Positions 1-34,685 of a stretch of 34,685 nucleotides of DNA are shown piece by piece; the first letter of the stretch is position 1, and each line of letters starts with the position of its first letter. The notes below the pieces were generated by a model. It had not been told where the DNA came from, ran no database searches, and worked only from the letters and a program-made list of their open reading frames with translations. The position numbers were made by a program, and so were the translations under genes. Source of the stretch: Acetobacterium sp. (GTDB lineage: Bacteria > Bacillota > Clostridia > Eubacteriales > Eubacteriaceae). The stretch lies in contig JAQUWM010000022.1 in the NCBI GenBank assembly GCA_028692885.1, positions 1 through 34,685 on the forward strand, read 5' to 3'.

Positions 1-17
1 AATCAGAAAAAATATGC

Positions 18-45
18 TGTAAAATACTCATGCTTGAATTTTACA
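18..45. repeat. AT-rich inverted repeat at window edge
   Basis: The arms TGTAAAAT (18-25) and ATTTTACA (38-45) are perfect complements around a 12-base loop. It lies outside any gene visible in the window. It could be a protein site or part of an RNA whose start lies beyond the edge. The sequence alone does not decide. Confidence 0.3.
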
Positions 46-74
46 CCAAATGAAAGATAAAGAAAACCCCAAAA

Positions 75-124
75 CCCCTCAAGATTGAGGGGCAGGGGTG
101 TTGACGTGCCGTAGGCACTTTTTT
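75..124 (+). terminator. Two stacked hairpins ending in a T-run
   Basis: A perfect hairpin CCCCTCAA-ga-TTGAGGGG spans 75-92. A second, GTGCC-gta-GGCAC, spans 106-118 and runs straight into six Ts (119-124). The T-run follows the stem only on the plus strand, so this reads as an intrinsic terminator for a plus-strand transcript entering from outside the window and facing the his operon. The double stem could also be the 3' end of a small structured RNA; no known RNA family was recognised. Confidence 0.45.
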
Positions 125-146
125 ATTGCGTCCAAGCTCAGGGCGT

Positions 147-184
147 AAAAAATTGCCGATTAAAAATATATTTTTAATCGGCAA
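147..184 (-). terminator. Terminator of the histidine operon
   Basis: A perfect 32-base palindrome (153-184, centre 168/169) lies nine bases past the hisIE stop codon. On the minus strand it is followed by six Ts (complement of 147-152). The outer stem GCCGATT/AATCGGC gives GC strength and the core is AT-rich. Placement and U-tract fit intrinsic termination of the minus-strand operon. Confidence 0.85.
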
Positions 185-193
185 AAGGATGGC

Positions 194-814
194 TTATTGG
201 TGTCGTTTAGTCAACTCCCGAAAGAGTGATTCAAGATCCACATTCTGATTGTTGAGCAATACCAGCAAGTGGTAGATCAAATCTGAAGCTTCATAGATTA
301 GCTCAGCAGGATCGTTGTTTTTGGCCGCAATAATGGTTTCGGCAGATTCTTCACCGATTTTTTTGCAGATTTTATCAACGCCTTTTTCAAACAGGTAGTT
401 GGTATAAGAACCTTCAATTGGATTTATTTTTCGGTCGGCAATGAGATTGTACAGCATCGTCAGGACTTCCATGTTGCCCAGGTTTGTTTCTGAATTCACG
501 GCCAGACTGCGATAGAAACAGGAGGTATTGCCGGTATGGCAGGCTGGGCCGGCGGGAATAACTTGAAGCAGCAGGGTATCGCCGTCGCAGTCGTAATCGA
601 CTTTTACGACGGTTTGGGTATTACCTGAGGTTTCACCCTTTACCCACAGCGTCTGGCGGCTGCGACTGTAAAAGGTGGCTTTTTTAGTATCCAGGGTCAA
701 TTTCAAAGCTTCTTCGTTCATCCAGGCCATCATCAGCACCTGACGGGTTTCATAATCCTGAACGATGGCAGGAACTAATCCCGCTTCATTATATTTTATA
801 TTTTCTAAATCCAT
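194..814 (-). CDS. hisIE: Bifunctional phosphoribosyl-AMP cyclohydrolase / phosphoribosyl-ATP pyrophosphatase
   Basis: This fused enzyme does steps two and three of histidine synthesis: it removes pyrophosphate from phosphoribosyl-ATP and then opens the adenine ring of phosphoribosyl-AMP. Residues 1-110 are the HisI domain, with the metal aspartates D75, D77 and D79 and the zinc cysteines C76, C92 and C99 in the usual spacing (16 and 7). Residues from about 115 to 206 are the helical HisE domain, with the acidic KIGEESAE motif. The length of 206 is normal for the fusion. The ATG start has an AAAGG site upstream. It is the last gene of the operon, 11 bases after hisF, and the operon terminator follows. 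Confidence 0.96.
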
Positions 815-825
815 GTTTTACCTTT

Positions 826-1584
826 CTATACCCGTCTGACAGGTATTTGCTGATTGTGTAGAAAATTTTTCAAATCAACAATGGGAATTTCTTTATAGTG
901 AAATACGGATGCCGCCAGAGCGGCATCGGCGCCTACTTTTAATACTTCGGCAAAGTCTTCCATTTTTCCGGCCCCGCCAGAGGCAATTATCGGAATGGTC
1001 AGAAGACTGGAGAGTTTCCGGTTGAGTTCCAGATCGTAACCTTTTTTTACCCCATCGGTATCGATTGAGTTAATACAGATCTCTCCGGCACCCAGATCCT
1101 GACCCTGTTTGGCCCACTCAATGGCATCGATGCCGGTGTTTTCCCGGCCGCCTTTAACATAGACATCCCAGGAACCCTGATTATTGCGTTTGGCATCGAT
1201 TGATAAAACCACACATTGGGCTCCAAAACGAAGGGCCGCTTCACGGATCAGCTGGGGGTTTTTAACAGCAGATGAATTAACCGAGACCTTATCAGCGCCT
1301 GCCATCAGGACTTTGCGAAAATCTTCAACCTTGCTGATACCGCCCCCTATGGTGAAGGGGATACGGATGGCTTCAGCCACTTTTTCAACAATGTGGATAA
1401 AAATATCCCGATCTTCATAGCTGGCGGTGATATCATAGAAAACCAGTTCGTCGGCGCCCTGATCGGAGTAGTACCGTCCCAGTTCGACCGGATCAGCGAC
1501 ATCCTGAATATCCTGAAATTTTTTACCCTTTACCACCCGGCCGTGATCCACGTCCAGACAAGGAATGATCCGTTTGGTCAGCAT
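826..1584 (-). CDS. hisF: Imidazole glycerol phosphate synthase, cyclase subunit HisF
   Basis: HisF is the (beta/alpha)8-barrel half of imidazole glycerol phosphate synthase. It uses ammonia made by HisH to convert PRFAR into IGP and AICAR. The catalytic pair D11 (IPCLDVDHG) and D130 (VVLSIDAKR) are both in place, as are the phosphate-binding glycines IGGGIS near 79-84 and ASGGAG near residue 200. The length of 252 is standard. The start ATG lies inside the end of hisA (7-base overlap), which suggests translational coupling; its own ribosome site is weak. HisH, its partner, is encoded two genes upstream. Confidence 0.97.
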
Positions 1585-2300
1585 GATTTGAGCTCTTCTT
1601 TCAACAGTTTTTCCAGATCGATGGCCCCTTCATACAGGGCTTTGCCAGTAATGGCGCCGTAAAGCCCCATTTCCTGAAGCCGGATCAGGTCGGCTGATTT
1701 AGAGATGCCGCCCGAAGCGATGATATCAATTTTTAAATTGTCATTGAGCACCTTGAGCATTTCAAAATTAGGACCAGTCATCATGCCGTCCTTGGAAATA
1801 TCCGTATAGACCAAGGTTGATAGTCCTAGCTTTTCGAGGTTACTGGCCAGTTCAAGGGCCTCTAGATTACTGCTTTCCACCCAGCCCTCGGTGCAGACTA
1901 AACCGTTTTTAGCATCAATCGAAACGCAGACTTTTTCATCATAGAGATCCAGGAGTTTGACAATAAATTCGAAATCTTTAACGGCCTGGGTACCAATGAT
2001 GATCCGAGCCACACCGCTGTCGATATAGTCTTTGGCGATTTCCAGGGTTCTAATGCCGCCGCCCAGTTCCACCGGAATATCGAGCGCGGCGACAATGTCT
2101 TTAACCAGTTCCAGATTTTTCGGTTGGCCGTCAAAGGCACCATCCAGATCGACCAGATGCAGATACTGGGCGCCCTTAGACTGCCATTTCAGGGCGACAT
2201 CTACGGGGTTGTCAAAATAAATGGTTTCAGCATCCTTCTGCCCTTGCATCAGGCGGACGCATTTGCCATTTTTTAAATCGATGGCCGGAAATACAATCAT
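1578..2300 (-). CDS. hisA: ProFAR isomerase HisA
   Basis: HisA is a (beta/alpha)8-barrel isomerase that opens the ring of ProFAR to give PRFAR, the substrate of HisF/HisH. The two catalytic aspartates are visible as D8 (PAIDLKNG) and D129 (VSIDAKNG). The phosphate loops ELGGGIR and ASGGIS are also present. The protein is 240 residues, the usual size. It overlaps the end of hisH by four bases (ATGA type) and the start of hisF by seven, so the three genes H-A-F are packed as one coupled unit. HisA and HisF share a barrel fold and an ancestry; the residues around 80-83 and the lack of an HisF-type N-terminus separate them. Confidence 0.97.
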
Positions 2301-2905
2301 GATATCATCTCCTTAAAGTTCGTTAGTAGTTGGAAGCCCACGTTGGAGCTTTTTTCCGGATGAAACTGCATGCCAATAACGTTGTCTTTTTGAACAATCG
2401 CGGGTACCTTGACACTGTATTCGGCATAAGCCACCACATCATCAAAGTTATTCGGTTTGGCATAGTAGGAATGGACAAAATAGACATAATCTTCGGTGCC
2501 GATGTTTTTAACCAACGGGCTGTCTCGGTTGATCACCAGATTGTTCCAGCCCATGTGGGGAATTTTTATCCCGGGCGCGTCGAATTTAATGATTTCTCCG
2601 GGGATATAGGAGAGACCGGAAAATTCACCGTCCTCATAGCTTTTATCAAAAAGCAGCTGCATACCGAGGCAGATGCCCATCAGGATCTTGCCTTTTTGGA
2701 CATTGTCATTAAGAGTATCAATAAGATCAAATTTTCTCAGGTTGTCCATAGCGTCAGAGAAAGCTCCAACCCCCGGCAGAATGATGGCGTCAGCCGCATC
2801 CAAGATCTTTTTATCCCGGGTAATGGTGCCGGAAAGACCGACATCACCCAGAGCCGTATAAACATTTTTTAAATTTCCGACATCATAGTCGACAATTGCG
2901 ATCAA
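2297..2905 (-). CDS. hisH: Imidazole glycerol phosphate synthase, glutamine amidotransferase subunit HisH
   Basis: HisH is a class I glutamine amidotransferase that hydrolyses glutamine and channels ammonia through the HisF barrel. The catalytic triad reads C79 (MGICLGMQ), H182 and E184 (QFHPEKS). The length of 202 is normal. The start is a TTG at 2903-2905: an AGGAGG site sits seven bases upstream, the resulting N-terminus MIAIVDYDVGN is the conserved family start, and no ATG fits. It follows hisB by 14 bases and overlaps hisA by four. Confidence 0.96.
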   Translation of the reverse strand: MIAIVDYDVGNLKNVYTALGDVGLSGTITRDKKILDAADAIILPGVGAFSDAMDNLRKFDLIDTLNDNVQKGKILMGICLGMQLLFDKSYEDGEFSGLSYIPGEIIKFDAPGIKIPHMGWNNLVINRDSPLVKNIGTEDYVYFVHSYYAKPNNFDDVVAYAEYSVKVPAIVQKDNVIGMQFHPEKSSNVGFQLLTNFKEMIS

Positions 2906-2919
2906 TAGTTGTCCTCCTG

Positions 2920-3507
2920 TTATTCTATTATTCCTTTAGTGGATGGAATTTCGGTGTTGCCGGCTTCGATTGTGCAGGCATCTTTTAGCGTTCGACCTAG
3001 CGATTTAAAAATTCCTTCCACAATATGGTGGTTATTCTTGCCATAGAGGGAAGCCACATGGATGGTCATTTTGCTGTTATTGGTAAAGGCCAGGAAGAAT
3101 TCCTCCAGCATTTCAGTTTCAAAGTCGCCAATAAATTCCCGGGTCAGGGGGACATCGAAAACAAGGGTGCTGCGGCCGCTGATGTCGACACAGGTACGGC
3201 ATAGTGCCTCATCCATGGGAGTAAAGGCAAAGGCATAGCGATTGATACCGGCCTTGTCACCAAGTGCCTCATAAAAGGCTTTTCCCAGCAGAATGCCAAT
3301 GTCTTCGATAGCATGGTGGTTGTCCGCTTCGTCCCCATGGGCATCGATGGTCAGATCAAATTGGCCGTGTTTGGTGAAAAGTGTCAGCATATGATCAAAA
3401 AACCCAACACCGGTGTTGATATTGACTACTCCAGATCCGTCAATACTGAGTGAAAGTGAAATTTCGGTCTCGGTGGTGGACCGGCTTAATGTGCTTTTAC
3501 GCTTCAT
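2920..3507 (-). CDS. hisB: Imidazoleglycerol-phosphate dehydratase HisB
   Basis: This enzyme removes water from imidazole glycerol phosphate to give imidazole acetol phosphate, using two manganese ions. The hallmark histidine clusters are present: GVGFFDHML near residue 34, DNHHAIEDIG near residue 62, and NNHHIVEG near residue 160. At 195 residues it is the monofunctional form; it lacks the N-terminal HAD phosphatase domain of enteric HisB, so histidinol phosphatase must be encoded elsewhere. The ATG has a strong AAGGAGG site that lies within the last codons of hisC (11-base overlap). Confidence 0.97.
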   Translation of the reverse strand: MKRKSTLSRSTTETEISLSLSIDGSGVVNINTGVGFFDHMLTLFTKHGQFDLTIDAHGDEADNHHAIEDIGILLGKAFYEALGDKAGINRYAFAFTPMDEALCRTCVDISGRSTLVFDVPLTREFIGDFETEMLEEFFLAFTNNSKMTIHVASLYGKNNHHIVEGIFKSLGRTLKDACTIEAGNTEIPSTKGIIE

Positions 3508-4561
3508 TGTACACGACCTCCTTGATAATATCCAGAATCTTTTTGTTTTCCAGAGGTTTACCTATGGAAAAACGAATGCTGCCGGGCGTGGAGTCCGTTT
3601 CAATAAAGCGTTTGATCAGAATGTTTTGCGTAAGAAGCGCTTCATAGATGGCTTCAGCCTGATCAGTTTCAAAATAAATAAAGTTGGACCCGGATGGATA
3701 AAGAGTCAGGCCGGGGTAGGTTTCCAGCACCGTCATGGCTTTTTGTTGCTCTTCCTTTAAGGTTTCCAGATTTTGCAGGATCTCATCCCGGTTTTTCAAG
3801 GCGATGACGGCCAATTTTTGGGTTAGAACATTGAGGTTGTAGGGTCCCTTAACCTTGTAAAGAATATCAATAATTTCTTTGTTGCCCAGGGCATAGCCGC
3901 AGCGGATGCCAGCCAGACCGAAGGCTTTGGACAAGGTTCGCAGCACCAGCAAGCGGGGATATTTTTCCAGCAGATCAACACCAGATTCACCAAAGAACTC
4001 GATATAAGCTTCGTCCAGGATCACTAGTGAAGGGACGGAATCCAATATTTTGATAATATCCGTTCGGCTAAAAATGTAACCGGTGGGGTTGTTGGGGTTG
4101 CAGATATAAAGCAATTTGGCCTGATTCTCACAAGCGGCTGCAATCAAGCCTGTCACATCGGGAATGTGTCCCGGTAGATCGGGTACCATAATATGTCTGG
4201 CATTGGCAATGGTGGCCCAGATGTCATACATCGCAAAAGAGGGGGTGTGGGAAACCACGACATCACCGGGATCAACAAAGGCCTGGTTGATCATCGCAAT
4301 CAGCTCGTCAGAGCCGGAGCCGCAGATAATGCCTTCGCCCGGGACACCGGTGTAGTCGGTAATGGCTTCGATGAGTTCCGGGAAACAGGCCTCTGGATAG
4401 CGGTTTAAGTCAGTGTTACAGATGTCGTCGCAAAACTTTCGCTTGAGCTGCATGGGAAAGTCATAAGGACTTTCATTGGCATTGACGATGATCTCAAACT
4501 GCGGGGCGTCCACCTTGTAGGCAATTAATTGCTGGATGTTTTTTCTTATCAGTGATTCCAT
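3497..4561 (-). CDS. hisC: Histidinol-phosphate aminotransferase HisC
   Basis: HisC is a fold-type I PLP aminotransferase that moves an amino group from glutamate to imidazole acetol phosphate. The PLP lysine is K212 in RTLSKAFGLAG. Other class I/II landmarks are CNPNNPTG near 154-161 and the LDEAYIEF aspartate near 183. The 354-residue length is standard. The start ATG overlaps the hisD stop by one base (TAATG), and the end overlaps hisB, so it is firmly inside the operon. This position in a his operon makes histidinol-phosphate the expected substrate, although such enzymes may also act on aromatic amino acids. Confidence 0.96.
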   Translation of the reverse strand: MESLIRKNIQQLIAYKVDAPQFEIIVNANESPYDFPMQLKRKFCDDICNTDLNRYPEACFPELIEAITDYTGVPGEGIICGSGSDELIAMINQAFVDPGDVVVSHTPSFAMYDIWATIANARHIMVPDLPGHIPDVTGLIAAACENQAKLLYICNPNNPTGYIFSRTDIIKILDSVPSLVILDEAYIEFFGESGVDLLEKYPRLLVLRTLSKAFGLAGIRCGYALGNKEIIDILYKVKGPYNLNVLTQKLAVIALKNRDEILQNLETLKEEQQKAMTVLETYPGLTLYPSGSNFIYFETDQAEAIYEALLTQNILIKRFIETDSTPGSIRFSIGKPLENKKILDIIKEVVYNEA

Positions 4562-5841
4562 TAGTCTTCAAACCGCCTTTCAACTGCTTTGGCATGGGCA
4601 TCTAATCCTTCGGAACGGGCAAAGGCGGCAATCTTTGGATAGACTGACTGCAATGCGGCTTGATCATAGGATAGAATGCTGGATTTTTTCAGATAGTCAT
4701 AGACTCCCAGAGGTGAGGAGAATTTGGCCGTGCCGGAGGTCGGCAGGGTGTGGTTGGGTCCGGCAAAATAATCGCCCAGGGGTTCTGGGGTGTAGGCACC
4801 CATAAAGATGGCACCGGCATTTTTTACTTTTTCCAGCGAATCCATGGGGTGTTCGATCAGGAGTTCCAGATGTTCGGGAGCAATCTGATTGGACAGCTCA
4901 AAGGCCTCGTCGAGATCCTTGACAATAAAGACAAACCCATAATCATCCACTGATTTTTTGGCGATTTCTTTGCGGTTAAGGTCTTCACTGATCTGACGGT
5001 AGACTTCTTCAATGACTTGCGCCCCTAGCGCTTCGGAGGTCGTTACCAGAATCGGCATCGCCAGTTCGTCGTGTTCGGCCTGCGATAGTAGATCGGCGGC
5101 AGCATAAACAGGGTTAGCATTTTCATCGGCAATGATCAGCACCTCGCTGGGACCGGCAATCATATCGATATCAACCTTGCCAAAAACTTCTTTTTTAGCG
5201 GTGGCCACATAAATATTACCGGGACCGACAATTTTATTGACCGGTTTAATGGTTTCCGTGCCATAGGCCAGGGCGGCAACCGCTTGAGCACCGCCGATTT
5301 TATAGATTTCGTGGACGCCGGCGATTTTTGCGGCAGCTAGGATTGTGGGGTTGATTTTGCCATCCCGTCCCGGTGGGGTCACCATTACCAGCGATTTTAC
5401 CCCGGCCACCAGCGCCGGAATGGCATCCATCAGTACCGTCGAGGGGTAGGTGGCTTTGCCGCCGGGGACGTAGAGGCCGACCCGTTCAATCGGGGTGATG
5501 TGCTGGCCCAGGATGACCCCGGGTTTAGGGGTGTAGGTCCAGGTTGTTTCCAGCTGTTTTTCGTGAAAATCTCGTATGTTCTGAGCGGCCTCCCGGATGA
5601 TATCCAGAAGTTCATCAGAAACCGAGTCAAAGGCTTCATCAATCTCTGCCTCAGTGACCTGCAAGTGAGTGAGGACACAGTGATCAAGGGCCTGAGTATA
5701 ATATAAAAGGGCGGCGTTGCCTTCTTTTTTTACCCCTTTGATAATTTCCAGAACGGCGTTGCGAATATCCTCCCGCTCATCGTCGTTGCGCTTCAATATG
5801 GTATCAAGATCCATGCCTTGTTGATAGATGATAGTTTTCAT
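4561..5841 (-). CDS. hisD: Histidinol dehydrogenase HisD
   Basis: HisD oxidises L-histidinol to L-histidine in two NAD+-dependent steps, the last reactions of the pathway. Zinc and catalytic motifs are present: SQAEHDELAMP near residue 255 and PNHTLPTSGTAKFSSPLGV near residue 367. IAPEHLELL (near residue 325) carries the conserved catalytic glutamate and histidine. At 426 residues it is full length. A GAGAGG site precedes the ATG. It follows hisG after a 54-base AT-rich gap, the largest inside the operon, and hands over to hisC with a one-base overlap. Confidence 0.97.
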   Translation of the reverse strand: MKTIIYQQGMDLDTILKRNDDEREDIRNAVLEIIKGVKKEGNAALLYYTQALDHCVLTHLQVTEAEIDEAFDSVSDELLDIIREAAQNIRDFHEKQLETTWTYTPKPGVILGQHITPIERVGLYVPGGKATYPSTVLMDAIPALVAGVKSLVMVTPPGRDGKINPTILAAAKIAGVHEIYKIGGAQAVAALAYGTETIKPVNKIVGPGNIYVATAKKEVFGKVDIDMIAGPSEVLIIADENANPVYAAADLLSQAEHDELAMPILVTTSEALGAQVIEEVYRQISEDLNRKEIAKKSVDDYGFVFIVKDLDEAFELSNQIAPEHLELLIEHPMDSLEKVKNAGAIFMGAYTPEPLGDYFAGPNHTLPTSGTAKFSSPLGVYDYLKKSSILSYDQAALQSVYPKIAAFARSEGLDAHAKAVERRFED

Positions 5842-5895
5842 TTTATACCTCTCGATTTAATTAAATAACCAGCTCGTATCGATCGTCATTAATAA

Positions 5896-6516
5896 CTACA
5901 ACTGGTTTTCAAATGCCTTGATAATGGGGTCGATCATTTCCCGTTTGGTTTTCAGACTGACCTGATTGACGATCAGTCGGGAGCTGATCTCACAGATTTC
6001 TTCTAATACTGACAGCCCATTCTCTTTGAGGGTACTGCCGCTCTCGACAATATCGACAATACAGTCGGCCAGACCAATCAGTGGGGCCAGCTCCACTGAG
6101 CCGTTAATTTTAATGATGTCCACCAGCTGGTTCTTGGTGTGGAAGTAATCTTTGGCAATGACCGGATATTTGGTGCCCACCACCATTTTTTTGCCATAGG
6201 GAACGGGGTGGTTTTCAAAGCCAGCCACACACATTTTGCATTTACCGATATTCAGGTTCAGCATCTCATAAACCTGAGCGGGGTGTTCCAGTAGCACATC
6301 TTTACCGACAATCCCAATATCGGCGGCCCCTTTTTCCACATAGGTGGGAACATCCGGTGATTTTACCAGAAAAAACTCAATCGTACCGGTGGTGTCGGTA
6401 AAGATCAGTTTCCGACTTTTTTCCGAGTAGTCTTCAAAAATATAGCCCAGATCAATTAACAGTTCAATCGCTTTTTTGGCGACACGGCCCTTTGCCAGGG
6501 CGAATCGGATGACCAT
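5896..6516 (-). CDS. hisG: ATP phosphoribosyltransferase, short catalytic subunit HisG
   Basis: HisG joins ATP and PRPP, the first and committed step of histidine synthesis. At 206 residues it is the short form (HisG-S), which lacks the C-terminal ACT-like regulatory domain and needs HisZ for activity and histidine feedback. Family motifs seen are ALAKGRV at the N-terminus, DIGIVGKDVL near residue 66 and the PRPP loop VDIVESGSTLK near residue 155. The start ATG directly abuts the hisZ stop with no spacer, so the two subunits are probably made in step. Confidence 0.97.
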   Translation of the reverse strand: MVIRFALAKGRVAKKAIELLIDLGYIFEDYSEKSRKLIFTDTTGTIEFFLVKSPDVPTYVEKGAADIGIVGKDVLLEHPAQVYEMLNLNIGKCKMCVAGFENHPVPYGKKMVVGTKYPVIAKDYFHTKNQLVDIIKINGSVELAPLIGLADCIVDIVESGSTLKENGLSVLEEICEISSRLIVNQVSLKTKREMIDPIIKAFENQL

Positions 6517-7773
6517 TTACGCCACCTCGCATTCTGCATCGATTGCTTTGATTTCTGAGAATTCTCCATTATGTTCGGATAAGAGTTTGCCACCAGCCAG
6601 GAAGTACAACGCGGCATTTTTATAAAGAGCATTTGCCTGGAAAGATGACACCTGTGATTCTTTCGTTTCATTCAGCAGGAAAACTTCTGCAATTATTCCT
6701 CTAGATCGCAATTGCTCCGCTATTTTGTAGGCATCCGTTTTTTGTGGCTTTTCATAAAAAATCACATGGATCCTCTGGTCATCCCGAGGCAGCAGCTGGT
6801 GTTGCTCCATGTAATCAATCACCTTGAGCAGATCGATGGCAAAACCGCAGGCAGGACGGGGAATGCCGAATTTTTCTGATAAATGGTTGTAACGTCCGCC
6901 ACTGATCACTGGTTCGCCGCAGCTGTTGATATAACCTTTAAAGTTGATGTCACTGTAATAGTTCATCTGATTGGTAAAACCAAGATCGAAACTCACATAG
7001 TCGGCCAGACCAATGATTTCCAGATGGGCGTAGATTTCAGAAATCTTTTCAACGACCTGATACATTTTGTTATTGATACACAGGGCTTCCATCTGCTTTA
7101 AAACGGTTTTAGGCTCACCATAGAGCAGTGGTAGTTTAAGAATGATGGTTTTTTTATCATCCGGTAATGTCAACTTTTCCAGATAGTCAGCGATATCGCC
7201 AATGTTCTTGTTTTCGATGTATTTGAATAGGGTTGCTTTTTCTTTATCAGAAAAGGCCAGGTCATCAAAAAGAAAATTGATGAATCCGACATGGCCCAGA
7301 TCAATATGCACATCATTAATGCCGTTTTGAAGCAAGGAACGGATGGCCAGGGCAATCACTTCGCCGTCGCATTCGGGGCTGTTGTTGCCGAAATATTCGA
7401 TCCCAATTTGGGTGATTTCTTTCTTGATGATTTCTGGTGATGAAAAATTCCGATAGATGTTGGTCTCGTAAGAAAACTTGATGACATCCTGGGAATTGGG
7501 ATGGTTCATGGCGGCCATCCGGGTGACCGGTAGGGTAGCATCGGGCTTCAGCACAAGAACCTTACCTTGATGATTAACCAGCTTGAAGAGATCGTCACTG
7601 GGTATGGAATCTTCACTGACGTATAGGTCATAGGTTTCAAAGGTGGGGGTGGAAATCTGATGATAGCCAAAGGACCGGTAAAGTGACATGAGTTTATGAT
7701 TGATTTGCTGCAGTGCGAAATAATCCTGATGTTGGATATTTTCAAAGCCGTCGATGGTATAATTAAAAAGCAT
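6517..7773 (-). CDS. hisZ: ATP phosphoribosyltransferase regulatory subunit HisZ
   Basis: HisZ is a histidyl-tRNA synthetase paralogue without aminoacylation activity. It forms an octamer with short HisG and supplies histidine feedback control. Class II synthetase-like features include the motif 2 region around LKPDATLPVTR and the late SGGRYNHL motif, which resembles the motif HisRS uses for histidine. The ATG at 7771-7773 is chosen because AAGGAGG sits five bases upstream; a TTG six codons earlier has no such support. The protein is then 418 residues. It is the first gene of the operon and is followed without a gap by hisG. A true HisRS would be expected to have a further anticodon-binding domain, which is replaced here by a short divergent tail. 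Confidence 0.93.
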   Translation of the reverse strand: MLFNYTIDGFENIQHQDYFALQQINHKLMSLYRSFGYHQISTPTFETYDLYVSEDSIPSDDLFKLVNHQGKVLVLKPDATLPVTRMAAMNHPNSQDVIKFSYETNIYRNFSSPEIIKKEITQIGIEYFGNNSPECDGEVIALAIRSLLQNGINDVHIDLGHVGFINFLFDDLAFSDKEKATLFKYIENKNIGDIADYLEKLTLPDDKKTIILKLPLLYGEPKTVLKQMEALCINNKMYQVVEKISEIYAHLEIIGLADYVSFDLGFTNQMNYYSDINFKGYINSCGEPVISGGRYNHLSEKFGIPRPACGFAIDLLKVIDYMEQHQLLPRDDQRIHVIFYEKPQKTDAYKIAEQLRSRGIIAEVFLLNETKESQVSSFQANALYKNAALYFLAGGKLLSEHNGEFSEIKAIDAECEVA

Positions 7774-7800
7774 GCGAACCTCCTTGTTCAAACAATTACT

Positions 7801-7828
7801 TTATTACTGTAGTCTAGTGAAGTGATAA
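7801..7828. promoter_or_regulatory. Candidate operator at the his start site
   Basis: The arms TTATTACT (7801-7808) and AGTGATAA (7821-7828) form an 8-pair inverted repeat with one T-G mismatch across 12 bases. It begins at the predicted transcription start. It may bind a repressor or fold in the short leader; neither is shown by the sequence alone. Confidence 0.3.
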
Positions 7829-7832
7829 ATCT

Positions 7833-7860
7833 ATTGTACCATTTTTTTTTACTTTGTCAA
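7833..7860 (-). promoter_or_regulatory. Sigma-A promoter of the his operon
   Basis: On the minus strand, TTGACA (7855-7860) and TACAAT (7833-7838) are separated by 16 bases. Transcription should start near 7826, giving a leader of about 53 bases before hisZ. That is too short for a T-box. Confidence 0.8.
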
Positions 7861-8192
7861 AGCTTTTAAGATCTCTGGTCTGATTTTTTTTGCGAACTTT
7901 TTCTAAAATGTTGAATCTCTTTTAAAAAGGAGTTATGATCGCTTCAAAAGTCAGAAAAAATCGTCGAATGTGCTGAGTTAAGTATCATCATTTTGAGTGC
8001 TTTATCTGGTAATAAAAATTACTTTGTTCAAAGTTGCAAAAATAATAATAGGCAACAATGGATTTTGTTGACAGGATGTATTATAATATATCTGTAAATT
8101 GAAGGCAAATGTAATAAAGATCATCTTTGATAAAGAAATGATTGAACGGGTTATGGCGATAATATGAGACATCAGAAAGTAAGGTGTTCACG
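7861..8192. other. AT-rich intergenic region upstream of the PAS gene
   Basis: No gene is supported here. A TATAAT at 8082-8087 could be the -10 of the PAS-protein gene, but I see no -35 at a normal distance: TTGACA at 8068-8073 is only eight bases away. From that -10 the leader would be about 100 bases; I recognise no riboswitch in it. Confidence 0.4.
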
Positions 8193-10013
8193 ATGCTGAA
8201 TGAGTTAAAAGTATTTGCAGAAATAATTGTAACAATGGTAATTATTCCGGCCATTGTTTTTTTTAGTTTAGCTGGAGCAATAGTCTACCATTTTGTTAAA
8301 ATAAAAAAAAGACAGGAAGAATGGGATCAGGTTGAAAAAATGTTTGATGGTGTTTTCAACCAGGTTACGGAAATTATTGTTGTGGTTGATAAGGAGGGAA
8401 TTATATATAAGGCAAACGAAACATTTTTGAAATATCAGGGAAAACCGGCAGATAAAATAATTGGTAAAAGCATCCAACGAATTCCCACAGATTACATATA
8501 TGAAGATAATCTTGATGAACTGAAAAAAGCGATAGCTGAAAAGGGTATTTACGAAAAGGATATTAAGTTTTTTCATAAAAGCGGTGAGGTGATCCCGATT
8601 CATTTGTTATTTAAACCCCTGAAAATAAGCGGTAAAAAGGGAGCGGAAAAAACTTATATGGTTATTACCGGCATTGATTTAAAGAAAACCTACGAAAAAG
8701 ATGAGTATATCAGCCAACAGAAAGAAGAGCTCTTGGAAATTCAGCGGCTTGCCCATCTGGGCTATTGGGAAATGAATTATTTAACAAAAAAAATCTACTG
8801 GTCCAGGGAACTTTATAGTATACTTGGCTATGCAGAAGGAGAAGTTGAACCTAACCTTGACATTATTTACTGGATGGCCTACGAAGATGATCAAAACCGG
8901 GTTTGGAAGGCCTTTCTTCGAGCGTTTCAAGCTCAAGAGAAGATAGATACTCATTATCGTATTAAAAATAATCGGGGTGAAATTCGGGACATTTATTTAA
9001 GAATTAGACACTATTTTACAAAGAACAATGAGCATCAGCGAACCATCGGGATTCTTCAGGATGTCACGAAGCAGGTTGATTTACGTGAGGAATTGGATGC
9101 TCAGCTTATTTTTACTGATAAGGTTCTGAACAACAGCAGGCTCTTATTTATTGAATTCAACAGTAATTTTGAAGTTAGGAATATTAATCATGTAGTACAC
9201 CAACTAAGTGGGATTGCGTATAGCGATATTGAAAATAAAAATTTACGGGATGTTTTTGGGAACCTGAATCGAGCACACCGAATATTTGTTAATGAAAACC
9301 TGAATTTTAAACGACCGTTGCCGTTCAAGGATTACAAAGGAGATATCCATTATATCCAATGGGATCATGCGATGTTTACCCGAAGGGATGGAGAAAATAG
9401 CAATATTCTGCTTGGAATTGATGTTACCGAAACCATTGAAAAAAGAAAAGCTCTGGAGGCATCATTTGTACAGGATTCGGTAACCAAACTTCCTAATCGT
9501 TATAAATTAGAAGAAGTTTTGGACAATTACTTTAATAAAAATGGGAATAATTATGAAAAGAACCTAGCCTTGATTTTTATTCATATTGAGGGGATTCATG
9601 TAGTTGGGGATGCTTATGGCCAGCATATCGAAGATCAGTTGATGCGGTCTTTAAGTGAGCGACTCTATGGTGCGATTGGAAAATACGGGCTTTTTGTCCG
9701 CCGTTATACGGATCAATTTGTGTTGTTCTATCCTTGTGAGGCAGGTACTGGAATAATCCTGGAAATTTGCCAGTTAGTTGTCGAAATGCTTAAAATACCT
9801 TTTGTCATTGAGGGGAACTCATTTATATTAAAAAATCATATTGGGATTTCAAAATACCCCGATCATGCCACCGATAAAGAAAATTTGATCCGTTTTGGCA
9901 GTGCTGCCATGCATGAAGCCCAACGATTGAATGTAGATTACTATTTTTATCATGAATCTTTAGAAAAAAGGTTAAAAAGTAACGTAAACGGATCCAAACT
10001 AAATAACAATTAA
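8193..10013 (+). CDS. Membrane-anchored PAS protein with degenerate GGDEF domain
   Basis: This is a signalling protein of 606 residues. It starts with one membrane helix (about 5-33). Three PAS-type sensor regions follow: about 45-155, about 180-290 (GYWEMNYLTKKIYWS, the PAS_3 style) and a more divergent one at about 300-420. The C-terminus, about 425-590, is a GGDEF fold beginning with the typical DSVTKLPNRYKLEE. The signature is replaced by YTDQF at residues 505-509, so cyclic di-GMP synthesis is not expected; such domains can bind GTP or act as partners. No EAL domain follows. The ATG at 8193 is preferred over a GTG at 8184 because AAGGTG lies six bases before it. A HAD gene follows after 16 bases and may be cotranscribed. 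Confidence 0.85.
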   Translation: MLNELKVFAEIIVTMVIIPAIVFFSLAGAIVYHFVKIKKRQEEWDQVEKMFDGVFNQVTEIIVVVDKEGIIYKANETFLKYQGKPADKIIGKSIQRIPTDYIYEDNLDELKKAIAEKGIYEKDIKFFHKSGEVIPIHLLFKPLKISGKKGAEKTYMVITGIDLKKTYEKDEYISQQKEELLEIQRLAHLGYWEMNYLTKKIYWSRELYSILGYAEGEVEPNLDIIYWMAYEDDQNRVWKAFLRAFQAQEKIDTHYRIKNNRGEIRDIYLRIRHYFTKNNEHQRTIGILQDVTKQVDLREELDAQLIFTDKVLNNSRLLFIEFNSNFEVRNINHVVHQLSGIAYSDIENKNLRDVFGNLNRAHRIFVNENLNFKRPLPFKDYKGDIHYIQWDHAMFTRRDGENSNILLGIDVTETIEKRKALEASFVQDSVTKLPNRYKLEEVLDNYFNKNGNNYEKNLALIFIHIEGIHVVGDAYGQHIEDQLMRSLSERLYGAIGKYGLFVRRYTDQFVLFYPCEAGTGIILEICQLVVEMLKIPFVIEGNSFILKNHIGISKYPDHATDKENLIRFGSAAMHEAQRLNVDYYFYHESLEKRLKSNVNGSKLNNN

Positions 10014-10029
10014 ATTAGAGGAGTCATCT

Positions 10030-10674
10030 ATGACCTATAAATGTGTGGTTTTCGATTTTGATGGTACCCTGGCGGATACCGAAGAGAAGGCCTTTAATAT
10101 ATATAACGAATTGGCGACAAAGTATAAATACAGCACCGTCACCATGGAAGAATTACAGCATATTAAAAATCTCCATATCAAGGAGATCAAAGAAATTGTT
10201 GATATTCCCTTTTATCAGTTTCCCCGGGCGCTCCGGGATGGTCAAAAAATGATGCGAAAAGAATCAAATCAAATACATGCTTTTGCACCCGACATTCATG
10301 ATTTCTTTACCGCCCTGAGAAAGGAAACTAATCATATTGGGATTCTTACCTCAAATATTAAAAAGACGGTTGCAGATTTCTTAATAACCTACGATATCAG
10401 CCATGAAATCGAATTTATTATGTGTTCCGCACTACTTTCCAAGTCAAAAAAAATCAAGAAAGTTTTACGAAAGTACGACATCAATCCAGGCGAAATGCTT
10501 TATATTGGTGATGAGGTTCGTGATATTGAAGCCTGTCATAAGGTTGGGGTGGATGTAGTTGCAGTCAAATGGGGGTATAATACACCTTTTGCTCTTGAAA
10601 AGTGCAAGCCTACTTTTATGATCGATAACATCTGGGATGTCATTGATATCGTCAAAACAAAAAATAAAGCATAA
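10030..10674 (+). CDS. HAD-family phosphatase, phosphoglycolate phosphatase-like
   Basis: The 214-residue protein is a cytosolic HAD hydrolase of the haloacid dehalogenase/phosphoglycolate phosphatase group. Motif I is DFDGTLADT (nucleophile D9, acid D11), motif II is ILTSN near residue 108, motif III is the lysine cluster SKSKKIKK near 140, and motif IV is YIGDEVRDIEA near 160. A helical cap of the C1 type lies between motifs I and II. A GAGGAG site precedes the ATG. The substrate cannot be told from sequence. It follows the PAS/GGDEF gene by 16 bases and meets the minus-strand lipoprotein gene tail to tail. Confidence 0.85.
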   Translation: MTYKCVVFDFDGTLADTEEKAFNIYNELATKYKYSTVTMEELQHIKNLHIKEIKEIVDIPFYQFPRALRDGQKMMRKESNQIHAFAPDIHDFFTALRKETNHIGILTSNIKKTVADFLITYDISHEIEFIMCSALLSKSKKIKKVLRKYDINPGEMLYIGDEVRDIEACHKVGVDVVAVKWGYNTPFALEKCKPTFMIDNIWDVIDIVKTKNKA

Positions 10675-10742
10675 ATCGGATCAGATTGCCGGTAAACGAT
10701 CGGAAAAAATAAGAATGTGCAGGTTGATCATGCCAAAGTGCT

Positions 10743-11159
10743 TTATGGTGTGATTAGACGGTATTTGCTGGGGGTTTTTGATACCAGCACGGAGACATTC
10801 ATGTCGCTGTTGATTTCATCAACTACGGCGGCGATGGATTCGTCATCAGCACCATAAATCACGCAATTTAATGTGGTTTCATCGACAATAAAAGCGCCCA
10901 CATAATAGTAGCCATTGGATACTGTAATGGTGACACCGCTAACATGACTCAACAGTTTCATTTTAATTATTTCAACAGCCTCCTGGGTGTCCATGATCTG
11001 TTTGCCGGTGTCCACATCGTTCAGTCCAATCAGGAGCTCATAGCAGTCGGCGGATTCCAGACCAAGGGTATCGGATTTTTTTTCAGATGAAGATATACAG
11101 CCGGACAGGGTCGCAACACAAAGGATAAAAACACCTAATAAATATAGTTTCTTTTTCAA
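10743..11159 (-). CDS. Small lipoprotein, possibly DUF3574-like
   Basis: A 138-residue secreted lipoprotein. It has a lysine-rich start, a hydrophobic stretch and a lipobox LSGC with the lipidated C21. The mature part, YELLIGLNDVDTG followed by alternating strands and helices and ending MNVSVLVSKTPSKYRL, resembles the DUF3574 fold, but that match is from memory of the pattern and is weak. The start is a TTG at 11157-11159 with GGAG seven bases upstream. It lies alone on the minus strand between plus-strand genes. The function is unknown. Confidence 0.7.
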   Translation of the reverse strand: MKKKLYLLGVFILCVATLSGCISSSEKKSDTLGLESADCYELLIGLNDVDTGKQIMDTQEAVEIIKMKLLSHVSGVTITVSNGYYYVGAFIVDETTLNCVIYGADDESIAAVVDEINSDMNVSVLVSKTPSKYRLITP

Positions 11160-11245
11160 AAATATTCTCCTCGGATAATATGTTTAGAACTATAACTTTA
11201 CGGCCCTAAATATATTTATTTTTATAATGCGTTATCATATTTTCA

Positions 11246-11254
11246 ATCATAACA
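11246..11254 (-). promoter_or_regulatory. Candidate extended -10 for the lipoprotein gene
   Basis: On the minus strand the bases read TGTTATGAT, an extended -10 (TGn plus TATGAT). It has no clear -35. It would start transcription about 80 bases before the TTG start. Confidence 0.35.
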
Positions 11255-11364
11255 TATTTTGACAACAAAAGAAATGCTGATTAGAATGAATAATCTTTTA
11301 GTTTGATGAAAACTTTCACGGAGCTATATATTAAGGATTATTTTGAAATGGTAATATAATTTAC

Positions 11365-11391
11365 TAAAGTAAATAACAATTAACACGATAA
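11365..11391 (+). promoter_or_regulatory. Sigma-28 (SigD/FliA)-like promoter of yjfB
   Basis: TAAAGTAA (11365-11372), 11 bases, then CACGATAA (11384-11391). The sigma-28 consensus is TAAAGTTT-N11-GCCGATAA, so six of eight positions match in each box with exact spacing. The gene it serves is a motility family member, which makes this assignment reasonable. Confidence 0.55.
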
Positions 11392-11493
11392 TAGATGTAG
11401 GTGCGCTCAGCAAAGCACTAGACGGCAGAGATTAAATTTGATGGAGTTGATTCATGATGTATATGGATCACCCGAAAGAAAGGTGGAATGAAC

Positions 11494-11700
11494 ATGGATA
11501 TTGCAGCACTTTCGATGGGAATGAGTCAAATGCAGGTCGCTCAACAGACCAGTATATCGGTGATGAAAATGGCGATGGAGACTGGGACCGAGCAAATGAC
11601 AGATGTGATGGCGATGGTTGAAACAAGCACATCGTCAGCCTCTATAGCTGGCCCTTCACCTGATCCTAACATTGGGCAATTATTGGATATCTCGGTTTGA
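11494..11700 (+). CDS. YjfB family putative motility protein
   Basis: A 68-residue protein beginning MDIAALSMGMSQMQVAQQ, the recognisable start of the YjfB family (annotated as putative motility proteins, function not established). The body is an amphipathic helix rich in Met, Gln and Thr, with a flexible Ser/Pro tail. The ATG at 11494 is preferred to one two codons earlier because AGGTGG lies seven bases upstream and the family start matches. A sigma-28-like promoter lies upstream and a strong terminator begins right after the stop, so it is a single-gene unit. Confidence 0.8.
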   Translation: MDIAALSMGMSQMQVAQQTSISVMKMAMETGTEQMTDVMAMVETSTSSASIAGPSPDPNIGQLLDISV

Positions 11701-11735
11701 AAAATCCGGCTGGTAAGTATACCGGCCGGATTTTT
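11701..11735 (+). terminator. Terminator of yjfB
   Basis: A stem of 14 pairs (11701-11714 with 11721-11734, one T-G pair) encloses a six-base loop. The 3' arm ends in five Ts and the 5' arm begins with four As, so it could also work from the other side. Confidence 0.85.
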
Positions 11736-11847
11736 CAATAGTTAACACATATAAAAAAACAGTGAAACCAGGAGTTTTCAGATATACGATTACGGGTTAT
11801 CTAAAAAATACCGTGGTTTAAAAGCAAAAATGAGGGTACGAATCAGA

Positions 11848-11853
11848 TATAAT
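11848..11853 (+). promoter_or_regulatory. Candidate -10 of the cysteine-rich peptide gene
   Basis: A perfect TATAAT lies 22 bases before the ATG. No good -35 is visible, so the call is weak. Confidence 0.35.
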
Positions 11854-11875
11854 AAAGAAAACCGGAGGAAATATG

Positions 11876-12046
11876 ATGTGTTGTAACAAGAATGAAGATA
11901 GCCAATGCTGTGTGATGGCTCATAAGGATAGAATTGTCCCATGCGCCTTAGTTACTCTTACGATTGCCTTTACGATTGTAGGGTTTATCATCGGGCACCG
12001 ATTTATTGGGAAAGGGTGTTGTTGTAAGGATCAGGATGAAGAATAG
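11876..12046 (+). CDS. Cysteine-rich single-pass membrane micropeptide
   Basis: I do not recognise this 56-residue protein. It has paired or triple cysteines at both ends (CC near the start, QCC in the N-terminal part, GCCC near the end) and one more before the membrane. These flank a single hydrophobic helix, about residues 24-40 (ALVTLTIAFTIVGFIIG). Coding is supported by GGAGG seven bases before the ATG at 11876 (a second ATG is one codon earlier), an upstream TATAAT, and a strong terminator after the stop. The cysteines suggest metal binding, redox or disulfide chemistry; that is inference. It meets ppiC tail to tail. Confidence 0.65.
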   Translation: MCCNKNEDSQCCVMAHKDRIVPCALVTLTIAFTIVGFIIGHRFIGKGCCCKDQDEE

Positions 12047-12077
12047 AAAATAAAATAGTATAAAAACAGTATCAACT

Positions 12078-12116
12078 CAAAAAGACCGAAGCCTAAGAAT
12101 TGCTTCGGTCTTTTTG
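12078..12116. terminator. Bidirectional terminator shared by the micropeptide gene and ppiC
   Basis: Perfect 15-pair stem (12078-12092 with 12102-12116) with a nine-base loop and a GACCGAAGC core. A5 on one arm and T5 on the other let it end transcripts from both directions. It abuts the ppiC stop codon. Confidence 0.88.
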
Positions 12117-12875
12117 TTATCGGGTACTTGTTTCCATTATAACCGGATATTTTTGCTTGAGGTCTTCGACTTTACCAATAAATGCTTTGTTTTGTTTTTC
12201 CCGCAATAAGTAATTTCGGGCATTTTCCTTGACTGTGTCAAAAGGAATCGTTTGAGCAATCTTGCGATCAGTCAGTTTTATAATATGGTAGCCAAACTGC
12301 GTTTGTACAGGCAGTTCAGTCATCTCATCAACTTCTAGTGCAAAGGCTGCGGTTTCAAATTCAGGAACCATCTGGCCTTTGGAAAAATAACTTAGGTCTC
12401 CGCCTTTTTCATTGGAAGGACAAATTGAATATTCTTTTGCAGCTGCTTCAAATGACTTCCCGTTTTTGATTTCGTCAATAATGGTTATAGCTTGTTCCTC
12501 ATTGGGTAACAGAATATGGCTGGCTCGAATGCTGTCTGGGGCAATAAACTGGGTAGGGTTTTCATCATAGAATTTTTGAACTTCTTCATCTGGCACGCTG
12601 ATATCCATCATGAATTTTGCAATCATATGGGTTTTAAGAAGTTTTTCTTCTGCGTCAATGAGCATTTTCTGAAATTCTTCGCTTTCATCAACATTTGCTT
12701 CCTTGCCTTCTAAATAAAAGAGTTCCTGGGCAATGAGTTCTTCCAGCAACTGACGTCGCCCTTCTTCTGAAGTAAACTGATTTGCCTGCTCCTGGGGTAA
12801 TTGTTTTATTAAGGCATCTAAATCCGCAGTGTAAATTGTTTTACCAGCTACGGTAGCCAAAGGGGTTTTTTTCAT
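12117..12875 (-). CDS. PpiC-type (parvulin) peptidyl-prolyl isomerase, cytosolic
   Basis: A 252-residue parvulin-type isomerase that speeds up turns at X-Pro bonds. The N-terminal half (about 1-115) is a SurA/trigger-factor-like helical region. The parvulin domain (about 120-210) shows the family blocks IRASHILLP, KGGDLSYFSKGQM and TQFGYHIIKL. Unlike PrsA or SurA it has no signal peptide or lipobox, so it should act in the cytoplasm. The ATG at 12873-12875 has AGGAG six bases upstream; a TTG seven codons earlier overlaps that site and is rejected. Its promoter is listed separately. Confidence 0.88.
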   Translation of the reverse strand: MKKTPLATVAGKTIYTADLDALIKQLPQEQANQFTSEEGRRQLLEELIAQELFYLEGKEANVDESEEFQKMLIDAEEKLLKTHMIAKFMMDISVPDEEVQKFYDENPTQFIAPDSIRASHILLPNEEQAITIIDEIKNGKSFEAAAKEYSICPSNEKGGDLSYFSKGQMVPEFETAAFALEVDEMTELPVQTQFGYHIIKLTDRKIAQTIPFDTVKENARNYLLREKQNKAFIGKVEDLKQKYPVIMETSTR

Positions 12876-12927
12876 AATAGTCTCCTTTAGATCCAAATTA
12901 ATTTATTTTATTATAAAATCATAGCCT

Positions 12928-12956
12928 TTGAATAGATTTTTGTCAATATGTAGTTA
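12928..12956 (-). promoter_or_regulatory. Sigma-A promoter of ppiC
   Basis: On the minus strand, TTGACA (12951-12956), a 17-base spacer and TATGAT (12928-12933). The start site would be near 12921, about 45 bases before the ATG. Confidence 0.75.
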
Positions 12957-13062
12957 AATAAAGGTTATCAATCCAGGCTAATTTTATAGAATAACTCGGT
13001 TGAATTCTAAAAAATTGTTGTTAAACGGTCTTGTTTGACAGTTATCTTAGAAGAATAGAAAA

Positions 13063-13077
13063 TTAAGTAAACCTTAA
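13063..13077. promoter_or_regulatory. Upstream MarR operator candidate
   Basis: TTAAGTAAACCTTAA is an inverted repeat (TTAAG-N5-CTTAA). It matches the downstream site at 13145-13159 in 12 of 15 positions, including the spacer start TAAA. It lies 26 bases upstream of the marR -35. Confidence 0.5.
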
Positions 13078-13103
13078 CGATTCCTAATAAGCGCATCATT
13101 CAA

Positions 13104-13132
13104 TTGACAATAGTGAAAACTGGAGCTATACT
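13104..13132 (+). promoter_or_regulatory. Sigma-A promoter of marR-lon
   Basis: TTGACA (13104-13109), 17-base spacer, TATACT (13127-13132). Transcription should start near 13139, just before the second inverted repeat. Confidence 0.8.
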
Positions 13133-13141
13133 TAAGACAAG

Positions 13142-13162
13142 TAGTTAGGTAAATCCTAACTA
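13142..13162. promoter_or_regulatory. Downstream MarR operator candidate
   Basis: TAGTTAGG-taaat-CCTAACTA is a perfect 8-pair inverted repeat starting about three bases after the predicted transcription start. Size and symmetry suit a MarR dimer. A bound protein here would block transcription, which suggests autorepression. Confidence 0.6.
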
Positions 13163-13183
13163 ATAAAAAAGTTGGGTGATAAT

Positions 13184-13603
13184 ATGACATGTAAGAAAAA
13201 CGAATTATATGAGGCCTATCATAAACTCCTGAAGCTGGATGCAGCATTGCATAAACATGAAACCTACCAGTGTCAGGCGGAAGATGTAACCTCAAAACAG
13301 AAATATTATCTTAAAGTCATCGATAAGAATTATCGGGTAACCTTCAGTCAGTTGGCTCAGGAAACACAAAATTCAAAACCGACGATTACCGAATTGATTA
13401 GTAAATTTATTTCCATGGGCTGTGTGTATCGGGAACGTTCGCCAGAGGATGGCAGGGTGTACTTTATTTATCTTACACCAAAGGGACAATCAATTGCCAG
13501 ATCCGAGGAAAGAACCCAGATTCAAGTTATTGAACGCATCAAAAAAAGTCTCACTGATGAAGAGCTGGATCAATTGATCACCTTACTAAACAAAATCCTT
13601 TAA
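13184..13603 (+). CDS. MarR family transcriptional regulator
   Basis: A 139-residue winged-helix regulator. The helix-turn-helix is about residues 52-75 (VTFSQLAQETQNSKPTITELI), followed by the wing RSPEDGRVYFIYLTPKG with the conserved D-x-R, and a C-terminal dimer helix. Cysteines at 3, 30 and about 80 could allow redox sensing, but none is a known sensor position. The ATG at 13184 is preferred over a TTG at 13172, which lies in the GGGTGAT ribosome site. Two matching inverted repeats flank its promoter. Lon follows after 40 bases with no terminator between, so the two are probably one transcript. Confidence 0.88.
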   Translation: MTCKKNELYEAYHKLLKLDAALHKHETYQCQAEDVTSKQKYYLKVIDKNYRVTFSQLAQETQNSKPTITELISKFISMGCVYRERSPEDGRVYFIYLTPKGQSIARSEERTQIQVIERIKKSLTDEELDQLITLLNKIL

Positions 13604-13643
13604 TAGAAAAAGTGAATTATTAGAGGATAAGGAGGAAGAAAAA

Positions 13644-16031
13644 ATGAGCACATTAGAAATCAAAAACGCACCATTAATCCCGATCACAGAAACTGTGATT
13701 TATCCGGGGATTTCAAATCGTATTTTTGTGAACGAAGACATTGGTAACAATATTAAAGAATTGATCATTAAAAATAATACTCTGGCCATTGGTTTATCAA
13801 CAAAAGATTATAAAGGACTCGTTCAATTGACGGCTGATTCGTTTTATCGTATCGGTGTGTTAATGAAATTTGACAATATTCAAAAATCTGATAACGGCTT
13901 TATCATTGATATTACCACCATCAATCGTGTTAAAGTTCTGGATTTTAGCTTCGAGGAAAAACAGATTACTGCTTCTTATACTATTCAAGAAGACACTCTT
14001 GATATTAACGCTGACGAAGAACAGGAAATGATCCTATACATTAAGAGCTTAATGAAAGATTTAAGTCATAATTTTAAGGGCGCTGAGTACTTTGTCAGTA
14101 TTTTGGAAGGGTTGCCTTCGTTAGAAGAAATTATGGGTTACACGATCCCGATGATGGGTATTCCGTTGAAAAGCAAACAGCTTCTTTTAGAGATTGACTC
14201 ACTAAAGGAACGAGCTCTGAGTTTTATTGACTATATTATCCGGGAAAAAGATTCGGTCCATCTGCAATTGGAAATCAGTAAAAAATATTCCCAACGTAAA
14301 GACAAAACCTATCGTGAAGCGATGCTTCGGGAACAATTAAAGAACATTAAAGCTGAACTAGGTGAACTGGATGAAGAACTTGAAGAAGAAGCCGATTACC
14401 GAAAAAAAGTTCTGGAATCAGATATGCCTGCCGATATCAAAAAAATCGCTTTAAAAGAAGTACGCAAATTTGAAAACTCACCGCCGAATGGTGGCGAAAG
14501 CAATGTTATTATGAATTATCTTGATTTGCTTTTGGAACTGCCATGGACCAGTGAGAAAAAAGAAATCGATATTGAACACGCCAGACAGGTATTGGAGTCT
14601 CACCACTTTGGCATCGACGATGTGAAAAAAAGAATCATTGAGCATCTGGCCGTGATGAAATTAAAAGAAGATAAGCAAGGTTCAATCCTTCTGCTGGTGG
14701 GGCCTCCGGGAACCGGAAAAACCAGTTTGGGCAAGAGTATTGCCGAAGCCTTAGATCGTAAATATGTACGAGCCAGCTTAGGTGGGGTTCGTGATGAAGC
14801 TGAAATTCGGGGACATCGTAAAACATATCTGGGTGCCATGCCAGGACGTATCATTAAAGGAATTGCCAACGCCGAAGCTAAAAACCCAGTTTTCATCCTG
14901 GATGAAATTGACAAAATGGGTATGTCCCACCAGGGTGATCCCGGTTCAGCTTTGCTGGAAGTTTTAGATCCGGAGCAAAACTGTACCTTCTCAGATCATT
15001 ATCTGGAAATTCCCTACGATTTATCTGAGGTATTCTTTATTGCGACAGCTAATGACCTCAGTATGATCCCAGCACCATTGTTGGATCGGGCCGAAATTAT
15101 TCAACTGTCAAGCTATACCAACGGTGAAAAGAAACGGATTGCCATTGATCACTTATTACCAAGCGTTTTAAAAGATCATGGCTTAACCACTGACATGCTT
15201 CAGATTGAGGAAACTGCGGTTGAAGCGATCGTTGAAAATTACACCGCTGAAGCTGGTGTTCGTGGCCTGACCAAACAACTGGCAAAAATTGCCCGAGTTG
15301 TTTCTGAAAAAATTGTCTCGAAAAAAGTTGACCTGCCATTTGTTGTCACAACTCAAAATATCAGTGAAGTATTGGGGAACAAAACCAGACGTCATGAAAA
15401 AGCCGGGGATAATAACAAGCCCGGTGTTGTAACCGGAATGGCATGGACAGCTGTCGGCGGAGAAATTCTCTTTACCGAAGCAAGCCTGATGCCAGGAAGC
15501 GGCAAGCTGACCTTAACTGGTCAACTGGGCGATGTTATGAAAGAAAGTGCCACCATTGCGATGAGTCTGATCCGGTCCCGTTTGGGTGATTTGGCCAACG
15601 GCTTTGACTATTTTAAAAATGATACCCACATTCATGTACCATCTGGTTCAACCCCAAAAGATGGACCATCGGCCGGAGTTACTCTAACCACGGCATTGGC
15701 TTCACTCATTTTGGGTAAACCAGTGGATTCAAAACTTTCCATGACCGGTGAAATTACCTTAAGTGGTCAGGTGCTACCCGTTGGTGGTATTAAGGAAAAG
15801 GTTATCGCCGCGCAACGTAGTGGTATCACAAAAATTTTGTTGCCAAAAGACAATGAAAAAGATGTCAGTGACATTCCTGAAGAAGTGCGAAAGGCCTTAA
15901 CCATCATTCATGTTTCAACCATTGAAGAAGTGTTAAGAGAAGCATTGGGAATTGAGTTGCCGGAATGCAAACCGATATTAAACAGACCCAAAGCAGATTC
16001 TAATGTACAATTGAGCATGGTTGGAGAATAA
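13644..16031 (+). CDS. lon: ATP-dependent protease Lon
   Basis: Lon is a cytosolic AAA+ protease that degrades damaged and short-lived regulatory proteins. At 795 residues it is a full LonA. The N-terminal substrate domain covers about 1-200 (APLIPITETVIYPG) and a coiled helical part lies at about 210-280. The AAA+ module has Walker A GPPGTGKTS near 353 and Walker B VFILDEIDKMG near 415. The protease domain has the catalytic pair S676 (DGPSAG) and K719 (GGIKEK), spaced 43 apart as in E. coli. An AAGGAGG site precedes the ATG. It follows marR in the same transcript and ends in its own terminator. I see no CIRCE or CtsR site. Confidence 0.97.
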   Translation: MSTLEIKNAPLIPITETVIYPGISNRIFVNEDIGNNIKELIIKNNTLAIGLSTKDYKGLVQLTADSFYRIGVLMKFDNIQKSDNGFIIDITTINRVKVLDFSFEEKQITASYTIQEDTLDINADEEQEMILYIKSLMKDLSHNFKGAEYFVSILEGLPSLEEIMGYTIPMMGIPLKSKQLLLEIDSLKERALSFIDYIIREKDSVHLQLEISKKYSQRKDKTYREAMLREQLKNIKAELGELDEELEEEADYRKKVLESDMPADIKKIALKEVRKFENSPPNGGESNVIMNYLDLLLELPWTSEKKEIDIEHARQVLESHHFGIDDVKKRIIEHLAVMKLKEDKQGSILLLVGPPGTGKTSLGKSIAEALDRKYVRASLGGVRDEAEIRGHRKTYLGAMPGRIIKGIANAEAKNPVFILDEIDKMGMSHQGDPGSALLEVLDPEQNCTFSDHYLEIPYDLSEVFFIATANDLSMIPAPLLDRAEIIQLSSYTNGEKKRIAIDHLLPSVLKDHGLTTDMLQIEETAVEAIVENYTAEAGVRGLTKQLAKIARVVSEKIVSKKVDLPFVVTTQNISEVLGNKTRRHEKAGDNNKPGVVTGMAWTAVGGEILFTEASLMPGSGKLTLTGQLGDVMKESATIAMSLIRSRLGDLANGFDYFKNDTHIHVPSGSTPKDGPSAGVTLTTALASLILGKPVDSKLSMTGEITLSGQVLPVGGIKEKVIAAQRSGITKILLPKDNEKDVSDIPEEVRKALTIIHVSTIEEVLREALGIELPECKPILNRPKADSNVQLSMVGE

Positions 16032-16069
16032 TTTGTATTAAAAGATCAGAATTGATTATTCAAAAAAAG

Positions 16070-16099
16070 GGAGTTGTCAGAAGACGGCTCCTTTTTTTT
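16070..16099 (+). terminator. Terminator of marR-lon
   Basis: GGAGTTGTC (16070-16078), loop agaa, GACGGCTCC (16083-16091): nine pairs including two T-G. Eight Ts follow. It separates lon from mutL. Confidence 0.85.
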
Positions 16100-16132
16100 A
16101 CAGCAGGTTTTGTCGACGGTCTTATTTTCTTA

Positions 16133-16141
16133 TGATATAAT
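16133..16141 (+). promoter_or_regulatory. Extended -10 promoter of mutL
   Basis: TGATATAAT is a perfect extended -10 (TGn plus TATAAT). The expected start point is 16148-16149, which is the A of the mutL ATG. There is only a weak -35. Confidence 0.6.
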
Positions 16142-16148
16142 ACTTTCC

Positions 16149-18320
16149 ATGAAAATTAAGATGTTAAATAATGAAACAATTAATAAAATAGCTGCCGGTG
16201 AGGTGATTATCCGACCGGTGTCGGTAGTCAAAGAATTGGTAGAAAATGCCATTGATGCCGGTGCTGACGAGATTCGCGTGATCGTTGAGGCGGGTGGAAA
16301 AAATCGGATTACGGTCCGGGATAATGGCTGCGGTATTGCGTATAATGAGATTCCGCTGGCCTTTAAGCGCCATGCTACCAGCAAGTTATCAACCATCGAA
16401 GATCTGGAATCGATCGAGTCACTGGGATTTAGAGGCGAGGCCTTGTCCAGTGTGTCAGCTGTCGCCAAGGTCCAGATTGTCACCCGCTTCGAGCACGAAG
16501 AGGTTGGCAGTCTGACTCTGTTTGAAGGAGGTAAGCTTCTCAATCAGCGGGTCTGCGCTTATAATCGCGGTACCGAAATAACGGTGAGTGATCTGTTCTA
16601 TAATATCCCGGCCCGTCGCAAACATATGGAAAAGGATAAAAAGGAAGAAACAATCGTTCGCGATCTGTTGGAGAAAATTGCTATTTCCCATCCGGGGATT
16701 CGCTTCGAGCTCAGCAGTAATGGACGAATTGTCCTTGATACCCCAGGAACAGGGAAGGTGATGGATGTGGTCAAGGGGCTTTATGGACTTGACATGGCCG
16801 ATAATCTGATCGCTCTGAATTATGAAAACAAACCCATGAAGCTGGCGGGGTTTGTGGGAAACCTTAAAACCCTGCGAAACCATCGCGACGACCAGGTGTT
16901 TTTTATTAATGGACGCTATATCAAAAACAACCGCCTGGCTCAGGCTTTAGATGAAGCTTATGAGGGTTATAGCATGAAACATCAGCATCCGCTGGGCATT
17001 ATTTTTATGGAACTGCCTGGTCGAATGTTGGACGTAAACATTCATCCGGCTAAAACCGAAATAAAAATTCTTAATGAAAGTCTGGTCTGCCTGCTCTTTA
17101 AGCAGGGAATCCGGGAAACCCTCAGAAATACCAATCTGATTGTAGAACTGGGAAACGCGGATAATGATTACCTTGAAGATAATGAAAGAAAGACTAGTTT
17201 TAATAATAAGATAGCAGACGACAAGGATCTGAAGAATCATGAATTAAACAATCAAAACAATCAAAACAGCGAAACTGCGGCTCCGATGTCATCGGCTAAA
17301 ATTTCCCAGACAGAAGCACAAACCACCATTGAAACAATATTACAGAAAACCGCCACCGCTTTCCCAGGTGATGATCCAAAATTGGTAAAACCAATGAATA
17401 CAAACCGATTGACAGGCGGTTTTGATCAACAGCAGAGTGTCAGTGAAACAAAAGAACCAATACCAAAACAGCCTGAAGGTCATCAGACAAACGCAGCTGC
17501 TTCAGTACAATCAGAAATTAAATCACAAGAGTCGCTATTAACAGAAATCAGGAAAGATAAGCAGGAGGCACCGGTTGCGAATGCTGAGATTTGTTTAGTA
17601 CCGGATCTTCGTAATCGGGTTGCAGAAGCTCCGGAGATATTTGAGTTAAATCAGGCAAATCCAGAAAAAATAATTCCGGATACGAGTCCATTATCGGTTT
17701 TTAAAAAGGACGTTAAAGATCTGGCGAAAATGAAAATTGTCGGACAGCTGTTTAATGTGTACATTCTTCTGGAGGGCGACAAAGAAATCTATCTTCTCGA
17801 TCAACATGCTGCCCATGAAGCTTTTCTAACTCAGGAGCTGATGGAAGTATTTGGTCGAAAGGAAGGGCTTCCCAGTCAGGGCTTGATGACTCCGATCCCT
17901 TTAAAAATTCGTCCTAAAGATTTAACGGGGATTGAGATTCGGTTGGCTGAGTACAAGCGCTTGGGTTATGACTGCGATATTTTTGGGGAAGAGACCCTGC
18001 TGGTGCGCAGTGTCCCGGTATTGTTGGGGGAACCTCAAAGTCCGGACTTATTAAAAGCAATGATTGAAGAAAATCTCTTTGAAAGTGACGAAAATATTGA
18101 TAACAAAATGGTTTTTTCCGAAAAGGCAAAAAATAAAATCATTACCATGGCTTGTAAAGCAGCTATCAAGGGCGGCCAATCTTTGACTCAGGCTGAAATC
18201 AGAAAACTTCTTGAGAATCTGATGAAACTGAGTAATCCCTATACCTGTCCCCATGGCCGTCCCATCATAATGAGATTAAAGGAATATGAATTAATGAAAT
18301 TATTTAAACGGGTGATATAA
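16149..18320 (+). CDS. mutL: DNA mismatch repair protein MutL
   Basis: MutL links mismatch recognition by MutS to strand removal. The N-terminal GHKL ATPase shows KIAAGEVI, ELVENAIDAGA, RDNGCGI and GFRGEALSS. A long Asn/Gln/Thr-rich linker runs from about 335 to 520. The C-terminal domain carries the endonuclease motif DQHAAHE at 551-557 and the late CPHGRPIIM zinc motif, so it should nick DNA as in bacteria lacking MutH. The last motif position is Q562 instead of Glu, with E563 beside it. The start is placed at the ATG 16149 (723 residues, family N-terminus MKIKMLNNETINKIAAG); longer reading frames begin inside the lon terminator. No ribosome site precedes it. miaA begins one base after the stop. 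Confidence 0.95.
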   Translation: MKIKMLNNETINKIAAGEVIIRPVSVVKELVENAIDAGADEIRVIVEAGGKNRITVRDNGCGIAYNEIPLAFKRHATSKLSTIEDLESIESLGFRGEALSSVSAVAKVQIVTRFEHEEVGSLTLFEGGKLLNQRVCAYNRGTEITVSDLFYNIPARRKHMEKDKKEETIVRDLLEKIAISHPGIRFELSSNGRIVLDTPGTGKVMDVVKGLYGLDMADNLIALNYENKPMKLAGFVGNLKTLRNHRDDQVFFINGRYIKNNRLAQALDEAYEGYSMKHQHPLGIIFMELPGRMLDVNIHPAKTEIKILNESLVCLLFKQGIRETLRNTNLIVELGNADNDYLEDNERKTSFNNKIADDKDLKNHELNNQNNQNSETAAPMSSAKISQTEAQTTIETILQKTATAFPGDDPKLVKPMNTNRLTGGFDQQQSVSETKEPIPKQPEGHQTNAAASVQSEIKSQESLLTEIRKDKQEAPVANAEICLVPDLRNRVAEAPEIFELNQANPEKIIPDTSPLSVFKKDVKDLAKMKIVGQLFNVYILLEGDKEIYLLDQHAAHEAFLTQELMEVFGRKEGLPSQGLMTPIPLKIRPKDLTGIEIRLAEYKRLGYDCDIFGEETLLVRSVPVLLGEPQSPDLLKAMIEENLFESDENIDNKMVFSEKAKNKIITMACKAAIKGGQSLTQAEIRKLLENLMKLSNPYTCPHGRPIIMRLKEYELMKLFKRVI

Positions 18321-18321
18321 G

Positions 18322-19275
18322 ATGGAAGCTAAAAAACCCAAAGTATTAGTAGTGGTAGGACCGACGGCCAGCGGGAAAACGGCCTTGGGCGTAGCACTTG
18401 CCAAAAAACTCGATGGGGAAATCATTTCCGCTGACTCCATGCAAATTTATAAATACATGAACATTGGTACGGCGAAGGTTACTTTAGACGAAATGCAGGG
18501 GATCCCCCATTATCTGGTTGATTGTGTGTCTCCAGATGAAGAATTCAGTGTGGCAAAGTATAAAGCAGCTGCATTGGAAGCCATCGAAGCCATTCTTTCA
18601 AAAGGAAAGCTTCCTATTATAATAGGGGGGACCGGATTATATATCAACAGTCTCACGCTACCCTGGGATTTTCAGAAAAAGGACAGTGATGAAATAATAC
18701 GGTGGCGGCTAACGGCAGAAGCTGAAGTCCTGGGGAAAGAAGCCTTGTATGAGCGGCTTAAAACGATAGATCCGGCTACGGCACAAATCGTTCATCCCAA
18801 TAATCTGAATCGGATCATCCGGGCGTTGGAAATTTATGAGCTCACGGGCAAACCGAAATCTCATTTTGATGAAGAGACAAAAAAACAGGAAGTTCCCTAC
18901 GATTATGTCATGCTGGGTTTGGACTGGGACCGGGAGACCCTTTATGACCGAATAAACCGCCGGGTCGATCTGATGATTGCGGAAGGCCTCATTGATGAGA
19001 CTAAAATGCTGGTTGAACGGGGATATGACTGGAATCTGACGGCATTGAAGGCGATCGGCTACAAGGAACTGAAACCTTATCTGGAAGGAACGTCCACACT
19101 GGCAGAAGCAGTCACTATTTTAAAACGGGATTCCCGCCACTATGCCAAACGTCAAATGACCTGGTTTCGGAAGGATGATCGGATCCAATGGCTGAAAATG
19201 AATGAAACCAGAACTGTGGAGACCCAGGTTGAGGAATCCCTTGATCTGATTATGCCTCATCGAACCAATAAATGA
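18322..19275 (+). CDS. miaA: tRNA dimethylallyltransferase MiaA
   Basis: MiaA transfers a dimethylallyl group to A37 of tRNAs that read UNN codons, the first step to ms2i6A. The P-loop is GPTASGKT at 13-20. The DSMQIYKYMNIGTAK block binds tRNA and substrate, and the late HYAKRQMTWFR motif is also present. The 317-residue length is usual. The ATG follows the mutL stop by one base and uses a GGGTGAT site in the end of mutL. The four-base ATGA overlap with the next gene shows tight coupling. The mutL-miaA pair is a common bacterial arrangement. Confidence 0.96.
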   Translation: MEAKKPKVLVVVGPTASGKTALGVALAKKLDGEIISADSMQIYKYMNIGTAKVTLDEMQGIPHYLVDCVSPDEEFSVAKYKAAALEAIEAILSKGKLPIIIGGTGLYINSLTLPWDFQKKDSDEIIRWRLTAEAEVLGKEALYERLKTIDPATAQIVHPNNLNRIIRALEIYELTGKPKSHFDEETKKQEVPYDYVMLGLDWDRETLYDRINRRVDLMIAEGLIDETKMLVERGYDWNLTALKAIGYKELKPYLEGTSTLAEAVTILKRDSRHYAKRQMTWFRKDDRIQWLKMNETRTVETQVEESLDLIMPHRTNK

Positions 19276-20594
19276 AAGTGAGTAATTGTTTGAACATACA
19301 AAAGGACATTAAAACCTATCTTGAACAGGAATTTGAAATTTCGGCAGAGGTCATCGATTTCGTAAAAAAAGTTGAAGATGAAGTTCATTCTCAACTTAAA
19401 AAACGCGATGATCTCTCAGAGCTCCATCAGTATCGGGTCATCAAAGCGATGCAAAAGGCAGGATTGGGAGATCGTCACTTCACCGTTTCCACCGGCTATG
19501 GCTATGACGACGTGGGACGGGAAGTTGTTGAAACCATCTACGCCGATGTTTTCGGTGCCGAAGACGCATTGGTGAGACCCCATATTTCATCGGGAACCCA
19601 TGCGATTTCGTTGGCTCTATATGGGGTATTGCGGCCCGGCGACCATTTACTGGCCATTACCGGTTCGCCATACGATACTATACGTAGCGTAATCGGACTG
19701 GAAGAGGCCTGTGTTGGCCAGGGAACCATTAAAGAATTTGGGGTGACCTATGATCAGATTGAATTGCTGCCTGATGGGAGTTTTGATGAAGCGGCCATTG
19801 TTGCCGCCATTACCGCAAATACGAAAATGATCTATCTGCAGCGATCCACCGGTTATAGCTGGCGGGCGGCACTTAGCATCGATGACATGGCAGCGATGAT
19901 TAAAAAAATTCGTGCGGTAAAAGCAGATGTCGTTATTTTTGTCGATAACTGCTACGGTGAATTTTTGGATCGGGTCGAACCAGTATCCATTGGTGCCGAT
20001 CTGATGGCCGGATCGCTGATCAAAAACCCCGGTGGTGGCTTGGCTCCGACTGGCGGTTATGTCGCTGGTCGGGCGGATCTGGTTCATCTGGCGGCCTGCC
20101 GTCTGGCCGCCCCCGGAGTAGCCAGAGAAACAGGTGCGACTCTGGGAATAAATCGAACTCTGCTGCAAGGTCTGTTTTTGGCACCAACGGTGGTAGCCCA
20201 GGCGATTAAGTCGGCAGTGCTTTTAGCAGCCTGTTATAAAAAACTAGGCTTTGCTGTTTGCCCTGAAGTAATGGACTATCGCAGTGACATCATTCAAAGT
20301 GTCTGTTTAAAAACAGCTGAAGGGGTGAAAACATTTTGTCGGGCAATTCAGGAAGCGGCCCCGGTGGACAGCCAGGCCACTCCTGAACCATGGGATATGC
20401 CCGGCTATTCAGATCCCATTATTATGGCAGCCGGCGCCTTTATTCAGGGTTCTTCCATTGAACTCTCTGCTGACGCCCCGATGCGGGAACCCTATTATGT
20501 TTATTTTCAGGGCGGACTGACCCATTTTCACGGAAAGCTGGGCATTTTGCTCAGCCTTCAGCGCCTATTGGATAAACAAATCGTAAAAATATAA
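19272..20594 (+). CDS. Methionine gamma-lyase-like PLP enzyme (aluminium resistance/YnbB family)
   Basis: A 440-residue fold-type I PLP enzyme of the family annotated as methionine gamma-lyase-like or aluminium resistance protein (YnbB). Landmarks are GYGYDDVGRE near 77, the RPHISSGTHA block near 101 and the PLP lysine K251 in SLIKNPGGG. The family often lies next to miaA, as here, but the physiological substrate is not settled; cysteine or methionine cleavage is a guess from the fold. The start ATG overlaps the miaA stop (ATGA), so it is in the mutL-miaA transcript. No hfq gene lies between miaA and this gene. Confidence 0.88.
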   Translation: MKVSNCLNIQKDIKTYLEQEFEISAEVIDFVKKVEDEVHSQLKKRDDLSELHQYRVIKAMQKAGLGDRHFTVSTGYGYDDVGREVVETIYADVFGAEDALVRPHISSGTHAISLALYGVLRPGDHLLAITGSPYDTIRSVIGLEEACVGQGTIKEFGVTYDQIELLPDGSFDEAAIVAAITANTKMIYLQRSTGYSWRAALSIDDMAAMIKKIRAVKADVVIFVDNCYGEFLDRVEPVSIGADLMAGSLIKNPGGGLAPTGGYVAGRADLVHLAACRLAAPGVARETGATLGINRTLLQGLFLAPTVVAQAIKSAVLLAACYKKLGFAVCPEVMDYRSDIIQSVCLKTAEGVKTFCRAIQEAAPVDSQATPEPWDMPGYSDPIIMAAGAFIQGSSIELSADAPMREPYYVYFQGGLTHFHGKLGILLSLQRLLDKQIVKI

Positions 20595-20625
20595 AAATTC
20601 GGATAAAGAAATAGAGGTGAGAAAC

Positions 20626-20799
20626 ATGATAACTAAAGAAAAAATTGATCGAATCAACGAATTGGCCCGAAAGAAAAAAGAATGCGGGCTGAGTGAAGAT
20701 GAATCGGATGAGCAAATGACACTGCGAGCCGAATATCTGTCGGCGATCAGAACAAATTTAAGAGCTCAACTGGACAATATCGAAATCGTCGACAAGTAA
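20626..20799 (+). CDS. YnzC family small protein (DUF896)
   Basis: A 57-residue charged, helical protein. MITKEKIDRINELARKKK and the end RAQLDNIEIVD are hallmarks of the DUF896/YnzC family. Its function is not known; in Bacillus subtilis the ynzC gene lies in the yneA SOS operon. The ATG at 20626 has GAGGTG six bases upstream, and a GTG within that site is rejected as the start. It lies 31 bases after the PLP enzyme gene and 43 before the aminopeptidase gene, probably in one transcript. Confidence 0.9.
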   Translation: MITKEKIDRINELARKKKECGLSEDESDEQMTLRAEYLSAIRTNLRAQLDNIEIVDK

Positions 20800-20842
20800 A
20801 TAAAAATTTATAATCAGGTTGGAAACTAAGGAGGAAATTGCG

Positions 20843-22279
20843 ATGAATAATAAAGACAAAGAAAAGAGTCCTGGGGCTTTGCTTCAGGAGCAACTGGGTA
20901 AAAAATGGGAGCTGGCGTGGAAAGACCTCAGTGATGAAGATGCGATAAAGGTCAAAGCAATCAGCGATGACTACATCCACTTTCTGACCGTCGGAAAAAC
21001 TGAACGACAATGTGTGACACTCAGTGTTGATCTGGCCCAAAAAACCGGTTTCAAGCCACTGGAAGCCTATCAAAATGCCGGTAAAATCAATCCCGGGGAT
21101 AAGGTCTACATGGTTCATAAAGATAAAACCGTGGTTTTCTTTGTCGCCGGCAGCGATTCGATTGAGCAGGGGATGGCCATTATCGGGGCTCATATTGACT
21201 CGCCCCGGCTGGATTTAAAACCGTCGCCACTCTACGAAAGCGATGACATGGCTTTTTTCAAAACCCACTATTATGGTGGAATAAAAAAATACCACTGGGT
21301 GACGATACCTTTGGCCATGCATGGCACAGTAGTAAAAAAAGACGGCAAGAGGATTAATATTTCCATTGGAGAAGCACCAGAAGATCCGGTTTTCTGTATC
21401 ACTGACCTATTGCCTCATTTATCTCAAGAACAAAATACCAAAAAAATGACGGAAGGAATCACCGGAGAAGGGCTGAATATTATTGTTGGCAGTCAGCCTT
21501 ATCCCGAAAAGGATCTCAAAGACGGGGTTAAACTCAATATTCTCAATCATCTTTACACAAAATACGGGATGTTGGAAGAAGATTTTGCCACCGCTGAACT
21601 GGAAGTGGTACCAGCCGGAGCAGCTCGTAACGTTGGTTTTGATGAAAGTTTGATCGGCGGATATGGACAGGATGACCGGATCTGCGCCTATACGGCGTTG
21701 CGGGCCATACTCGACCAGGAAACAATCCCAAACCGCACCCTTTGTGTGATTCTGGCTGATAAGGAAGAAATCGGCAGTGTTGGCAACACCGGCATGCATT
21801 CTCGTTTTTTTGAGAACACAGTAGCCGAGCTGATTGATCTGATCGATGTAAAAAAACCAGAAATGGCCATGCGTCGATGTTTTATGAATTCTGAAATGCT
21901 CTCTGCTGACGTTACTGCTGGGGTTGATCCTAACTTTACCGGTACCCATGATAAAGGAAATGCTCCATATATTGGCAAAGGAATGGTCTTATCAAAGTAC
22001 GGCGGCGCTCGCGGAAAATCTGGGTCCAATGACGCTCATGCCGAGTTTATGGGAAAAATGCGAAAAACCCTGGAAGCTGCCGGCGTAATCTGGCAGATGG
22101 GGGAATTGGGCCGGGTGGATCTTGGCGGTGGCGGTACCATTGCCCATATTCTGGCTGAATATGGGATGGATGTACTGGATTGTGGTCCGGCGCTGCTGAG
22201 TATGCATTCACCTTTCGAATTGGCTTCAAAGGTAGATTTGTATATGTGTTATAAAGGGTACAAGACATTTCTGATTTGA
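20843..22279 (+). CDS. M18 family zinc aminopeptidase
   Basis: A 478-residue cytosolic aminopeptidase that should release acidic or other N-terminal residues from peptides. Zinc and catalytic motifs of family M18 are in order: AHIDSPRLDLKP with H117 and D119, DKEEIGSVGN near 307, SADVTAGVDPN near 360 and the final histidine in LSMHSPFELASK. The ATG at 20843 has AAGGAGG eight bases upstream; an earlier TTG lies before that site. It ends the mutL-miaA group. A long hairpin about 120 bases later may terminate it. Confidence 0.92.
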   Translation: MNNKDKEKSPGALLQEQLGKKWELAWKDLSDEDAIKVKAISDDYIHFLTVGKTERQCVTLSVDLAQKTGFKPLEAYQNAGKINPGDKVYMVHKDKTVVFFVAGSDSIEQGMAIIGAHIDSPRLDLKPSPLYESDDMAFFKTHYYGGIKKYHWVTIPLAMHGTVVKKDGKRINISIGEAPEDPVFCITDLLPHLSQEQNTKKMTEGITGEGLNIIVGSQPYPEKDLKDGVKLNILNHLYTKYGMLEEDFATAELEVVPAGAARNVGFDESLIGGYGQDDRICAYTALRAILDQETIPNRTLCVILADKEEIGSVGNTGMHSRFFENTVAELIDLIDVKKPEMAMRRCFMNSEMLSADVTAGVDPNFTGTHDKGNAPYIGKGMVLSKYGGARGKSGSNDAHAEFMGKMRKTLEAAGVIWQMGELGRVDLGGGGTIAHILAEYGMDVLDCGPALLSMHSPFELASKVDLYMCYKGYKTFLI

Positions 22280-22400
22280 TCAGAAAGACGATGTACTCAT
22301 TTTTGAGAGAAAATCGGTATTTGAAAAATTTATTTGTTAATATAGTAACAGATGCGAGATAATCCATTTGTGCGCTTCGTCACATAAAAAGTTAGCTCGA

Positions 22401-22452
22401 AATGGTAATTTTAGTTCTAAAATTTACTCTTTTAGAACTAAAAATTACCATT
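22401..22452. repeat. Long AT-rich hairpin upstream of rnf
   Basis: The arms 22401-22422 and 22430-22452 are complementary over 22 pairs with one bulged base, around a seven-base loop. The following run TATTTTT is a weak U-tract. It may end the aminopeptidase transcript; it is unusually long and GC-poor for a terminator. Confidence 0.65.
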
Positions 22453-22527
22453 ATTTTTACTGATCTGATGGGTACAGTATTATTTTAAACAAATTTATCG
22501 ATACATATAGAAAAAAAATAAGTTGTA

Positions 22528-22536
22528 TGTTATGAT
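22528..22536 (+). promoter_or_regulatory. Candidate extended -10 promoter of the rnf operon
   Basis: TGTTATGAT has the TGn extension before TATGAT. The start would be near 22543 with a 64-base leader. A 12-base palindrome, TATACAAGTATA (22547-22558), follows directly and could be an operator. Confidence 0.4.
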
Positions 22537-22606
22537 ACTACCTATATATACAAGTATACAGTTACTCTTGTGTAAAAATTCTAATTTGAGGGGTGTTTGA
22601 CTTAAG

Positions 22607-23938
22607 ATGAATGTAAAACATGGAACCTTTAAGGGGGGAATCCACCCACCCTATAGAAAGGAAAGTACTGCTGAAGTTCCTCTGGGCTTTGGCGCAAAGC
22701 CGGAAATGGTGATCATACCCATGTCGCTGCACATTGGGGCACCTTGTACACCGATCGTAAAAAAAGGCGATCAGGTATTTCTTGGCCAGCGAGTCGGGGA
22801 ACCAAACGGTTTTGTTTCGGCTCCTGTGCACGCTAGTGTATCTGGAAAAGTTATTGCGGTTGAGGAACGTCCACATGCATCGGGAGATCGAGTTATGTCG
22901 GTTGTGATCGAATCGGATGGGTTAGATACCATTGATCCAAGTATCAAACCATATGGTACTTTAGAAGAAATGGATGCTGAGACCATTAAAAAAATGGTTT
23001 TGAATTCAGGTATTGTCGGCCTTGGCGGGGCAACCTTCCCAACTCACGTAAAACTGGCGATTCCACCGGACAAAAAAGTTGATTGTGTTGTCTTAAATGG
23101 TGCGGAATGTGAACCATATTTAACAGCGGATCATCACTTGATGCTCAATCAGGCTGAAAAGGTTGTCATGGGTTTAAAAGCTGCTATGAAAGCCGTCAGT
23201 GTTGAGAAGGGTTTTATTGGCGTCGAAGATAATAAAACTGATGCCATCGAAGCGCTCGTAAAAGCAATAGGAACTGACACTAGACTGGAAGTTTATTCAC
23301 TGCATACTAAATATCCGCAGGGGGCTGAAAAACAATTGATTGCGGCAATCACAGGTCGTGAAGTGCCGTCTGGTGGGTTGCCAGCAGATGCTGGTGTTGT
23401 CGTCATGAATGTTGGAACGGCAGCTCAAATAGCGGAGTCGATGATAACAGGAATGCCTTTGTATAAACGTTATCTGACCTGTACCGGTGATGCTATTAAA
23501 AATCCCCAAACGATGGAAATTCGAGTGGGTGTGCCGTTTCAATCGGTTATAGACCAGTGCGGTGGGTTTTCCGCTGATCCTGGAAAAGTAATTTCCGGTG
23601 GACCGATGATGGGTGTTACTCAGTTTGAAACTGCGATTCCTGTTATGAAGGGAACATCAGGAATTCTATGTTTAACTAAAGAATCTGCAAAAATTGCCAT
23701 GCCGTCAAATTGTATTCACTGCGGTAAATGTGTGGGGGTCTGTCCAATTCATTTACAGCCACTTTATCTTGCTGAATATTCGCAACGGAATAACTGGGAT
23801 AAGTGTGAATCAAATCATGCCATGGATTGCATCGAATGCGGAAGCTGTTCTTACATCTGTCCTGCAAAACGAACCCTGGTATCATCCATTCGTGTGGCTA
23901 AACGTGAGATTATCGCACAACGAAGAAAAGGAAATTAG
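22607..23938 (+). CDS. rnfC: Rnf complex subunit RnfC
   Basis: RnfC is the cytoplasmic NADH-side subunit of the Rnf complex, which moves electrons from reduced ferredoxin to NAD+ and pumps Na+ or H+. The N-terminus has the family block TFKGGIHPPY. The middle part resembles the flavin/NADH module of complex I (GLGGATFPTHVK, LNGAECEPYLTADH). Two [4Fe-4S] motifs follow: CIHCGKCVGVCP near 369 and CIECGSCSYICP near 407. The length of 443 fits the short bacterial form. It opens the operon; rnfD begins 11 bases after the stop. Confidence 0.97.
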   Translation: MNVKHGTFKGGIHPPYRKESTAEVPLGFGAKPEMVIIPMSLHIGAPCTPIVKKGDQVFLGQRVGEPNGFVSAPVHASVSGKVIAVEERPHASGDRVMSVVIESDGLDTIDPSIKPYGTLEEMDAETIKKMVLNSGIVGLGGATFPTHVKLAIPPDKKVDCVVLNGAECEPYLTADHHLMLNQAEKVVMGLKAAMKAVSVEKGFIGVEDNKTDAIEALVKAIGTDTRLEVYSLHTKYPQGAEKQLIAAITGREVPSGGLPADAGVVVMNVGTAAQIAESMITGMPLYKRYLTCTGDAIKNPQTMEIRVGVPFQSVIDQCGGFSADPGKVISGGPMMGVTQFETAIPVMKGTSGILCLTKESAKIAMPSNCIHCGKCVGVCPIHLQPLYLAEYSQRNNWDKCESNHAMDCIECGSCSYICPAKRTLVSSIRVAKREIIAQRRKGN

Positions 23939-23949
23939 GAGGAATATTG

Positions 23950-24900
23950 ATGAATGAATTAAATCTTACAGTGTCATCATCCCCTCATATCCGGGCAAAA
24001 CATTCCACAGCCAATATTATGCAAAATGTTATTATTGCTTTGTTACCTGCATTGGCTGTCGCAGGATTTGTTTTTGGGGTATGGGCATTGGCATTAGTAG
24101 CTATTTGTGTTATCTCGTCAGTGGTTACAGAAGCAGTTATTCAAAAACTGCTCAAAAAACCGATTACCGTCAATGACTGGAGTGCAGTTGTAACGGGTGT
24201 GCTTTTAGCATTCAACTTACCGATTAACGCACCTTGGTGGATCGCTGTTGTGGGTTCTGTTTTTGCCATTGCCATTGTAAAACAATGTTTTGGTGGTTTG
24301 GGACAGAATTTTATCAACCCAGCCTTGGCAGCAAGAGCTTTTCTGTTGGCTTCATGGCCTGGACATATGACCAGTACTGCTTATATTCCAGCAACTGATA
24401 CGGTAACTACCGCAACACCATTGGCCTTATTAAAGGCTGGCGAAGCGACTCCTTCAGCACTCGATCTTTTTACCGGACTTAACGGTGTTTACGGTTGTAT
24501 TGGTGAGATTTCAGCCCTGGCGATATTAGTTGGTGGTCTGTACCTTATTTTCAAAGGCATTATCAGTTGGAGAATTCCAACGATATACATATTAACTGTA
24601 GGTATTTTTGCGTTGTTAGTGGGACAGGATCCTATTGTCCATATTGTCTCAGGTGGTGTAATGTTAGGTGCTTTCTTTATGGCAACGGACTATGCATCGT
24701 CGCCGGTAACCGCAAAAGGTCAAATCATTTATGCTGTGGGTTGTGGATTAATTACCATGATCATTCGTATTTATGGAGGCTATCCAGAAGGATGTTCTTA
24801 CTCAATTCTGCTGATGAATGTTGCAACACCTCTGATTGAACGATTCACCAAAGAACGTATCTATGGTGTGACTAAGATCAAAAAGGAGGCTAAAGCATAA
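23950..24900 (+). CDS. rnfD: Rnf complex membrane subunit RnfD
   Basis: RnfD is an integral membrane subunit with many helices that carries covalently bound FMN. The flavin threonine is expected to be T156 in the motif DTVTTATPL. The block FGGLGQNFINPALAARAFLL near 115 is typical of the NqrB/RnfD family. The start is set at the ATG 23950, with AGGAGG seven bases upstream, not the TTG just before. The length is 316. The stop overlaps the rnfG start by one base (TAATG). It should form the ion path together with RnfA and RnfE. Confidence 0.96.
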   Translation: MNELNLTVSSSPHIRAKHSTANIMQNVIIALLPALAVAGFVFGVWALALVAICVISSVVTEAVIQKLLKKPITVNDWSAVVTGVLLAFNLPINAPWWIAVVGSVFAIAIVKQCFGGLGQNFINPALAARAFLLASWPGHMTSTAYIPATDTVTTATPLALLKAGEATPSALDLFTGLNGVYGCIGEISALAILVGGLYLIFKGIISWRIPTIYILTVGIFALLVGQDPIVHIVSGGVMLGAFFMATDYASSPVTAKGQIIYAVGCGLITMIIRIYGGYPEGCSYSILLMNVATPLIERFTKERIYGVTKIKKEAKA

Positions 24901-25523
24901 TGGAAACAAAAGAAAAAGTGCAGATTGATTGGAAAGTTGTTTTTAAATTAGGTTTTATACTACTTCTTATTTCAGGGGTAGCTGCCTGCTGTCTGGCATT
25001 GACCAATTATGTAACGGCTGGCACCATTGAGGAAATGAATATCAAAGCGAACACCGTAGCGCGTCAGGAAGTTCTGCCGGAAGCGACAGATTTTGAAGAA
25101 GTGCCAGCAGAAGATGTGGTGAAAGTAGCCACAGAAATTGGCATGGAAAAACCAGAAGAACTGTTAGAAATTTATGCTGGTAAAAATGGCGGCGAAGTTG
25201 TTGGATACACTGTCAAGACTGGTCCTGGTAGTGGTTTTAGTGGCGAAGTACAGGTATTAACTGGTATTTCAACCGATGGAATTATTACCGGAATTACAAT
25301 TATTAAACACAATGAAACACCGGGCTTGGGTGCACTGGCTACTGGCGAGTGGAACGATCAGTTTACTGGCAAATCGGCAACAGAAGAGCTGATTGTAGTA
25401 AAAGGAACCGCTAAAGAAGATAGCAATGAAATTCAGGCTATTACTGGTTCTACGATTACTTCCAAGGCAGTTACTGCAGGTGTTAATATATCCATTGAAG
25501 TTTACCAGATTATGTCGAAATAG
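24900..25523 (+). CDS. rnfG: Rnf complex subunit RnfG, FMN-binding
   Basis: RnfG has one N-terminal membrane helix (about 12-35) and an outward-facing FMN-binding domain. FMN is attached to a threonine by a phosphoester bond; the flavinylation motif is TGSTITS with T185. The motif requires the transferase ApbE, which is not in this window. GSGFSGEVQVLTGIS near 110 and HNETPGLGA near 138 are family blocks. The length of 207 is normal. It is coupled to rnfD by a one-base overlap. Confidence 0.96.
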   Translation: METKEKVQIDWKVVFKLGFILLLISGVAACCLALTNYVTAGTIEEMNIKANTVARQEVLPEATDFEEVPAEDVVKVATEIGMEKPEELLEIYAGKNGGEVVGYTVKTGPGSGFSGEVQVLTGISTDGIITGITIIKHNETPGLGALATGEWNDQFTGKSATEELIVVKGTAKEDSNEIQAITGSTITSKAVTAGVNISIEVYQIMSK

Positions 25524-25538
25524 GAGGGAAATATAAAG

Positions 25539-26129
25539 ATGAATTTTATGAAAAATCTTACTAGAGGAATCATACGAGAAAATCCTATCTTCGTACTATT
25601 ACTGGGAATGTGTCCAACTCTTGCGGTTACCACATCAGCAGTAAATGGTTTAGGGATGGGGTTGGCGACTACCGCTGTGTTAATCTGTTCAAATGTCGTT
25701 ATTTCGGCACTCAGAAAAGTGATCCCTGATAATATCAGAATCCCTGCTTTTGTAGTTATTATTGCATCCTTCGTAACCATTGTTGGAATGTTGATGAAGG
25801 CTTACTTGCCAGCACTGGATGCATCATTAGGTTTGTTTATACCGTTGATTGTTGTAAACTGTGTTATTTTAGGTCGGGCAGAAGCTTTTGCATTCGGAAA
25901 TAGTGTCATCAATTCATTTGCGGATGGACTTGGAATGGGGATTGGTTTTACCATGGCTTTAACTATTTTAGGGTCAATCCGTGAAATTCTAGGGGCAGGA
26001 ATGATTTTTGGGTTCTCATTATTCGGGGCTGCATATGAACCGGTATTATTGATGATCCTACCTCCAGGAGCATTTTTAACTCTTGGTCTTTTGATTGGCC
26101 TTATTAACTGGAAAACGAAAAAGGCATAG
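25539..26129 (+). CDS. rnfE: Rnf complex membrane subunit RnfE
   Basis: RnfE is a six-helix membrane protein of the NqrD/RnfE family. It begins with the typical RGIIRENPIFVLLLGMCPTL (about 7-26) and has VNCVILGRAEAFA near 105, with the conserved Asn-Cys that pairs with RnfA in coordinating an iron-sulfur cluster in the membrane. The length of 196 is standard. An AGGAGGG site overlaps the rnfG stop. rnfA follows after 12 bases. RnfE and RnfA are inverted homologues that build the membrane core. Confidence 0.96.
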   Translation: MNFMKNLTRGIIRENPIFVLLLGMCPTLAVTTSAVNGLGMGLATTAVLICSNVVISALRKVIPDNIRIPAFVVIIASFVTIVGMLMKAYLPALDASLGLFIPLIVVNCVILGRAEAFAFGNSVINSFADGLGMGIGFTMALTILGSIREILGAGMIFGFSLFGAAYEPVLLMILPPGAFLTLGLLIGLINWKTKKA

Positions 26130-26141
26130 GGGAGGATATCA

Positions 26142-26720
26142 ATGACTTTAATTTTTATAATGATCAGTGCAATTTTTGTCAATAACTTTGTACTGTCACG
26201 ATTTTTAGGTATTTGTCCGTTTTTGGGGGTTTCCAAACAAGTTGAAACCGCTCTCGGGATGGGGGTTGCGGTAACCTTTGTTATGGGATTGGCTTCTGCA
26301 ATTACTTATGTGGTTCAATATTCAATTCTTGATCCATTGGGTCTCGGTTATCTGCAGACAATTGCTTTTATTTTGGTAATTGCAACGCTGGTTCAGCTGG
26401 TTGAAATGATTATTAAAAAAGCCAGCCCGTCGTTGTATCAGGCACTGGGAGTTTACCTGCCTTTAATCACAACAAACTGTGCTGTTTTAGGGGTTGCGCT
26501 CTTAAATATTCAGTTTGAATATAATTTTATTGAAACAATTTTTCACGGTGTTGGGGCGGCCTTAGGTTTCACGCTTGCCATCGTGCTTTTTGCGGGCATC
26601 CGTGAGCGCCTCGAAACGTCGGCAGTTCCAAAAGCCCTAGAAGGATTCCCGATTGCATTATTAACTGCTGGTTTAATGGCGATTGCGTTTTTGGGATTTT
26701 CCGGAATGAAATTAGGTTAG
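26142..26720 (+). CDS. rnfA: Rnf complex membrane subunit RnfA
   Basis: RnfA is a six-helix membrane protein, homologous to NqrE. Key blocks are NNFVLSRFLGICPFLGVSK near 14 and TTNCAVLGVALLN near 109, whose Cys residues correspond to the intramembrane cluster ligands shared with RnfE. The length is 192. GGAGG precedes the ATG at a good distance. It is followed by rnfB with a ribosome site overlapping its stop. Confidence 0.96.
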   Translation: MTLIFIMISAIFVNNFVLSRFLGICPFLGVSKQVETALGMGVAVTFVMGLASAITYVVQYSILDPLGLGYLQTIAFILVIATLVQLVEMIIKKASPSLYQALGVYLPLITTNCAVLGVALLNIQFEYNFIETIFHGVGAALGFTLAIVLFAGIRERLETSAVPKALEGFPIALLTAGLMAIAFLGFSGMKLG

Positions 26721-26732
26721 GAGGATATGGAA

Positions 26733-27734
26733 ATGTTAGAAGCGATTTTAGTTCCAGTCGGTATCCTCGGTGTATTTGGTTTAGTGTTTGGAATTGGCCT
26801 TGCCATTGCGGCCAAGGTATTTGAAGTATACGAAGATCCTCGGATACCAATGATCAGAGCAGCTCTACCTGGCGCAAATTGTGGCGGTTGTGGTCTGCCA
26901 GGTTGCGATGCGTTTGCATCGGGTATTGTAAATGGCACAGCTGCGATTGATGGCTGTCCGGTTGGTGGTGCCGATTGTGCCGCTGCAATGGCCGAAATCA
27001 TGGGTATGGAAGCAGGGAGTGCTGTTAAAAAAGTAGCCACTGTAATTTGTCAGGGGACCTGTGAGACAGCACCAAACCGTGCCGAGTATTATGGCGAAAT
27101 GGATTGCCGGGAAGCAATGATTGCTTCTGGCGGGGCAAAAGGTTGTCGTTATGGTTGTATGGGATTGGGAACCTGTAAAGCGGTGTGCCCTTTTGATGCC
27201 ATTGTTATGGGAGCAGATGGACTGCCAAAAATTGATCCAGATAAATGCACATCCTGTGGTAAATGTATCGATGCCTGTCCAAAAGCGATTATGAATCTAG
27301 TTCCGGCTGCTCAGGATGTTATTGTAAAATGTAATAACAAAGATAAAGGGAAAACAGCAAAACTGGTTTGTACAACGGCTTGTATCGCCTGTGGTGCCTG
27401 TGTGAAAGCATGTAAATTTGATGCGATTAAAGTTGAAAACAATATTGCTAAAATTGATTATGACAAGTGTGTTGAATGCTACGAATGCGTAGTTAAATGC
27501 CCAATGCACACTATTTCCGGCGATGTCGAAACAGGCAAAAAAACAGCTTACATTATTGATGCAAATTGTATCGGATGTGGCGCTTGTGCTAAAAATTGTC
27601 CAGTTGAAGCAATCACTGGTGAAATTAAAAAACCACCTTATGTTATTGAACATGAAAAATGTATTGGCTGCAGTATTTGTTTTAAAAAATGCAAGAAAAA
27701 TGCGATTGAAATGCGGCCAAATAAAACAAAATAA
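26733..27734 (+). CDS. rnfB: Rnf complex ferredoxin-oxidising subunit RnfB, extended form
   Basis: RnfB takes electrons from reduced ferredoxin. It has one N-terminal membrane helix and then a cluster domain, NCGGCGLPGCDAF with a fourth Cys in DGCPVGG. Six ferredoxin-like cysteine groups follow: CRYGCMGLGTCKAVC, CTSCGKCIDAC, CIACGACVKAC, CVECYECVVKC, CIGCGACAKNC and CIGCSICFKKC. That suggests about seven [4Fe-4S] clusters; proteobacterial RnfB has three. The extended form is typical of acetogens. The ATG at 26733 is chosen because GGAGG lies eight bases before it, against two for the ATG at 26727; the length is then 333. It closes the operon and a strong terminator follows. Confidence 0.95.
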   Translation: MLEAILVPVGILGVFGLVFGIGLAIAAKVFEVYEDPRIPMIRAALPGANCGGCGLPGCDAFASGIVNGTAAIDGCPVGGADCAAAMAEIMGMEAGSAVKKVATVICQGTCETAPNRAEYYGEMDCREAMIASGGAKGCRYGCMGLGTCKAVCPFDAIVMGADGLPKIDPDKCTSCGKCIDACPKAIMNLVPAAQDVIVKCNNKDKGKTAKLVCTTACIACGACVKACKFDAIKVENNIAKIDYDKCVECYECVVKCPMHTISGDVETGKKTAYIIDANCIGCGACAKNCPVEAITGEIKKPPYVIEHEKCIGCSICFKKCKKNAIEMRPNKTK

Positions 27735-27750
27735 ACGATAAGTATAAAAG

Positions 27751-27783
27751 GGCTCTTCATTGAAAAATGAGGAGCCTTTTTTT
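27751..27783 (+). terminator. Terminator of the rnf operon
   Basis: GGCTCTTCATT (27751-27761), loop gaaa, AATGAGGAGCC (27766-27776): eleven pairs with one T-G. Seven Ts follow. Confidence 0.9.
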
Positions 27784-27901
27784 CTTAAGAATATATGACA
27801 ATTAAGTATTTGTTTTAAATTTTAATTAGAATTTTAGGAAAGATGTATAAAATAAACTTAGACTCTGTTAAAATAATGGTATTGTTGGTATGAGGAGGCT
27901 T

Positions 27902-28612
27902 ATGGTGAACGAAAAGGCAGACTATCATGTATCGATTAAAGAGCTCCCTGAGGATGAACGTCCCCAGGAAAAGATGATCCGTCATGGGGCCGGAAGTTTG
28001 AGTAATGCCGAGCTTTTAGCCATTATTATTCGCACCGGAACCCGGGGCACCACTTCAGTAGAAATTGGCAGAAAAATCATTGCGTATCTGGACAATGACT
28101 TATCCTATTTTCATCAAATGGATGTTTTAGAATTGAAACGAAATCCCAATCTAGCTGGAGTTGGCATTGTAAAAGCTTGTCAGATTAAGGCTGCTATTGA
28201 ACTGGGCTATCGGATGAAACAGAAGGATCTTCCTGATGTTAAAATTACCTCACCGCAGAATGTGGTCGGACTACTGATGGATGAGATGCAGTACCTGAAA
28301 CAGGAGTGTTTTAAGATTATTATGCTTGACACTAAAAATAAGGTAATCAAGGTCGAGGAGATCACTCGTGGTACCCTCAATTCATCTCTGGTTCATCCGC
28401 GGGAAGTCTTTGTTAAAGCGATTAAACAGCATGCAGCATCAATTATTCTGGCTCATAACCATCCCTCAGGAGATACACAACCCAGTGCCGAAGATAAAAG
28501 CATCACCAGACGTCTGGTCGACGCAGGAGAGCTTATTGGTATTTCGGTATTGGATCATATCATCATTGGACGAGGAACATACATAAGCTTTAAGCAGGAA
28601 AAACTCCTGTAA
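27902..28612 (+). CDS. radC: RadC family JAMM/MPN+ domain protein
   Basis: A 236-residue RadC protein. The N-terminus (about 1-100) holds a helix-hairpin-helix-like part (GAGSLSNAELLAIIIRTG and NLAGVGIVKACQIKAA). The C-terminus is a JAMM metalloprotease-like domain with AHNHPSGDTQPSAED, giving metal ligands H185, H187 and an aspartate at about 198. The old link to DNA repair in E. coli has been withdrawn, and the function is unclear. The start is set at ATG 27902; GTG 27905 is better spaced (six bases) from the AGGAGG and is an alternative. Confidence 0.93.
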   Translation: MVNEKADYHVSIKELPEDERPQEKMIRHGAGSLSNAELLAIIIRTGTRGTTSVEIGRKIIAYLDNDLSYFHQMDVLELKRNPNLAGVGIVKACQIKAAIELGYRMKQKDLPDVKITSPQNVVGLLMDEMQYLKQECFKIIMLDTKNKVIKVEEITRGTLNSSLVHPREVFVKAIKQHAASIILAHNHPSGDTQPSAEDKSITRRLVDAGELIGISVLDHIIIGRGTYISFKQEKLL

Positions 28613-28660
28613 TTATCTTAAAATTTAAAAAATATCTAACGCCTTACTGTAAAATTAGGG

Positions 28661-28761
28661 TATAATGATATGCATGTTTTTATAGTTTCCCGATTTTAAC
28701 AAAGTTATTACAAAAGATTAGGGTAGGCAAATAAAAAGCTGTTTATATAAAGCAGTTTTTT
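28661..28761 (+). promoter_or_regulatory. Candidate promoter and leader terminator ahead of the pseudouridine synthase gene
   Basis: A TATAAT at 28661-28666 (weak -35) could start a leader near 28673. The leader contains a stem CTGTTT/AAGCAG (28739-28744 with 28750-28755, one T-G pair) followed by six Ts (28756-28761). This terminator lies only 15 bases before the ribosome site of the next gene, so it could be an attenuator, or it could end the radC transcript. Confidence 0.45.
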
Positions 28762-28785
28762 AATTGAATCAGAACCGGGGGTAGA

Positions 28786-29694
28786 ATTATCAGTCTCGTT
28801 TATACATATTACATATCAGAAAATCATAAAAAGTCGGTCCGGGAAGAGCTGACCAAACGTTACAGTTACTCCAGCCGTTTAATCAGTGAAATTAAACGGA
28901 TCGGAAAGATCAGTCTAAATCATAAAGAGTGCTTTCTGGGACAGCAAATCAAGTCAGGGGATATCATCGAGATTAAAATGCCGAAGGAAGATATTGATGG
29001 GGAACCAGTGTCAGGCAAATTAAGCGTAGTTTACGAAGATGATGAACTGCTGGTGATCAACAAACCGCCATTTTGTGTAACACATCCCACTAAGAGCCAT
29101 CAATTGGATACTCTGGCAAATTACATCAGCTATTACTGGCACGATCGAGGGGTTTCGGCAAAAATTCGCTTTATCAATCGATTAGATCGCGATACAACCG
29201 GCATTGTGGCGATAGCAAAAAATAAATATGTGCATCATTATGTCCAAAATGAAATGAATTCAGGCAAGGTCAGAAAGGTCTATCATGCCTTTGTGCATGG
29301 GAAGCTTCCCTGTGAAGAAGGGATTATTGACGCTCCGATCGGACAACCCTACGAAGACAGTATTCATCGGGTGGTGATCGATACGGGGAAACCATCAGTT
29401 ACCCGCTATAAGGTGCTGGAAGAGTATAAAAATGCATCGTTGGTGGAGCTGATTCTGGAAACTGGACGAACCCATCAGATCAGGGTTCATTTACAGCATC
29501 TGGGAAATCCGATTATTGGGGACCCCTTGTATCACGGAGATGATTTGGCTGGCGATTGTTTGGGAATGCCTCATCAGGCACTGCATGCACGGAGTCTGAA
29601 TTTATCGCTTCCCAGAAAAAGTAATCTGCATGTTCAGGCTGAGTATAACAGCGAGTTGATCGATTTACGAAAAAGTCTGATAGATAATAAATAG
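28786..29694 (+). CDS. RluA/RluD-family 23S rRNA-type pseudouridine synthase with non-AUG start
   Basis: A pseudouridine synthase of the RluA group. The catalytic aspartate is D134 in NRLDRDTTG, followed by PIGQPYEDSIHR, TGRTHQIRVH and GDPLYHG. The frame has an ATG at 28978, but the reading upstream is open and encodes a clear S4 RNA-binding domain (KKSVREELTKR, SSRLISEIKR, GQQIKSGDIIEI) with no ATG, GTG or TTG back to the stop at 28765. GGGGG at 28777-28781 lies four bases before ATT (28786) and seven before ATC (28789), so one of these is the likely start. Length 301-302 residues, normal for RluD types; from 28978 it would lose the S4 domain. The RNA target cannot be named. The PBP gene follows after 13 bases. 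Confidence 0.85.
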   Translation: MISLVYTYYISENHKKSVREELTKRYSYSSRLISEIKRIGKISLNHKECFLGQQIKSGDIIEIKMPKEDIDGEPVSGKLSVVYEDDELLVINKPPFCVTHPTKSHQLDTLANYISYYWHDRGVSAKIRFINRLDRDTTGIVAIAKNKYVHHYVQNEMNSGKVRKVYHAFVHGKLPCEEGIIDAPIGQPYEDSIHRVVIDTGKPSVTRYKVLEEYKNASLVELILETGRTHQIRVHLQHLGNPIIGDPLYHGDDLAGDCLGMPHQALHARSLNLSLPRKSNLHVQAEYNSELIDLRKSLIDNK

Positions 29695-29707
29695 AAAAGG
29701 TGATAAA

Positions 29708-31933
29708 ATGAGTGAAAAACAAAAAAAAGGAATAAAAAGACGTAAGAAGAAAAAACATATTGGGGCCAAGGTGCTGATTATTCTTTTAGTCCTGGGGATC
29801 CTGGGAGTTGGAGTCATGTATTCTATCTATGCCGCAAATCGTATGGATATCTCCGATTATCAGTATCAGGCTAAGGATAAAACCGAGATTTATTCCGCAG
29901 ATAATGCCCTTATTGCTGAATTGTACATGAAAAATCGAACCAATATTACCATTGATCAGATTCCGGTGCAATTACAGCAGGCTCTGATATCGGTAGAGGA
30001 TTCACGGTTTTACGATCATTTTGGGATTGATTTACTGGGAATAGTCCGGGCATTTTTCTCCAATATAGCCAGTAATGGTATCGGTGAAGGTGCCAGTACC
30101 ATTACCCAACAGCTTGCCAGAGTGTTATTTCTACCGGATATTGCAACCGAGCAGAACTTTAATCAATCCCTGGTGCGAAAACTAAAGGAAATATCGATAG
30201 CGCTTCAATTGGAAGAAAAGTATACAAAGGAACAAATTCTGGAGATGTACTTTAATGAATACTATTTTGGTTCCGGTGCATATGGGATTGAAGAAGCAGC
30301 CAAGACCTATTTCAATAAACCAGTTTCTCAGGTCAATCTGGCCGAAGCTGCGATGCTGGCGGGTTTGCCACAAGCCCCTAGCGCATATGCTCCCAATACG
30401 AATTTAGAAGCAGCAAAAAAACGTCAACAGGAAGTTTTAACACGAATGGTGAAGGAAAAATATATTACTCAGGAAGAAGCAGACGCCGCTTATTCAATGG
30501 AACTGGTAATCAGAGATCCGGCGACCATTAGTTATGATGATCAGATTGTGGACAATTACGAAGCCTATGTCGGGCGAGCTTTGGATGAATATGCGAGATT
30601 GAAAGCATCATCTGTTATGCAAGAACGTGGTATCACTCAAGATCAGGCCATTGATTATATCAAAGAAAATATCGCCAATGGTGGGTACCGCATCTATACG
30701 ACCATTAACACCGCTATGCAGGCCGATGCTTTGGACAGTCTCAACGTTGGACTCGCCGATTCTGGTCTGGACACTGAAACAGGATCTATCGTGTCGGTGG
30801 ATTTGGACGGTGCGGTTAAAGCCTATTATGGTGGCAACACTCAAATTGATATGGCTAACACACCACGACAGCCAGGGTCAAATATCAAGCCGCTTTATTA
30901 TGCCGCGGCGATGGATAAGGGCTTAATTACCCCATCGACAACAATATCCGATACTTACACTGATTTTGGAGGATATGCTCCGAGAAATTATGATGGCGGT
31001 TATCATGGAACGGTTACGGTGCGAACAGCTTTAGTTAATTCTTACAATATACCAGCAGTTAAGGTATTCGATAAGGTTGGACCGGAGGAGGCTGTAGCAT
31101 TTATGCAAACCATGGGGATTTCGACTTTTGAAGATGATGATTATAATCTTGCCACCGCCCTTGGCGGAATGACTTATGGCATTAAGCCGTTAGAAATGGC
31201 GGCAGCCTTTAATGTTTTTAATAATGCCGGGGTTTACAATCAACCCTACTATATCACAAAAATGGAACAGGTTAACGGAGAGGTGCTTTATACCAAAAAT
31301 ACGTCCAGTACCATCACCAGGAAAGTTATGACAGATACCACCGCAACCAATATGATAAGTATCCTTGAAGGTGTTGTCGACTACGGAACGGGAACGGCTG
31401 CAGCTCAGATTTATCCAACCGCCGGGAAAACCGGGACAACGCATGACAATAAAGACTTATGGTTTACTGGGATCACCGGAAATTTAACGACTACTGTTTG
31501 GATTGGTAGTCCCGAAAACTATGTTCTGTCAGGTGGTAGTTATATTGCCGCAGGGATCTATGGAAATTATATGAGTGCCGTCATCGATCAGGACTTACTG
31601 ACCACCACGGAAATGGAACGGACTTCTAACGAGGGAAAAGGTTCGGGAGCATCTTCCGTCGACTCAGGATACAGTACGACTGATAAAGATGACGAAACAA
31701 CCACAGAGACACCAACGACAAAACCAACAACCCCAACTGAACCAACCAAACCAACCACACCGACGACCCCAACTGAGCCAACAATCCCAACTGAACCAAC
31801 TGAACCAACTGAACCAACTGAACCAACTGAACCAACTGAACCAACCGAGCCGACTGAGCCAACCGATCCAACCGAACCAACCGAGCCGACCGAGCCGACG
31901 ACCCCAACTGAGCCAACCACACCAACTACCTAA
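29708..31933 (+). CDS. Class A penicillin-binding protein (transglycosylase/transpeptidase) with Thr-Glu-Pro tail
   Basis: This bifunctional cell wall enzyme polymerises glycan strands and cross-links peptides outside the membrane. A basic N-terminus (KRRKKKKH) and one membrane helix (about 20-43) are followed by the GT51 domain, with EDSRFYDHFGID (catalytic E97) and GASTITQQLAR. The transpeptidase domain has S391-N-I-K394 (PGSNIKP), the S445-Y-N447 motif and K574-TGT. The final 80 residues, from about 660, are Thr/Pro/Glu repeats, mostly TEP, likely an extended wall-spanning tail. An AAAGGTGAT site precedes the ATG. It follows the pseudouridine synthase gene by 13 bases, and the cupin gene's ribosome site overlaps its stop. 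Confidence 0.95.
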   Translation: MSEKQKKGIKRRKKKKHIGAKVLIILLVLGILGVGVMYSIYAANRMDISDYQYQAKDKTEIYSADNALIAELYMKNRTNITIDQIPVQLQQALISVEDSRFYDHFGIDLLGIVRAFFSNIASNGIGEGASTITQQLARVLFLPDIATEQNFNQSLVRKLKEISIALQLEEKYTKEQILEMYFNEYYFGSGAYGIEEAAKTYFNKPVSQVNLAEAAMLAGLPQAPSAYAPNTNLEAAKKRQQEVLTRMVKEKYITQEEADAAYSMELVIRDPATISYDDQIVDNYEAYVGRALDEYARLKASSVMQERGITQDQAIDYIKENIANGGYRIYTTINTAMQADALDSLNVGLADSGLDTETGSIVSVDLDGAVKAYYGGNTQIDMANTPRQPGSNIKPLYYAAAMDKGLITPSTTISDTYTDFGGYAPRNYDGGYHGTVTVRTALVNSYNIPAVKVFDKVGPEEAVAFMQTMGISTFEDDDYNLATALGGMTYGIKPLEMAAAFNVFNNAGVYNQPYYITKMEQVNGEVLYTKNTSSTITRKVMTDTTATNMISILEGVVDYGTGTAAAQIYPTAGKTGTTHDNKDLWFTGITGNLTTTVWIGSPENYVLSGGSYIAAGIYGNYMSAVIDQDLLTTTEMERTSNEGKGSGASSVDSGYSTTDKDDETTTETPTTKPTTPTEPTKPTTPTTPTEPTIPTEPTEPTEPTEPTEPTEPTEPTEPTDPTEPTEPTEPTTPTEPTTPTT
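31791..31844 (+). repeat. Six perfect 9-base repeats in the PBP tail
   Basis: The unit CTGAACCAA occurs six times without a mismatch, in frame, encoding Thr-Glu-Pro. Variant copies with synonymous changes continue on both sides (about 31726-31930). Perfect copies can slip during replication; each change keeps the frame and alters tail length by three residues. Confidence 0.9.
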
Positions 31934-31945
31934 TGGAGGATGATG

Positions 31946-32299
31946 ATGATCGTACAAAATAAATTGAAACGACAGGAACTAAAACAGAATATGTGGGGTG
32001 GTATGGGTAATGTCGAAATTACCCATATCACTGACAATAAGATCCTTGGTAAAAATTGTCGGCTCTTTGCTCAGATCACAGTGAAACCGGGAGATTCAAT
32101 CGGGGAACATCAGCATTTGGGTGAACGAGAAATATTTTATTTTTTACAGGGAAAAGGGATTGTTATCGATGATGGCAAGCAATCTGAAATCGGTCCCGGG
32201 GACGTGATGGTTACCCCGGATCAAAGCAGCCATAGCGTCGTTAACACTGGTGATGAGGATTTGGTGTTTATGGCATTGATTCTCAATGAAAACGCGTGA
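31946..32299 (+). CDS. Small cupin-domain protein
   Basis: A 117-residue single cupin barrel. Motif 1 is GDSIGEHQHLGEREIFYFLQG, with histidines and a glutamate in metal-binding positions. Motif 2 is GDVMVTPDQSSHSVVNTG with the final histidine. A metal is likely; the substrate is unknown. Three ATGs lie in a row (31940, 31943, 31946); the last is six bases from GGAGG and is taken as the start. It lies 12 bases after the PBP stop and overlaps nth by four bases, so it belongs to the same transcript. Confidence 0.85.
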   Translation: MIVQNKLKRQELKQNMWGGMGNVEITHITDNKILGKNCRLFAQITVKPGDSIGEHQHLGEREIFYFLQGKGIVIDDGKQSEIGPGDVMVTPDQSSHSVVNTGDEDLVFMALILNENA

Positions 32300-32937
32300 C
32301 AAAAAAGAAAATTGAACAAATTTTAGCCACACTGGAAAGCCTCTACGGCCAGGAACAGTGTGGCTTAGATTTTAATACTTCCTTTGAATTGCTGATTGCC
32401 ACCATCCTTTCGGCACAATGCACCGATGTCCGGGTGAATATTGTTACCAGCGAGCTGTTTAAAAACTATAATACCCCGGAAGCTATTTTATTATTGGGAG
32501 AAGAAGGTCTGCTGACTAAAATTAAAACCTGCGGTCTGGCTAAAACGAAGGCCAGAAATATTATTTTGACCTGCCACCGGTTGTTGACAGAGTATAACGG
32601 AGCTGTTCCAAAGCAGATGGATGAATTGATCACACTCCCGGGGGTGGGACGAAAAACAGCCAATGTGGTCATGAGCAACGCCTTTAATATCCCGGCAATT
32701 GCGGTAGATACCCATGTTTTTCGGGTTTCCCGACGAATTGGCCTGGCTGAGGGAAAAACTGTTCTGGAAGTAGAAAAAGAATTAATGAAAAATATCCCGA
32801 AAGATAAATGGTCTCAAGCCCATCATTGGCTCATCTGGCATGGACGAAAATGCTGTACGGCCAGAAATCCCAATTGTAGTGGGTGTATACTGCACAGCCT
32901 CTGCGTTTTTGGTCGCCAAAATTTCAAAGAAGCATAG
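32296..32937 (+). CDS. nth: Endonuclease III (DNA glycosylase/AP lyase)
   Basis: Nth removes oxidised pyrimidines and cuts the resulting abasic site. The helix-hairpin-helix LPGVGRKTANVV carries the catalytic lysine K120, and the aspartate D138 lies in AVDTHVFR; both have the same numbers as in E. coli. The [4Fe-4S] loop C-x6-C-x2-C-x5-C is near the C-terminus. The length of 213 is standard. The start is a GTG that overlaps the cupin stop (GTGA). Confidence 0.96.
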   Translation: MTKKKIEQILATLESLYGQEQCGLDFNTSFELLIATILSAQCTDVRVNIVTSELFKNYNTPEAILLLGEEGLLTKIKTCGLAKTKARNIILTCHRLLTEYNGAVPKQMDELITLPGVGRKTANVVMSNAFNIPAIAVDTHVFRVSRRIGLAEGKTVLEVEKELMKNIPKDKWSQAHHWLIWHGRKCCTARNPNCSGCILHSLCVFGRQNFKEA

Positions 32938-32955
32938 GTTCAAAGCAATTATTTC

Positions 32956-32984
32956 TTGTGTTTTTCTTAAGAATGGTTTATGAT
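32956..32984 (+). promoter_or_regulatory. Candidate promoter of the ABC uptake operon
   Basis: TTGTGT (32956-32961), 17-base spacer, TATGAT (32979-32984). The -35 is weak. A start near 32991 gives a leader of about 37 bases with a strong AGGAGG before the ATG. Confidence 0.45.
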
Positions 32985-33027
32985 AATCACTATAAATAAT
33001 CATTGAAAAGAAAAAGGAGGAAAAGAA

Positions 33028-34179
33028 ATGAAGAAAAGAGTTATTAGTATTTTACTTGTAGTGATGTTCACCGCTTCTATTTTTGCATTTGCCGGATGCT
33101 CAACATCGGGCGGAAGTGCGGATGCAGATGTTGTTAAGCTTGGCTTTATTGGACCAATGACTGGCGATGCTGCTATTTATGGAAGCTCGGCAGAAGAAGG
33201 TGCCCAATTAGCGGTCACAGAAATTAATGCTGCCGGTGGTATTGACGGAAAAGACATCGAATTGGTTGCCTACGATTCAAAAGCAGATCAAACCGAAGCA
33301 ATCAATGCTTATAATCGCTTAAGAGACCAGGATGGTGTTGTTGCAGTGATTGGCGGAACCTTAAGTGGTGAGACCTTGGCAATGAAAGACATCATGGTTT
33401 CTGATAATATGCCAGTATTGTCGCCAACCGCAACCGCAGTTGAAGTAACCCAAGATGCTCCTAATGTGTTCAGAGCTTGCTTTCTGGACGATTATCAAGG
33501 ACAAGCGGCTGCTAACTTTTCAGCGACTACTTTAGGTGCTAAAACGGCTGCTTTATTAATTGGAACTGGTAATCCATACTCGGAAGGCGTATCTGAAGCA
33601 TTTAAGACAGCATTTACTGCCAAAGGCGGTACAATTGCCGGCAGCGAATCTTACGGTACTGCTGACAAAGATTTCAGTGCGCAATTAACAAAAATTAAAG
33701 AAATGAATCCTGATGTCGTATTTGTTCCAGATTATGTTCAGACAGTTGGCCCAATTCTTCAAAAAGCTAAAGAAATGGGCATTACCGCAAAATTTGTCGG
33801 TGCTGATGGCTGGGATGGCGTTCAGGAAGAATATGCTGATGCCGCTCAGGGAAATTACTTCACCAATCATTATGCTGCCGATTCACCATCTGAAACAGTT
33901 CAGAACTTTATTACTGCTTACAAAGCAGAGTATAATAAAGTGCCAAACTCTTTTGCAGCTTTAGGTTATGATGCCGTATATGCCATGGTCGAAGCGATTA
34001 CGGCTGCTGGATCAACAGAGTCAGCAGACATCATCACCGCATTAAATGCGACTGATCACTTAGGTGTTACCGGAACCTTAAAGTTTGATGAAGAAGGAAA
34101 TCCGAAAGACAAAGAAGTAACGATTATCAAAATCGATGGCGGTCAATTAAAATATGATTCTACAGTTGTTAATAAATAG
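33028..34179 (+). CDS. Branched-chain amino acid-type ABC transporter substrate-binding lipoprotein
   Basis: A 383-residue type I periplasmic-binding fold protein of the LivJ/LivK family, held on the outer face of the membrane. It has a signal peptide and lipobox FAGC with C24. The mature start VVKLGFIGPMTGDAAIYG and the AAEEGAQLAVTEINAAGGI-like helix (here SSAEEGAQLAVTEINAAGG) are family hallmarks. Later LVAYDSKADQTEAINAYNRL and VIGGTLSGETLAM form the ligand cleft. Leucine, isoleucine and valine are the usual ligands, but homologues bind other amino acids or amides, so the substrate is open. A permease gene follows after a hairpin. Confidence 0.92.
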   Translation: MKKRVISILLVVMFTASIFAFAGCSTSGGSADADVVKLGFIGPMTGDAAIYGSSAEEGAQLAVTEINAAGGIDGKDIELVAYDSKADQTEAINAYNRLRDQDGVVAVIGGTLSGETLAMKDIMVSDNMPVLSPTATAVEVTQDAPNVFRACFLDDYQGQAAANFSATTLGAKTAALLIGTGNPYSEGVSEAFKTAFTAKGGTIAGSESYGTADKDFSAQLTKIKEMNPDVVFVPDYVQTVGPILQKAKEMGITAKFVGADGWDGVQEEYADAAQGNYFTNHYAADSPSETVQNFITAYKAEYNKVPNSFAALGYDAVYAMVEAITAAGSTESADIITALNATDHLGVTGTLKFDEEGNPKDKEVTIIKIDGGQLKYDSTVVNK

Positions 34180-34214
34180 AATTTAGTAAATTACAATATT
34201 TCAAAAAGTTCAAG

Positions 34215-34246
34215 GGATATAGGAGAGGGTAATCTCTTCTATATCC
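34215..34246 (+). terminator. Hairpin between binding protein and permease genes
   Basis: Fourteen pairs (34215-34228 with 34233-34246, two G-T) with a GTAA loop. An AT-rich run, not a clean U-tract, follows. It may partly end transcription or protect the upstream message, giving more binding protein than permease. Confidence 0.65.
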
Positions 34247-34279
34247 ATTTTATGTTATTCTATAAAAGGAGGATACATC

Positions 34280-34685
34280 GTGAATTTATTTCTGCAACAG
34301 CTGATCAACGGGCTTAACGTAGGGAGTATCTATGCGCTCATCGCAATCGGTTATACCATGGTATATGGCATTATTAAACTTATCAACTTTGCCCATGGTG
34401 AAATCATGATGTTCGGCGCATATTTTGCATTCATTGCTGCCACCAGCTTTCATCTGCCGGTTTGGGCGGTACTTTTATCGTCAATGGTTATTATGGCCAT
34501 TATTGGTGTGGCCATCGAATTTGTTGCCTATCGACCACTGAGAAATGCACCCCGGTTATCGGCTCTGATTACCGCCATTGGGGTGAGTTTGTTTTTACAG
34601 AATCTGGCACTGATTATTTTCAAGCCGGATCCGAAGGTGATGCCAAAAATATTTCCAGAAACCATTTATAAAATTGGTAAAATCA
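34280..34685 (+). CDS. Branched-chain amino acid ABC transporter permease LivH family, partial
   Basis: The first 135 residues of a LivH-type membrane permease; the gene runs off the window. Helices are clear, and LINGLNVGSIYALIAIGYTM, KLINFAHGEIMMFGAY and YRPLRNAPRLSALITAIG are family blocks. The start is a GTG with AAGGAGG seven bases upstream. It lies 100 bases after the binding protein gene. The second permease and two ATPases expected in such systems would be beyond the edge. Confidence 0.92.
   Translation, partial: MNLFLQQLINGLNVGSIYALIAIGYTMVYGIIKLINFAHGEIMMFGAYFAFIAATSFHLPVWAVLLSSMVIMAIIGVAIEFVAYRPLRNAPRLSALITAIGVSLFLQNLALIIFKPDPKVMPKIFPETIYKIGKI

Follow-up and report, generated by a model that had tools for sequence, protein, structure and literature searches.

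Natural AUC, AUA or AUU (AUH) start codons that are backed by evidence are few in bacteria. The named genes are infC, pcnB, ccpN, cvfC1, citZ and, by inference, lepA (PMC1780047, PMC13009471). The infC gene of E. coli starts with AUU (PMC1780047, citing Butler et al. 1987). According to a report on S. aureus reporters, AUU and AUA starts gave about 10% of AUG expression in poor medium, ccpN gave up to 30% of AUG in rich medium, and the AUU and AUA starts of this organism have an extended Shine-Dalgarno (SD) sequence (PMC13009471). The same source describes ccpN (AUA, in S. aureus and B. subtilis) and the staphylococcal cvfC1 (AUU) as genes with a conserved non-canonical start, a strong SD and a reporter expression that is lowered in comparison to AUG; the first encodes a repressor and the second a small protein, and their starts were shown by initiation profiling and reporters (PMC13009471).

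Here we describe an RluA-family pseudouridine synthase gene of Acetobacterium, which appears to add a genus-conserved case to the rare class of AUH-started genes known from infC, pcnB and ccpN. No report on the start codon of this gene was found in the literature that we searched. It shares with ccpN and cvfC1 the conserved non-canonical start and the strong SD, and it differs from them in that it encodes an RNA-modifying enzyme, in that AUC is its commonest start codon, and in that the start is predicted from sequence comparison. The pcnB gene is alike in that an RNA-active enzyme is made from an AUU start, and the product is unrelated to the RluA-family protein. Binns and Masters are said to have found in 2002 that the synthesis of E. 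coli pcnB is limited by its AUU start.

The gene lies in a window of 34,685 nucleotides, which is the whole stretch of DNA that was analysed. The order of genes around it on the plus strand is an RnfB-like gene (a name taken from sequence reading), radC, the RluA-family gene and a gene for a PBP1A-family penicillin-binding protein. The frame of the RluA-family gene opens at a TGA (28765-28767) and its stop codon ends at 29694. A sequence-only reading had proposed that the gene starts at ATT or ATC behind a GGGGG acting as ribosome site, the first canonical ATG being at 28978. Re-reading the DNA confirmed the positions of the TGA, the GGGGG and the ATT, ATC and ATG codons, and a frame scan likewise found no in-frame ATG, GTG or TTG between the upstream stop and the ATG at 28978, which is 70 codons past the opening of the frame. 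The window has 31 long open frames, and in the other 30 a canonical codon is found 18 codons or less from the opening. The apparent N-terminus of the RluA-family protein has no canonical start codon. The following features are referred to below:

28777-28781, plus strand: Shine-Dalgarno site GGGGG, 7 nt before the ATC; GGAGG in 12 and GGGGG in 7 of 19 genus genomes.
28786-28788, plus strand: ATT codon, judged to be part of the spacer, SD spacing 4 nt; the column is ATT in 14, GTT in 2, ACC in 2 and GAT in 1 of 19 genomes.
28789-28791, plus strand: ATC (AUC), the most likely start codon, SD spacing 7 nt; ATC in 13, ATA in 4 and ATT in 2 of 19 genomes.
28789-29694, plus strand: gene for the RluA-family pseudouridine synthase, 301 amino acids, stop included; TIGR00005 at 226.5 bits, PF00849 over residues 87-237.
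28798-28977, plus strand: N-terminal S4-like unit of the AlphaFold model, which would be lost to gene callers that are limited to ATG, GTG and TTG.
28978-28980, plus strand: ATG (Met64), the first canonical codon, judged to be an internal residue and not the start.

We examined the start region in 19 Acetobacterium genomes, the window's own genome counted in. Seven of the 19 loci are on the minus strand and were turned before the upstream DNA was read. All 19 genomes have an ortholog, with identities of 52-100%, and the genus name is taken from named loci among the nearest, such as that of Acetobacterium dehalogenans DSM 11527 (89% identity). In every one of them GGAGG or GGGGG is followed, after exactly 7 nt, by ATC, ATA or ATT, which speaks against a chance arrangement. 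Four of the five SD positions are invariant and the third is G or A; the ribosome site that had been proposed is thus kept throughout the genus, and its predicted pairing, calculated with an assumed 16S tail, is -9.9 to -12.2 kcal/mol at the AUH codon. Conservation of the proposed ATT/ATC pair was found for one of its two codons: at 28789 the codon is AUH in 19/19 genomes, whereas the one at 28786 is GTT, ACC or GAT in five. A canonical codon at the same place in close relatives, which the earlier reading had named as counter-evidence, does not occur in the genus, although other genera mostly have one. Because the codon at 28789 is the only one that is AUH in all 19 genomes, and because its SD spacing is 7 nt, we conclude that translation very probably starts at this near-cognate AUC.

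The third base of the 28789 codon is G in none of the 19 genomes, and on the tree it has changed at least four times, never to G. If equal rates are assumed, a run of four such changes has a one-in-five chance of never reaching G, so that this count, taken alone, is weak. The AUH codons are also the set of isoleucine codons and six other columns are isoleucine in all 19 sequences; the third-base pattern is therefore not decisive by itself, and the case is built on the genus-wide lack of a canonical start at the place of the AUH codon.

Other genes of the genus were read as controls. RluD-type paralogs have ATG at the expected place in 11 of the 11 loci read, a count that leaves out further paralog matches without loci. 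ATG was also found in 10/10 pbp1A loci in which the alignment extended to residue 1; of the other nine, eight alignments began later and one locus had no match. The infC gene was found in 17 of the 19 genomes (loci L054-L070), and in all 17 an ATT stands before AG(C/T)-AAA, 9 nt after GGAGG. In most of these infC genes another ATT lies 3 nt behind the GGAGG, and some of their frames include canonical codons further upstream (e.g. L056-L058). We read the ATT at 9 nt as the apparent infC start by analogy with the AUU start known from infC, and Acetobacterium seems to use this classical start of the IF3 gene and to keep it as ATT. The RluA-family gene is like infC in its near-cognate AUH start, which in the infC genes of the genus also follows GGAGG in 17/17 cases. 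It differs in that infC keeps the single codon ATT, encodes IF3 and is the gene to which autocontrol belongs in this comparison; in the RluA-family gene, the codon switches between ATC, ATA and ATT.

A search of the order at E 1e-50 gave orthologs in 63 of 67 genomes, and the start region was read in each of these 63 loci. Nineteen are the AUH loci of the genus, two more are AUH, six are ambiguous and 36 are canonical by reading; in the rest of the order 36/44 loci thus have a suitably placed canonical codon, L073, L075 and L077 being scored as canonical (GTG) although no clear SD precedes the GTG. The two further AUH loci, L086 (ATC, genome G066) and L103 (ATT, genome G063), have the codon at the same place and no in-frame canonical codon upstream. 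Both are from one genus of another family, in which two other loci (L095 and L097) have ATG at the start place. The match of L103 spans query residues 5-191 only, and this gene may be broken. In the ambiguous loci, which are from other genera of the family of Acetobacterium (L048, L049, L050, L051, L052 and L072), a GGAGG-like site is followed by ATC or ATA at the protein's N-terminus, and possible canonical codons are present as well. A match at E 1e-52 was found in 105 of the 393 genomes from the class, 82 of them outside the order. One locus from each of the best 60 of these 82 genomes was read, and in each of the 60 orthologs a canonical codon stands in frame where a start would fit, which speaks for presence and is not proof of use. 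The AUH codon class and the SD spacing are therefore kept in 19/19 genomes of the genus but not in most other genera. On a tree of 71 rows that excluded the first residues, at least two state changes are needed when the ambiguous rows are left out and five when they are counted as AUH. The AUH start is therefore bound to lineages and probably arose more than once.

At the AUC at 28789, the strong SD 7 nt upstream would place the initiator Met-tRNA and would make the weak AUH codon usable. Going by the work on infC and pcnB (cited in PMC1780047) and by the S. aureus study (PMC13009471), IF3 would be expected to reject most initiation complexes on AUH, and the translation rate would therefore be low and dependent on IF3. 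Strong SD and weak codon together would result in a low, IF3-sensitive synthesis of the pseudouridine synthase, as in infC and pcnB, and AUH would be kept because IF3 discriminates against it. We favor this down-tuning step, with some reserve. Since AUC, AUA and AUU replace one another across the 19 genomes and AUG never does, the selected trait may be the rejection by the initiation machinery. A more speculative extension, to which we give little credence at present, is that the gene of this pseudouridine synthase, a modifier of ribosomes or tRNA, is a second one read by IF3 beside infC, that RNA modification follows start-codon proofreading and that selection keeps any codon rejected by IF3. 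If true, RNA modification in Acetobacterium would rise and fall with start-codon proofreading. Ribosome profiling of A. woodii has been reported (PMC8407422) and could make the start testable without new experiments, provided that the reads are obtainable.

The alternative that survives best has the same start site and competes only with the down-tuning step. It states that the AUH start is real but non-regulatory, a weak start that drifted to fixation in the ancestor of the genus while a strong SD compensated for it. Such drift would fit the confinement of the clear AUH cases to one genus and two genomes of another family, as well as an SD that is strong throughout; it is harder to reconcile with at least four third-base changes, none of which led back to ATG although identity between the proteins falls as low as 52%, and with the similar state of a second lineage (L086 and L103). 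We consider it the less probable account, though one to be taken seriously.

A start one codon earlier, at the ATT at 28786, would apply at least where ATT precedes the AUH codon, which would then encode a conserved isoleucine as second residue. AUU is the best-known near-cognate start and the 28786 column is ATT in 14/19 genomes, but because the codon before AUH varies (ATT, GTT, ACC or GAT, the last three accounting for five genomes), we judged that it is probably not the start. Its spacing of 4 nt is also short compared to the 6-8 nt that are commonest in the window (10 of 20 SD-canonical codon pairs, which were not vetted), a range that favors 28789 with its 7 nt. Finally, 15 of the 22 mostly-isoleucine columns drift to other residues, while the 28789 column, together with six others, never does. 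We hold a start at 28786 to be improbable, and the start is most likely the ATC at 28789.

It was also considered that the AUH codon encodes an internal isoleucine and that translation begins further upstream at another codon. The third base of AUH does vary just as that of an isoleucine codon, and in five of the 19 genomes the frame contains a canonical codon 5' of AUH: TTG in L009, L011 and L015, ATG in L016, only 7 codons before AUH, and both ATG and GTG in L017. These codons are found at places that are not shared, except in the near relatives L011 and L015, and the other 14 genomes have none between the upstream stop and AUH. Moreover, in L022 an in-frame TAA directly precedes ATT ATC, a stop only two codons before AUH, and in-frame stops are found 7 codons (L020) and 8 codons (L005) before it. 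Selection on the protein points in the same direction. In the 11 closer genomes, pN/pS is 0.18 for codons 2-16 (bootstrap 0.07-0.33) and 0.11 for codons 2-63; for the ten codons 5' of the SD it is 1.00 (0.84-1.24), a value obtained at fixed offsets without alignment, so that indels there would bring it closer to 1. In the full set of 19 genomes, pN/pS is 0.33 for codons 2-16 and 0.25 for codons 65-300. Column conservation in the genus alignment drops just 5' of the SD. The comparison thus supports protein-level selection beginning right after the ATC at 28789, and a start further upstream would be highly improbable.

We give similarly little weight to a short, S4-less enzyme that is made from the ATG at 28978, alone or as a second product. 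Met64 is methionine in 19/19 genus sequences, and a solved chain of E. coli RluA has only 217 residues. However, the predicted SD pairing at Met64 (with the same assumed 16S tail) is just -3.3 to +0.4 kcal/mol, and selection on the protein is strong over codons 2-63. Outside the genus the position is methionine in 7/18 orthologs in the rest of the family, 8/26 in the rest of the order and 8/60 in the class, and L, F, I or V in the others. The Met64 form as sole product is very unlikely, as a minor additional product somewhat less so.

A start at Met64 would, by the structural model, remove the S4-like unit. The AlphaFold model, made from a 9-sequence alignment, has a mean pLDDT of 86.1 and a pTM of 0.82, and its N-terminal unit is composed of a strand (residues 4-8), two helices (17-25 and 29-37) and two strands (41-43 and 59-63). 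The name S4 for this unit follows the order of elements in the fold and the family; many RluA-family members have an N-terminal S4 domain. Pfam gave no S4 match to the protein, even at E 10. Foldseek matched the model best to E. coli RluD and to further structures of the RluA family, for the most part in the catalytic domain; the full-length match to RluD has a TMq of 0.68 but an rmsd of 12. The proposal that an S4 domain is encoded before the ATG at 28978 is therefore backed indirectly by the modeled strand-helix-helix-strand-strand order of residues 4-63 and by the selection on codons 2-63, but not by Pfam. The predicted truncation by a standard gene caller is a real risk, and we caution that callers using only ATG, GTG and TTG would lose the N-terminal unit of the enzyme.

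An assembly or base-calling error, about which the earlier reading had also been wary, is refuted for the window's genome, a 202-contig assembly that is 87% complete, since the arrangement recurs in the 18 other Acetobacterium genomes, of which four are listed as one contig.

The protein scores above the curated cut-off of TIGR00005, the RluA family (226.5 bits compared to 192.7), and matches PF00849 (PseudoU_synth_2) with an E value of 2e-31. Its motif RLDRDTTG includes R131 and D133, both invariant in the 9-sequence alignment, and we take the aspartate of the RLD motif to be a mark of the catalytic domain of the RluA family. The RluD equivalog NF008385 was not reached (145.4 bits, cut-off 351); a paralog on contig C137 is nearer to RluD with 262.8 bits, yet also below the cut-off. 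The RluA-family name given in the earlier reading stands, and the RluD label in the comparison that it proposed should be widened to the RluA family. In B. subtilis, YhcT is described as nearer to RluA by sequence and as modifying positions 1940, 1944 and 1946 of 23S rRNA, which are the RluD sites, and YjbO as making the 31/32 pseudouridines of tRNA (PMC7408541). By score (TIGR00005), the Acetobacterium enzyme has its family in common with YhcT and YjbO, and because these two have translation-related targets, the enzyme probably acts on rRNA or tRNA.

A terminator-like hairpin with a T-run (28734-28762) lies directly 5' of the SD and is well folded in the window's own genome, the stretch having -13.5 kcal/mol. 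A similar stem is present in L006 and L007. By eye, most of the 19 leaders are without it, and regulation by this hairpin was set aside for this reason. A promoter and terminator scan of 28550-29850 returned three promoter-like sites and one terminator-like site, with shuffle means of 3.8 and 0.9. A search for a second copy of the leader with 81 bases of start-region DNA matched the orthologous place in 14/19 genomes; all other matches were short and weak, with a best E of 0.04, and a further copy of the leader is thus not evident.

Two observations concern the neighboring genes. The listed radC ORF starts with ATG at 27890 and has AGGAGG within its first codons (27890-27910). The true radC start is probably GTG at 27905 or ATG at 27902, because AGGAGG is followed by GTG in several relatives. 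With its own start unclear in this way, and no match in 7/19 loci, radC was dropped as a start-codon control and pbp1A took its place. The penicillin-binding protein has at its C-terminus a long Pro-Thr-Glu repeat tail (TEPTEPTEP), encoded at 31700-31933.
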